The position numbers were made by a program, and so were the translations under genes. Positions 1-55,077 of a stretch of 55,077 bases of DNA are shown here, one piece after another. The notes below the pieces were generated by a model. It had not been told where the DNA came from. It searched no databases and saw only the letters and a list, made by a program, of their open reading frames with translations. The stretch lies in contig JAFZVN010000075.1 of NCBI GenBank assembly GCA_017617805.1, positions 1 through 55,077 on the forward strand, in the 5' to 3' direction. Position 1 is the stretch's first letter; each line of letters starts with the position of its first letter. The DNA is from Bacteroidaceae bacterium (GTDB lineage Bacteria; Bacteroidota; Bacteroidia; Bacteroidales; Bacteroidaceae).

Positions 1-264
1 GAGTTCACCCGCGACGAACTGAAGAAGGACGTGAAGCTGGCGTGGACGGACAAGACCAAGGCCGAGATTGCAGCTGCCAAGGGTGGCACCTCGAACGCTG
101 GTACAGGCTCTGAGACTGGTAGCAGCACGAATCAGGGCGGAACAACGAATGAATCGAATGGTGGCGGCTCAGGCACTGGCACCGTCACTCCTGGCGGTAA
201 CACCGGAGGCGACAACAGCGGTAACAATGGTGGCGACCCAGACGCTGGCGACTTCGGAGGATAA
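1..264 (+). CDS. C-terminal end of an unrecognised protein with a Gly/Ser/Thr/Asn-rich tail (partial)
   Basis: The reading frame is open from the first base and stops at 264, so the start lies left of the window. About 28 residues of charged, Lys- and Ala-rich sequence (FTRDELKKDVKLAWT) are followed by about 55 residues of low complexity dominated by Gly, Thr, Ser and Asn. A tail of this kind is seen on some Bacteroidetes HU-like DNA-binding proteins, and the charged part could be the end of such a domain, but too little is visible to decide. It is followed by a hairpin at 328-346 and a strong terminator-like hairpin at 415-450. The family is not recognised. Confidence 0.5.
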   Translation, partial: EFTRDELKKDVKLAWTDKTKAEIAAAKGGTSNAGTGSETGSSTNQGGTTNESNGGGSGTGTVTPGGNTGGDNSGNNGGDPDAGDFGG

Positions 265-414
265 AGGAAGACCCTCTCCCCAACTGTCCGTCCTCAGCAA
301 GAGCACTTGCTTCGGTCGCTCCCTACAGAGAGACATTTAGTCTCTCCGCTGAACGGTCACTACCCCCGTAAATGGGGAGGGAGCCCATGCGGGGTGTGGC
401 TAATGAGAAGAAAA
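265..414. other. Non-coding gap with small hairpins
   Basis: No convincing gene. A 7-bp hairpin with arms GAGAGAC and GTCTCTC lies at 328-334 and 340-346. A C-run/G-run pair follows near 363-380. The stretch is richer in G and C than other gaps in the window. The terminator hairpin begins at 415. Confidence 0.4.
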
Positions 415-450
415 GGGAAGGTTGCAGTAATTTGCAGCCTTCCCTTTTTT
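415..450. terminator. Bidirectional terminator hairpin, copy 1 of a repeated element
   Basis: A 12-bp stem (GGGAAGGTTGCA at 415-426 with TGCAGCCTTCCC at 433-444, one G:T pair) has a 6-base loop and is followed by six T on the plus strand. On the minus strand the hairpin is followed by TTTTC. It lies between the partial gene on the left and the convergent lipoprotein operon, so it can serve both. A second copy with the same stem and flank is at 4019-4050. Confidence 0.75.
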
Positions 451-487
451 GGGGGGTCAATCAATCTTTGATGTTTTGGGAGTCGTT

Positions 488-1087
488 TTATTCTGCCAGA
501 TATTCTTTCATGGCTTTTTTCCAATCGAAGTCGTTTTTGAGGTCTGTGAGGTCGTCCACTTTCCACTCACCTTCATAGAGGAGGTTGACGCGAACGGGTA
601 TCTCGCTGTAGTTGTGGAGCTTCAATGTGACAGAGGCTTCCCATGGATATTCTTCGATCTGTATCTTCTCGAGGACAAAGTCGGAGGCATGGAGATTCGC
701 TTGGTCGAAGTCTTGCCCCATCACCCAATAGTCTGCCTCGAAAAAGCCTATTTCGCCTTCGCGTTTTGAGTCCTTTTCATTGACGGCTGCTACGGTGGCA
801 AGCCAGTCTTGTGAGCAGAATGTCTTGTCGAGCGCTGAGGCCTTTTCGTACCAATCGGTGCTTTTGTAGGCTTCCTCGACAGCATCATAGACTTCCTTGA
901 CGGTCTCTAAGGCAGCTTCTCCAAGTTCTGCCTCTGTGGGGACATACACGGAACCTGGGCCATCGAGCATGATGGCGGAGTCGCCTAACAAGCCATCCTT
1001 GCCAAAGGGAAGTTTGTTGCCATTGCAGCTGCTCAGGGCCAGGAGCGTGAGGAGCAGCAAGGGGAGGGTCTTTCTCATTGTCTTCAT
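488..1087 (-). CDS. Lipoprotein, third of three tandem related lipoproteins (DUF3828-like)
   Basis: A 199-residue protein with a Lys/Arg start, a leucine-rich hydrophobic segment and a lipobox (LSSC, Cys at about 21), so it is expected to be a lipid-anchored envelope protein. The mature part has a helical first half, the motif LDKTFCS, then a W..G.D segment, and a beta-rich end with an EGEWKVDDL strand. This plan resembles DUF3828/NTF2-like lipoproteins of Bacteroidetes. The two genes upstream (1094-1726 and 1723-2322) share the plan, so the set looks like gene duplication. It starts 6 nt after the previous stop and is last in the operon before the terminator at 415-450. Function unknown. Confidence 0.8.
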   Translation of the reverse strand: MKTMRKTLPLLLLTLLALSSCNGNKLPFGKDGLLGDSAIMLDGPGSVYVPTEAELGEAALETVKEVYDAVEEAYKSTDWYEKASALDKTFCSQDWLATVAAVNEKDSKREGEIGFFEADYWVMGQDFDQANLHASDFVLEKIQIEEYPWEASVTLKLHNYSEIPVRVNLLYEGEWKVDDLTDLKNDFDWKKAMKEYLAE

Positions 1088-1093
1088 GGGTTA

Positions 1094-1726
1094 TCAGTTG
1101 GCTGACACATATTTATACATCTCGTCGAGGAGGTCGCTGTTGTCATCGCCTACCACATTCCAGGAGCGGATTTTCCATTGGCCGTCTTCCCAGTCAAGGG
1201 TCAGCTTGGTGTACATCCATTGTTCGCCTGAGCTGAGTTCGAAGGTGGCTTCAGCGGTGTTGCCTGTCAGCAGATCGACCTTGATGTTCTTGGGAGTGAC
1301 TGGCACATCCATGCCGTAGGTCCAGCGGATGTCGTCGCGTTCGAAGCGTTTACCCGAGCTCTTCTTGGCATTGATGGCTCGCACCTGACACTGCACTTCG
1401 TTGAAGTCTTTGGTGCAGAACATGGCGTCGAGGTCGGTGTTGTTCTCCATGCCGTCCTTGCTGGGTGCATACACCTTGCTGACTTCGGCATAGATTTTCT
1501 TGAGTTGCTGGGCGACTGCGTCTTCTGTCCATTGGTCGGCAGGAGCCACATCCACGCCGTCGGCCTGCATCTGTGGTTCGTCGGCAGTCCTTGCTTCTGG
1601 GGTGTCCACGAGGGCATTCGCCTCCACTGAATCCACATTTTCGGTGATTTCGGTTTTGCCGCTGAAAGTGCAGCTGGTGGTCAGCATGAGTGATGCTGCC
1701 ACGATGAGCATTGTCTTTTTCTTCAT
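1094..1726 (-). CDS. Lipoprotein, second of three tandem related lipoproteins (DUF3828-like)
   Basis: A 210-residue protein with a signal sequence and lipobox (LTTSC, Cys at about 19), then an acidic, probably disordered linker of about 45 residues. The folded part carries the motif LDAMFCTKDF, a W.YGMDV segment and a terminal beta stretch with EDGQWKIRSW, in the same order as in its two neighbours. Its ATG overlaps the stop of the upstream gene in an ATGA (1723-1726), which points to coupled translation. Role unknown; it is probably a member of a DUF3828-like family acting in the periplasm or on the outer membrane. Confidence 0.8.
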   Translation of the reverse strand: MKKKTMLIVAASLMLTTSCTFSGKTEITENVDSVEANALVDTPEARTADEPQMQADGVDVAPADQWTEDAVAQQLKKIYAEVSKVYAPSKDGMENNTDLDAMFCTKDFNEVQCQVRAINAKKSSGKRFERDDIRWTYGMDVPVTPKNIKVDLLTGNTAEATFELSSGEQWMYTKLTLDWEDGQWKIRSWNVVGDDNSDLLDEMYKYVSAN

Positions 1727-2322
1727 GATGCTATGTCATTAGTGTTCTTTCCTAAATATTCGTCCATATCGGTGCGGAAGCCTACGCCATCCAAGTCGTA
1801 ATCGGCAAAGTCGTCAATCTTCCACACGCCGTCTTCCAGTTCCATACGAAGACGTACTTGACTGGTTTGGCCTTTCCATTGGAGTGTGAGGTACACTTCC
1901 ACGCGGTTAGCCTCAGGGTCGGTGATATCGTCAAATGTCACGTCGAAAGGGGTACCAAGTCCCTGGAACCAGCGAAAGCCTTCGTCCTCGAAGTAGCCGT
2001 CACTGCCTTGTTCGAAGGCTTTGATGCTCTTGTCTTCCACTTCCTTCATCTCTGCCAAAAGACTCTTGGTGCAAGCGATGGAATCGAGCGCTCTCATTCT
2101 CATCTCACCATCATTCACCTTATTCAGTTCGTCATAGTAGCTTTGGATTTGCGCCTTGATGGCATCCTCTGTATGAAGATTTGCGCTTGGCTCAGCTATC
2201 AGCGTGGTATCCGCAGACAATGAATCTATACCTTCACCATTGTCATTCTCTGTCTTCTTGCCATCGCAAGCGGTCAACATCAGAAAGCCCACGATGCCTA
2301 TGCTGATCAATACTTTTTTCAT
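1723..2322 (-). CDS. Lipoprotein, first of three tandem related lipoproteins (DUF3828-like)
   Basis: The start was set at the Met of MKKVLISIG (2320-2322), because this gives a clean lipoprotein signal (LTAC, Cys at about 19). The frame is open for nine more codons upstream, which would put polar residues before the signal. The product of about 199 residues has an acidic linker, the motif LDSIACTKS, an FRWFQGLG segment and a final EDGVWKIDDF strand, matching the two genes downstream. It ends in an ATGA overlap with the next gene. It is probably the first gene of the three-gene operon. Function unknown. Confidence 0.8.
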   Translation of the reverse strand: MKKVLISIGIVGFLMLTACDGKKTENDNGEGIDSLSADTTLIAEPSANLHTEDAIKAQIQSYYDELNKVNDGEMRMRALDSIACTKSLLAEMKEVEDKSIKAFEQGSDGYFEDEGFRWFQGLGTPFDVTFDDITDPEANRVEVYLTLQWKGQTSQVRLRMELEDGVWKIDDFADYDLDGVGFRTDMDEYLGKNTNDIAS

Positions 2323-2365
2323 GTCTGTTTTGGTGGTATATGATATCATGTATTTTGTATTTGAA

Positions 2366-2400
2366 AAAGGTCTGGATAACCTGAGGCTACCCAGACCTTT
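2366..2400 (-). terminator. Intrinsic terminator after the TMEM43-like gene
   Basis: Arms AAAGGTCTGG (2366-2375) and CCAGACCTTT (2391-2400) form a 10-bp perfect stem. On the minus strand the stem runs straight into TTTTTC. It lies 20 nt beyond the stop of the 2421-3740 gene and just upstream of the lipoprotein operon, so it separates two transcription units. Confidence 0.75.
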
Positions 2401-2420
2401 CTATCTTGATGTTTGATGGT

Positions 2421-3740
2421 TTATTCGGCTGGTGCCGCAGCTGGTTCTGCTTTCTTCTTGTTGGTGAGCTCAGCCAGCTTCTTCTTACCGTTGAAGGCGA
2501 ATACCCAAACGAGGAAGCCTGCAACAACTAAGATGAGAATGCCGATCAGAGGACGTGCGAGAATCCATGCGATGGCAATCACGATGAGCGAGTAAACGAT
2601 ACCGATGATGGTAGCGATGATGCCCACGCCAAATGCGAAGAGGCTGGACAGGAATGGAACCACCTTGAGCAACGTCTCCACGAAGGAGAAGAGGCTTCTG
2701 ATACCAGAAATCACGAGGAGCGTGCCGATGATGCGGAGAATCCAAGTCCACATGCTGTTGGCTTCGTGCTCAGCCTCGAAGATTTCCTCAGAGGTCTTCT
2801 TACCCATCACGAGTGTCTGGTAAGAACCCTGCTTGGTCTTGTAAGGCTTGAATGTGTCGCCGTCAACTTGAGAAACGATAGTCACCTTGGCAGGAACCAC
2901 CTTCTCGAAAGTGATGCGAACGTCACCAATCTCAGGAGCGTTGGCGCTGCGACCGTAGTAGAGCACATTGCCTGCCTGATGAACGTATTCGAGGTCAACC
3001 TTGTTGTCCTGTGCGATGGAATCAGGAATGACAGTCTTTGCGCTGTCAGCAACAGCTGGCTCAGTAGCAGCAGCTGTTGGGAGACCCTTTCTGACTGCGT
3101 AAGTGTCAGCTACGTTCTTGTTAATGGACTCCAACATAGCCATGCTGATGTTGAGCTCAACAGCCTCGGTAGAACGGATGGACTGGATGAGTGACTCGTT
3201 GAGTTTGTAAGCGCCGAAAGCGACGTTCTCAGCCCAATACTCTTCGTTGTCCACCTGTGCCCAGGTGTAGTTTTTGTTCTGATAATCAGGGTCTTTGAAG
3301 TTGCCGCTGTTGACAGGGCTGCTGACCCACTCCTGTGTGTAAGTGTAGGTAGTGGTAGTCACTTCCTTACCGCCGAGCTTGTCTTCTTTCTGCTCAGAAG
3401 AATGCTCAACCCACTGGAAGTATTCCACCTTGCGGCTCAGGCCGATAGCGTTTTCGCTGATGCCGAACTGTGTGTCGGTCAGCACCTCGTCGGTCGTTGC
3501 CAATGCTGTGGCGCATACGAGCTCGCCTTCGAACTCAGCACTCTTCTTGTCGGGCTTGGGCATATCCACACAAGCTTCCTGTGCTGCATCCAACTTCTTG
3601 TCTTGCTTCACATAGTTGAACTCATTCCAGAAAAGCAGAATGGTTGCACCAATCAGCAGGACAAGTCCTGTGAGAACACTCTTCAAAGAATTTCCCACAC
3701 GGGTTCCATAACCCGTGGTTTTCGTTTCTTGATAAGCCAT
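2421..3740 (-). CDS. TMEM43/LUMA-like membrane protein
   Basis: A 439-residue protein. One membrane segment lies near the N terminus (about 21-42, VLTGLVLLIGATILLFW), then a large soluble region of about 280 residues, then several hydrophobic segments between about 335 and 425, and a basic, Ala/Pro-ending tail. The order (one N-terminal helix, a long loop region, a helix cluster at the C terminus) and the start FNYVKQDKKLDAAQ fit the TMEM43 family found in bacteria and animals. Its bacterial role is not known; eukaryotic TMEM43 is an inner nuclear membrane protein. It is a single-gene unit with its own promoter (3827-3860) and terminator (2366-2400). Confidence 0.8.
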   Translation of the reverse strand: MAYQETKTTGYGTRVGNSLKSVLTGLVLLIGATILLFWNEFNYVKQDKKLDAAQEACVDMPKPDKKSAEFEGELVCATALATTDEVLTDTQFGISENAIGLSRKVEYFQWVEHSSEQKEDKLGGKEVTTTTYTYTQEWVSSPVNSGNFKDPDYQNKNYTWAQVDNEEYWAENVAFGAYKLNESLIQSIRSTEAVELNISMAMLESINKNVADTYAVRKGLPTAAATEPAVADSAKTVIPDSIAQDNKVDLEYVHQAGNVLYYGRSANAPEIGDVRITFEKVVPAKVTIVSQVDGDTFKPYKTKQGSYQTLVMGKKTSEEIFEAEHEANSMWTWILRIIGTLLVISGIRSLFSFVETLLKVVPFLSSLFAFGVGIIATIIGIVYSLIVIAIAWILARPLIGILILVVAGFLVWVFAFNGKKKLAELTNKKKAEPAAAPAE

Positions 3741-3826
3741 AATACTTTAATTAATTTGTAATAAATAGTAATAGTTGAAAAAATTGTTATCTGTTGTCGA
3801 TAAATATCACTAAACCAAATACGTTG

Positions 3827-3860
3827 CAAAGGTAGTTTTTTTATTTATATCTTCAAAATT
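3827..3860 (-). promoter_or_regulatory. Bacteroidetes-type promoter of the TMEM43-like gene
   Basis: On the minus strand, TACCTTTG (3827-3834) matches the -7 consensus TAnnTTTG. TTTTG lies 19 bp upstream, near 3854-3858, as the -33 element. The predicted 5' leader is about 80 nt and A/T rich. The rest of the 3741-4018 gap shows no gene. Confidence 0.65.
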
Positions 3861-4018
3861 TTAAGTTCTTTTTTATCAGTTGTTTACTTCATTTTGTTCC
3901 AAAAGGCACGTGAATTTGTGTTTTCCTCCTTTTTTTGTGCAAGAGGATTTCTTAGTTTCAAGATTCGAGTATGATGATAGACAAGTTTGAACTTCAAAAG
4001 TTTCGGTGGCTAATGAAT

Positions 4019-4050
4019 AAGGGAAGGTTGCGGAGGCAGCCTTCCCTTTC
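4019..4050 (-). terminator. Terminator hairpin, copy 2 of a repeated element
   Basis: Arms GGGAAGGTTGC and GCAGCCTTCCC (about 4021-4048) form the same stem as the hairpin at 415-450, and both copies have the sequence GTGGCTAATGA just to the left. It lies about 25 nt beyond the stop of the esterase gene at 4073 and would end its transcript. On the minus strand the stem is followed by a T-rich stretch (TTATTC). Confidence 0.7.
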
Positions 4051-4072
4051 ACTATCAATTTATTTGATTTGT

Positions 4073-4975
<903 letters not shown>

Positions 4976-4982
4976 TTAATAT

Positions 4983-5022
4983 AAAAGGATTGATACTTCT
5001 TGTTGGACGCATCAATCCTTTT
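4983..5022 (-). terminator. Intrinsic terminator between the LOG-like gene and the esterase gene
   Basis: Perfect 12-bp arms AAAAGGATTGAT (4983-4994) and ATCAATCCTTTT (5011-5022) enclose a 16-base loop, with T-runs on both strands. It lies 20 nt past the stop of the 5042-6070 gene. Confidence 0.8.
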
Positions 5023-5041
5023 TAAGGTTTAAATCGATTGT

Positions 5042-6070
5042 TTATTTCTCTGCGCTGTTTCTGAACTTGTTGAGCTCATCAGCCACCACGTCGAAGTCGT
5101 CGGTGAGGGTGAGCTGCAGGTTCTTGTATTTGCCCATTTCAACCAGCTTCTCGAGGAATGGATAAACTGGCATCTCCTTGGTCCAGAACTCGGTGCCGAG
5201 GAAAATCATAGGACTTGCGAAACCGAAGGACTCGTAGTGGTTCTGCACAGCGTCTTGGAAGATTTCCTGCATGGTGCCTGCGCTGCCTGGGGTGTAGATG
5301 ATACCTCCGAAGGCCACGGTGAGGATGAGGTCTTCGCGGATGCTGTTCTCGAAGAACTTGGCAATGTGGGTGGCGAATGGCGCTGATGGCTCATGGCCAT
5401 AGAGGTAAGTGGGGATGCCGAGGCTGACATAGTCGCCCTGACGTGGGTATTTCTTCATCACTTCGAAGGAAGAGGCCAGCCAACCTTCATCCTTGAACGA
5501 TGGAGCCTTTGCAAGCATTTCTACAGCATCATCCACATCTGCTTCTTCACGTCCTGCCATCCAAGCACCGAGGTGAGTAGCTTCCATGGCGCCAGGACCA
5601 CCACCGCTGAGCATGATGAAACCTTCTTCGGTGAGACGTTTGCTGAGGAGTACCACACGCTTGTACATGGGGTCGGTGCGCAACAGTGCGTGTCCACCCA
5701 TGATGCCGATGCAGAGACGGGAATTGTGCTCACGGAAAAATTCGTCAAGTGCCACATGGATGCCGTGGTCGTGGAGGGTGCGGGCGAGTGATTCTTCCAC
5801 ATCCTGGGCTTGTTTGCCTTTCTCGATGTAATGCTTATAGACTTTGGTGTCATAGCAGGAATCGAAGGTCTCAGGCTTGGCTGGGTCGTAGCCAGCATAA
5901 AGCTCTTCTGCGCTGTAGAGCGATGTGCGATTGATGTCGAAGGGTACTGTCTTCAGATACTCCATCGCCTGTTCGGTAAATAGTTGTTCCATAGGTGTTG
6001 ATTGTTGTTTTTGGTTGCAGGCTGTTGCCAGAACGAGCAGCGCAAGAGCTGCTAAATAGCTTTTTTTCAT
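5042..6070 (-). CDS. LOG/TIGR00730-type nucleotide-binding domain protein with a lipoprotein signal
   Basis: A 342-residue protein. Residues 121-330 read as a Rossmann-type LOG domain: IGIMGGHALL near 121, SGGGPGAMEA at 155-164 and TPGSAGTMQE at 260-269. The last corresponds to the PGGxGTxxE signature of LOG phosphoribohydrolases, with Ser in place of the second Gly. LOG enzymes cleave nucleoside 5'-monophosphates in the cytoplasm. Unusually, the N terminus is a convincing lipoprotein signal (MKKSYLAALALLVLATAC, Cys18). A second Met at residue 27 (MEQLF) would give a protein without a signal, so dual or mis-assigned starts are possible. It is followed by a terminator and is probably monocistronic. 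The domain is fairly sure; location and activity are not. Confidence 0.75.
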   Translation of the reverse strand: MKKSYLAALALLVLATACNQKQQSTPMEQLFTEQAMEYLKTVPFDINRTSLYSAEELYAGYDPAKPETFDSCYDTKVYKHYIEKGKQAQDVEESLARTLHDHGIHVALDEFFREHNSRLCIGIMGGHALLRTDPMYKRVVLLSKRLTEEGFIMLSGGGPGAMEATHLGAWMAGREEADVDDAVEMLAKAPSFKDEGWLASSFEVMKKYPRQGDYVSLGIPTYLYGHEPSAPFATHIAKFFENSIREDLILTVAFGGIIYTPGSAGTMQEIFQDAVQNHYESFGFASPMIFLGTEFWTKEMPVYPFLEKLVEMGKYKNLQLTLTDDFDVVADELNKFRNSAEK

Positions 6071-6119
6071 TGTTTTTGGATGTTTAGGTGATTAATAAAA
6101 TGATTAATATAATTTGAAG

Positions 6120-9100
6120 TTACCTTTCTTTCTCTTCTTTCTTTTTCTTGAGTCGGCGTCGGATGCTCTCGAAGTCGTGCCGCCATGAGAGACCCACACC
6201 CTGCGTGTTGAGGGTGGCTTTGGTGAAGTAGCGGTCGTTGGTCTGGTTATAGGCTTTCAGATAGAGCGAACCTTTTCTGTCCATGCGCCACTTCACCTCG
6301 AAGTCGCCGATGAAGCTGGTGTTGTTGGTCAGGGCATTATCGCGATAGCCAAAAGCGCCATTGATGAGCAATCGCTCGTCGAGCAGACGACCTTCGAGCA
6401 AACCCTCCACATCGAGGTCGTTCCAGCCACGTTCGCCCGTGGTGAGCGACGAACCGAAGTTCCAGTTGCTTTCACGTCCAATCATGTTGCTGAGCATCTG
6501 ATTGATTTGTCCGCTCAGCGTGGAGGAGAGTAGGGAATTCATGGCTTGTTCTGAATTGCCATTGCCGTTAGCTCGTGCATATTCGTTGGGATAGAAACGC
6601 CCTAATCCAAGCAGATAAATCATCTGGGTGTTCATCTCTTCCTCTGAGTTAATCATGGAACGAACCAGCTGACGCACTTCTTCATTGACGTTAGGAATGT
6701 CCATGTTGAAGGCGAAATCCATGTTGCCCAGTTTGCCTGTGATGTCCAAGATACAGATGACTTTCACCTTGTTGTTTTGGGAGAATGCCGTCGTGTTGGT
6801 CAGGTCACTCAGCGGCACAGAATTGATGGTGTGGTGACAAATGAGGTGGATGTTGGCATCGAACGGATTGCCGTTGAACTCCACCATTGAGCCTGGTTGC
6901 AAGGCAAGGTCGCGGAAGATGATGTCTTGCAGGTAGAGCCTGTAGGAGCCAGAGGTGATATTGTAGTTGCCAAACATCTGGAACGAACCTTTGTTATACC
7001 AGCGAGCTGTAATTTGGGCATTGCCGAAGGTGCGCATATAGCCGTCCTCGATGTTGTCCATGCGGAGTTTCACCTCGCAAGCGGGGGTGAGGTTGATATC
7101 GAAATTGATGAAGATGTCGCTGTTGTAGTTCTTCTTGGCTTCCTTCACAATGGTGAGCGAATCTTTCTGAATGGGCTTCTCATACTCTTGCAGGCGCAAA
7201 TCCACCAACTGAGGGTCGAGCATCATCACGGAGTCACGGTCGCGGAACTGGATGAAGGAACTGCCCGTGATGGCATCAGGTGTGGCTGCATCGTAGGCAA
7301 AGACGGAACCACGAGTAGGAGTGACGCTGGCATTGACATAGAGTGGATGTCCGTCAGAACCATCAATGGTCAAGTCGCCATCGGCAAAGACGGTGGCAAG
7401 GAACTTGTCGCTGTTGAAGGTGGTCTCGTCGTAAGCCAACAGTTCGTGGAGGTCGGCCTTGAAGTGATAGGCAAAGTTCTTCATGTTGCGATGCGTCACC
7501 TGTCCGTTGATGGTGGAACGGTGTCCGAAGCGGTCATAGATGCTGATGTTTGGGAAATCGAAGAGATAAGGACGCAGACGCAGGGTGTCACCTTCGATGT
7601 GATAGGGCACGTTGGTTGCTCTCAGACGGAGGTTCATGTTGGGCACTGCATCGCCCACAATGTTGACGTTGTTGAGAGGACCGATGATGCTGATAGGTCC
7701 AGTAACATATCCTGACACCTCTTTGAACACGCCACCCAGGAAACCATGAATGAATGCGGCATTGGTGTTGAGGGTGTTGACATCTAAACGCATGTCGTTT
7801 TTGGAGGGGGAAATCCAACCGTTCACCGTCGTGATGCCCGTCACGCTCTTCTCTCGTCCTGTCAATCCATCAGGCACTTTGTAGAGGTCAACGATTCGTC
7901 CATCGACAGAGATGCCATCCACTTCCTTGTCCCAATGAGCTGTGATGGTTGCATCGCCGATGGGACCTTCCTGTACAGACAGGTCTTCGACAAACAGGCG
8001 AGTCTTTACATCAGGCACACCACCACCCAACACATTGTTCACCACCGCACGACCCGAGGCTTTTCCTGCAAATCGTACAACATTCCAATTGGCCAACGAC
8101 ATGATGTATTTGATCTCGAGGTTGTTCAGCGTAGCCACCAACGAGTCTGTAGGCAGATTGGAGGCTTTACCATCGATGGCAAGGAAACTATTGGTGTTGT
8201 CGTTGGCGAATCGAACATTGTGACATTCGATGTTCTTCTTGTAGAGTTCGATACGTGAAGGGGAAACGGTCCATGTCGTATCGTTGATGACTGCTGTGGA
8301 TTTCCTCAAGGCGATATCTGTCTTCATGCTGCCTGCAGAATCGCTCAACTGGATGATGGGCAGGAGCTGGAGCATGATGTTGTTGGCACCTGTTGTGTTC
8401 AGGTACAGGTCGCTGACAATACGGTTGTTGTGCACATCCGCCATCACGTCCAATTTGGTGGAGGTGGAGGGCGTGTCATCATCGTCGCTTTGTTTGATGG
8501 TGGAAGCAATGGCATGCACATTCATGTTGTCAACGGAGGAATTGCAGGCCACTGCGATGTTCTCGTATGGTTTCTCGTTGTAGATGACGTTGGGCGCATC
8601 GAGTTGGAAGGACATCTTCTCCTCGGCGGCATCCAAATTTCCAAAGATACGGATGGGGGATTCGATGCTGAAATCTGCGTCGATGAGATGGTGCAGAATG
8701 GGAGCATCTGTCAGCGTCAGGTCGTAGGTGAAGCGGGTCGTGGAGGCTATGCTTCCTGACTGAGGCTTGAAGATGATGGGCAGATGATGTGACATCTGTT
8801 GGATGAAACTCTGAGCGATTTCCGTCAGCGAGGTCTTTCCTTGGATATTGCCTGAAAGGATGTCGCTGTTCAAGAAGTACTGGCTTTCCCCATTCTCCTG
8901 TTTCTCTGCATTGAACAGGATGCTGTTGAGGTGGTAAGTGTCTAAGGGGGTGACAAAGCTGATGTCTTGCATCGTGGCATTGCCATAGAGATGATTGAGG
9001 TCGGTGCCTTGGAGATGAATTGCACTCTGGAAGGAAAGGTTCTCGTCGATAAAGTCGTCGGTGAGATGGAGAGGGTGGGGCTTGAAATGTTCGAGCACCA

Positions 9101-10634
9101 AATTCAGGTCAATGTCCTTGATGGGGCTATCCGTATAGGCGAATTCTGCATCGGCCTTGATGTTCTCATCATCAATGCTGGCAGTACCCTCAATTTGCGT
9201 CGAGGTGCTTCGTGCATCCAAGGTGACGTTCTGGTAGTTGTAGCCGTTGTAGTAAAGATTATAGATGGTGCCTGTCGCCTTGCCTACAGGGAAGGGCTTG
9301 AGGGCATCAAGGTTCATGGCGATGTCGAGGTCGAACGAGGTGGTGCCAAACTGCTCATCGTCTTGCAGTGCTCCGATATTGATGCTGTCGCCATTGAGGG
9401 TGCCTGTGAGGAAATGGTCTTGGTCATAAGTCAGATCGTAAGAGGCATCTCCAAGACCTGTAGTGAGATTGCCTTGCGAGATCAGTACCCCTTGCACATA
9501 ATCGATGGTACCTTCGTAGGCCACATCTTTCAAGGCATGGAGAAGGAGGCCTTGGTGATGTTCTGGCACTAATGCATCAACCCATGTCAGAAGTTCGTTG
9601 CTGTTGATGCGTAAAGTGTTGATATCAGCATGAATGACACGATTTTGTTTATCAAGAGGTTGAGTGACCCACGAGGTGGCACGAAGCATCAAGCCGTCAT
9701 CTTCCGTTCCTATTTGACAGTCCTTTATGTCCACCCTTTGTTCGTTTCCTTCTGCTGCAATGCTGAAGTTCAAGGCTGGTGTCAGAGGAAAGCGTTTTCC
9801 ATGAAGAGAGGAGAGGTCGTTGGGAGTGATGTGACCGTTGATGGCGCTGGTGTGGAAAGCGAAAGTGCTGTCACTTTCCCAATGTCCATAAGTGAGGATG
9901 AGCGTGTCCATCTTCACTTGTGAGTGTGGCATCTCTAACGCAAAATCTGTGAGTGTGGCTTGTTGGCGGTTGCCGATGAGCTTCAAATGGGTGTCATGAA
10001 TTGTCAACCCAGAATGAAGTTCTTGGGCTTGCAGACGCTTCACATTCACGTTGAGCGAATCATCAGTCAGGCATCGCAGCACAACATTCATGCCAAAGTC
10101 ATGCAGGCTCAGATGATTGGGGTCGAGCTTACCGGATTGGGGAACCGCAGACTTCACATCGTAAGTCACATCCGAATGACGCATGATGAGTGAGCCAATG
10201 TGCAGGTTCAGTGGGGTGGGTTCTTCTTTCTTTTCTTTGGAGAACGCATCAATGATGAATTGGAAGTTGGGTGGACTGTCGGGCGTATCTTTGTAGAGGG
10301 TGGCTCTGGCTCCGAAGAGTTGGGCAGTGCCGATGTTCACCTGTCCTGACATCAGAGAGAAGAGGTTGATGCTTGCCGACACACGGGCGATGCTTGTCAT
10401 CTTCTGGCCATCAGGCTCATAGATGGTCATGTCGTTGACCACCACACGGTTGAGAAAACCGAGGTTGACACTTCCGATTTCGACCTTCGACTTGAGCTGT
10501 TCAGAGAGTATATTAGCGGTCCAGCTTGCCAATGCGCTTTGCATGAAGGGCAAACTGAATAGTAGGACGATGCCGGCATAGATGGCAATGAGGATGCCTA
10601 CTACGTTCACTAATATTTTCTCAAGCCTTTTCAA
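6120..10634 (-). CDS. TamB-like translocation and assembly module protein (DUF490)
   Basis: A 1504-residue protein with a single N-terminal membrane anchor (about 8-30), then a very long beta-rich region of repeated amphipathic strands, ending in a TamB-type C-terminal domain (about 1060-1480, with [11 protein letters not shown], a LDITGKLGN strand and [12 protein letters not shown]). The last residues are highly basic ([12 protein letters not shown]). TamB-family proteins are anchored in the inner membrane, span the periplasm as a beta-taco groove and help outer-membrane protein assembly and phospholipid transport; E. coli TamB is about 1260 residues, so this is a long version, as is usual in Bacteroidetes. 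Its start overlaps the ribH stop by 14 nt, so translation is probably coupled. No TamA-like partner is in the window. Confidence 0.88.
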
Positions 10635-11115
10635 TCTTCTTCTTGAAGTCCACCATTTTGATGGCTGTTATAGCACATTCGTCACCCTTGTTGCCCATCT
10701 TGCCACCAGCACGTTCTTCTGCCTGTTCCATGTCGAGAGTGGTGATGAGTCCGTAGATGACAGGCACGTCCTGTATGGCGTTCAGACGAGCCAATCCGTA
10801 GGTCACACCTTGACAGATGTAGCGGTCATGGGGTGTGTCGCCACGAATGACGCAACCGATGGCAATCACTGCATCCATGCCAGCTTTCACCATCTGCGAT
10901 GCACCATACACCAGTTCGAAACTGCCAGGAACAGTCAGGACGGTGATGTCCTCTGGAAAGACACCGTTCTTCATCAGCGTCTGTTTTGCACCGTCCAACA
11001 GCGATGCGGTGATGTTCTCGTTCCATTCAGCTACGACAATGCCTATCTTCATGCCTGTTGCGTCTGGCACTGAATTGATGTCGTAGTCGGAGAGGTTGTG
11101 ATTTTTTGTTGCCAT
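10621..11115 (-). CDS. ribH: 6,7-dimethyl-8-ribityllumazine synthase
   Basis: A 164-residue protein of the family's usual length. It makes the lumazine precursor of riboflavin from 5-amino-6-ribitylaminouracil and 3,4-dihydroxy-2-butanone 4-phosphate. Recognisable segments are [13 protein letters not shown] (substrate site near the N terminus), [24 protein letters not shown] with the conserved Arg-Gly-Asp and His region near 90, and the C-terminal [11 protein letters not shown]. It lies between the TPR gene upstream and the TamB-like gene, which it overlaps by 14 nt. No other rib gene is in the window, so the operon is a local arrangement and not a riboflavin cluster. Confidence 0.96.
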
Positions 11116-11137
11116 AATACTAATAAGTTAAAAAAGC

Positions 11138-11217
11138 GAAAAACTAAAAACTAAAAGTGAAGATTACTTGGCTTACAGAAGGCTGTGGTAACTTTTACTT
11201 TTAGTTTTTAGTTTTTC
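11138..11217. repeat. 21-bp perfect inverted repeat of ACTAAAA type between TPR gene and ribH
   Basis: The arm at 11138-11158 (GAAAAACTAAAAACTAAAAG plus one base) is perfectly matched by its reverse complement at 11197-11217, with a 38-nt spacer. It fills the 125-nt gap inside a likely operon. The arms are built of short A-rich units, like those at 23895-23979. It could form a long hairpin in the mRNA and act as a partial terminator or stability element; that is inference. Confidence 0.75.
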
Positions 11218-11240
11218 ACTTTTAGTTTTCTTATTTCTTT

Positions 11241-11921
11241 TTATTTAGTTGCTCTTTCGATGTACATGTCAATTTCTTGTGCAAGAGGGCTGCGGAAATA
11301 CTGTTTCTTGATTTTGTTGTAGAGTTCCACAGCTTTGTCGTTCTGGCCAAGTGATTCGTAAATCTCACCAGCCTGCAACAGGAATACAGGGCTTACTGCA
11401 TCGTTGTCTGCTTTTTCAGCTGCCTTGATGAGTGTCTTCAGACCCTTTTCGTTGTCGCCTTTCTGTACATAAAGGTTACCCAATGCTGCAATAGCTGCAG
11501 GTGAAACCATCTCATCGTCTTGGGTAGAGAAGCTTTCCAACATTTTGATAGCCTCGTCCACCTTGTCAGTCTTGGCATAAGCCAAACCTGCGTAGAGCTT
11601 AGCCAGATTGGCTGTCTCAGTACCGCTGAACTCGTCGATGATCTTCAGGAAACCCTTACTGTTGCCTTCGCCTTTCAGTGCCTGTTCATACTGCTGCTGT
11701 GCGAATGCTGTCTGAGCACTGGCGATTGCCTTCTGAGCCTCTTTCTCCTTGCCATTCATGTAATGTCTGTAAGCGTAAAAGCCTGCGACAATCACAATGA
11801 CGGCAGCGAGCACAATAGCGATTTTCTTCCAATTCTTTTCGATGAAAGCCTCGCCCTTGCTCAGTTGTACGTCAAGTGCGATAGGCTCATCGGTTACTTG
11901 TTGTTTTTTGTTTTTTGCCAT
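11241..11921 (-). CDS. Membrane-anchored tetratricopeptide repeat protein (YfgM-like)
   Basis: A 226-residue protein with a charged cytoplasmic N terminus, one membrane helix (about 33-52, IAIVLAAVIVIVAGFYAY) and a helical C-terminal region. TPR-like units include AKLYAGLAYAKTDKVDEAI, AALGNLYVQKGDNEKGLKTL and LLQAGEIYESLGQNDKAVEL. The plan matches YfgM/CpoB-like tetratricopeptide proteins that assist periplasmic folding or envelope work near the Sec translocon. A promoter candidate (TAATTTTG, 11964-11971, minus) lies 43 nt upstream. It is the first gene of the run TPR, ribH, tamB-like. Exact function unknown. Confidence 0.85.
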   Translation of the reverse strand: MAKNKKQQVTDEPIALDVQLSKGEAFIEKNWKKIAIVLAAVIVIVAGFYAYRHYMNGKEKEAQKAIASAQTAFAQQQYEQALKGEGNSKGFLKIIDEFSGTETANLAKLYAGLAYAKTDKVDEAIKMLESFSTQDDEMVSPAAIAALGNLYVQKGDNEKGLKTLIKAAEKADNDAVSPVFLLQAGEIYESLGQNDKAVELYNKIKKQYFRSPLAQEIDMYIERATK

Positions 11922-11963
11922 AATATGTTTTGAATTTTAATTTTAATTCGCACAAAAATCATG

Positions 11964-11971
11964 CAAAATTA
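11964..11971 (-). promoter_or_regulatory. Candidate -7 element for the TPR-ribH-tamB unit
   Basis: TAATTTTG on the minus strand fits TAnnTTTG and lies in the only free upstream space. No good TTTG at -33 was found, so it is weaker than others in the window. Confidence 0.45.
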
Positions 11972-12012
11972 CAACATTTTGTTGGAATGAAAAAGATTTT
12001 TCTTGAAAATAT

Positions 12013-14988
12013 TCATTTTTTTAGGGTCTTCTGTGCTTCACTGAGTCGTTTGAGGGCTTTTTCGATGAGGTCATGCGTACCAGAACCATCATTCACATAT
12101 TGCACCACCATGTCTGCATAGTCAATGGCTTCACGCAGTTCTGTGGTCTTGTTTCGGATGTTTTTCGTCTCGGTGAGCAGAGGAAGCAGTTCGCTCAGGT
12201 CTTCTGGTTCGGCGAGGTTGCCAGGACGCATGGTGTTGATGGCCATGTTGAGGGCAGAAGTGACCGCATTGACTTCTTCCTGTGTCAGTTCCTTGGCAGA
12301 CTTGCTGGTCAACTTCTCTGCTGTTTCCATCTGAGTGAGCAGGCGTGCATAGCCGTTGGGAGCCCATGGTGAGAAGGCTGGCACCTTCACAGCGAGGGCA
12401 TTCCAAGCGTTTTGGCTTTCCACGCGCTCCTTGGCAATCTGCAGAGCTTGTTCGAGGTTGGTCTTGTCGATACCCTTCTTGGCTTTCTGTTTGGCACCTG
12501 TCAAGACGTTCAGACGCAAGTAGTGGGTGGAATGTTTGGTCTGATAATAATCTGGTTGGAACTGTTTGTCGTTGAGGGTGAGAGTGAAGAGGTTGTCACC
12601 ATATTTACTGTCCAAGGTAGCACCGTTCAACTGGATTTCGTTGAGGTTGGAGGAAAGGGTGAAGTCCGCCTCTTTCCATTCCTTCACATCAGGGGTAGCC
12701 ATGACCAATGGGCCATACATGATTGCACCCACCCATTGTGGATCGAACGGCGTGCGAGTTTCGTTCTTGCCTGTGGCAGCAAGATCCATCTTGTCTGGTC
12801 CCCAATTGATGTGTTTGGTGAACGGCATGATGACTTCGATCTTATCGCCCTCTTGCCATTCACGGCTTGGAATCTCCACGTAAGAACAGGGCTGGTAGTT
12901 CTTTGCGATGGATTTACCATTTAACTTTACATCAAAACCTTCGGTGGCCCAGTATGGAACACGCAATTTCATCGAGAAGGTGGCCTTCTTTGTCTTGTCC
13001 GTGCGGTTGACAATCAGTGTGCTGTTTTCAGCAGGCCAATTGCATTGCTGTTCGATAGTCACGCCTTGGGTTTCCCATTGAGCCACTGTTGGCAGGTAGA
13101 GTGCCACCCATATCGTCTTGTCATTCACGAAGTAAGCCGCTTCTTGATACTTCACGTGGTTCTCTACACCTGTACCACCACAGCAGGTGGCTTGTGGGGT
13201 CTCGTTGCCGTATGGCTTGATGGCGTTCATGCCCACGGCGTACTGATAAGTGACACCCCAGTAGTCTGGATGCACAGAACCGACAATCTGGTTGTAGAGG
13301 ATGCGCTCATAGTAATCCATATAGGCTGCATTGTCGGGGTCAAAACAATTGAGGTCTTTCGTGAGTTTGGCGAGGTTGTAGGCGCAACAAGTCTCGTTGA
13401 TGTCAGGGTTGGGGTACATGTTGCGCTGATGGTCACTCATCACACTTGTGTTCATAGAGAGAATTTGAGAGTAGGGCTGGCGGAACATTTCTCCATTGCC
13501 CACACCACCCATCGCATAGGCATAACGTCCCTGCACGAGATTCCAGAAGTTGTAGGCAAGATTGTAGTAATAGGGATTTCCGTTGGTGATGTATGAACGT
13601 AATGCACCGACAATCATAGGGATATGTTGGTTGGCATGACGTGTCCGGATGTCATCCACATTCTTTGCCACAGGATCGAAGAATGCTGGGGAATCGAAAC
13701 AGTTGGCGGCCTCAATGAGGTGTGCTTTTTCTGTAGGTTCGCTGGTCATCTCAGCCAAACGGGCCAATGATTCTGCCATGCCTCCCACTTCGCCTGCGAT
13801 GTACATGTTCCACATCTCATAGCGGTTGCCTGGTTTGGCTTGACGTTCGGCTTTGGTGCCATTAGTCTTCACATAGGTGCGGTAGTGCATGCGGTTCCAC
13901 ACCCACAACCCCATATCTTTGGCGATAAGGAGGGCTTTGGCTGCCACTTCTTTGTCGTCGATGTTGTTGGCGATGTCGATGAGACCTGCCAGTTGCTTGT
14001 GGATGGTATAGTAGGGTGCCCACACCCAATCTTCATTATTGTACGCGCGATAGCACTCAATGAGGGCAGGGTGGGCTGCTGGGATGGCATTCAGATAGCC
14101 ATAGCCATAATGGCGGTAGTCTTGCTTGTATTCGTCGAAGGCCTTCCAATTGCCTTTCATCTCTTTGAGTTCCTCCTCTGGTGCATAGTCACGTGCCTCC
14201 CAATAGCGGTTCAAAGTGCTGTCCCACACGAAGGTGCGTTCCTGACACAAACGCAGTTCGTCCACCATGCGGCAGATACGCTTCTTGAGTTCAGCTTTCT
14301 GTGATGGGTTGGTGGCAGATGCGTAAGCAAAAGCTAATGCACTCATGTAGTGTCCAGAGCCATGTCCCTTCAGTTTGGTGGTGGGAGAGTCCCATCCATC
14401 AGACCGCGTATAACCTTCGGTGGGTAACCCATAGGTATCCCGATAGTTATATAGTTGTTGGGTGATATCAAATGACAGCAAAGCTTTTATATCTAAGTCT
14501 CTGTTGTGTGATAACCTATTGTTATTCTGCAAGAAAACCTTATTTAATGGGAGCGGTTGTGCAAGTGGCTTTTGCTGAGGAGCATCCCAAGGTTTGCTCG
14601 TCACTGTGACGTGGGCAGTGATGGGGTAGCCATTGTCGGTGGTGTTGTCACCGATGATGAACCCATTGACGGTGTAGGTCTTTCCAACAGGCGTAAGGTC
14701 TGGATTGGCCTCTTGCTGTTCGGTGGAGAGGAGCGAGTTCGTCCATTTGGTTTGACGCCATTCGTGGGTGCCGTCGCTATAAGTGACCAACACCTGCCAA
14801 GGAAGACGAGGTGCTGTGCCGACTGGTGTTTCCACTTGAATCGGCTCCACATTCACAATGGTACGTTGTTTGGATTTCGATGCGGTTAGGGGTGCCCCAT
14901 GGGGAGTTGCGGTTTCCTTGGCCGACATGGGCAAGGAGAGGCAAAGTCCTACGGCTCCGCAGAGGATAAGTTTGAAGTTCTTCATCAT
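12013..14988 (-). CDS. Secreted GH127/GH146-type beta-L-arabinofuranosidase (DUF1680) with Ig-like N-terminal domain
   Basis: A 991-residue protein with a signal peptide (about 1-23, ending PMSAKE). Residues 45-150 look like a bacterial Ig-like domain (VTYSDGTHEW). From about 165 to 720 is the DUF1680 (alpha/alpha)6 enzyme domain. The zinc-cysteine site of these enzymes is visible: INETCC with Glu at about 532 and Cys at 534, and ATCCGG with Cys at about 602 and 603. In the studied enzyme HypBA1 the matching Glu and three Cys bind zinc and one Cys is the nucleophile. It removes beta-L-arabinofuranose from plant glycoproteins or pectin side chains. The last 130 residues are helical and not assigned. 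GH127 and GH146 cannot be told apart by eye. It is a single-gene unit. Confidence 0.88.
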   Translation of the reverse strand: MMKNFKLILCGAVGLCLSLPMSAKETATPHGAPLTASKSKQRTIVNVEPIQVETPVGTAPRLPWQVLVTYSDGTHEWRQTKWTNSLLSTEQQEANPDLTPVGKTYTVNGFIIGDNTTDNGYPITAHVTVTSKPWDAPQQKPLAQPLPLNKVFLQNNNRLSHNRDLDIKALLSFDITQQLYNYRDTYGLPTEGYTRSDGWDSPTTKLKGHGSGHYMSALAFAYASATNPSQKAELKKRICRMVDELRLCQERTFVWDSTLNRYWEARDYAPEEELKEMKGNWKAFDEYKQDYRHYGYGYLNAIPAAHPALIECYRAYNNEDWVWAPYYTIHKQLAGLIDIANNIDDKEVAAKALLIAKDMGLWVWNRMHYRTYVKTNGTKAERQAKPGNRYEMWNMYIAGEVGGMAESLARLAEMTSEPTEKAHLIEAANCFDSPAFFDPVAKNVDDIRTRHANQHIPMIVGALRSYITNGNPYYYNLAYNFWNLVQGRYAYAMGGVGNGEMFRQPYSQILSMNTSVMSDHQRNMYPNPDINETCCAYNLAKLTKDLNCFDPDNAAYMDYYERILYNQIVGSVHPDYWGVTYQYAVGMNAIKPYGNETPQATCCGGTGVENHVKYQEAAYFVNDKTIWVALYLPTVAQWETQGVTIEQQCNWPAENSTLIVNRTDKTKKATFSMKLRVPYWATEGFDVKLNGKSIAKNYQPCSYVEIPSREWQEGDKIEVIMPFTKHINWGPDKMDLAATGKNETRTPFDPQWVGAIMYGPLVMATPDVKEWKEADFTLSSNLNEIQLNGATLDSKYGDNLFTLTLNDKQFQPDYYQTKHSTHYLRLNVLTGAKQKAKKGIDKTNLEQALQIAKERVESQNAWNALAVKVPAFSPWAPNGYARLLTQMETAEKLTSKSAKELTQEEVNAVTSALNMAINTMRPGNLAEPEDLSELLPLLTETKNIRNKTTELREAIDYADMVVQYVNDGSGTHDLIEKALKRLSEAQKTLKK

Positions 14989-15112
14989 TTTTGTGAGTCT
15001 AACAGTTAAAAATTTTTGGTAAAATTAGATGTTTCAGATGACATAAGGAGTATGCGAAGATGAAAAAAGGGGATTTTCGTATTTTTGTCTTATCTTTTTG
15101 GATTATTTTGCC

Positions 15113-15163
15113 TAACTTTGCAGCTGATGAGTGAGGTTTTAGGGAAATCCCCCCTCACAGTAG
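15113..15163 (+). promoter_or_regulatory. Promoter -7 element and leader hairpin before the aromatic/Gly-rich protein gene
   Basis: TAACTTTG (15113-15120) fits the -7 consensus; possible -33 T-rich TTG elements lie at 15082-15087 or 15095-15100, neither ideally spaced. The leader of about 125 nt holds a hairpin with outer arms GTGAGG (15131-15136) and CCTCAC (15153-15158) and an inner GGG/CCC pair. Confidence 0.5.
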
Positions 15164-15252
15164 GGATTTGTATCATGGCAGAAAATAGGATTGTCCTTAC
15201 ATTTGCAATGGTAAAAAATATTTGTAACAAATTAGCACAAAAGACAAGCGAT

Positions 15253-16512
15253 ATGAAAAGATTACTGACTTTAATTTTGGCGATTGTTCCATTGCTCAGC
15301 ATGGCACAAGACGACCTTTATTTCACCTCTTCGAAGAAAGAGAAGGAAAAGCGTCAGCAAACCACTTCGACTTCGATGACTGCAAGGACACAAACTGTCG
15401 TTGCTCCTACCATTGTGGACTACAACAGCAGTACGCGTAGTGAGGATGAGTATAACCGCCGTTATGTGTATGGTGGTGAGTACCAGAATGCAGGTGGGGC
15501 GTATGCCGATGATTCGTTGGCTGCAAGGATTGATTCTGTTGAACCTCGTTACGATATGAACGACCCCGAACTGGATTACCGCTTCTCGCGTCGCATTGTA
15601 CGGTTCCACAATCCTCGACTTTATGCCTTGGCAAGTCCTTATTATTGGGATCTCTACTATGGCTATGGTGCATGGGATTACCTCTATGATCCATGGGATC
15701 CTTGGTATTGGCACTATGGCTGGAGTTATGGTTGGACATGGGGGCCATGGGATTGCTGGTATGGCAGCATCTGGGGATGGCATCATCCTTATGCTTGGTC
15801 GTATTGGGGATGGGGACCCAGTTGGGGCGCTCCTGTCCATTATACCGCATATCGCCGCAATATAGTGCCTCGTGAGTTCAATTCCTCTCGTGGACACATG
15901 GCTGCAGGCAACCGCATCCGTACTAATGCAATGGGTGGACGCACAGTGAGCACTCGTGCCAACGCTATGGATGGGCGTACAACGGTGGCACCTGGTCGTA
16001 CAGCCGTTGCCGCAAATCGCACTTCTGCCGTAGGTCGTACCACCGCTTCTGCAGGTGGCACAGGTGCTACTGGCACACGTACCAATGCGCAGGATATTCG
16101 TGGCGGCCGCAGTACTTCATACACAGACTACACCAATGCTCGCATGGGACGTACGTCTGCCGAAGGAGCTCGCCCACAAGAGTACAACCGTGTTCGTGAA
16201 GGTGCCAACCAGCGCAGCACCATCAATCGTGGTACGGTCAATTCAGCCACACGATCTTACAGCAATCAGAACAGCAGCAGCCGTACAAACACCTATACAC
16301 CAAACAACACGCAGACTCAAACTCGTACCCAAACTCAGACTCAAACCCGTACCCAGACTCAGTCTCAGCCTCGTACAACCTATACTCCTTCCACTCGCAG
16401 TTCTTCTTCCTCTATGGGCGGAGGTAGCTTTGGAGGTGGAGGCGGAAGCCGTGGTGGCGGTGGCAGCTTCGGAGGAGGTGGAGGAGGTGCACGTGGTGGC
16501 GGACGCCGTTGA
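15253..16512 (+). CDS. Secreted low-complexity protein with Trp/Tyr-rich, Arg/Thr-repeat and Gly-rich regions
   Basis: The start was set at the ATG at 15253, which gives a clean signal peptide (MKRLLTLILAIVPLLSMAQ). The frame is open back to 15085, but that would add 56 residues before the signal and run up against the promoter. The 419-residue product has four parts: a polar N-terminal stretch; a very aromatic block at about 130-195, with Trp and Tyr at nearly every second position plus Gly and Pro; a region rich in Arg, Thr, Ala and Asn (GRT and TRTQTQ repeats); and a tail of GGGS/GGGG units ending in Arg-Arg. No enzyme domain is seen. It could be a surface or matrix protein. It lies 70 nt before the FadL-like gene. 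Confidence 0.75.
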   Translation: MKRLLTLILAIVPLLSMAQDDLYFTSSKKEKEKRQQTTSTSMTARTQTVVAPTIVDYNSSTRSEDEYNRRYVYGGEYQNAGGAYADDSLAARIDSVEPRYDMNDPELDYRFSRRIVRFHNPRLYALASPYYWDLYYGYGAWDYLYDPWDPWYWHYGWSYGWTWGPWDCWYGSIWGWHHPYAWSYWGWGPSWGAPVHYTAYRRNIVPREFNSSRGHMAAGNRIRTNAMGGRTVSTRANAMDGRTTVAPGRTAVAANRTSAVGRTTASAGGTGATGTRTNAQDIRGGRSTSYTDYTNARMGRTSAEGARPQEYNRVREGANQRSTINRGTVNSATRSYSNQNSSSRTNTYTPNNTQTQTRTQTQTQTRTQTQSQPRTTYTPSTRSSSSSMGGGSFGGGGGSRGGGGSFGGGGGGARGGGRR

Positions 16513-16582
16513 TGCCTCACCTCTCAGTATTCTGAGATGAGATAAATAGGATTTATACATATATTTATATAATAATAGACAC

Positions 16583-18187
16583 ATGAAATCATTTGGAAAA
16601 TATATCTTGGTGAGCGCCCTTTTGGGGGCATCAGGCTTGGTTTATGCACAGGATAGCTATGATGCATATACGATGACCAACAGCGATTTGAATGGAACGG
16701 CACGTTTCATCTCTATGGGTGGCGCATTGGGCGCATTGGGAGGCGACATCAGTGTGATGAGTACTAACCCTGCCGGCACGGGTATGTATCGCAAGAGCGA
16801 TGCCGCCGTCAGCTTTAGTGGCGTCTTTGCTGGCGATGGAGCGATGGGACATGATGGTTCACGCATGTCGTTAGATCAGGGTGGTGTGCTCATCGCTTTC
16901 GATATGGACGAGCCTACCAGCAAGGGATTGCAATATGTCAATTTCGGTGTGAATTATCAAAAGAAGCGCAACTTCCTTGGTAACCATCTTTTTGATGTGC
17001 AGAATCTCAATGGTGTTCTCAGCCAGACCTTCCAGATTGCTGACCTCTGCGATTTATCTTGGAAGAATGACTACTACGGTTCGTTGGCCAACATGAGTGC
17101 ATGTGTCTTTCAGGGAAATCGTCGTGAAGGCCTACTCTATGAGTCATATTATGATGCCAACAATAATTATCTTGGCAGCGATTTGTTCAGCGAGAAATAC
17201 AAGGATGAAAACGGCAATCTTGTCAATAATCCTGATTACCTCTCGCCTTCCAATGAAAATAATGTGAAATACATCCATTATGCAGGCATCGGAGCCGAAA
17301 AGGCCTATTATGAGCGAGCCACTTTTGGTGCCAATGTTCAGGCTGACCTCAACCTCTCCTTCAATGTGAGTGACCAGTTCTTCATTGGTGCATCGGTGGG
17401 CGTTTACGACATTGATTACAGCCGTGAGTCGTTCTATCAGGAGAAGGGAGTCGATGGCTATGTCTATGACTTCACCAACTGGTACAAGACCACGGGCGAC
17501 GGTTTCGATGTCAAGTTAGGCTTCATTTGCCGTCCCATCGAAGAAAGTCCTTTCCGCATCGGTGCTTATGTCCACACTCCTACATGGTATCGCATGACTG
17601 ACGCTAATGGTGCCCAACTCTATATGGATGATGCGTTCATTTCTGATGCCTACAATTCTGAGTATGACTACCGTTTCCGTACTCCTTGGAAGTTCGGTTT
17701 CAGCCTCGGTCACACCATTGGCAATCAATTTGCCATCGGAGCAGAGTATGAATTTCAGGATTTAAGCACGACCCACTACGGCGACATAGATGGGCACGCT
17801 AACCCTTACTTCCGCAACACCAACGCTATCACAAAAGAAATTCTTCGTGGTCAGCATACCCTCAAGGTCGGAGCCGAGTTCAAGCCTGTCGAGGCATTCT
17901 CCATTCGTGTAGGTTACAATTTCGTATCATCTCCCTTTAAGAGCAACGCCTTCCGTACTGTCGGCTACGATTACATCTATACAGAAACTGATTACACCAA
18001 CTGGAAAGCCATCAACCGCTTCGCTGTTGGTCTCGGCTATCGCTATAAGAGCGGCTATGTCGATCTCGCATGGCAGTATCAAGCACAGAAAGGTGACTTC
18101 TATGCTTTCGACAATGAAAATCTCAAGCCTACCTCTGTCAGCGCAAATCGCTCTCAGCTCTTAGCTACCTTTGGATTCAGATTTTAA
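16583..18187 (+). CDS. Outer-membrane beta-barrel protein of the OmpP1/FadL type
   Basis: A 534-residue protein with a signal peptide (about 1-22, ending VYAQ). The N terminus (DLNGTARFISMGGALGALGG, then NPAG) is the typical start of the Bacteroidetes FadL/OmpP1-like family, in which the N-terminal segment plugs the barrel. The rest alternates polar and aromatic residues as expected for beta strands and ends in a barrel-type C terminus (LLATFGFRF, final Phe). FadL-type channels move hydrophobic substrates across the outer membrane; the substrate here is unknown. The 3' end overlaps the convergent GIN-domain gene by 27 nt (18161-18187). It is probably co-transcribed with the gene upstream. Confidence 0.85.
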   Translation: MKSFGKYILVSALLGASGLVYAQDSYDAYTMTNSDLNGTARFISMGGALGALGGDISVMSTNPAGTGMYRKSDAAVSFSGVFAGDGAMGHDGSRMSLDQGGVLIAFDMDEPTSKGLQYVNFGVNYQKKRNFLGNHLFDVQNLNGVLSQTFQIADLCDLSWKNDYYGSLANMSACVFQGNRREGLLYESYYDANNNYLGSDLFSEKYKDENGNLVNNPDYLSPSNENNVKYIHYAGIGAEKAYYERATFGANVQADLNLSFNVSDQFFIGASVGVYDIDYSRESFYQEKGVDGYVYDFTNWYKTTGDGFDVKLGFICRPIEESPFRIGAYVHTPTWYRMTDANGAQLYMDDAFISDAYNSEYDYRFRTPWKFGFSLGHTIGNQFAIGAEYEFQDLSTTHYGDIDGHANPYFRNTNAITKEILRGQHTLKVGAEFKPVEAFSIRVGYNFVSSPFKSNAFRTVGYDYIYTETDYTNWKAINRFAVGLGYRYKSGYVDLAWQYQAQKGDFYAFDNENLKPTSVSANRSQLLATFGFRF

Positions 18188-18901
18188 CTCGTTCACCAGA
18201 TTTTTGTCATTTGGATTCTTGATGAGCGTCTTGTTTGCCTTGCCTGTCAACTTCATGGTCTGAGAACCATCGTTGAGAATGGTGAGAACATCCACATTCA
18301 CGTTGAGATTGATGTGGGCAGAACTACGTGAGTAGATGGCCGCATCCTCAGCGTGAAGGTCTGTTATGTTGATGTCTCCTACATCAGTAGATTGGAGGCT
18401 GAATGTCGTGCATTCCACCTTCCCTATATTCATGGAGCCTTTGCCCAGTACACCCAACTGCAAGTTTTCCGTTCGCCATGTTGCTTGACTGGTGAACCCA
18501 CCATTGCCGCACACGCTTACGCATTGCAAGTCTGGGCACGACACATACATCTTCACATTGCTTGTGTTACCATAGAAGTTGTAGTCCTGGTTTCCATCGT
18601 TTTGGATGCTGACGGTCAATAGGTTGCTGTCAAAGTCTGCTTTCACGTAGTTGAGTGTTGTGCTGTCGCCCTCCACTTCCACGTTGTAGTTCCCTTGCGT
18701 GTAGATTACATCAATGCTTCCTAAGTTCGTGAGGTAAGTGAAGTCTTGGGGAATGTTGATGTTCCTTCTGATGATGTTCTTCTTTTTTTCAGCTTTCGCC
18801 TTTGGTTGCTGTTCATCTTGTCCATCTGAGGAAGGGGAAGCGTTGCGGCATGCGCCCATCAGCACCACCAACGAAGCAGCCATGATAAGTTTGTATTTCA
18901 T
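18161..18901 (-). CDS. Lipoprotein with a GIN/DUF2807-type adhesin-like domain
   Basis: The start was set at the ATG at 18899-18901, giving a signal and lipobox (LMGAC, Cys at about 18); 22 further upstream codons are open but would cover the promoter. The 246-residue product has a short charged linker and then a repetitive beta domain: IDVIYTQGNYNVEVEGD, LTVSIQNDGN, VSVCGNGGF, LGVLGKGSMNIG, DVGDINITDL and AHINLNVNVDVLT. This pattern is the head GIN (DUF2807) beta-helix fold common in Bacteroidetes lipoproteins. Function unknown. The gene overlaps the FadL-like gene tail to tail by 27 nt, leaving no room for separate terminators. Confidence 0.82.
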   Translation of the reverse strand: MKYKLIMAASLVVLMGACRNASPSSDGQDEQQPKAKAEKKKNIIRRNINIPQDFTYLTNLGSIDVIYTQGNYNVEVEGDSTTLNYVKADFDSNLLTVSIQNDGNQDYNFYGNTSNVKMYVSCPDLQCVSVCGNGGFTSQATWRTENLQLGVLGKGSMNIGKVECTTFSLQSTDVGDINITDLHAEDAAIYSRSSAHINLNVNVDVLTILNDGSQTMKLTGKANKTLIKNPNDKNLVNELKSESKGS

Positions 18902-18924
18902 AAGTTCCAAATTTCTTTGCGGTG

Positions 18925-18956
18925 CAAAGGTACGGATAAGTGAGAACAAAACAAAA
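18925..18956 (-). promoter_or_regulatory. Bacteroidetes-type promoter of the GIN-domain lipoprotein gene
   Basis: On the minus strand TACCTTTG (18925-18932) is the -7 element and TTTTG (18952-18956) lies exactly 19 bp upstream. The leader would be about 17 nt, which supports the chosen start at 18901. Confidence 0.75.
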
Positions 18957-19057
18957 TGAATGAGCAATTTTTCTTGGTTTTGTGCTCACTAAATTGTACT
19001 ATTGTGCCATGCTCAAAGGCAGGATGCTCCTCCACAATGAAAATAAAATGGCTTTTA

Positions 19058-19089
19058 TTTTGTATTGTCTTCAGTTTTCGCTAACTTTG
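19058..19089 (+). promoter_or_regulatory. Bacteroidetes-type promoter of corA
   Basis: TTTTG (19058-19062) and TAACTTTG (19082-19089) are 19 bp apart. The transcript would start about 190 nt before the corA start and include the structured leader that follows. Confidence 0.75.
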
Positions 19090-19092
19090 CAC

Positions 19093-19244
19093 CCGATTTG
19101 AGGAGTTCTCTTCGAATCGGACAGAAAAGAGAGTATTAACTAATAGAAAAAACTATGGACGATTATCCGGCGAATAGTATGAAGTGCCTGGGATAAGACT
19201 CACCTCTCACGCGGAGTTGACATGAGTCTTTGCCCCACCTTTTT
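19093..19244 (+). promoter_or_regulatory. Structured leader with terminator-like hairpin upstream of corA (candidate riboswitch or attenuator)
   Basis: Three hairpins can be drawn. The first, 19093-19120, is an almost continuous 12-bp stem with loop GTTC, starting with CCGATTTG and ending with CGAATCGG. The second is a small GGA/TCC hairpin at 19157-19168. The third has perfect 8-bp arms AAGACTCA (19195-19202) and TGAGTCTT (19223-19230), extended by GGG/CCC and GTG/CAC pairs to 19184-19238, and is followed at once by TTTTT (19240-19244). The last looks like an intrinsic terminator 40 nt before the corA start, as expected for attenuation control. It does not resemble the M-box or other metal riboswitches I know. 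Confidence 0.55.
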
Positions 19245-19284
19245 ATTGTTCACAATCAGACAAGAAGCAAAGGTTCAGACAACA

Positions 19285-20211
19285 ATGCGGACATTCTGGA
19301 ATTTTAATGGCGGCATCAAGCACATTGATGCGTGGGAGCCAAATTGCTGGGTGCAGGTGACGTGCCCAGTAGATGAAGATAGAGAGTTTTTGGAGCAGGA
19401 ACTCGGCATGCCCGACTACTTCATGGAGGACGTGGCGGATGCTGATGAGCGTGCCCGTTACGACATGGATGAGGGTTGGCTGATGATCATCCTGCGTATT
19501 CCTCACCTGAAGAGCGTCTCGTCGAGAAGCCCTTACACGACCATCCCATTGGGCATCGTGATTAAAGGGGACAAAATCATCACCATCTGCAATCAGGAAA
19601 CGAGGATGATGCTCGACTTTGTGAATCATCAGATGCGACGTGCTGAAGGTTTTACTGATGCTGCCGACTTGGTGTTCAGGGTGTTCTTGAGTGCGTCTGT
19701 GTGGTATCTGAAGTATCTGAAGCAGGTGAATGGCATCATTGAGCAGGCGAAGCGTGACCTCGACAAGCACATTGATAATAAGGATTTGGTAAATCTCTCT
19801 CGCTTGCAGGATTCGCTCACTTACTTCGGCACATCCATCCGTGGAAATGAGTCGCTGTTGAGCAAGTTGAAGTTCCGTCTGCCTGTCGATGAATTGGATG
19901 CAGAACTCATCGAGGATGTGAATATCGAGATGAATCAGGCGCGTGAGACGACAGCCATCTACATCAACATTCTTGATTCGACAATGGATACCTACGCGAA
20001 CATTATTAATAATAATATGAATACAGTGATGCGACTCTTGACGTCGCTGAACATGATCATTCTTTTCCCGACGTTCATCACGTCGATGTTTGGTATGAAC
20101 CTCATCAACGGAATGGAGGGTTGGAAGATGGGATTCCCGATTGCCATCATTGCTTGTGTGGTGTGTACGGCGGTGTCGCTTTGGTGGTTCAGGAGGAAGA
20201 AGTGGCTGTGA
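19285..20211 (+). CDS. corA: CorA-type magnesium/divalent cation transporter
   Basis: The start was set at ATG 19285 (MRTFWNFNGG). An in-frame ATG at 19222 lies inside the terminator-like hairpin and adds 21 residues unlike the family. The 308-residue product has an N-terminal alpha/beta cytoplasmic domain, a long helical region with an acidic and basic stalk (about 160-250), and two C-terminal membrane helices. The signature GMN is present at about 270-272 (MFGMNLING), between the helices, and the protein ends in a basic RRKKWL tail. CorA forms a pentameric Mg2+ channel gated by cytoplasmic Mg2+; some relatives move Co2+, Ni2+ or Zn2+. The leader upstream suggests control by attenuation. Confidence 0.93.
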   Translation: MRTFWNFNGGIKHIDAWEPNCWVQVTCPVDEDREFLEQELGMPDYFMEDVADADERARYDMDEGWLMIILRIPHLKSVSSRSPYTTIPLGIVIKGDKIITICNQETRMMLDFVNHQMRRAEGFTDAADLVFRVFLSASVWYLKYLKQVNGIIEQAKRDLDKHIDNKDLVNLSRLQDSLTYFGTSIRGNESLLSKLKFRLPVDELDAELIEDVNIEMNQARETTAIYINILDSTMDTYANIINNNMNTVMRLLTSLNMIILFPTFITSMFGMNLINGMEGWKMGFPIAIIACVVCTAVSLWWFRRKKWL

Positions 20212-20425
20212 GCAAAAGAATGGATTATTTGTACATTATAGGTTGCAAATAGCCGTTGTATGTCCGATTTTTCATGCTTTATGACATAAAACTTGGCCAA
20301 CATGCGTGCTTTTTTATTTATTATTAGTAAATTTGCCGCTCAATTTGGTAAAAAAAAAGTTTTTTAGGGCAATAAGTTCCCGTACTTTGTATGGTAATAT
20401 CATTTATCTAACAATAACAAACAAG
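20212..20425 (+). other. Gap between corA and serC
   Basis: No gene is seen. A weak 10-bp stem with one mismatch (20255-20264 with 20283-20292) may be the corA transcript end. An A/T-rich run near 20348-20366 is followed by GTACTTTG (20390-20397), a poor match to a -7 element, which may belong to serC. Confidence 0.35.
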
Positions 20426-21493
20426 ATGAAAAAGTACAATTTCAATGCAGGACCTTCTATCCTTCCTCGCGAAGTGATTGAGCAGACTGCACAGGCTTGT
20501 CTTGATTTCAATGGTTCAGGACTCTCCCTTATGGAGATTAGCCACCGCGCAAAGGATTTTCAGCCAGTAGTTGACGAGGCAGTAGCACTCTTCAAGGAAC
20601 TTCTCAACATTCCAGAGGGTTACTCCGTGCTCTTCCTTGGTGGCGGTGCAAGCCTTGAGTTCTGCATGGTTCCTTACAACTTCCTCGAGAAGAAGGCTGC
20701 TTACCTGAACACGGGTGTTTGGGCAACAAAGGCAGAGAAGGAGGCCAAGGCATTTGGTGAGGTGGTGGAAGTTGCTTCTTCTGCTGATAAGAACTTCACC
20801 TACATCCCACGCAATTTCGAGATTCCAGCTGATGCTGACTATCTCCACATCACGACCAACAACACCATCTATGGTACTGAACTTCGTGAAGACCTCGACT
20901 CTCCAATCCCTGTGATTGCTGACATGTCTTCTGATATTCTCAGCCGTCCTGTTGATGTGAGCAAGTATGCCCTCATCTATGGTGGTGCTCAGAAGAACCT
21001 CGCTATGGCAGGTCTCACCTTCGTTATCGTGAAGGAAGACGCTCTGGGTAAGGTTTCTCGTCACATCCCAACGATGCTTGACTACCGCACTCATGTGAAG
21101 AAGGGTTCTATGTTCAACACACCTCCAGTAGTGCCTATCTATTCAGCGCTGATGAACCTCCGCTACATCAAGGCTCATGGTGGTGTTCCTGCAATGCAGA
21201 AGTTGGCAGAGCAGCGTGCTGAAATCGTTTACGCTGAAATCGACCGCAACAAGCTCTTCGTGGGTACTGCTGAGAAGGATAGCCGTTCTCTCATGAACAT
21301 TACCTTCGTGCTGAAGCCAGAGTATCAGGAGTTGCAGGATGAGTTCCTGAAGTTCGCTACTAGCCAGGGTATGGTTGGCGTGAAGGGTCACCGTGATGTG
21401 GGTGGTTTCCGTGCTTCTTGCTACAACGCCATGAGCATCGAAGGCGTTCAGGCTCTTGTGAAGTGCATGCAGGAATTTGAAGCTCAACACTAA
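20426..21493 (+). CDS. serC: Phosphoserine aminotransferase
   Basis: A 355-residue enzyme starting at [14 protein letters not shown]; the NAGP motif is the classic N terminus, so the open frame upstream to 20306 is not used. It converts 3-phosphohydroxypyruvate and glutamate to phosphoserine, the second step of serine synthesis, and also serves pyridoxal phosphate synthesis in some bacteria. The PLP-binding Lys is in [12 protein letters not shown]. Substrate-binding segments include SHRAKDF near 40 and [10 protein letters not shown] near 72. It stands 50 nt before serA, with which it is probably co-transcribed; together they supply two of the three steps of the pathway. serB is not in the window. 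Confidence 0.96.
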
Positions 21494-21543
21494 TTGAAAA
21501 AACTTCAATTTTTCAATCTTTCAATTCTTCAACTTTTCATATC

Positions 21544-22464
21544 ATGGCAAAAGTATTAATTGCGACAGAGAAGCCATTCGCAGCACAGGCTGTTAATGGT
21601 ATCAAAGAAATTATTGAAGGTGCTGGTTTTGAATTGGCACTCTTGGAAAAATATACTGAGAAAGCACAGTTGTTGGAGGCTGTGGCTGATGTGGATGCCA
21701 TCATCATCCGTTCTGACATCATCGACGCAGAGGTGTTCGATGCTGCTAAGAATCTGAAGATTGTGGTCCGTGCAGGTGCTGGTTATGACAATGTTGATCT
21801 TGAGGCTGCTACGGCTCACAAGGTTGTGGTGATGAACACGCCAGGTCAGAACGCCAACGCTGTGGCTGAGCTCGTGCTTGGTCTGCTTGTGTTCACCGTT
21901 CGTAACTTCTACAACGGTAAGGCTGGTTCTGAGTTGATGGGTAAGAAGTTGGGTATCCTCGCATTTGGTAACGTGGGTCGCAATGTGGCTCGTATCGCCA
22001 AGGGCTTCGGAATGGAAGTGTCTGCTTACGATGCTTATTGTCCTGCTGAGGTGATTGAGGCTGCAGGTGTTCACGCTGCCAAGTCACAGGCTGAACTTTT
22101 CGAGACTTGCGACATCGTTTCTCTCCACATCCCAGCTACAGACGAGACCCGTGAAAGTATCAACAAGGCACTTGTGGGCAGCATGAAGCAGGGCGCAATC
22201 CTCATCAACACAGCCCGTAAGGAAGTCATCAATGAGCCTGAACTCATCGAGCTGATGAATGAGCGTACTGACCTCAAGTACATCACTGACATCAAGCCAA
22301 TCGCTTCTGAAGAGTTTGACAAGTTCGAGGGTCGCTACTTCTGCACTCCTAAGAAGATGGGTGCTCAGACCGCAGAGGCTAACACTAACGCAGGTCTTGC
22401 AGCTGCCAACCAGATTGTTGGTTTCATCAAGGAGGGCATCACCAAGTTCCAGGTGAACAAGTAA
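21544..22464 (+). CDS. serA: D-3-phosphoglycerate dehydrogenase, short form without ACT domain
   Basis: A 306-residue D-2-hydroxyacid dehydrogenase. It has VRAGAGYDNVDLEAA, the NAD-binding GILAFGNVGRNVARIA (GxGxxG variant with Ala and Asn), LHIPATDETR, the catalytic Arg in INTARKEVINE, and an acid candidate in the IKPIASEEFDKFEG region. It oxidises 3-phosphoglycerate to 3-phosphohydroxypyruvate, the first step of serine synthesis. It lacks the C-terminal ACT domain used for serine feedback in E. coli SerA, so feedback must be different or absent. The position after serC supports this substrate over other 2-hydroxyacids. A terminator follows (22488-22520). The 50-nt gap before it is a run of TTCAA-like units. 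Confidence 0.92.
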   Translation: MAKVLIATEKPFAAQAVNGIKEIIEGAGFELALLEKYTEKAQLLEAVADVDAIIIRSDIIDAEVFDAAKNLKIVVRAGAGYDNVDLEAATAHKVVVMNTPGQNANAVAELVLGLLVFTVRNFYNGKAGSELMGKKLGILAFGNVGRNVARIAKGFGMEVSAYDAYCPAEVIEAAGVHAAKSQAELFETCDIVSLHIPATDETRESINKALVGSMKQGAILINTARKEVINEPELIELMNERTDLKYITDIKPIASEEFDKFEGRYFCTPKKMGAQTAEANTNAGLAAANQIVGFIKEGITKFQVNK

Positions 22465-22487
22465 TCACACATCTTTATATATATAAG

Positions 22488-22520
22488 AAGCACGTCCGAA
22501 ATCCTCGAACGTGCTTTTTT
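22488..22520 (+). terminator. Intrinsic terminator after serC-serA
   Basis: Arms AAGCACGT (22488-22495) and ACGTGCTT (22509-22516) are followed by six T in total. It ends the serC-serA unit before the promoter of the DUF1015 gene. Confidence 0.85.
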
Positions 22521-22550
22521 GTGTGTAATTAGAACTTTTAACTTCCAATA

Positions 22551-22582
22551 TTGAATAGTTTGCCCAAATTTTGCTAACTTTG
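22551..22582 (+). promoter_or_regulatory. Bacteroidetes-type promoter of the DUF1015 gene
   Basis: TTG (22551-22553) and TAACTTTG (22575-22582) are 21 bp apart. With the terminator just upstream, this makes the DUF1015 gene a separate transcription unit from serC-serA, although the three genes often stay together in Bacteroidetes. Confidence 0.7.
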
Positions 22583-22623
22583 CACTCAGAATCAGTAAAT
22601 ACACATATAAAATATAAAAACCA

Positions 22624-23892
22624 ATGGCTATTGTTAAACCGTTTAAGGGTGTGCGCCCACCGAAGGAACTTGTGGAGAAAGTGGAGAGCCGCCCATACGA
22701 TGTGCTTGACTCTGAGGAGGCACGCGCAGAAGCAGGCGACAACGAAATGTCGCTCTATCATATCATCAAACCAGAAATCAACTTCGAGCCTGGCACCAGC
22801 GAGTACGACCCTCGTGTGTATGCGGAGGCTGCTCGCCAGTTCGCCAAGTTCCAAGAAAAAGGTTGGTTGGTGCAGGACGAGAAGGAGCAGTATTACATCT
22901 ATGCCCAAACCTCGTGTCTTCCTGCCAACGGTAATAAAGAGAAAACGCAGTATGGTATCGTGGTTGGAGCCTATAGCGGTGACTATCAGCGTGGTGTCAT
23001 CAAGAAGCATGAGTTGACCCGTGCTGACAAGGAGGAAGACCGCATGAAGCATGTGCGTGTGAACGATGCCAACATCGAACCCGTTTTCTTCGCTTATCCT
23101 GATGATGAAGTGCTACAGCAGCTCATTGACAAATACGCCAAGACCACTCCTGAATATGATTTTGTGGCTCCGATTGATGGCTTCGGTCATAAACTCTGGG
23201 TGGTAAGCGACGATGAAGACATCCGTACCATCACGAAGCGTTTTGCGAAGATGCCAAGCCTCTACATCGCCGATGGACATCATCGTAGTGCAGCAGCAGC
23301 CCTTGTGGGTGCTGAGAAGGCAAAGCAGAATCCAAATCATCGTGGCGACGAGGAATACAACTACTTCATGGCGGTGTGCTTCCCTGCCAGCCAGCTGACC
23401 ATCCTCGACTACAACCGTGTCATTCGTGGTCTCAACGGATTGACTCCTGCAGGTTTCATTAAGGCATTGGAGAAAGATTTCGTGGTGGAGAAGAAGGGTA
23501 AGGAAGAGTACCGTCCTCAGCAGCTTCATGAGTTCTCGCTCTATCTCGAAGGCGAATGGTATTCGCTGAAAGCTAAGCCTGGCACCTACGACGAGAATGA
23601 CCCCATAGGGGTGTTGGATGTCAGCATCTCTTCCAAGCTGATTCTTGACAAGATTCTCGGCATCAAAGACCTCCGTCGCGACAAGCGTATCGACTTCGTA
23701 GGTGGACTTCGTGGACTTGGTGAACTGAAACGTCGTGTGGACAGTGGCGAGATGAAGACCGCTCTGGCACTCTATCCTGTCACCATGAAACAAATCATGG
23801 ACATCGCCGATTCTGGCAACATCATGCCCCCAAAAGCCACATGGTTTGAACCCAAACTGCGTAGCGGACTGGTGATACATAAACTTTCATGA
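22624..23892 (+). CDS. DUF1015 family protein
   Basis: A 422-residue protein. It starts with MAIVKPFKGVRPPKEL and the early segment RPYDVLDSEEARAEAG, then LYHIIKPEINF, and a central YIADGHHRSAAAA motif at about 216-228, all typical of DUF1015. The histidine-rich ADGHHR resembles ParB-like nuclease or kinase-type motifs, and the family is sometimes linked with ParB/Srx-fold serine kinases, but the activity here is unknown. The family is commonly found beside serC and serA in Bacteroidetes, which suggests a link to serine or phosphoserine metabolism; this is inference from context. It is downstream of serA but has its own promoter. Confidence 0.88.
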   Translation: MAIVKPFKGVRPPKELVEKVESRPYDVLDSEEARAEAGDNEMSLYHIIKPEINFEPGTSEYDPRVYAEAARQFAKFQEKGWLVQDEKEQYYIYAQTSCLPANGNKEKTQYGIVVGAYSGDYQRGVIKKHELTRADKEEDRMKHVRVNDANIEPVFFAYPDDEVLQQLIDKYAKTTPEYDFVAPIDGFGHKLWVVSDDEDIRTITKRFAKMPSLYIADGHHRSAAAALVGAEKAKQNPNHRGDEEYNYFMAVCFPASQLTILDYNRVIRGLNGLTPAGFIKALEKDFVVEKKGKEEYRPQQLHEFSLYLEGEWYSLKAKPGTYDENDPIGVLDVSISSKLILDKILGIKDLRRDKRIDFVGGLRGLGELKRRVDSGEMKTALALYPVTMKQIMDIADSGNIMPPKATWFEPKLRSGLVIHKLS

Positions 23893-23894
23893 AA

Positions 23895-23979
23895 ATGAAA
23901 AGTTAAAAATGAAAAGTTAAAAATTTGCTACCGCACTTGTATTTCAACCGTTAGCAATCTGTTGCGGTAGCAAATTTTT
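23895..23979. repeat. 17-bp perfect inverted repeat with tandem ATGAAAAGTTAAAA units
   Basis: ATGAAAAGTTAAAA occurs twice in a row (23895-23908 and 23909-23922). It runs into the arm AAAAATTTGCTACCGCA (23919-23935), whose exact reverse complement is at 23963-23979, with a 27-nt loop. It fills the gap between the DUF1015 and YigZ genes and resembles in composition the inverted repeat at 11138-11217. It may act as a terminator (T-run after the 3' arm) or be a dispersed intergenic repeat. Confidence 0.8.
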
Positions 23980-24009
23980 CACTTTTCACTATTCCCTTTT
24001 ACCTTAAAC

Positions 24010-24600
24010 ATGGATTCCTACAGAACGATAAAAGCATTATCAGAAGGCACTTATAGCGAGAAACGCAGCAAGTTTCTCGCTTTTGCTATGCCTGTACGTT
24101 CTGTGGATGAAGTCAAACAATTGGTGGCAGAGTATCAGAAGAAATACTATGATGCTCGTCATGTGTGCTATGCCTACATGTTGGGTGCTGAACGTACCGA
24201 GTTCCGAGCCAACGATAATGGAGAACCCTCTGGAACTGCAGGCAAACCCATCCTCGGCCAAATCAATTCCTACGAACTCACCGACATTCTCATCATCGTC
24301 GTCCGATACTTCGGAGGGGTGAAATTGGGTACCTCTGGGCTCATCGTCGCCTATCGTCTTGCTGCAGCAGAAGCCATTGAGGCGGCAGAGATCATCGAGA
24401 AAACCGTCGATGAAGACGTCACCTTCTTCTTCGAATACCCATTCATGAACAACGTCATGCGCATCATCAAGGAAGAGAATCCCCAAATCATCTCCCAGGG
24501 CTTCGACAACAACTGTTCCATGACCCTTCGCATCCGCAAAGATTCCATGCCCCGCCTCAAATCCAGACTGGAAAAGATATCCTCTTTATATTTTGAGTGA
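24010..24600 (+). CDS. YigZ/IMPACT family protein
   Basis: A 196-residue protein. The N-terminal UPF0029 domain is clear: SEGTYSEKRSKFLAFAMPV, DARHVCYAYMLG, FRANDNGEPSGTAGKPIL and the signature VVRYFGGVKLGTSGLI at about 99-114. A C-terminal DUF1949-type ferredoxin-like domain follows (about 135-196). Family members include E. coli YigZ and eukaryotic IMPACT, a regulator of the GCN2 kinase; the bacterial role is not established. It lies after an inverted repeat and converges with kdsB. Confidence 0.92.
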   Translation: MDSYRTIKALSEGTYSEKRSKFLAFAMPVRSVDEVKQLVAEYQKKYYDARHVCYAYMLGAERTEFRANDNGEPSGTAGKPILGQINSYELTDILIIVVRYFGGVKLGTSGLIVAYRLAAAEAIEAAEIIEKTVDEDVTFFFEYPFMNNVMRIIKEENPQIISQGFDNNCSMTLRIRKDSMPRLKSRLEKISSLYFE

Positions 24601-24648
24601 AGGCAAAACAAAAAGGGGAAAATGATATAATAAAATGCGTGAGGAATT

Positions 24649-25404
24649 TTAGGTTTCGTGCGATTTCAGGAATTGCTCGGCTTTGGCGAGGTCTTCCGGT
24701 GTATCGATACCAATGGTTTCGATTTCGCTGATGCCAACTTTGATTTTGTAGCCGTTTTCAAGCCAGCGGAGTTGTTCCAGAGATTCTGCCAATTCGAGGC
24801 TTGACTGGGGAAGAGAAGTGATTTCTTTGAGCACCTTGGCACGATAGGCATAGAGACCAATGTGTTTGTAATAGGTATGGCCTGAGAGCCATTCAGATTT
24901 CTCTTTTCCTCGTGTATAAGGGATGATACTTCGAGAGAAATAGAGAGCTTCCATTCGTTTGTTGACCACGACTTTAGGGGAATTCACATTCTCTAACGCT
25001 TCAAATCCGTCTCCAGGTTTGAAAGGCTTGACGAGTGTGGCTATATCAACTGTATCATCGTCGAAGCATTGACGGATGGCTTCTAATTGTTGTGCCTGTA
25101 TGAAGGGCTCATCACCTTGGATGTTGACAATGATATCGAAACCGTTGCCAACCTTCGTGAAAGCCTCATACACACGATCGGTGCCACTCTTGTGGTTCAC
25201 ACTGGTCATCACGGCTTTGCCTCCAAAGGCTTCAACGGCATTCATGATGCGATCATCATCTGTGGCTACGCACACATCGTCGAGTATGCCTTCTACTTGG
25301 CGATACACTCGTTCAATGACGGTTTTACCTCCTAAGATGGCCAAAGGTTTGGCAGGAAAACGTGTGGAGGCATATCTTGCAGGTATAATTCCAATGAATT
25401 TCAT
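24649..25404 (-). CDS. kdsB: 3-deoxy-manno-octulosonate cytidylyltransferase
   Basis: A 251-residue enzyme starting at MKFIGIIPARYASTRFPAKP (ATG 25402-25404); 22 further upstream codons overlap the preceding gene and are not family-like. It activates Kdo as CMP-Kdo for the lipid A inner core of lipopolysaccharide. The nucleotide-binding start IIPARYAST, a VATDDDRI segment, NIQGDEPFI with the metal-binding Asp, and the C-terminal IETIGIDTPEDLAKAE all match KdsB. It begins one base after the stop of the PBP gene, so the two are surely co-transcribed and link LPS and peptidoglycan synthesis. Confidence 0.97.
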   Translation of the reverse strand: MKFIGIIPARYASTRFPAKPLAILGGKTVIERVYRQVEGILDDVCVATDDDRIMNAVEAFGGKAVMTSVNHKSGTDRVYEAFTKVGNGFDIIVNIQGDEPFIQAQQLEAIRQCFDDDTVDIATLVKPFKPGDGFEALENVNSPKVVVNKRMEALYFSRSIIPYTRGKEKSEWLSGHTYYKHIGLYAYRAKVLKEITSLPQSSLELAESLEQLRWLENGYKIKVGISEIETIGIDTPEDLAKAEQFLKSHET

Positions 25405-25405
25405 A

Positions 25406-27826
25406 CTAAAAGAATTCTTCGTCATATTCGACCTGGTCTTCTTCCACTGGATGTAGGATGGCCTCTGCACTTGGCAAGCCCATCAGTTCATTATCGCAGG
25501 GTTGATAGCCCTCTGGAATATCAAATTTATCGCTCTCGTTGATGCCGAATAGTTTGCTGTTGTATATCTTACGCATCAATTTGCCAAAGATAGGCAGGGC
25601 GGCTCTTGCACCCTGACCGAATGCCATGCTGCCGAAGTGGATGTCGCGGTCTTCACCACCGACCCAACTGGCCACCACCAGTTTAGGACAGAAGCCAATG
25701 AACCAACCATCGGCGTTACTGTTCGTTGTACCCGTCTTACCACCTAAGTCGCCGCTGATGTGGTAGGCACCACCACGTAGAGCTCTACCTGTACCTTCGT
25801 TGATAACGGCCTTAAGCATATATATCATCTGACTTGCTTTTTCTTTCGAAAGAACCTCATTCATGCGTGGGGTGAAATTGGCGATGATGTTACCTTCGGC
25901 ATCCTCAATGCGAGTAACCAACAGGGGTGAGTAGTGGATACCCATGCTGGGGAAGATAGTGTAAGCACTGGCCATTTCACCGATGCTCACATCGCCTGAC
26001 CCCAGTGCGATAGTCAGGTTGGGTTGCATCGAATAGGTGGAAATCTTCAGTTGCTTATCAAGGAAATTGATGAAGTTCTGAGGACGGATGAGATTCAGCA
26101 GATAGACGGATGCATGGTTGTTGGAATGGGCGAGTGCGGTCTTCAGAGGAACCATGCCCAATGCACCTCCCTTAGGTGTCCAACCGCCATAGTTCTTTGG
26201 ACTTGCATCCACCACATCACATGGGGTGAAACCCTGACTGGAAAGTGCCAACGAGTAGAGCAGGGGCTTGATGGTAGAACCCACCTGACGATGTCCAGGA
26301 CCCAACACGTTGTCAAATGCGAAGTGCTCGAAGTCTAAACCTGGAACGTACGCCTTCACCTGTCCATTTTGAGGGTCGATGGCACAAACGCCTGCACGCA
26401 AGAACTTCTTATAATAGATGATAGAATCGCGAGGACTCATACGTGCTTCTATCATTTCAGGCTCATCATATGATTTTCCATACTTAAAGAGTCGCATCTC
26501 GATGGGTGTGTTGAAAGCTTTCATAATTTCCGCATCGCTCATTCCATCGGCCTTCATCACACGATAGCGCTCACTCTGTCGCACATATTTGTCGATGATT
26601 TTGTTCATTTTGTCCATCGTGATCTGCTTGTATGGTCCTGTCTTCGAATATTTGATTTCGTTCTCGAAAGCGGGTTGCAGATATTTAGCCACATGTTCGA
26701 AGAGTGCTTCTTCCGCCATCTTCTGCATACGTGTGTCGATGCTGGTGTATATCTTCAGACCATCTGTATAGATGTTGTAGTGTGAACCGTCCTTCTTGGT
26801 GTTTTTATTACACCAACCATATAATGGATCCGTTTCCCAAGCCACAGAGTCATCATGATACTGTTGTCCCTGCCATGATGCATACTGGCTGCGCTCTGGA
26901 CGTTTTGCCATCATGATGATACGAAGATGGTCACGGAAGTAAGGAGCAGCACCTTCTTTGTGGGACGTAATTTTAGGCCTGGGTAGCACCTTGAGGGGTT
27001 GGGCTTTCACCGCTTCCATCTCTTCGTGGGTGATATAGCCCTCTTTCTCCATCTGCGAGAGCACCACATTGCGACGTTCAACACACCGTTCGTTAGTCGT
27101 ATATTGTCCGTTTTCCTTGCGATATGGATTATAGAGTGATGGGTTTTTACACATACCCACCAACATGGCACATTCGTTCAGATCAAGGTCGATGGGGTTC
27201 TTGCCAAAATAGGTACGACAAGCATTCTTGATGCCCACGCCCGTGTAGAGGAAGTCGAAGTAGTTGAGATACATCGTCATGATTTCCTCTTTGGTGTAGT
27301 AACGTTCCAACTGTACAGCGATGAACCATTCAATGGGCTTCTGCATCATACGGGCACCGTCTGTCCTTGCCACGTCAGAGTAAAGCTGTTTGGCCAATTG
27401 TTGTGTGATGGTTGAACCACCACCAGCACTTCGTTGTCCCATCATCAGACGTTTCACGACTGCACGTCCGATGGCTTTCATGTCAATGCCAGAATGGTCA
27501 TAGAAGCGGGCGTCTTCTGTTGCCACCAAAGCATGAACGAGATTCTCAGGAAGTGAATCGTATGGAATCATCACACGGTTCTCACTTGCATAACTCCATG
27601 TACCAATCAGCTTGTCATCAGCAGAATAGACACGTGAAGCATATTTGTTAATAGGATTTTGAAGGTCGCTTACTGGAGGAAGCTTGCCAAGCCAGCCCTG
27701 TGAGATGGCAAAAACACTTAAGAACATCAGAAAGATGATGCCGCCCGTGATGACCCAGCAGATTTTGAGAACTTTGTTCACACCGGTTTTAGTGTTGTTC
27801 TTTTCTTTATTTTTTGTGGTATCCAT
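25406..27826 (-). CDS. Class A penicillin-binding protein (PBP1a type)
   Basis: An 806-residue bifunctional peptidoglycan synthase. After a basic N terminus it has one membrane helix (about 22-43). The GT51 glycosyltransferase domain carries EDARFYDHSG (Glu at about 104) and GGGSTITQQLAKQLY. The transpeptidase domain has the SxxK Ser at about 517 (GSTIKP), the SNN motif (ALAHSNNHA) and GGKTGTTNSNADGW. It polymerises glycan strands and crosslinks peptides in the periplasm. The tail after the transpeptidase domain is acidic (EEDQVEYDEEFF). A divergent promoter region lies upstream, and kdsB follows one base after its stop. Confidence 0.95.
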   Translation of the reverse strand: MDTTKNKEKNNTKTGVNKVLKICWVITGGIIFLMFLSVFAISQGWLGKLPPVSDLQNPINKYASRVYSADDKLIGTWSYASENRVMIPYDSLPENLVHALVATEDARFYDHSGIDMKAIGRAVVKRLMMGQRSAGGGSTITQQLAKQLYSDVARTDGARMMQKPIEWFIAVQLERYYTKEEIMTMYLNYFDFLYTGVGIKNACRTYFGKNPIDLDLNECAMLVGMCKNPSLYNPYRKENGQYTTNERCVERRNVVLSQMEKEGYITHEEMEAVKAQPLKVLPRPKITSHKEGAAPYFRDHLRIIMMAKRPERSQYASWQGQQYHDDSVAWETDPLYGWCNKNTKKDGSHYNIYTDGLKIYTSIDTRMQKMAEEALFEHVAKYLQPAFENEIKYSKTGPYKQITMDKMNKIIDKYVRQSERYRVMKADGMSDAEIMKAFNTPIEMRLFKYGKSYDEPEMIEARMSPRDSIIYYKKFLRAGVCAIDPQNGQVKAYVPGLDFEHFAFDNVLGPGHRQVGSTIKPLLYSLALSSQGFTPCDVVDASPKNYGGWTPKGGALGMVPLKTALAHSNNHASVYLLNLIRPQNFINFLDKQLKISTYSMQPNLTIALGSGDVSIGEMASAYTIFPSMGIHYSPLLVTRIEDAEGNIIANFTPRMNEVLSKEKASQMIYMLKAVINEGTGRALRGGAYHISGDLGGKTGTTNSNADGWFIGFCPKLVVASWVGGEDRDIHFGSMAFGQGARAALPIFGKLMRKIYNSKLFGINESDKFDIPEGYQPCDNELMGLPSAEAILHPVEEDQVEYDEEFF

Positions 27827-27883
27827 ATTCTTTGTAGAATCGATGTGGATTATCAGTTTGAAGCATCCTTAAATAGGATGGTG

Positions 27884-27891
27884 CAAAGGTA
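27884..27891 (-). promoter_or_regulatory. -7 element for the PBP-kdsB unit
   Basis: TACCTTTG on the minus strand, 57 nt before the PBP start, matches TAnnTTTG. The upstream part is A/T rich without a clear TTTG at the right distance. Confidence 0.6.
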
Positions 27892-28027
27892 CGGCAAAAT
27901 CTTGAAACGAAAAAAAGAAAAGGCGAAAAGGTGTCTGTTTTGTCCCGAAATGCCACTCGAAATGCCTTGTAAGCATAAAAAAAAGTGAAAAAAATACAAA
28001 ATAGTTCGTTCTCATAGAAAAAAGCCT

Positions 28028-28035
28028 TATATTTG
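28028..28035 (+). promoter_or_regulatory. -7 element for the carboxymuconolactone-decarboxylase-type gene
   Basis: TATATTTG, 31 nt before the ATG at 28067, matches TAnnTTTG. It is divergent from the PBP promoter across an A-rich spacer. Confidence 0.6.
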
Positions 28036-28066
28036 CAACATCAATTTATCAAAACTGCAAATAACC

Positions 28067-28849
28067 ATGAAGGAAATTAAGATTAGTGACTATGCGAGAC
28101 AGCAGATTCGCAAACTCTTCTCGCAGCGCAATTCGGTCAATACGCTGAAGCGTGATCCGGAATTGACACAGATTTTCGATAACTTCGCTTTCGACGAGGC
28201 GCTCAAATTGACAGAGGAACCTGTATTGGAGAAGACGCGTTGCATGTGCATCCTTGCCAGCACCATTGGATGTAACGCCATGAGACAGTTCAAGGTGTAT
28301 GTGGATGTATGTCTGAATGTGGGTGTGAAGCCACGCGAAATCCGTGAGGTCATCTATCAGACTGTTCCCTATGTGGGATTCTCTAAGATGATTGACTTCT
28401 TGTTAGAGATGAATGAGGTGTTCGAAGACAATGACATTAAGTTGCCACTTGATGACCAAAGTACCACTACAGCTGAGACTCGCCGAGAGAAGGGACGTGA
28501 CTACATTGATGGCATTTTTGGTGCAGGTACTGCCGAAAAGATGGAGAAGACTGCGCCCAAGGGTCAGGAGCATATCGTGGAATTCCTTGAGAGCTATTGT
28601 TTTGGTGACTTCTACACGCGCAATGGTATCGACATGCAGCATCGTGAACTCGTCACTTTCTGTTTGCTTGCATCGATGGGTGTTGCTCAGCCACAGCTTG
28701 AACAACATGGTTTCGGTTGCAAGAATATGGAAATCAGCAAGAAAGAAATGGTGGCTGTGCTTACAGGTATGCTTCCATACATTGGATTCCCGAAAACACT
28801 CAATGCCCTCACGGCTGTCAATAAGGCTTATACAGAGGACGAAGAATAA
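28067..28849 (+). CDS. Protein with two carboxymuconolactone decarboxylase-like domains
   Basis: A 260-residue protein made of two related halves (about 15-120 and 155-255). Each has a CMD/AhpD-type helical pattern: KTRCMCILASTIGCNAM with VKPREIREVIYQTVPYVGFSKMID in the first, and HRELVTFCLLASMG with ISKKEMVAVLTGMLPYIGFPKTLN in the second. CMD proteins include gamma-carboxymuconolactone decarboxylase and AhpD-like peroxidase partners. The CxxC pair of AhpD is not evident here, so a thiol-peroxidase role is not supported. It overlaps the convergent HAD gene by 32 nt. Function uncertain. Confidence 0.85.
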   Translation: MKEIKISDYARQQIRKLFSQRNSVNTLKRDPELTQIFDNFAFDEALKLTEEPVLEKTRCMCILASTIGCNAMRQFKVYVDVCLNVGVKPREIREVIYQTVPYVGFSKMIDFLLEMNEVFEDNDIKLPLDDQSTTTAETRREKGRDYIDGIFGAGTAEKMEKTAPKGQEHIVEFLESYCFGDFYTRNGIDMQHRELVTFCLLASMGVAQPQLEQHGFGCKNMEISKKEMVAVLTGMLPYIGFPKTLNALTAVNKAYTEDEE

Positions 28850-29663
28850 GACTTTCTAATACATTAACCACGCCGTCGTCATTGTTGCTCAAGGTAACTA
28901 TGTCGGCGGCTTTCTTTATCTCCTCTGCTGAATTGCCCATTGCTACTCCAAGACCTGCGAATTGCAGCATGGGGATGTCGTTGTAGCCATCTCCAAACGC
29001 AACGAGTTCCTCTCTGGACAGGCCTATCTTTTGGAGCAAAATCTCAAGTCCTTTGGCCTTGTCGATACCTTCGGGCACAATCTCAAGGAAGAATGGTTCG
29101 CTACGGAATACACCGGCCTTTCCCTTCAGGGTATCTTGCATTTTTTTCTCCAAAGAAGGCAAGAGAGTTGGCTCTCCCACAATGATGCACTTCACGATGC
29201 CAGTGCTTTGAGCTGCTGTCACAAAGTCATCCACTTGACGAATGGGCATACGGTTACGCATGGATGAGTAGCAGATGTAATCATTGTCCGTCACCTCGCT
29301 AATCACTTCACGGTCAATATATGTCATGATGTGCATGCCTTGTTTCTTTTTACACATATTATATATATAAGGAATCACATCACGATCCAATGTTTGTGCA
29401 TGCAGCCGCTCTTTTGTGCCCCAATTGTAGATCTCGCCTCCATTATAGCTCATTACATAGCCGTCAAAATTTTCTAAGTGAAGAGCATCAGCCACATGAG
29501 CTGTTCCGAATGTGGGTCTTCCTGAAGCAATCGCTACTTTCACTCCTTGTTGTTGCACACGAATGAGTGTATCAATCGTGTGTGGTGAGATGCTTTGGTC
29601 GCTTCTTACCAATGTACCATCCAAATCGATGGCGATGATTTTGTAAGGAGATTTCATCTTCAT
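28818..29663 (-). CDS. HAD-superfamily phosphatase, Cof type
   Basis: A 281-residue protein. Motif I is IIAIDLDGTLVRSD near residues 9-22, with both catalytic Asp. Motif II is the Ser/Thr in VAIASGRP, and motif III and IV are KGLEILLQKIG and VAFGDGYNDIPML. An inserted C2-type cap lies between (about 85-195), as in Cof/YbiV-like sugar or nucleotide phosphatases. The start at 29663 gives MKMKSPYK; 29657 is an equally possible start. It lies 24 nt after the cdd stop and is last in the secA-cdd-HAD run. The substrate is not known. Confidence 0.92.
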   Translation of the reverse strand: MKMKSPYKIIAIDLDGTLVRSDQSISPHTIDTLIRVQQQGVKVAIASGRPTFGTAHVADALHLENFDGYVMSYNGGEIYNWGTKERLHAQTLDRDVIPYIYNMCKKKQGMHIMTYIDREVISEVTDNDYICYSSMRNRMPIRQVDDFVTAAQSTGIVKCIIVGEPTLLPSLEKKMQDTLKGKAGVFRSEPFFLEIVPEGIDKAKGLEILLQKIGLSREELVAFGDGYNDIPMLQFAGLGVAMGNSAEEIKKAADIVTLSNNDDGVVNVLESLILRPLYKPY

Positions 29664-29687
29664 CTATCAGGCGTGAAGTTCTTCAAA

Positions 29688-30167
29688 TCAGAGGAACGTG
29701 TCATCGAAACAGAGTGGAAGCAAATCTTTGATGCTTCGTATGAAATATGTGCCTTCGGTTCCATGCAAGAGCACTTCAATGGGATGTCCTGCACGTTGCT
29801 CCGCTTCGAGCAGTACCTGGCGACATGCTCCACAAGGAGCTATAAAACGTTTCAGAGGCTTTCCCTCTGTGTTGCGTGCAGCAATGCAAATACGACGTAT
29901 GGGAACATCTGGGTAGCGTGAATTGGCATAGAACACAGCCGTCCGTTCTGCACAAAGTCCAGAAGGGTAGGCTGCATTCTCCTGATTACTGCCACTAACA
30001 ATCGTGCCATCCGCCAGCTCCACCGCTGCTCCCACCGAAAAGTGGGAGTAGGGTGCGTAGCTGCGATAAGTAGCCAGACGTGCTTCGTTAAGCAATCTCA
30101 ACTCTTGCGTCGTTAATTCGTCTTCCTGTTTGATGAGGAGAGGAATGTGGATGGCTGTTTTTTTCAT
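29688..30167 (-). CDS. cdd: Cytidine deaminase
   Basis: The start was set at MKKTAIHIP (30165-30167); the frame is open for nine more codons. The 159-residue product deaminates cytidine and deoxycytidine to uridine forms in pyrimidine salvage. The zinc site is clear: GLCAERTAVF with Cys and the catalytic Glu, and PCGACRQVL with the two other Cys. The nucleoside-binding Asn-Glu pair lies in SNQENAAYPSG. It sits 27 nt after secA and 24 nt before the HAD gene, so it is probably transcribed from the secA unit. Confidence 0.95.
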   Translation of the reverse strand: MKKTAIHIPLLIKQEDELTTQELRLLNEARLATYRSYAPYSHFSVGAAVELADGTIVSGSNQENAAYPSGLCAERTAVFYANSRYPDVPIRRICIAARNTEGKPLKRFIAPCGACRQVLLEAEQRAGHPIEVLLHGTEGTYFIRSIKDLLPLCFDDTFL

Positions 30168-30194
30168 ACGGAAAAGATAAAATTGTCTCAACAA

Positions 30195-33100
30195 TTATAA
30201 TCCTCTCCCGTGGCAGTTCTTATATTTCTTGCCACTGCCACAAGGACAAGGATCGTTACGACCAATCTTTGGACCATTGTTCACAATCGGCGTGATAGGC
30301 TGACGGGCACGTGTGTCTGTACTTGCGGCTTGTGCCTGTTGGCGTTGGGTCTCCGATGGCTCATCTAGGTTTTGATGGGTCTCTGTGAGATGTTCAAGAG
30401 AAGGCTCTTCCATGTCTGCAGAGGGTGCGTGTTGTACGTCACGTTCGGCAGCGATTGGGATGGAACAACGCATGAGCACAGAGATGGTACCATCGTTGAT
30501 TTCGTTCACCATGTTATCGAACAGGTTGACTGACTCTAATTTGAAGATAAGGAGTGGGTCTTTCTGCTCGTAGGATGCGTTCTGTACAGATTGCTTCAGT
30601 TCGTCGAGCGCACGCAGATTCTCTTTCCATGCATCGTCGATGGTATGGAGCAGGATGGCCTTCTCGAAAGCGACAAGGATGGAGTTTCCTTCGCTTTCAT
30701 AGGCTTCCTTGAGTGGAATACTGATTTGATAAACACGGCGTCCGTCTGTGATGGGCACGAGGATGTTTTCATACATCTGTCCCTTTGTTTCATAGACCTC
30801 CTTGATGACGGGGAAGGCGGTTGATGCCAAACGTGTACTACGCTTCTTGAACGAATCAATCACGATATCGAAGGCCTCGTCTTCAAGTTCATGGCGGCTC
30901 TTGGCTTCGAACTTCTCCATATCGAATGGAATTTCCATTGCGAAGATGCGGAGGAAGTCCTCCTTGCAGCTTTCGTAGTCACCATTATTAAGAATGTGCA
31001 CCACACGATCCCAAATCATGTTGGAAATGTCCATACCGATGCGCTCTCCCATCAGGGCGTGACGACGACGCTCATAGATGACCTTACGTTGCTTGTTCAT
31101 CACGTCATCGTATTCGAGCAGACGTTTACGGATACCGAAGTTGTTCTCCTCCACCTTCTTCTGGGCACGTTCGATGCTCTGGTTGATCATTTTATGCTCA
31201 ATCATCTCACCTTCCTCAAAGCCGAGGCGGTCCATTACTTTCGAAATGCGGTCGCTGGCAAAGAGACGCATGAGTTTGTCTTCCAATGAGACATAGAACA
31301 CAGAAGAACCGGGGTCTCCCTGACGTCCAGAACGTCCACGTAGCTGTCTATCCACACGTCGGCTCTCATGACGTTCCGTACCGATGATGGCGAGACCGCC
31401 AGCAGCTTTCACTTCGTCTGTCAACTTGATATCGGTACCACGACCTGCCATGTTGGTGGCAATGGTCACAGCACCCAACATGCCTTCCTTCTCCACCATG
31501 TTGCCGTTGGCATCCTTCTCCATGTATTTACCTAAAGTGCTTTGACCAGCGAGTGCCACGATGTCAGCCTCTTTTTGGTGAAGCTTGGCGTTGAGCACCT
31601 GATGAGGAATCTTACGCATGTTGAGCATACGAGACAACAACTCGGAAATCTCGACAGAAGTGGTACCCACCAGAACGGGGCGTCCACTGTTGCGCATCTT
31701 CACAATCTCCTCAATCACAGCATTATATTTCTCACGATTTGTCTTATACACACGGTCGTTCAGATCGAATCGGGCGATGGGACGGTTGGTTGGAATCTCC
31801 ACTACATCGAGCTTGTAGATGTCCCAGAATTCACCAGCTTCCGTGATCGCAGTACCCGTCATACCTGAAAGCTTGTGATACATACGGAAGTAATTCTGCA
31901 AGGTGATTGTCGCGAACGTCTGTGTGGCAGCTTCCACCTTCACTCGCTCTTTGGCTTCCACTGCTTGGTGGAGTCCATCGCTCCAACGGCGACCTTCCAT
32001 GATACGGCCTGTCTGCTCATCGACAATCTTCACTTCGCCATCCATGATCACGTAGTCGTCATCTTTTACAAACATGGTGTATGCCTTCAACAGTTGTTGG
32101 ATGGTGTGTACACGTTCTGCCTTCAGTGCATAGTCCTGCATAAGGGCATCCTTCTTGGCGAGTTTATCATCCTCTTTCTCAAATTTCTCGTTTTCGAGGG
32201 CAGAGAGCTGAGTGGTGATATCGGGTAATACGAAGAAGGTGTCATCCTTCACGATGTTGGCAATGAGTTGGTTACCTTTGTCAGTCATCTCAACCGACTT
32301 CAGTTTCTCATCCACCACGAAGAAGAGGGGTTCGATAGCCTCTGGCATGCGGCGGTTGTTGTTCTCCATATAGATTTCTTCTGTTTGGAGAAGTCCGGTC
32401 TTGATGCCTGGTTGAGAGAGGTATTTGATGAGTGCATTGCTTTTGGGAAGACTCTTGTAGGCACGGAAGAGGGACAGGAAGCCAGCTGTCACATCGTCCT
32501 TGTTGTCCGATTCAATGAGTTTCTTTGCTTCTGTCAGGTAGTTTTGTGCCAGGCGACGCTGAGCTTCCACCAACTGCTCCACAATAGGACAGTATTCTTC
32601 AAACATCTGCACATCACCTTTGGGAATAGGACCTGAAATGATGAGTGGTGTACGGGCATCATCAATCAGCACGGAGTCCACCTCATCGACGATGGCGAAG
32701 TTATGGATACGCTGCACGAGGTCTTTTGGAGACATCGCCATGTTGTCACGTAGGTAGTCGAAGCCAAACTCATTGTTAGTACCGAAAGTGATGTCCGCCT
32801 GATATGCTTTGCGACGTGCTTCAGAGTTAGGCTGATGCTTGTCGATGCAATCCACGCTCAATCCATGGAACATGTAGAGTGGACCCATCCATTCCGAGTC
32901 ACGCTTGGCCAGATAATCGTTCACGGTCACCACATGCACACCATTGCGAGACAGCGCATTGAGGAACACTGGCAGCGTGGCCACAAGGGTCTTACCTTCA
33001 CCAGTTGCCATCTCAGCTATCTTGCCTTGATGGAGTACGATACCACCAAATATCTGTACATTGTAATGGATCATGTTCCAATTAATATCGTTGCCGCCTG

Positions 33101-33590
33101 CTGTCCAGTGAGTGTGCCAGATGGCTTTATCTCCGTCGATGTCCACAAAGTCGTGGTCGATGGAGATGTCACGGTCAAAGTCGGTTGCCGTCACGATGAC
33201 ATCGCCATTCTCAGCCTGTGCAAAGCGACGGGCAGTATCTTTCACGATGGCATAAACGGTAGGCAGTGCCTCCGTCAATCCCTCCTCAAAGAGGTCGAGC
33301 ACTTCACTTTCTTTCTTATCGATAGCCTCGAAAAGTGGCTGACGTTTATCAATATCTGTTTGCTGCACCTTTTCTTTCAGTTCAGCAATTTCAGCACGCT
33401 TATCCTTTACTCTGTCTTGCAGCTGTGCTTTTATCTCATCCACTTTTGCACGAAGTTCATCGTTGCTCAGTTTCTGAATTTCTGGTTCGATGGCAAGCAC
33501 TTGCTCCACAATAGGACGAATCTCTTTGATGTCACGAGCTGCCTTATTGCCAAAAAGTGTGCCAAGCAATTTGTTGAGTGAAAATCCCAT
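30195..33590 (-). CDS. secA: Preprotein translocase ATPase SecA
   Basis: An 1131-residue motor that drives proteins through SecYEG. Walker A is [11 protein letters not shown], the DEAD motif is in [21 protein letters not shown], and the second RecA domain shows [16 protein letters not shown] and [13 protein letters not shown]. The C-terminal zinc motif [14 protein letters not shown] is intact and ends the protein; a Gln/Ala-rich linker lies just before it. It is longer than E. coli SecA (901 residues), as usual in Bacteroidetes, with extra sequence in the N-terminal domain and before the linker. It stands 65 nt after the phosphatase-fold gene. Confidence 0.98.
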
Positions 33591-33655
33591 ATCTTTATTT
33601 CTATTTAACGATTTACAATTTATTTCTTATATTCATTTCTTTATGATCAGTACTC

Positions 33656-35218
33656 TTAAAAGAGCGGTGGAGTAGAGCAGGCATTGGGTGCTCTGATTCT
33701 GATGTGATGTGCGATTGTCGGTGCAATGCAGTCAACTGTGACTGGTGTGGCGACCTTCTCAGGTTTGATGGTATAACCAAAAAATATTAGTGGAAATTCA
33801 AAAAAGGAATCACGTTGTATCCGTTTGGAACCTCTGTCTTCGTTCACAAGGTTCCACCCTGGTGAAACCTGTACGATGATATCGCCAGAGCATTTGGGGT
33901 TGAAGCCGTTTCGGATGTTGCTGATGCCAGGTGTCCATGCACCCTGTGTAATGCGATGGGAGGTGAACACATCACGCACGCCATTGAATTGGAAAAGAAA
34001 GTCCTCACAGTGCTCCAGCACCTCTGCCAGTTTCAACTGTTTCTGCTCCAAGAGTTGATGGTTCAGATAGAACTGATTGCCGAAATAGCTTTCCACATAC
34101 AGCCCGTTGCCATACATCGCACAGAGATACATGTTCAGCAAAGTGGCGCAACGATTGATGTTGAACTCGCCTGTCGGAATACGGTAGTTTGCTATATCGT
34201 CAGTGTCCTCCACCTCATCATATCCTGTGGAAGTGACGAAAATGAGCGTCTTATCCAAACCGACAAGTTGGTCTATTTTCTGTAGGAGTGTGGCTAATTC
34301 GTTGTCCAAACGAACGTATGTGTCTTGCAGTTCGGTGGTGGTGGAAACGGCATAGTCAGTATGGAAATCGCCTGCATAGTAGCAGATAGACAAGAAGTCC
34401 GTCATATCATCAATGCCAGCTTGTCCCGATTCCATGCAGTAACGAGCAGCCTTCGTTATCTCCTCATTCACCAACCCTGACGTCTTGAAGATTCTATATT
34501 TCCCATCCCCCACAAAACGATGTGAGAAGGGTTTCTGGGAAGTGGTCAGATAATAGTTATAGCTTCCAACATAATCATTGGAGGGTTTCCAGACCATGGT
34601 TGCTATCTGATCTGACAATACGCCTGAATCTAAATAGCGGAACCAAGCAGGAGCTTCGCCATAGTAATTGGTTCCAGCCCACTTGCCACTCTGATTGTCA
34701 ATCCACATTGCCCAATCGGCAGCATGTCCAGCGGCCAGCACTGCCGCTTCACGATAGGGAGCCACGCTATAGACAAGTGCCTTTCCCTTGGTGGCTGCTT
34801 TCAGTTCGTCTCCAATAGTGCTGACAAGAAGATTCTTCGGCGAAGAACCATCGTTGGTATTGATGCCTTTGTAGTTGCGGTCATCCACACAGTAATTGGT
34901 GTGTAGTTCCGCACGGTTCATCCATTCTTCAGCAATGATGCCATGATTGTATGGAACGGTACCCGTCACGATTGACGCAATCGCAGAAGCACGGTCAATC
35001 GGTGTGTGCTGGTATTGCACATTCGAATAGACCTGTCCCTTCTCCAAAAGCAGCTTGAAGCCACCTTCGCCATATAGCGGCATGAAGGCATTCAGATAGT
35101 CTGTACGAAGCTGGTCAATGCTCACACCTACAACTAATCGAGGCACAGCGCTTGTCTGTGCCATCGTGCCAGCCATTGCGATGGAGGCAAAAAACGTTGT
35201 AATTATCTGTCTTCTCAT
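33656..35218 (-). CDS. Alkaline-phosphatase-superfamily protein that has lost its catalytic residues
   Basis: The start was set at MRRQIITTFFASIAMAGTMAQ (ATG 35216-35218), giving a signal peptide and an ATGA overlap with the preceding gene. The 520-residue protein has the PafA-like phosphodiesterase fold: VVGVSIDQLRTDYL near 30, ASIVTGTVPYNHGI near 85, QDTYVRLDNELATLL and PLIFFGYTIKPEKV. By eye, several metal ligands and the nucleophile are gone. The usual nucleophile loop with GHA is replaced by PIDRASAI, the usual DxxxH by DFHTD, the SDHG-type DH by STGYD, and the late His site by RGSKR. Only the first Asp remains. It is translationally coupled to the DUF4105 gene, which suggests a partner role instead of hydrolysis. 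Loss of activity is inference. Confidence 0.8.
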   Translation of the reverse strand: MRRQIITTFFASIAMAGTMAQTSAVPRLVVGVSIDQLRTDYLNAFMPLYGEGGFKLLLEKGQVYSNVQYQHTPIDRASAIASIVTGTVPYNHGIIAEEWMNRAELHTNYCVDDRNYKGINTNDGSSPKNLLVSTIGDELKAATKGKALVYSVAPYREAAVLAAGHAADWAMWIDNQSGKWAGTNYYGEAPAWFRYLDSGVLSDQIATMVWKPSNDYVGSYNYYLTTSQKPFSHRFVGDGKYRIFKTSGLVNEEITKAARYCMESGQAGIDDMTDFLSICYYAGDFHTDYAVSTTTELQDTYVRLDNELATLLQKIDQLVGLDKTLIFVTSTGYDEVEDTDDIANYRIPTGEFNINRCATLLNMYLCAMYGNGLYVESYFGNQFYLNHQLLEQKQLKLAEVLEHCEDFLFQFNGVRDVFTSHRITQGAWTPGISNIRNGFNPKCSGDIIVQVSPGWNLVNEDRGSKRIQRDSFFEFPLIFFGYTIKPEKVATPVTVDCIAPTIAHHIRIRAPNACSTPPLF

Positions 35219-36405
35219 TTCTTTAGATAGGCAAAGTGAACTTGTGACATGGCACGAACCAACAAAGCAAGCACCAGCAGATACATGGCAGGGTTGAACG
35301 ATTGTGGACATGTCAACATGACTACAATGAATCCTGCGATGACTGCCAAATTGACGTAAGAAATAACATTCTTCTTACCTTCCTTCTGACAATAGATTAA
35401 CCAAGCGGCATAGAAGAGTGGGAGAGGATTAAAAAGGATCACCAGCCAATTGCTATCCACTGCTGGATGGGATGAGAAGAAGAACAGGAAGCCAACCACA
35501 AGACCCGCCAATCCTTGCAGCACATGTAGTGCCACATCCCACCAAAGATGGTATCGTCCTTTCTTCCACTCCTGAATAAACAACAGTATGGTGACTATCA
35601 ACAGCAAAGCGAACATTGCTATAGGGGATGTCAAGGTTGAAGCTTCTTTCCTCACAATCGTTTCCTCAATGATGCTGTTGGTGGCTATGGTATATGGCAG
35701 ACGTGTTCCATCCTGCTTTTCGATGTAGGCGGCATCAGCCTCTGCGCTGAAGAAGTCTGGCAGGAACATCTGAATGCGCTTGTCTGTTTGCTGGTCAATC
35801 TCAGCACCCAAAATCATGTCGATGCCAAAGCACACCCAAGGGTCATCCTTCAGGCACTCATGCAGCATCTGACGGATGGTTTGCGGATGAACCTCTCGTT
35901 CATACACCACCTTACCATCCACAGCCTTTTCCACCATATCACGCGCACGTTCCGTGCAATTGTCATACAACCACACATAACGATACTCCTGATTCTCTGG
36001 GCGAATGTTTTCTAATAAAAGATAAAGAAGCCGATTGGCCTCCTCCTTGGTGAGGTTCAACACCTGCTCCTTCACACCATTGCCCATGTAACCATAGCGT
36101 GCCACCATATAGTCGTATGGCTCAGCCTCCAGCAGATAGTCCGTTTGTCCCAAGATGAACTTGAACACAAAGTCGTTGGAGGAGCCATCAAAACAACCAT
36201 AGTTGAAGACCACATCCTTTTGCAATGTATAATCTTTCACCCTCAGTGCCGTATGACCAAATTTGGCATACAGATCCGTACCGGGTGTGCAGGTCAAGAT
36301 CGAGATGCTGATGGAATCCAGACGCAAAGAATCTTGTGCTGACACGTGTAAGCAAGTCAGCATCAACATCACCAATAAACAAATATGTCGTGCGATTTTT
36401 CCCAT
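35215..36405 (-). CDS. DUF4105 / Lnb-type membrane protein, probable lipoprotein N-acyltransferase
   Basis: A 396-residue protein with a signal peptide (about 1-23), a periplasmic domain of about 220 residues, and five or so membrane helices from about 255 to 390. The periplasmic domain has the DUF4105 hallmarks: KFGHTALRV with His at about 51, FNYGCFD, and WLYDNCTERARD with Cys at about 150. DUF4105 proteins of Bacteroidetes have been reported as Lnb, which adds the third acyl chain to lipoproteins in place of Lnt; the His and Cys fit a papain-like catalytic pair. I recall this assignment and cannot check it. Its stop overlaps the start of the next gene in ATGA. The promoter at 36416-36423 leaves almost no leader. 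Confidence 0.85.
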   Translation of the reverse strand: MGKIARHICLLVMLMLTCLHVSAQDSLRLDSISISILTCTPGTDLYAKFGHTALRVKDYTLQKDVVFNYGCFDGSSNDFVFKFILGQTDYLLEAEPYDYMVARYGYMGNGVKEQVLNLTKEEANRLLYLLLENIRPENQEYRYVWLYDNCTERARDMVEKAVDGKVVYEREVHPQTIRQMLHECLKDDPWVCFGIDMILGAEIDQQTDKRIQMFLPDFFSAEADAAYIEKQDGTRLPYTIATNSIIEETIVRKEASTLTSPIAMFALLLIVTILLFIQEWKKGRYHLWWDVALHVLQGLAGLVVGFLFFFSSHPAVDSNWLVILFNPLPLFYAAWLIYCQKEGKKNVISYVNLAVIAGFIVVMLTCPQSFNPAMYLLVLALLVRAMSQVHFAYLKK

Positions 36406-36415
36406 AAAAACTTTG

Positions 36416-36423
36416 CAAAGGTA
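36416..36423 (-). promoter_or_regulatory. -7 element for the DUF4105-phosphatase-like-secA run
   Basis: TACCTTTG on the minus strand matches TAnnTTTG. It is only 10 nt from the ATG at 36405, so the transcript would have a leader of about 5 nt. No clear TTTG is seen at -33. Confidence 0.6.
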
Positions 36424-36513
36424 CGAAATATAATCCGAACATCATCTCTTTCTTCTCATTTATATTCCTTTTCACCCTACAAGTTTCAACAATATCATGA
36501 TATTTCGTACCAA

Positions 36514-36556
36514 ATGTGGCTTTCATGACGAGTTCATCATGAAAGCCACATGTCTT
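36514..36556. terminator. Hairpin with 15-bp perfect stem after nadE
   Basis: Arms ATGTGGCTTTCATGA (36514-36528) and TCATGAAAGCCACAT (36537-36551) have an 8-base loop. A T-run (CTTTTTT) follows on the plus strand, though the flanking genes are both on the minus strand; on the minus strand the stem is followed by TTGGTACG. It lies 18 nt past the nadE stop and probably ends that transcript, with an A-run before the stem. Confidence 0.65.
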
Positions 36557-36568
36557 TTTTCGTGGAAA

Positions 36569-38536
36569 TCAGTCATCGAGGTCTGCCAACCAGTCGGCAC
36601 TGCTGGCATCGCTTGGCATACGCCAGTCACCACGTGGAGAGAGGGATACGGAACCGACCTTGGGACCATCGGGCAAACAGCTGCGTTTGAACTGCTGAGT
36701 GAAGAAGCGGCGACAGAAGGTCTTGAGCCACTTTTGAATCGTTTCCTCATCATATTTGCCGACTTCCATGCCGAGAGCCGTCGTATCCGTGTAGGTTTGT
36801 TTGATGAATGCCTGTTCTGCCAGATAGAGTATCTTGGCAGGACGGAAACCAAGACGGAGGAAATGGTAGAGGAAGAAGTCGTGGAGTTCGTAGGGTCCAA
36901 CGAGGTCTTCTGTCTTCTGCTGGATGGTTCCGTCCAGGTTGGCAGGAATGAGTTCGGGTGAGATAGGGGTCTCAATGATGTCGAGGAGCGTTGTTTTCGA
37001 ATCCTCATCCACGCTGGTCATAGCCACCCACTTGACAAGGTATTTCACCAGCGTCTTTGGGATGGAGGTGTTGACACCATAGTTGGACATGTGATCGGCA
37101 TTATAGGTACACCATCCAAGCGCCAATTCGCTGAGGTCGCCGGTGCCTACGACGAATCCGTTGCACTGATTGGCCACATCCATCAGAATCTGGGTACGTT
37201 CGCGAGCCTGGCAGTTTTCGTAGGTTACATCGTGGTTGTTGATGTCATGGCCAATGTCGAGGAAGTGGCGGATGCAAGCCTCCTTGATGCTGATTTCTTT
37301 GATGGTGATGTCGAGTGACTTCATCAGCGACATGGCATTTTGGTAAGTGCGGTCGGTGGTTCCGAAACCAGGCATGGTGATACCGATGACCTCCTTACGA
37401 GGACGCTGGAGCAAGTCCATCGTCTTGACACAGACGAGGAGGGCAAGTGTGGAATCGAGTCCGCCGCTGATGCCGAGGACAATGCTGCGGGCACCTGTGT
37501 GGACAATACGTTTCGCCAATGCAGAGGTCTGAATCGAGAAGATTTCCTCACAACGTTCGTCAAGTGCTTTGCCTCCAGGCACAAAGGGGTGAGGATTGAT
37601 CCAACGGGTCAGTTCGAAGTCATAGGAAGGATTGACCGTCTGGCATTGAATATCGACAGTGGAGAACTGAGTGTTGAGACGTGTGTTCTCTGCAAAGGTG
37701 GTATTATGACGACGTTCTGTGAGCAGACGTTCTGTGTCTATCTCTGAGACCACCATCTGTTCCTCAAGGCTGAAACGCTTGCTACGAGCGATAAGGGTAC
37801 CATTCTCATAAATGAGGGCGTTACCAGCAAAGACAACGTCTTGGGTGCTCTCCCCGAATCCACAGGAACTATACACATAACCAGCGATGCATCGTGCGCT
37901 CTGCTGACTGATGAGGGAGAGTAGGTACTGATGTTTGCCAATAAGCTCGTTGCTGGCACTTAGGTTGAAGATGATTTCTGCCCCTTTCAAGGCCAACTCA
38001 CTACTGGGAGGAACGGGTGCCCAAAGATCCTCGCAGATTTCGATGCCGAAGCAAGTCTTTTGTGTGTGGAAGAGAAGATTACGGCCGAAAGTGACGGTCT
38101 GGGCACAGAGGTGAACCTGCGTGTCGTTGGTGGCTGTCGAAGGAGCGAACCACCGCTGTTCGTAGAACTCCTTATAGTTCGGTAGGAAGGTCTTGGGCAC
38201 TACACCAAGAATCTTACCTCCTTGTACCACAACGGCACAGTTCATCAGCAATCCGCCTACCATAACAGGCATACCGACGATGGAAATGATTTGTAATGAA
38301 CGGGTGAAGTCGAGCAACTTGAAGAGGCTCTCCTCACACTTCTCAAGCAGGAGCTGTTGACCAAAAAGATCTTGGCAGGAATATCCGCAGATGCAGAGTT
38401 CTGGGAATGCAATAATCTCAACACCCTTGCCTTCAGCCTGCACAATGAGGCTTTCGATTTGCTGGATGTTGTAGGTGCAGTCGGCCACTTTCAGAGAAGG
38501 TATGGCGGACGCTACTTTCACAAAACCGTAATTCAT
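36569..38536 (-). CDS. nadE: Glutamine-dependent NAD+ synthetase
   Basis: A 655-residue two-domain enzyme. The N-terminal nitrilase-type glutaminase domain shows FPELCICGYSC with the catalytic Glu near 45, KTFLPNYKEFYEQRW with the Lys near 115, and GIEICEDLW with the nucleophile Cys at about 168. The C-terminal synthetase domain has the ATP PPi-loop GISGGLDSTLAL (Ser at about 357) and GTGDLSELALGW. It amidates deamido-NAD with ammonia from glutamine, the last step of NAD synthesis. The length fits the long NadE type. It is last in the run mltG-GH43-GH2-nadE, 26 nt after the GH2 gene. Confidence 0.96.
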   Translation of the reverse strand: MNYGFVKVASAIPSLKVADCTYNIQQIESLIVQAEGKGVEIIAFPELCICGYSCQDLFGQQLLLEKCEESLFKLLDFTRSLQIISIVGMPVMVGGLLMNCAVVVQGGKILGVVPKTFLPNYKEFYEQRWFAPSTATNDTQVHLCAQTVTFGRNLLFHTQKTCFGIEICEDLWAPVPPSSELALKGAEIIFNLSASNELIGKHQYLLSLISQQSARCIAGYVYSSCGFGESTQDVVFAGNALIYENGTLIARSKRFSLEEQMVVSEIDTERLLTERRHNTTFAENTRLNTQFSTVDIQCQTVNPSYDFELTRWINPHPFVPGGKALDERCEEIFSIQTSALAKRIVHTGARSIVLGISGGLDSTLALLVCVKTMDLLQRPRKEVIGITMPGFGTTDRTYQNAMSLMKSLDITIKEISIKEACIRHFLDIGHDINNHDVTYENCQARERTQILMDVANQCNGFVVGTGDLSELALGWCTYNADHMSNYGVNTSIPKTLVKYLVKWVAMTSVDEDSKTTLLDIIETPISPELIPANLDGTIQQKTEDLVGPYELHDFFLYHFLRLGFRPAKILYLAEQAFIKQTYTDTTALGMEVGKYDEETIQKWLKTFCRRFFTQQFKRSCLPDGPKVGSVSLSPRGDWRMPSDASSADWLADLDD

Positions 38537-38562
38537 AACCTTATTTACAATTTAATCGTTTA

Positions 38563-41091
38563 CTATTTACAATCGATAGTGACGGTGGCAGGCTTGATAC
38601 CCTTACCAGTCACTTTGATGGTGGCAGTACCAACTTTTCCGTTGCTCTGGATACCGATGACAAGCTGGCCATGGAAGGCTTTCATCGTGGGTTTGGTGAA
38701 GACTTCAAGGCTGGTGGCATCGCCATTGCAGATGCCCTTGAACGTGGCTGCACCTGACACGTTGACGTTGATTTGCTGGTCTGCATCGGGCACGAGATGA
38801 CCTTCGGCATCGAGAATGTTGACCGTGATGAAGGTCATGTCGGCACCATCGGCCTTGAGAGACTTGATGTCTGCGCCGAGGTCGCCAGTGAGTTGGATTT
38901 GTGCGGCTGCTCTAGCGGTCTTGACAGTCTCTTCGCCCACCTGCTTGCCGTTCTCGTCATACACAACCACCTTGATTTCGCCGGGTTCGTACTTGACGTT
39001 GTTCCAACGAAGACGATAGCGGTCTATAGCAGGGTCGTTGATGTCGGTGATGCGACCATCCTTGCCCGATGGGGCGGTGACACCCTCATTCTTGCTGATT
39101 TTGCCATGCGATTTGCCATTGACAAAGAGTTCGGCAGTGGGGTAGTTGGTGTAGCAATAGACGGGGGTCACTTCGCCTTCACGTCCAGGCCACGTCCAGT
39201 GGGGGAGCAAGTGGATGGTCTTCTCGTCTTTATTCCAGCGTGAACGATAGAGGTAATATCTGTCCTTTGGCAGACCTGCAAGGTCGAAGATGCCAAAGTA
39301 ACTGGAACGGCTGGGCCAGTATTCATCGTAAGGGGTAGGCTCACCGAGATAGTCGAAGCCTGTCCATACGAATTCGCCAATCACCCAATCGTTGTCATCT
39401 TGCAAGAGCCAGTCATCTTCAGGAATGTTCGACCACCAGCAAGCCTCTGTGTCGTAACTGGAGCATTGACCATCGTCATATGCCTTGCCATCAAGACGCT
39501 CTACGGGGAACTTATACACACCACGGGAAGAAATGGTGGAGGCCGTCTCGCTGCCCAACACAAATCCATGACGCAGCTTCTCATACGCCATCTTGTACTT
39601 CTGGGTACGATAGTTCATGCCTGGGATGTCGAGCACCTGGGCATAGCCAGTGGCGAGGGCATTGTCGATGCGATCCATACCCGCTGTGACAGGACGGGTC
39701 TTGTCGAGGCTGTGTACGAAATTCTGCATCTCACGGGTCATGCGATTGCCGTCCTTCATTCCCTGTTCTGGGATTTCGTTGCCAATCGACCACATGACGA
39801 TAGAGGGGTGGAGACGGTTGGCAAGCACGAGGTTTTGGATGTCTCGCTGCCACCATTCTTTATAGAAACGGGCATAACCATTCTTGCATTTGGGGTACAC
39901 CCACATGTCGAAACTCTCTGCCATCACCATCATGCCGAGGGAATCATAGACCTCCATCTGCATCTGGCTGGGGATGTTGTGGGAAGTGCGGATGGCATCG
40001 CATCCCATACTCTTCAGGAGTTCCACCTGACGAATCAAAGCTGCTTTGTTGACAGCGGCACCCAACATGCCGAGGTCGTGGTGCAGACAGACACCTTTGA
40101 GTTTGCGGGTCTCACCGTTCAGTTGGAAACCATCTTCTGCAGAACATTCTACGGTGCGGAAACCAATCTTCTTCACCTGCTTGTCGAGGATGCGGTCTGG
40201 AGCTCCATCACGAACGGTGTAGAGGGTCACCAGAAGGTCGTAGAGCTTAGGAGTCTCCGGTGTCCAAAGGGTCACATCTGGAATCGCACCTGTGATTTGA
40301 GCCTTACCATCGGCATCAGCTTTCGCCAAGAAGGTCAGTTTCTTGCCATTGTCATTCTTCAATGTGAACTCAAAGGCATAACGCACATTTGGTTTCATAC
40401 CAGCCACTTGTGCTTTGAACTCTTCTGTGACATCTTCGAGCGTGATGTTCATCGTGTTGGCTGCGATGCTCCACTCTTCAATGGCTGCAGGAGGAGTTTG
40501 GATCAATGTGACAGGACGGATAAGTCCAGCACCAGGATACCAGCGGCTGCTTTCTTCCACGTTCTGCAGATGGACAGCCAATGTGTTGGGTGTATCATCG
40601 CCGTTGACCACACCCGTGATATCAACGATGAAAGGTGTATAACCGTATTTCCATTCGCCCACTTTCATGCCGTTCACATAAATGATGGGTTCAGCCATCG
40701 CTCCATCGAAGTTGAGAAGGACACGCTGGCTTTCTTTCTCCACCTTGAACGTGGTGCGGTACCAACCCTCGCCAATCCAAGGCAGAGAACCTGAACGTCC
40801 TGTCTTCTCAGTAGCTTCTTTCTCACCGTTCTGTTCGATGGCAACGGTCTGCTTGTCAATCTCCTTGTCGAAAGGACCGCAGATTGCCCAGTCGTGAGGC
40901 ACTTGCACGGTTTGCCAACCCTTGTCGTTGAAGCCGACCTCCGAGGGAGCTGTAGCGTCCAACTTTTCGCCACGTGAAAACTTCCAGCCATCACGCAAGA
41001 CGGTCTCTTTGCGTTGAGCCATCGTTGTCAATGCTGTGGTCATCAAACCGATGCACAGCAGACCTTTGAGTATGTTCTGATAGAGAGTCAT
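38563..41091 (-). CDS. Secreted glycoside hydrolase family 2 protein, beta-galactosidase type
   Basis: An 842-residue protein with a signal peptide ending near TTMAQ. The GH2 order is present: a sugar-binding jelly-roll domain (GWYRTTFKVEKESQRVLLNFDGA), an Ig-like domain, and a TIM barrel. The acid/base Glu is in WSIGNEIPEQ at about 439, and the nucleophile Glu is likely that of VLGSETAS at about 515. The C-terminal part (about 640-842) is Ig-like with a DUF4982-type start (WTWPGREGEVTPVYCYTN). It probably removes beta-linked galactose in the periplasm; glucuronidase or mannosidase activity cannot be excluded. It follows the GH43 gene by 37 nt, so the two may act on the same glycan. Confidence 0.9.
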   Translation of the reverse strand: MTLYQNILKGLLCIGLMTTALTTMAQRKETVLRDGWKFSRGEKLDATAPSEVGFNDKGWQTVQVPHDWAICGPFDKEIDKQTVAIEQNGEKEATEKTGRSGSLPWIGEGWYRTTFKVEKESQRVLLNFDGAMAEPIIYVNGMKVGEWKYGYTPFIVDITGVVNGDDTPNTLAVHLQNVEESSRWYPGAGLIRPVTLIQTPPAAIEEWSIAANTMNITLEDVTEEFKAQVAGMKPNVRYAFEFTLKNDNGKKLTFLAKADADGKAQITGAIPDVTLWTPETPKLYDLLVTLYTVRDGAPDRILDKQVKKIGFRTVECSAEDGFQLNGETRKLKGVCLHHDLGMLGAAVNKAALIRQVELLKSMGCDAIRTSHNIPSQMQMEVYDSLGMMVMAESFDMWVYPKCKNGYARFYKEWWQRDIQNLVLANRLHPSIVMWSIGNEIPEQGMKDGNRMTREMQNFVHSLDKTRPVTAGMDRIDNALATGYAQVLDIPGMNYRTQKYKMAYEKLRHGFVLGSETASTISSRGVYKFPVERLDGKAYDDGQCSSYDTEACWWSNIPEDDWLLQDDNDWVIGEFVWTGFDYLGEPTPYDEYWPSRSSYFGIFDLAGLPKDRYYLYRSRWNKDEKTIHLLPHWTWPGREGEVTPVYCYTNYPTAELFVNGKSHGKISKNEGVTAPSGKDGRITDINDPAIDRYRLRWNNVKYEPGEIKVVVYDENGKQVGEETVKTARAAAQIQLTGDLGADIKSLKADGADMTFITVNILDAEGHLVPDADQQINVNVSGAATFKGICNGDATSLEVFTKPTMKAFHGQLVIGIQSNGKVGTATIKVTGKGIKPATVTIDCK

Positions 41092-41128
41092 AATAATATA
41101 TGTACAATTTTACATTTACAATTTACTA

Positions 41129-44014
41129 TTAGTTTTTCTTCTGATAGATGACGAAATCTTTGAGTTTCACCCACGATTGGTTCTCCGTGTAGGTGGTCTG
41201 ATAGGCTCCCACTCGGAGGACAGGCGTTTTCACTTCGACGGGTGAACCTGGCATATTTGTCCAAGTCTTGCCGTCTTTGCTGGTACGAGCGAAGAGTTGG
41301 TTGCCTCGACGTTCGAACTGGAGGTATGGGTCGAAGTCATAACCCTTGTAGTTGGGGAACTGAGGACGGCCTCGGTCGCTGAGCACCGTGAACATATTGC
41401 CACAATTGTAGAGTGGAAAAGCCCCCAACTGGTAGTAAGTTCCATAGCCGTCGGCAATGAGGATGCCACCTTCGTTATAACCCTTCACGTTGTGGGAAGA
41501 AAGCCCTTCCATATCAGAAACGATTGCCATCACCACAAAGTCTCCTTCTGGTCCTTCATAGGTGAAGCCACCATTGGCCAATGGGTCATCGTTGAAGTTG
41601 GCTTCCTTCGTGGAAAGAGTGAACTCCTCTCGCTTTTCTCGGATAGGCTTCATATCAGGCGATAGGGTGAACTTGCTGTCAGGGTCAATCTCTTCGAAAT
41701 CATCATCACCAAGAGAAGGGGTATTGGTTTGGAGCGATTCGTAGAGGAACTGAACCACCTCTGGGGTGAACGCCTGAGGATAGATGCCCAAGTAGTTGAT
41801 GTACCCCATGAAGTTGTTTGTGCCAGAACCATCTGCGCCAATCGTAATATGCCCCTCTGGACGAATCATGAGGAAGTTGTTCTTCTCCTTCACCAGTTTT
41901 CCATTCATATAGACCTTTTCCATCCATCCATCGAACGTGACCACCCAAAACTGCCACTTGCCTTCACCTTCCTTGATTTCCTTGGGAGCGCCACTGCTCT
42001 CGAACGAGCCGTTGTGGTTAATCAGGCCTGTTGATGGGTCGGTTCCTAAACGAAGTTCTGTGGTAGCGAGATCCGCACGAGAGGTGGAGAGTGACGTGAT
42101 GGTGGACACAGGTCCCACCTTCGTGCTCAACACCCAGGCGGCAATAGAGTAGGGGGCATTGTAGCGATAGAACTGAGGTAGTGGCTTTTCGCTAACGAGT
42201 TGCTGGGTGCCGTTGAAGAAAAGTCCCCACATGCCATCTTTTACACGGGCACGAATGGGCTTATTGGCTTTGAACTTCATGGATGGGGTGCTTTCGCCAG
42301 TACATTCCACTTCTGTCACATCAAAGGGTTTTGTGGCACTCTTGAGCGCGAGCATTTCAGCACTGAGAACGATGGATGCTGCAGGAATATCTCTCTCGTT
42401 CGCCTCTACATCTTTCTTGTGCATACCAGGATAGCCGTCGTTGCTTTCCACGTTTGTTTCAGGCAGAGCCGGGGCTTTATCCCACACTTTCACATTCCAG
42501 ATGGCAGGCATGTGTCCGTTCTTTTGGGTGTCGGTGATGGTGATGCGGATATATTGGGCTTTCACAGCACCCTTGTCAATCATCGGCGAGCCTTGCTGGA
42601 TGTTGTTGGTTCGGTCAGCATACATCGTCCAATTCTTTCCATCAAGGGAGGTCTCCACCTTGTATTGATAGAAGAAAGTCGCATACTCAAATTGTGTCCA
42701 TACCTCGTTGAACTTCATTGGTTTGCCAAGGTTTATCTGAATCCATTCTTCATGCGAAGTACAGGGTCTCTCGCTGTCCCAATTGCATCGTTTCGCTTTC
42801 CACAAAGTGGCATTATTGTCATCTACAGCATATTCAGGTTTGAACCAATCGTCATAGTAAGAAGAAGCTGTGACTTTGGCTCCGTATGCAAGGTTCTTGT
42901 ACTTCGAGGCACCCTTGAAGATGTCCACATTTTGAGCGTTATGCGTAGGGATAATAGGGATGATATTGCCTTGTGCATCAAACTTCAGTTCGTCGATGCA
43001 GACCTGACGATTGAAACCGTGGATGGACTTCGGATTGTTGTGGCGATGATAAACGATATAGTATTTGCCGTTGATGTCGATGATGGAGTGATGGCCAGGG
43101 CCATGTATGGTCTCATCCTCATTGGTGGTCAAGAGTTCTCCTTTATATTCGAAGGGTCCCATAGGGCCTACTGTCGATGTGGCATACTGCACCCGATAGG
43201 TGTCCGTGTGGCAACTGCCAGATGAGTAGGTGAAATAGTAAATGCCATTGCGTTTGAATACGAAAGGAGCCTCGAAGATGTCTTTCAGTTCCGTGTTGGG
43301 AATGAGTCGTTTCTCTGTGAAAAATTCATCCGCAGCGATAGGGAAAGGGTTGTTCTCGTTCCATCGACGAGCGTCTTTGGCCACATTGGAAGCCAACGCA
43401 TCGAGGTTGAAGTCGCCATCTTTCAGTTTGGCCACTCCACATCCAAACCCATTGTAGATGCCCCATGTGGTGAAGTAGAGGTATTGGCTCTTGTCCTCAT
43501 CCACAAAGAGTTGGGGGTCGAGGGTGATTACATTGTGAACATAACGGTCTGGCACCATCACCGCATCTTCCTTTCCGAGGATGTTGTGCCAAGGGCCGAT
43601 AGGAGAGTCACTTTCACCGATGTTGATGTTGCAGGGTTCGCAATAGAAATAGCGGTACTTGCCATTTGGCAACTGCACCACATCGGGTGCCCACACCACT
43701 TCGGTGGTCGGCCAGTTCATCACGATGTTTTTCCAGTTCACGAAGTCTTTGCTTACCCACACCTGAGCAGGGCCATAGCCGTTACCAGTTCCATCTGTCG
43801 TGGCATACAAGTAATAAGTGTCGCCAAACTTTCGGATGGTTGGGTCAGCGAAGTAACCTGGAATGAACGGGTTGGCATTCCCTGGTGCATTCCAGGCTGT
43901 GCCCACGACGGGCGATGGTGTGTACTCTCTCGGTCGCTGCTGTGCCATGATTGAGGTCGAGGCCATCAGCAGGAGCGGTAAAACAATTCTTTTCATTTCT
44001 CGTTTCATTTTCAT
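41129..44014 (-). CDS. Secreted multidomain GH43-type enzyme with discoidin- and LamG-like modules
   Basis: A 961-residue protein with a signal peptide; MKRIVLPLLL (43996) is an alternative start. The five-bladed GH43 domain occupies about 45-365 with the three acidic residues: base Asp at about 57 (GYFADPTIRKF), pKa-setting Asp at about 166 (ITLDPQLF) and acid Glu at about 248 (DIFEAPFVF). Then follow an F5/8 type C (CBM32-like) module (about 375-510, ASSYYDDWFKPEYAVDD), a concanavalin/LamG-like module (about 590-760) and a C-terminal beta domain (about 790-961). GH43 enzymes are mostly arabinofuranosidases or xylosidases. With GH2 downstream it suggests breakdown of an arabinose- and galactose-containing plant glycan. 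No SusC/SusD pair is adjacent. Confidence 0.9.
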   Translation of the reverse strand: MKMKREMKRIVLPLLLMASTSIMAQQRPREYTPSPVVGTAWNAPGNANPFIPGYFADPTIRKFGDTYYLYATTDGTGNGYGPAQVWVSKDFVNWKNIVMNWPTTEVVWAPDVVQLPNGKYRYFYCEPCNINIGESDSPIGPWHNILGKEDAVMVPDRYVHNVITLDPQLFVDEDKSQYLYFTTWGIYNGFGCGVAKLKDGDFNLDALASNVAKDARRWNENNPFPIAADEFFTEKRLIPNTELKDIFEAPFVFKRNGIYYFTYSSGSCHTDTYRVQYATSTVGPMGPFEYKGELLTTNEDETIHGPGHHSIIDINGKYYIVYHRHNNPKSIHGFNRQVCIDELKFDAQGNIIPIIPTHNAQNVDIFKGASKYKNLAYGAKVTASSYYDDWFKPEYAVDDNNATLWKAKRCNWDSERPCTSHEEWIQINLGKPMKFNEVWTQFEYATFFYQYKVETSLDGKNWTMYADRTNNIQQGSPMIDKGAVKAQYIRITITDTQKNGHMPAIWNVKVWDKAPALPETNVESNDGYPGMHKKDVEANERDIPAASIVLSAEMLALKSATKPFDVTEVECTGESTPSMKFKANKPIRARVKDGMWGLFFNGTQQLVSEKPLPQFYRYNAPYSIAAWVLSTKVGPVSTITSLSTSRADLATTELRLGTDPSTGLINHNGSFESSGAPKEIKEGEGKWQFWVVTFDGWMEKVYMNGKLVKEKNNFLMIRPEGHITIGADGSGTNNFMGYINYLGIYPQAFTPEVVQFLYESLQTNTPSLGDDDFEEIDPDSKFTLSPDMKPIREKREEFTLSTKEANFNDDPLANGGFTYEGPEGDFVVMAIVSDMEGLSSHNVKGYNEGGILIADGYGTYYQLGAFPLYNCGNMFTVLSDRGRPQFPNYKGYDFDPYLQFERRGNQLFARTSKDGKTWTNMPGSPVEVKTPVLRVGAYQTTYTENQSWVKLKDFVIYQKKN

Positions 44015-44060
44015 TAATTGCTAATCTAATCTAAATTCTTTTATTTCTTGATTTCGTCTT

Positions 44061-45104
44061 TCATCTCTTGATGCCTCGTGCATTCAACGCATTGATGTAT
44101 CGTCTTGCGTTGCGCTGATGTTCGCCGTATGCGACTGCATAGTTGTGGGTGCCGGAGAAATCCTCTTTGGCGCACATATACAAGTAGTCGTTGCGACCAT
44201 GATTGAGCACCGCATCGATGCCAGCGATGCTGGGCACACGGATTGGGCCAGGGGGAAGGCCAAGATTGCGATAGGTGTTATAAGGCGAATCCACCTTCAG
44301 ATGCTCGTTCAGTACCCTTCTGATGCTGAAGTCTCCCACAGCATAGATGACCGTTGGATCGCTTTGCAAGGCCATCTTCTTGCGCAGGCGATTCATGTAG
44401 AGGGCTGCGATGGTCGGTTTCTCAGGGTCGTTGGCTGTCTCGCTGTCGATGATGGCTGCCAACGTGATCACTTTCTCACGCGTCATCTCCTCACCAGCAT
44501 ACTCGCTCACTTCCTTCAGTTTCTCCATGCGCTCCGAGTTCCAGAAGCGCTCATATTCCTTCTTCATGCGCTCCATCAGCTTCTCCACACTCACATCCCA
44601 ATACACTTCATAAGTGTTGGGCACGAACAAACCTGGCAACGATTCCTTCGTGTAGCCTAATTCCTTGATGTTGCTTTCGTCTTTCAGATAGTCAGCGATG
44701 CTTGCTGAATCCACCATCAACTGACTCGCCAGTTTACCGGCCATCTGATCCATCGTCCTGACCGAGGGAACGACCAGTCGGATGGGCTTCTCGTTGTGGT
44801 TGCGGATATCACGGATGAAGTTAAGCATGGTCAGATCTCGTGTCACCTCATAGCGCCCCGTACGGATATGGTCTTTCAGATTCAGCAATCCAGCGAAGAG
44901 GTGGAACACGCGCATCTCCTCTGGTTGTGCAGTTTTTTCCGTCTTCTGAGCGATGGAATCCACTGTGTCATCCGCATCGATGTAGATGCTCACAGGTTCG
45001 CCCACATTGAATCCGCTTCTGTACACCCACCACGCAGCAATACCTGCTGCCACGATCAGACACAGCAGCATCCAAATCCATCCAGACCTTTTCTTCCTGT
45101 CCAT
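44061..45104 (-). CDS. mltG: Endolytic transglycosylase MltG
   Basis: A 347-residue inner-membrane protein with one N-terminal membrane helix (about 9-28) and a periplasmic YceG domain. A LysM-like segment lies at about 33-100 (YIDADDTVDSIAQK). The catalytic Glu is in AAIIDSETAND at about 222. The C-terminal YceG signatures MALQSDPTVIYA, SPYNTYRNLGLPPGPI and the final YAVAYGEHQRNARRY are present. MltG cuts nascent glycan strands and helps set their length. It has its own promoter (45133-45164) and is followed by the GH43, GH2 and nadE genes. Confidence 0.95.
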   Translation of the reverse strand: MDRKKRSGWIWMLLCLIVAAGIAAWWVYRSGFNVGEPVSIYIDADDTVDSIAQKTEKTAQPEEMRVFHLFAGLLNLKDHIRTGRYEVTRDLTMLNFIRDIRNHNEKPIRLVVPSVRTMDQMAGKLASQLMVDSASIADYLKDESNIKELGYTKESLPGLFVPNTYEVYWDVSVEKLMERMKKEYERFWNSERMEKLKEVSEYAGEEMTREKVITLAAIIDSETANDPEKPTIAALYMNRLRKKMALQSDPTVIYAVGDFSIRRVLNEHLKVDSPYNTYRNLGLPPGPIRVPSIAGIDAVLNHGRNDYLYMCAKEDFSGTHNYAVAYGEHQRNARRYINALNARGIKR

Positions 45105-45132
45105 AACGCCTAAATAAATGAATAATGTGTGG

Positions 45133-45164
45133 CAAAGGTAGCACTTATTCTGGAAATGACCAAA
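45133..45164 (-). promoter_or_regulatory. Bacteroidetes-type promoter of mltG
   Basis: On the minus strand TACCTTTG (45133-45140) is the -7 element and TTTG (45161-45164) lies 20 bp upstream. The leader would be about 22 nt. Confidence 0.75.
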
Positions 45165-45186
45165 CTTTCATCGATTTTTTTTATAG

Positions 45187-45639
45187 ACCTATGGGGTAAG
45201 GAAGAAGGGCCTGTTTTCCAAAAACATTTCCTTTTCTTCATTTCTCAACCGAAAAAGTCATCTGAAATCCATAGATATCCCCAGCAGCGTGACACATGTT
45301 GCCCCCCAAGCTTTCAGTGACTGTTCCAACCTCCTTTCGATTAAGGTGGCATGGTCTTACCCTTTAGAACTTGGAGCAGACTCCTTTACTGAAGACGTGA
45401 AGAAAAACGCGACGCTTTACGTTCCCACAGGCTTGGCCAACAAATACACATCCGTTTCAGGATGGAAAGATTTTGCTCACATTGTGGAATATGATATAGA
45501 TGAGACAGCCATTAACCTACCGAAAGCGACAACTGAAACAAGTGATGATTGTTACACGCTCGAAGGCAGGAAACTGAGTGGAAAGCCCACACAAAGCGGT
45601 TTCTACATCAACAAGGGCAAGAAGGTTTATGTGAAATAA
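45187..45639 (+). pseudogene. C-terminal remnant of a BspA-type leucine-rich-repeat surface protein
   Basis: The frame is open from 45187 to the stop at 45639 with no promoter or signal sequence. From about 45253 it reads as the last repeat of a BspA-like LRR protein (HLKSIDIPSSVTHVAPQAF, then SDCSNLLSIKVAW), then a linker and a C-terminal tail GFYINKGKKVYVK that is typical of exported Prevotella proteins. The residues before the repeat do not fit an LRR. The 5' part of the gene is therefore missing, probably by deletion. A good terminator follows (45666-45698), as in a formerly complete gene. Confidence 0.75.
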
Positions 45640-45665
45640 AGATATCACGTGAAAAATAAGAACTC

Positions 45666-45698
45666 ACCCGTGCAGCACTACGCCGCACGGGTTTTTTC
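45666..45698 (+). terminator. Intrinsic terminator of the lost surface-protein gene
   Basis: Arms ACCCGTGC (45666-45673) and GCACGGGT (45685-45692) are followed by six T in total. It lies 27 nt after the stop of the remnant. Confidence 0.85.
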
Positions 45699-45768
45699 AT
45701 TTGATGCCGAAAAAAAGAACAAAAGCTTTGTTGGATTCAAGAAAAGGACGTTGGAAAAGCCGCGCGCG

Positions 45769-45834
45769 TTTGACCCCCGAGGGCAAGCGACGTTGACCCT
45801 TTCGGGCAAAATTTGATTAACCCTTTGTGGCAAA
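45769..45834. repeat. Three imperfect tandem repeats, period 23-24 bp, beside the istB fragment
   Basis: TTTGACCCCCGAGGGCAA (45769-45786), GTTGACCCTTTCGGGCAA (45792-45809) and ATTAACCCTTTGTGGCAA (45816-45833) share the core TnACCCnnnnGGCAA, partly palindromic. IS21-family elements carry repeated short sequences near their ends, and an IS21 istB fragment starts just after them, so they may be the old terminus. Inference. Confidence 0.5.
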
Positions 45835-45842
45835 ATAAAAAT

Positions 45843-46095
45843 GATCCCCTGAAGCGATTGCTTTTCGGGGGCTTTGATGCTTTCCTCGTACCGCTGGACG
45901 CCAAGGAACGTCCCATCCTGCTGGACATCATAGAAGACCGCCATGAGCGAAAGTCCATAGTGCTGGCATCACAGCTGCCTGTCGACAACTGGTATGATGC
46001 CATCGGAGATCCTGCTGTCGCCGATGCTGTACTTAACAGAATCGTGCATACTGCACACCGGATCGAACTCACTGGTGAAAGCGTCCGAAAGATGA
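45843..46095 (+). pseudogene. istB: Fragment of IS21-family helper ATPase IstB
   Basis: In one open frame the translation reads PLDAKERPILLDIIEDRHER, then KSIVLASQLPVDNWYDAIGD, PAVADAVLNRIVHTAHRIEL and TGESVRK. This is the highly conserved C-terminal part of IstB (sensor and arginine-finger region). The N-terminal Walker A and B parts are missing, and no istA transposase is found in the window. Beyond 46095 the frame runs into the dnaJ 3' end on the opposite strand. The element is a decayed remnant. Codons before 45858 do not match IstB. Confidence 0.8.
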
Positions 46096-46124
46096 AAATC
46101 ATGATTGTTACAGACCAAAGAATG

Positions 46125-47303
46125 TCACTTCTTGAAGTAGGCGCGGAAGTGGCTGAAGATTTTGTCTTTGATGCTGGTGGAAGGTTTCACGTTGTCACCA
46201 TTGGCAAGCATTTCGATAGCCTTCTTCTCGTCCTTTGAGAGGGCTTCAGGCATATAGACAGAGATGTTGATGATTTCATCACCACGCTGACTGCCATAGC
46301 TGTTGATGTCAGGAATACCTTTGCCTTTCAAACGCAGGACAGTACCAGGCTGAGTGCCCGATGGAATCGTGATTTTTGCCTTCCCATCATGAGTCGGAAC
46401 TTCGAGTGAGGTGCCAAGCACAGCCTGAGGAATGGTCAGCAGAAGGTTATAGACAAGATCCACACCATCACGCAACAATTCTGCATGAGGTTTCTCATGC
46501 ACAAGAATCTGCAAGTCGCCATTCACACCTTTTCTTCGACCTGCACCACCTTTGCCTTGGAAGTTGTAGGCATAGCCCTCGACAAGACCTGCAGGCAATT
46601 CCACCTCCACTTGTTTCTCTCCCTTCACGATGCCCTCGCCATCACAGTGCTTACATTTATTCTTGATGACTGTACCTTCACCACGACAGGTGTCGCACAC
46701 AGCTTGTGTCTGCATGATGCCCAGCATCGTCTTGCGTGTCTTATACACAACGCCTTGTCCGTTACAAGTGCCGCAAGTGGCTTCCTGTCCATCCTCTGAG
46801 CCCGAACCGTTGCAGTGAGGGCAGGTGATGTCAGTACGTACATTGAATTTCTTGGTCACACCGTTGACAATCTCGTTCAGGTCAAGTTCGATGCGCATAC
46901 GCAGGTCTTGACCCTTATAGACAGGCTTTCTGCGCTGTCCACCACCTCCAAATCCACCGCCGAAGCCTCCTCCGAAGCCGCTGAATGCACCTCCGAAGCT
47001 GCTTCCGAACACGTCACCCATCATGCTGAAGATGTCATCCATTGACATGCCTTGTCCGCTGAATCCTCCAGCACCAGGGCCAAAGGCATCAGGACCGAAC
47101 TGGTCATATCGCTGACGTTTCTGGGGGTCGCGAAGCACATCGTATGCTTCAGCAGCCTCCTTGAATTTCTCCTCTGCTTGTTTGTCACCTGGATTGCGGT
47201 CTGGGTGATACTTGATGGCCATCTTCTTATAGGCCTTTTTGATCTCATCATCGGAAGCCGTCTTCGACACTCCCAGCACTTCGTAGTAGTCTCTTTTCGC
47301 CAT
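46125..47303 (-). CDS. dnaJ: Chaperone DnaJ
   Basis: A 392-residue type I Hsp40 that delivers unfolded proteins to DnaK and stimulates its ATPase. The J domain (residues 1-70) has YHPDRNPGD with the HPD motif. A G/F-rich region with many GGF units follows (about 80-125). Four zinc-binding CxxCxGxG repeats are intact ([32 protein letters not shown]), then the substrate-binding C-terminal domains ([15 protein letters not shown]). It starts 4 nt after the grpE stop, so the two are one operon. The gene for DnaK is not in the window. Confidence 0.98.
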
Positions 47304-47307
47304 AGGA

Positions 47308-47895
47308 TTATTCTGCCACAGCCACCTTCGCGTAGCGGATTACTTTGTCGTTCAATGTATAACCAGCAGTCATGCAGTCCATCACTTTGCCTTTCATCTC
47401 ATCGGGCTGACCAGGCACCATTGCGATGGCCTCGTGCAGGTCGCTGTCGAAAGCCTGTCCCACTACGTCCATCTTCTTTAGTCCTTCCTGAGCCATCAGC
47501 TTAAAGAACTTGTCGATGATGAGGTTCAGACCCTCTTTCACGGCTGCCACATCTTCATACTTGTCCATGTTCTGCTGTGCACGTTCCAGGTCATCAATGA
47601 TGGGGAGCAGGGTCGTGATGACCTTCGAACCGCCATTCTTGATTAGGTCGGCTTTTTCTTGCATCACACGCTTGCGGAAGTTGTCGAACTCTGCCACCTT
47701 ATACAGTTGCTGGTTCTTCAACTCCTCAATCTGCTTCTCCAATTCAGCGATTTTCTCCTCAGGTGTCAGTTCCTTGGGAGCCTCAGCTTCTTTTGCTTCG
47801 TTTTCTGCCTTTCCATCGGGAGTTTCCTCCGTTTCTTCGGCAGTAGGGTTCACGATTTCCTCGTCAACCTCTTCGTTTTTTATGTCTTTATCCAT
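47308..47895 (-). CDS. grpE: Nucleotide exchange factor GrpE
   Basis: A 195-residue protein. The first 60 residues are very acidic and probably disordered; a long helical stretch follows (about 50-115, [19 protein letters not shown]), with [17 protein letters not shown], and the C-terminal beta domain has [14 protein letters not shown]. GrpE releases ADP from DnaK. It is the first gene of the grpE-dnaJ operon. No clear promoter consensus was found in the 118-nt gap upstream, which holds the terminator of the next gene (47933-47965). Confidence 0.96.
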
Positions 47896-47932
47896 GATTC
47901 AAATGATTTTTATGTTCTACTTGACTGACAAA

Positions 47933-47965
47933 ACAGATGCCAGCGCATGAAACTCTGGCATCTGT
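47933..47965 (-). terminator. Terminator after the DUF4011-helicase gene
   Basis: Perfect 11-bp arms ACAGATGCCAG (47933-47943) and CTGGCATCTGT (47955-47965); on the minus strand the stem leads into TTTTG. It lies about 50 nt past the stop of the 48014-53620 gene and before grpE. Confidence 0.7.
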
Positions 47966-48013
47966 ATGACATTGTGTCACAAATAAGCTTGTTTTTCAGG
48001 AAATCTCTGCCAT

Positions 48014-51000
48014 CTACTTCTGAGATTCATTGATGGACACCAGCCCATTGACATCTCTAATGACATGATTGGCCAGCATCATTTCAAGAATTGAATTGAT
48101 GGTCTCAGCGATTTTGGCTCCAGCACTGGAAAATCCCAGCTTACGGGCTGCAATGGTGGGAACCTTTTCTTTGGGCAGAGAAAATTCCTCCACGATCACT
48201 TCCGCCACAGCATTGACCACCTCTCGTATAGGTATCTCCGTAATGGTTCTTGGCGAAGGCGAACGGTAGCCTTTATAGTTCACAGCGCTCTCCTCGTCCA
48301 GCCACAGGCAAACATTGTCTCCAAATGAGAGGGGGTCACGGAAGCATTGGGCTGTTGCGAAGCTGACGGCCTTTTGGACATTCGCTCCTGCATGACCGAA
48401 TCCCAACAGTTTTGCCAGCCGTTTGCAGAGATAGCTCTCCGTGATGGGCTGTTCCTTAGCCAGTATCTGACGGATGATGTTGGCGTTATAGCTGGCTTTA
48501 GGGTCATAGGTCGCCTTGTCGATGGAGGGGACTTTCACTTCAGCCTCAACGTAGGGTTTCTGCCCCTGGTTTCTGGTGGGTTCCTCCTCAACGTTCGCTT
48601 CCGTAATGGTCTCAGAACTGAATGCTTTGAATGGGGTAGGGTCAGGTTCTGGTTCTTCGATGACAGTTCCTTCTTCGTATGCCTTCAATTCATCCATTAT
48701 TTGGTTGATGCTCCGTTCACGATTCTCGTACCAGTCGATGGAATAGACGCGCATGACGCTCCATCCCAACATCTTCATGACGTTTGGCTGCACGATTTCT
48801 CGGTCGCGTGTGGTCTTGGTTTCGTAGTAGGTCTTGCCGTCGCAGAGGATGCCTAAGATGTATCTCTCAGGATGTTCAGCTGTGGAGACAGCAATGTCCA
48901 CCTTGAAATTGGAACGTCCCACACTTGGGGTAGCGATGTATCCGTGTTCTGTGAGCATGTCGCAGATTTGAGCAATCATGACGTTCGTGTCTGCCGCATG
49001 TGCCGAACTGTCCACCATAGGCAGACGGCCAGTTTCAGCAAATTCAAGGAATCCCTTCAGGCCTTCAACGCCCTTGGCATTGGAACGTTTCAGGTCTATC
49101 TGGCTGGATTTGAGGGTGGAATAGACAATCATCTCGTAACGGGCACGAGACACCGCCACATTCAGACGTCGTTCACCTCCAGCATTGTTGAGTGGACCAA
49201 AGTTCATGGACACCTTACCATTCTTGTCGGCGCCATAACCCACAGAGAAGAGGATCACGTCACGTTCGTCACCCTGCACATTCTCCAGATTCTTCACGAA
49301 GATGGGCTCTCTACTATTATAAGCAATGTCCTTAAGTTCTGGATGACGGTCGAGTTCCTCCGTCAGGTCATCCTCGATGCGGTCTCCCTGCACCTTACTG
49401 AAGGACACCACACCAATGCTGTATTTCTGCAGCACAGGGTCAGACAGCCTGCGAATGATCTCCTTGACAATGGCTTTAGACTCTTCAGGGTTGCTGCGTG
49501 TGCGTCCCTTGTCATAGACTCCTTGGACAGGTACGAGCTTCACCTTAGCCACCTGATCATCGACAGACGGGAAGGTGAAGAGTCGGTTGTTATAGTATTG
49601 GGAGTTGCTGAACGCAATCAGGCTCTCATGCTTGCTTCGATAGTGCCAGCTCAGGTAATACTCTCTCAGCGACAACGTCTTACAGTCATCGAGGATGCTT
49701 TCCATATCGTCAATGTCAGCTTCCTCCTCGTCCACTTGGGTGGTAGAGAAGAAGCTGGTTGGTGGCATCTGCTTGCTGTCACCCACCACAATCAGGGCTT
49801 TGCCTCGTGCGATGGCACCAACAGCCTCGCTGGTTGGCATCTGTGATGCCTCGTCGAAGATGACCAAGTCAAACTTCTCTGATTTCAGGTCGATGTACTG
49901 TGCCACACTGATAGGACTCATCAGCATGCAAGGGCAGAGTCGTGGGAGGAGGGTAGGGATGTTGTCAATGATGGTGCGGATGGAGTTTCCACGACCTCCA
50001 TTGGCGATGTTGCGTTTCAGGATGCTGATTTCCGACCCCTCAGCTGATACGGCAGAAGAAGAAGGTACGCGTGAGGCGAGTTTGCTGTACAGCTCTTCCT
50101 TGCTGAGTTCCTGGAAGCGTAAAGTGTCTCGCTTGTACTGTTCGATGCGCTGACGGAAAATCGTGCCGTTGAAGGTGCGCAGTTGCTCATCCGCATCGAT
50201 GGCGATGGAGATGAGATGATGGTAGACACCTTTCAGGAATGCAGGTATCACATCCTGTGGTTGTTCACCTTTCTCTATTCGTTGCACTACCGTCTGGAGT
50301 TTCATCTCACACAGCTCATTCTTTTTTTCTGTCCAAAGGTACCAGTCTTTCATTTGGGCATAGCCATCGAGCCATCTGCCCAATGCGCCGACAATCTCAG
50401 CCATCGAGTTCTTCTGACGGGTCTTGCTGGCGAGCTGGTTGGTGAGGTCGTTCATCTGCTGATGCAAGCTGAGGATGCCATTGGCGTCTTGCATGAATTC
50501 CTGACGGCCCATCGAACCCATTGCACCAAGGCTGGCTTGATAGGCTGCCACTTTCTGCTGATGGCTGAAGCCGCACTGGTAGGCAAAGGCAACCATCTCC
50601 TCTTCCTGCTGTTTGAGTTCCTTCCCCTTCTGCTGATAAGAATCCACCAGCGTCAACACCTCTTCGATGTTGGATTCATAGATCATTCCAAAGCGCTGCA
50701 TGGACTTGATGAAACTCTTCTTGGCGAAGTATCTGGGCAGGAACCACTTGGCTTTGATTTCCTCCCATTCGCGCTGGCAGGCTTTCACATCCATTCGGAG
50801 GATGTCATCGCTATAGGAAGCTGTGAGGCTTTCATGCAGTTCGTCTTGTTGCTTTTGGGTGGTCAGATAGGCAACGAACCGTTCCAGCCATTGCAAATCC
50901 TTATAGGACTTCAGCTGCATGGAGGTCTTGCCATTCAGTTTGTCCAAAGCCTGACGGAAGTCCGCCAATGTCTGCTTGAATTGCAACAGAAGTGTCTTGA

Positions 51001-53620
51001 TGCCATCCGTTGTTTCTATGCGGTTGTCCAAAGGTTCCAACCCATACAATGCATGTTGTCCAGGGGTGCCGACGATGCCGAGGATGGTGTCGAGCGAATC
51101 CATCTGATCCTTACACTTCGTGAGATAACTGGCGGTCAGCATATCTTTTTCTGGCAGCCCGCCCTCTATCGCATCGTGTGGAATGGACAGATAAGCAGAG
51201 ATGCACTCATACAGGCTCAGCCCGTTGCTGCCTTTCTGATGCAGGGCATCCATATAGCTGATCAGGCTTTTCCGTTCTGCAAACAGCTCTGCGGCCTTCG
51301 TTGCATACTCAGCTGGTTCCTTGATCTTGGTCACATTCAACACCTGATCCATCTGTTCCAAGAAATGCTTCTTGGTGGCTTTGTTGGAATGAAGTTCCAG
51401 ACAGAAAGGAGCCAACCCAATCTTCTCCAAACGTGACTGCACCACAGACAGGGCTGCCATTTTTTCAGCCACGAAGAGCACCCTGCGGCCTTGATACAGC
51501 GCATTGGCAATCATGTTGGTGATGGTTTGCGACTTTCCTGTTCCTGGAGGTCCATGCAGGATGAAAGTTCTTCCTCTGCCAGACTCCACAATGGCTTCCA
51601 TCTGCGAGGAATCCACATCCAACGGAATGGAGAAGTCCATCGGTGAGTTGTCCTTGTCGATGATGCGGGCATCGACTGCCTCCTCCGTCACCTCCTGTTT
51701 GTCACGATTCTCGATGAGCGATGCCACGATGGTATGTGCTGCCAGTTGGTCAGCATTGGCGTGGATATCGTTCCACATGACGAACTTGTTGAAGGAGAAC
51801 AATCCGAGCATGCTCTCTTCCAACACGTTCCATTTCTTCTGTTCCAGGATGGCGCGACGGAAGTAGGTGAAGATTTTCATCACATCCACTCCGCTTTCAT
51901 CCTTGGGCAACTCCTTCAGCATGTCGAGATTGATCTTGAAGTTCTGTTTCAGCAGTTCCACCAGCGTGATGTTCAGGATGATGTCCTCATCACGTTTGCG
52001 GATGACGTATTTGTTGCCGCTCTTCCTGACAATATCCACAGGCAACAGTAGGATAGGGGCATAGCGAGGTTGTTCGCTCTTGGCCGTTTCAAACCATCTG
52101 AGCATGCCCAATGCCAAGAACAAGCTATTAGCACCATTTTCTTCTAATGAGGTACGGGCTGTACGATAGATATAGGTGAGAGCGCTTTGCAGTTCCGTTT
52201 CTGTCAGATAAGACGCAATTTTGTTGTCCTTGATCATTTCAGAGACAAACGTCTGGTATTCAGCAGCCTGATGTTGCGAGTCATACATACCTTCCTCATT
52301 CGGCTCAATCTTCTTGCCAGGCGAAGGCGTGATGATGTAGTCCTCATTGTTCTGCAGATGGTCTTCCAGATGTTCTATTTCGAACGAGATGAACGGAACG
52401 ACTCTTCTGCCAATTCTGGTGTTCAGCAGGTTGTTGCGAAGAGAAAAATCCAACAGCTTACGTTCCCAAATCATCTGCTTGGTCGTAGGCTGTCCTGTGT
52501 CTTCCAGCCGCAAGTCATAATGGTGCAGCTCATTGACATAAGAAGTGGCATTCTGATGCTCCACACCCTCATTGTCAAACGTCCACACACCATCCTTCTG
52601 AATGCGCTGAGGCAACGGACGGATATTGCCCAAACGACAGCGATGGATGTCCACATAGTAGTAGAACTGGCTGTCATCCTTCAGCTTCAGGATCGCGCTT
52701 TTGACAGCATCCTCAAAACCCACGTTCTCCGACGATGTGATGGCTGTCGATTCGAGCAGCACCAAGTTGTTGTTGCCATCTGCCGTTTCCTTGAGCAGGA
52801 GGCTCACATCATCGCCCACCATCTGAGGACTGACGGTTGGAGTCAGCCAAGCGCCCACCATCGCATGACCCTTCATCATGACCAGGATAGGGTAGATCTC
52901 ACATGCTTCCAGACAAGAGGCAATCAGCAAGCTGGTGTCGATGCAAGTGCCCAACTTCTCAGTCAGAACTTTGTCTGCCAATCGGATGCGCTGTCCACTG
53001 GTCTCAAAGCTGGCAGGAGGAGCCGAATAGACGATCCCCTCCGAACGCAATGCCTCGTAGATGGCAGCCACCTGAGCACGCACACGGTTTCTGTCTTGTG
53101 TCTGATACTCGTCCAACTGCGAAGAGCCCGTCCATTTCTCCAAGAACTGAGCGGCAGCCACCTTGATTCTCGACAGCATGGGGTTGTTGGGCACCACGAA
53201 GGCAGCGATATGCTCAGGCATCACATTCGCACCCGCCCATTCATCGTATGCCATGAGCGTGATGGGAAGCTCCTGCTGCAACAGCAGTCCGTTCTCCTCT
53301 TCAATGATGACGGTGAAGGTCGTGTTGACAGCCTCCGTGATGGTGCTGAGCTGCTGGATGTCAGGCATAATCTTCACAGCGCTCACCTGCACCGACTGTC
53401 CTCCTCGCAAGAACTCGAGCCGCTGGACATGTTCTTTGATCAGTTCCCCCCGAATGGTGATCTGAATCTGGTGCCAGTCACGCTGTTCGATATTTTCCAG
53501 CACAAACTTATAGCAGGTTTCCACGCCGCTATTCAGCATCGAATAGTTAAGAGAGGGAAGGTATTCTATGGTCAGAATCGCTTTCTCAGTCCTCATTTGC
53601 TCTTGTCCGTTCATGTTCAC
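48014..53620 (-). CDS. Giant protein: transglutaminase-like domain, DUF4011, SF1 helicase, PD-(D/E)XK-type nuclease and DUF3320
   Basis: An 1868-residue single-gene protein. Residues 1-370 hold beta-rich sequence and a transglutaminase-like segment (KLGTCIDTS with Cys at about 226, KGHAMVGAW with His at about 252). DUF4011 starts near 378 (WERKLLDFSLRNNLLN). A superfamily 1 helicase spans about 670-1500: Walker A GPPGTGKS at 690-697, Walker B FDEASQMP near 1255, GDSKQMPP, VQGDERDVI and NVAVSRAR near 1485. Near 1550-1650 is a Vsr/MTES-type nuclease core (FKVDIAV with Asp at about 1575, GILCDGKTYY with Asp at about 1594). DUF3320-like helical segments end the protein. Proteins of this plan are known from anti-phage screens, so defence is the likeliest role; DNA repair is an alternative. 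Promoter at 53637-53667. Confidence 0.87.
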   Translation of the reverse strand: MNMNGQEQMRTEKAILTIEYLPSLNYSMLNSGVETCYKFVLENIEQRDWHQIQITIRGELIKEHVQRLEFLRGGQSVQVSAVKIMPDIQQLSTITEAVNTTFTVIIEEENGLLLQQELPITLMAYDEWAGANVMPEHIAAFVVPNNPMLSRIKVAAAQFLEKWTGSSQLDEYQTQDRNRVRAQVAAIYEALRSEGIVYSAPPASFETSGQRIRLADKVLTEKLGTCIDTSLLIASCLEACEIYPILVMMKGHAMVGAWLTPTVSPQMVGDDVSLLLKETADGNNNLVLLESTAITSSENVGFEDAVKSAILKLKDDSQFYYYVDIHRCRLGNIRPLPQRIQKDGVWTFDNEGVEHQNATSYVNELHHYDLRLEDTGQPTTKQMIWERKLLDFSLRNNLLNTRIGRRVVPFISFEIEHLEDHLQNNEDYIITPSPGKKIEPNEEGMYDSQHQAAEYQTFVSEMIKDNKIASYLTETELQSALTYIYRTARTSLEENGANSLFLALGMLRWFETAKSEQPRYAPILLLPVDIVRKSGNKYVIRKRDEDIILNITLVELLKQNFKINLDMLKELPKDESGVDVMKIFTYFRRAILEQKKWNVLEESMLGLFSFNKFVMWNDIHANADQLAAHTIVASLIENRDKQEVTEEAVDARIIDKDNSPMDFSIPLDVDSSQMEAIVESGRGRTFILHGPPGTGKSQTITNMIANALYQGRRVLFVAEKMAALSVVQSRLEKIGLAPFCLELHSNKATKKHFLEQMDQVLNVTKIKEPAEYATKAAELFAERKSLISYMDALHQKGSNGLSLYECISAYLSIPHDAIEGGLPEKDMLTASYLTKCKDQMDSLDTILGIVGTPGQHALYGLEPLDNRIETTDGIKTLLLQFKQTLADFRQALDKLNGKTSMQLKSYKDLQWLERFVAYLTTQKQQDELHESLTASYSDDILRMDVKACQREWEEIKAKWFLPRYFAKKSFIKSMQRFGMIYESNIEEVLTLVDSYQQKGKELKQQEEEMVAFAYQCGFSHQQKVAAYQASLGAMGSMGRQEFMQDANGILSLHQQMNDLTNQLASKTRQKNSMAEIVGALGRWLDGYAQMKDWYLWTEKKNELCEMKLQTVVQRIEKGEQPQDVIPAFLKGVYHHLISIAIDADEQLRTFNGTIFRQRIEQYKRDTLRFQELSKEELYSKLASRVPSSSAVSAEGSEISILKRNIANGGRGNSIRTIIDNIPTLLPRLCPCMLMSPISVAQYIDLKSEKFDLVIFDEASQMPTSEAVGAIARGKALIVVGDSKQMPPTSFFSTTQVDEEEADIDDMESILDDCKTLSLREYYLSWHYRSKHESLIAFSNSQYYNNRLFTFPSVDDQVAKVKLVPVQGVYDKGRTRSNPEESKAIVKEIIRRLSDPVLQKYSIGVVSFSKVQGDRIEDDLTEELDRHPELKDIAYNSREPIFVKNLENVQGDERDVILFSVGYGADKNGKVSMNFGPLNNAGGERRLNVAVSRARYEMIVYSTLKSSQIDLKRSNAKGVEGLKGFLEFAETGRLPMVDSSAHAADTNVMIAQICDMLTEHGYIATPSVGRSNFKVDIAVSTAEHPERYILGILCDGKTYYETKTTRDREIVQPNVMKMLGWSVMRVYSIDWYENRERSINQIMDELKAYEEGTVIEEPEPDPTPFKAFSSETITEANVEEEPTRNQGQKPYVEAEVKVPSIDKATYDPKASYNANIIRQILAKEQPITESYLCKRLAKLLGFGHAGANVQKAVSFATAQCFRDPLSFGDNVCLWLDEESAVNYKGYRSPSPRTITEIPIREVVNAVAEVIVEEFSLPKEKVPTIAARKLGFSSAGAKIAETINSILEMMLANHVIRDVNGLVSINESQK

Positions 53621-53636
53621 AAAGATTTATTGGTTG

Positions 53637-53667
53637 CAAAATTACGCATTTTATTTCACACCCACAA
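53637..53667 (-). promoter_or_regulatory. Bacteroidetes-type promoter of the DUF4011-helicase gene
   Basis: On the minus strand TAATTTTG (53637-53644) is the -7 element and TTG (53665-53667) lies 20 bp upstream. The leader would be about 10 nt to the ATG at 53620; the Met at 53596 (MRTEKAIL) is an alternative start. Confidence 0.7.
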
Positions 53668-53698
53668 TTCTTTCCCCCTTTTTTGTGAAATTCCGTCC

Positions 53699-54595
53699 TT
53701 AGTATTTCAAGTAAAATGTTTTTCGAGAATCATCACCCATTGGGATTCGACACTCACATCTCACACGTTCTGATTTTTCTTTCTGGCTTAACAGCTTCAG
53801 CATTTGACCAATCTGCTTGTCGGTCAACTTGGCTGGGTCAAACCAGTATCCAAAACCATCTTCATCGTCCATCATCATGGACTCTGGATAGCGCAGCAAA
53901 ACATTGCCGTTTTCCTTGTCAAACACACACTCAATCTCCTTCAATTCATCATCACGCCTCAATGTCACCACGCTGGATTCTGGTGATACAATCATGCCAT
54001 CAACGAGTACACCAACATCAATCCACTCTTCACCCCATGCTTCATCTGAGCCTATATCCATCACAAGCCCAGCATATTTCCCTTCGGTCTTCACAATGGT
54101 CGGACTCAGCTTCCATTGGTTTGGGGCTTTGACCATATCTGCTGTGAGAGGTTCAAACTTCACCACCTCAGCATCAGACCTCCGTATGTAGCCAACTTCC
54201 AAATCCGGCGCATAATTCTTATAAATGTTAACCTTCCAGAAGTCACCTTCTTCACCTAATAGAAGAAGTGTCTCTCCAGCATACTCTACAGACTTTTCCG
54301 CAGTACACTCGCTGGGTACTTCTTCATCAGACCATGTCACATCCACTTGCACCTCACCTTCTTCCTCATCCTCGCTCAACCAAATCACAAGCCAAGGGCT
54401 GTTGGCACTGGCAGACTTGAACACGTCTGCGCCTTCATCTGAAGTCACTCGCACAAACGCCTCTATCTTGGGCACTTTCACGCCCAGAACATTGTCAAAA
54501 CCACCTGCAGGTTGATCACTCTTTGCGTTGCTTGTGCAACTCCATGTCATCAGGGATACTATCATCCCCAACAACATCAAAATACTTTTTCTCAT
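53699..54595 (-). CDS. Acidic lipoprotein of unknown function with an SH3-like segment
   Basis: A 298-residue protein with a signal and lipobox (MTWSC, Cys at about 20). The mature part is rich in Asp and Glu. A stretch near residues 105-140 (ETLLLLGEEGDFWKVNIYKN then VGYIRRSD) resembles a bacterial SH3 repeat, which often binds peptidoglycan or other envelope partners. The remainder is beta-rich and no family is recognised. It is 78 nt downstream of nothing on its own strand except the helicase gene that follows it, which has its own promoter. A promoter at 54789-54820 lies upstream, before a short ORF. Confidence 0.75.
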   Translation of the reverse strand: MRKSILMLLGMIVSLMTWSCTSNAKSDQPAGGFDNVLGVKVPKIEAFVRVTSDEGADVFKSASANSPWLVIWLSEDEEEGEVQVDVTWSDEEVPSECTAEKSVEYAGETLLLLGEEGDFWKVNIYKNYAPDLEVGYIRRSDAEVVKFEPLTADMVKAPNQWKLSPTIVKTEGKYAGLVMDIGSDEAWGEEWIDVGVLVDGMIVSPESSVVTLRRDDELKEIECVFDKENGNVLLRYPESMMMDDEDGFGYWFDPAKLTDKQIGQMLKLLSQKEKSERVRCECRIPMGDDSRKTFYLKY

Positions 54596-54624
54596 CGTCT
54601 ATAAATATAATTAATTCTGTATTT

Positions 54625-54777
54625 TTATTTTACGTTAATATATCTCATACCTGATAAAGTGTATACTTTTTCAGTTCCTGCTTCAATCGTCTTGACTTTT
54701 GTTGCAATGTACAATGAATGGATTGCAAATTTGTTTTGTTTCATATTAGGTAGAATGAGATTTGTTAGTGGCGGCAT
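54625..54777 (-). CDS. Short leader ORF with a tail like those of exported Prevotella proteins
   Basis: A 50-residue frame from MPPLTNLILPNMKQNKFA to a stop at 54625; MKQNKF (54744) is another start. The end, EKVYTLSGMRYINVK, resembles the C-terminal tail of exported Prevotella proteins, as in the remnant at 45187-45639. The frame is open back to 54840, but that part covers the promoter. It lies 29 nt before the lipoprotein gene. It may be a remnant of a lost surface-protein gene or a real short leader gene; the evidence does not decide. Confidence 0.35.
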   Translation of the reverse strand: MPPLTNLILPNMKQNKFAIHSLYIATKVKTIEAGTEKVYTLSGMRYINVK

Positions 54778-54788
54778 TTTTCCACTTG

Positions 54789-54820
54789 CAAAGATACGAC
54801 TTTTTTTTGATATCAACAAA
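54789..54820 (-). promoter_or_regulatory. Bacteroidetes-type promoter before the short ORF and lipoprotein gene
   Basis: On the minus strand TATCTTTG (54789-54796) fits the -7 consensus and TTTG (about 54817-54820) lies about 20 bp upstream. Transcription would begin near 54782, just before the short ORF. Confidence 0.65.
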
Positions 54821-54836
54821 CGAATGCCCATTTTTT

Positions 54837-55077
54837 TCATTCTTCACGTGGTTTGGGTGCAGAGACCAATAATACTGTGGCTGCGACATAAACGAGGAAG
54901 GCTGCATAGATGGAAATCTGCTGCATTCCGACTCCTGCCAATACCCCAAAAAAGGATGAAGGCAACCACAAATGTGCCAAATTCAAAAGACAGCGAAATG
55001 GATACAGTATACAGACATACAGTTTTTTAGGGACATGCGCACAGAGCACAGAGCACAGTTTTCTGGGGAGGTCGTAA
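54837..55077 (-). pseudogene. 3' end of a membrane-protein gene, possibly frameshifted (partial)
   Basis: The last 45 or so residues (GVLAGVGMQQISIYAAFLVY, then VAATVLLVSAPKPREE) read as the final membrane helix and basic/acidic tail of a transporter-like protein. Upstream of the T6 run at about 54950-54955 the same frame looks poor (Cys- and Pro-rich), while the next frame reads TVSISLSFEFGTFVVAFIL, a better membrane segment; removing one T would join the two. That second frame meets a stop near 55030. The gene enters from the right edge, so a true break, a sequencing error or a contig-end artefact cannot be told apart. Confidence 0.4.

Follow-up and report, generated by a model that had tools for sequence, protein, structure and literature searches.

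Closest described systems

Giant proteins that combine a HEPN RNase domain, a transglutaminase-like peptidase, an SF1 helicase, a Vsr-family nuclease and winged helices have been described, with MTES_1575 as an example (Anantharaman et al. 2013, PMC3710099). The passages of that paper devoted to these proteins report that they occur without associated modification genes, argue a role on DNA from that absence, and suggest that invading DNA is recognized directly and that the transglutaminase part cleaves proteins. Transglutaminase-like thiol peptidases also occur, rarely, as components of other conflict systems according to the section of a second paper that treats them (PMC7159879). Among profile collections, NCBIfam holds ProA (NF058533.1 antiphage_ProA, an equivalog) and Hhe (NF042953, a DUF4011 domain-containing anti-phage protein), and PADLOC-DB 2.0.0 holds PDC-S37, a candidate phage defense. 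A search of the open-licence literature found no published anti-phage test of ProA and likewise no publication behind its name, so the anti-phage label of ProA rests on the name given by NCBI.

A Prevotella member of the ProA family

The window (the whole stretch of 55,077 nucleotides analyzed here) carries a gene whose protein scored 1871.5 bits against the ProA profile, above the cut-off of 1500. In the genome search the same profile gave 1871.7 bits, with positions 1-1902 of 1903 covered in two stretches and one frame. The gene is a Prevotella copy and a new member of the family that NCBI names anti-phage, and passing this cut-off supports the link to phage defense drawn in the initial annotation. 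Homologues on three plasmids, from Rhizobium, Klebsiella and Acinetobacter, also exceed the ProA cut-off; because their matches begin at profile position 1 or 2, the ProA profile takes in the N-terminal part, and we saw no difference of layout between ProA and the window protein. The best PADLOC match was PDC-S37 (1155.1 bits, E 0, judged by score without PADLOC's coverage rules), whose best stretch aligned residues 989-1862 with positions 687-1545 of a 1550-position profile that is 318 positions shorter than the window protein. The PADLOC runner-up was Hhe, at 536.8.

The initial annotation had placed the protein with Hhe. Hhe does share the DUF4011, helicase and nuclease core, but its NCBIfam model gave 765.6 bits where 2000 are required, and we rejected that identity. 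Across 395 genomes of the phylum, the two best matches to the Hhe model start at about DUF4011 and lack the transglutaminase domain; both fall below the Hhe cut-off, so they are not true Hhe either. Outside these systems, one of 47 rows in our alignment of the transglutaminase-like domain (alignment A7) matched the CEP76 peptidase-like domain (Pfam PF24656), weakly (E 0.0045), and the proteins are otherwise different.

With the giants of 2013, as far as they are portrayed in the relevant passages, the window protein has in common a transglutaminase-like part, an SF1 helicase, an MTES_1575/Vsr-type nuclease and two DUF3320 units, whereas their HEPN RNase domain has no recognisable counterpart in it. 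We considered a HEPN domain in place of the N-terminal region and rejected it, there being no conserved R-x(4-6)-H pair in the family alignment and no match of the window protein to any HEPN family. Both the layout and the central idea are already known, since those passages described such proteins and proposed both DNA recognition and protein cleavage; the added transglutaminase domain, taken at first for a novelty, has been in print since 2013 (PMC3710099). What is added here is the wide conservation of a Cys, a His and an acidic residue, the recurrent lack of the domain, and a solitary and changing location outside defense islands.

Domain layout and conserved residues

Gene calling followed a simple longest-ORF rule, and the features of the locus are collected in Table 1. 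The reading of the protein as a five-part enzyme holds up: DUF4011, the split SF1 helicase and MTES_1575 exceed their Pfam cut-offs, and DUF3320 and Transglut_core fall below theirs, the latter faring better on the family. The motifs GTCID (224, with Cys226), GHAM (251, with His252), GPPGTGKS (690), DEAS (1256), VDIAV (1574, with Asp1575) and CDG (1593, with Asp1594) all lie where the initial annotation had placed them. Residues 16-125 gave no Pfam match.

Table 1. Features of the proA-like gene and its flanks (window positions; residues are those of the window protein)
Feature	Position	Strand	Basis or remark
proA-like gene	48014..53620	-	Open frame, 1868 codons/aa; GTG start; alternative in-frame ATG at 53614, two codons on
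N-terminal region, residues 16-125	53246..53575	-	Four relatives retain it but not the transglutaminase domain
Transglutaminase-like domain, residues 134-345	52586..53221	-	Transglut_core matches across the family; below Pfam cut-off in the window protein
Cys226, putative catalytic	52943..52945	-	Conservation in relatives
His252, putative catalytic	52865..52867	-	Conservation in relatives
Glu290, candidate third residue	52751..52753	-	Conservation in relatives
DUF4011, residues 388-557	51950..52459	-	Pfam E 3e-43
SF1 helicase, first part: AAA_11 residues 669-735, Walker A GPPGTGKS 690-697	51416..51616	-	Pfam (about 1e-16) and motif position
Stretch between helicase parts, residues 781-1235	49916..51280	-	Among the faster-changing parts
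SF1 helicase, second part: DEAS 1256, AAA_12 1318-1500	49109..49906	-	Pfam (about 1e-16)
Vsr/MTES_1575-type nuclease, residues 1551-1645, Asp1575 and Asp1594	48686..48970	-	Pfam 83.5 bits, cut-off 38.2, E 1e-23
DUF3320-like unit 1, residues 1710-1761	48338..48493	-	Pfam DUF3320 at 1714-1749, 22.1 bits, below cut-off of 25
DUF3320-like unit 2, residues 1799-1850	48071..48226	-	hhalign with unit 1
Candidate promoter, TTG-N20-TANNTTTG	53667-53637	-	Bacteroidetes-type pattern match; the two strands of the window hold 9 such matches, two of them overlapping
Stem-loop downstream of proA	47965-47933	-	Within the 47933-47980 element upstream of grpE

Conservation was followed in the nearer relatives, the best 80 of 154 confirmed stretches, which make up 79 loci (given L numbers below). 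D1256 and E1257 of the helicase are kept in 79 of 79, and the nuclease residues D1575 and D1594 are both kept in all 76 that reach the nuclease region. The C-terminal DUF3320-like units align with each other over 52 columns (hhalign probability 95.4) as copies of a single unit of about 52 residues, and this pairing fits the two winged-helix units that the corresponding passage of PMC3710099 places at DUF3320. The region past residue 1520 is about 95 residues shorter in nine relatives (L035, L036, L037, L039, L042, L073, L074, L077 and L078) than in the window protein, so these may lack one DUF3320-like unit. Alignment A3 (64 relatives and the window protein) omits nine relatives with a short C-terminus and six cut by a contig end.

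A transglutaminase-like domain with conserved Cys, His and acidic residues

In the window protein, Transglut_core matched residues 171-242 with 12.9 bits (E 0.14) against a Pfam cut-off of 23. At E <= 1 it matched 61 of the 69 N-termini in the alignment (best 2.7e-4), and at E <= 0.01 it matched 19 of the 47 rows in alignment A7 (best 7.1e-5); the assignment, a sequence-based one, is stronger on the family than on the window protein alone. Searches of solved structures by sequence with the N-terminus or the domain alone returned nothing significant.

Seventy of the nearer relatives have a residue at the position of Cys226. Cys226 is kept in 68 of these and His252 likewise in 68, and position 290 holds Glu in 68 and Asp in two; Cys or His or both are lost in three (L005, L008 and L062), where the domain itself is still there. 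Alignment A2 contains 68 of the 70 and the window protein, L036 and L037 being omitted as near copies of L035. Among distant homologues from plasmid and phage collections, the 17 that were fetched out of 80 matching records (79 plasmid, one phage), including L162 and L167, which are not established as ProA, have the Cys in 17 of 17 and the His in 17 of 17, with Glu (14), Asp (two) or Asn (one) as the third residue. The Cys and His columns of alignment A7 are invariant in a way that ignores the three losses, as L062 (Cys and His lost) is omitted from this alignment along with L155 (almost a duplicate of L152), and the selection of rows included neither L005 nor L008. The family thus shows the order Cys, His, Asp/Glu/Asn of transglutaminase-like thiol peptidases, and the conserved Cys-His pair and nuclease Asp residues that the initial annotation had asked to be checked across homologues are there.

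Compared with L001, L019 and L002, the dN/dS of the transglutaminase-like domain is 0.046, 0.056 and 0.052 (the comparison with L030 is saturated), and that of residues 781-1235 is 0.086, 0.113 and 0.098; by these ratios the domain is under purifying selection.

A Streptomyces plasmid protein (L162:11077-17220) carries a related transglutaminase-like domain (profile E 1e-10) on the N-terminal side of a STAND ATPase with TPR repeats (Pfam). The domain therefore seems, from these profile matches, to be common to another conflict-type protein.

The transglutaminase-like domain is accessory

Eight of the 79 nearer relatives lack the transglutaminase domain. Four of them (L018, L020, L048 and L061; 62-75% identical in the rest of the protein) begin about at DUF4011, so that the whole N-terminal part is absent. 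The other four (L073, L074, L077 and L078; 51-55% identical) retain the first 113-114 positions of the N-termini profile, which matches them only over positions 3 to 113-114, and are without the transglutaminase half. L011, which ends at a contig end, was not counted. On a tree of residues 388-1660 (80 rows; FastTree, no bootstrap) the three N-terminal states need at least four changes, and we read the absences as losses from their places among domain-bearing rows. All eight domain-less relatives keep both nuclease Asp residues.

The same picture was obtained across the phylum, where 18 of 296 genomes exceed the ProA cut-off: in five of the 18 the match begins at profile position 344-355 and so leaves out the domain, and a further genome (G049 in our numbering of genomes) was matched in two pieces. 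Because the domain is absent through at least four tree changes and in these five genomes, with the nuclease Asp residues kept in the domain-less relatives, it is accessory and does not belong to the core. The available flanks of L018, L020, L048 and L061 contained no stand-alone transglutaminase gene. An apparently split transglutaminase gene at L157, L159 and L161 was discarded as a sign of linkage, as these loci are possibly frameshifted or broken.

Distribution and genomic setting

In the genus of the window, 10 of 45 genomes match at E <= 1e-50, its own included, and one of 14 among the high-quality ones; grpE was found in 43 of the 45. Many of these genomes are incomplete and fragmented (the window's own is 66% complete), and five of the ten are in pieces, with no more than 37-55% identity. 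This is the patchy presence that had been proposed as a check. The N-terminal part matches 79 of 72,556 plasmid records, 24 of the 79 being predicted conjugative. In one genome (G024, listed contamination 8%) contigs C57 and C221 both carry matches, each in pieces, as if from two diverged copies.

The gene is adjoined on one side by grpE and dnaJ, as the initial annotation had it. The neighbor on the other side, described there as a lipoprotein, is a 298-aa ORF (window 53699-54595) with no match in Pfam, PADLOC or NCBIfam, and we read it as a lipoprotein by eye, from a signal-like start and a Cys. Its close copies in the genus (60-76% identity) lie on contigs without grpE or proA. A paralogue 38% identical to it is found in the same genome (G000:C17), and paralogues of 34-39% lie at most about 8 kb from grpE in G020, G030 and G041.

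Within the genus, proA and grpE share a contig only in the window's genome and in G040, and the region upstream of grpE carries other genes in G018, G038 and G006. Among the 79 relatives, whose flanks are in many cases short, grpE and dnaJ flank the gene only in L001. No neighbor family within three genes is common to more than four of the 79 loci, and neighbor strands are near even (37/31 and 34/34). The gene is therefore solitary, as first described, with no common partner in the nearer relatives.

Set A4 comprises the 127 closed ORFs of 90-900 aa that lie nearest to the 79 loci, and the control set A5 comprises 127 out of 244 ORFs sampled randomly from stretches of the genus genomes. Four PADLOC families matched one of the nearest neighbors each at 1e-10, which is at most four of 127, and the N-terminus of a type I restriction R subunit (Pfam) was found in four of 127. 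Matches of the random control spread over 132 PADLOC families, among them type I restriction genes; this number counts families and not proteins. No enrichment of defense genes beside the 79 loci was seen with PADLOC among these neighbors. The initial annotation had named universal presence at this locus together with no link to defense islands as an outcome that would speak against it. Although no island link was seen, presence is not universal, so defense is not refuted by these results.

On two rhizobial plasmids (L154:11920-21651 and L168:11983-21721) a ProA-like gene has two genes of the same orientation downstream, one SbcD-like and the other weakly matching SMC or Rad50, all of these matches being below the NCBIfam cut-offs. 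A three-gene version is possible, and because of these downstream genes some relatives may act with partners.

Possible functions

The protein is probably a solitary, DNA-targeting anti-phage enzyme of the ProA family (PDC-S37) that carries an optional and dispensable thiol-protease-like module. We infer the defensive role, the DNA target and each step of the following mechanism from the domains and their conservation. The paired C-terminal DUF3320 units and the helicase would engage foreign DNA, along which the SF1 motor would travel at the expense of ATP, and the Vsr-like nuclease would cut or nick it with no partner methylase. The transglutaminase-like domain would most likely be a thiol protease or a related acyl-transfer enzyme acting on a protein (the enzyme itself, a host protein or a phage protein) and would add a second, dispensable activity. 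What it is for could be seen in several ways. It is unlikely that it is a second, protein-directed effector beside the DNA-cutting one, gained and lost as a unit. One gene holding a motor-nuclease and a protease-like domain would then attack two kinds of target, making this a single-gene defense with two independent targets for which the domain-less relatives are natural controls. As relatives without the N-terminal part or without the transglutaminase half exist, the protein-cleavage proposal in the 2013 passages is directly testable. A regulatory domain, which by self-cleavage, self-modification or ligand binding keeps the helicase-nuclease off until infection, is a reading that we hold tentatively and somewhat doubt. 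A removable control part would explain why the domain can go while the nuclease Asp residues stay, and the three relatives that keep the domain despite a lost Cys or His agree with it; but losing an inhibitory part should be toxic and the domain-less relatives persist, and a Cys, a His and an acidic residue kept across phyla fit an enzyme.

A rather improbable alternative to a solitary anti-phage enzyme is a DNA repair or recombination enzyme, a helicase-nuclease like IGHMBP2 or Dna2, with no defense role. The best solved-structure relatives of the window protein by sequence are SMUBP-2, SEN1 and UPF1, the SbcD-like and weak SMC/Rad50-like genes on the rhizobial plasmids would suit such a function, and the nearest neighbors in Bacteroidales are mostly non-defense genes. 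In addition, a large DUF4011 gene, which may or may not be a ProA, is a core gene flanking a defense hotspot in every P. aeruginosa isolate checked, according to the portion of PMC10250203 that covers this hotspot. Patchiness within one genus, matches on plasmids and neighbors that differ from locus to locus are, however, unusual for a repair gene. A factor that excludes plasmids or conjugation, Wadjet-like in role, would have the identical predicted target, foreign DNA, and the plasmid records with the N-terminal part, some of them predicted conjugative, could be taken in its favor; the NCBI name says anti-phage, and we consider plasmid exclusion very unlikely.

Promoter and downstream stem-loop

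The gene had been credited with a promoter and a terminator of its own. The promoter stands as a candidate match to a consensus that we take to be of Bacteroidetes type, whereas a consensus scan of 47890-48060 found no terminator of proA's own. The stem-loop and the palindrome TGACACAATGTCA precede grpE in nine of nine aligned genus genomes, with small changes, and seven of these are without proA there; the element as a whole is conserved upstream of grpE in most of 30 aligned genus genomes. As it precedes grpE also where proA is missing, the stem-loop is not proA's own: it belongs with grpE and did not arrive with proA, though it could still end the proA transcript.

No part of the window matched Rfam, and a single copy of the palindrome pattern TGACANNNTGTCA is present in the window's genome. 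On the minus strand the element (47933-47980) consists of the palindrome TGACA-N3-TGTCA, then TGCCAG-loop-CTGGCA, then TTTTGT. Its right arm and T-run loosely resemble what we take to be a sigma-54 -24/-12 site, and the element may be a heat-shock control element.
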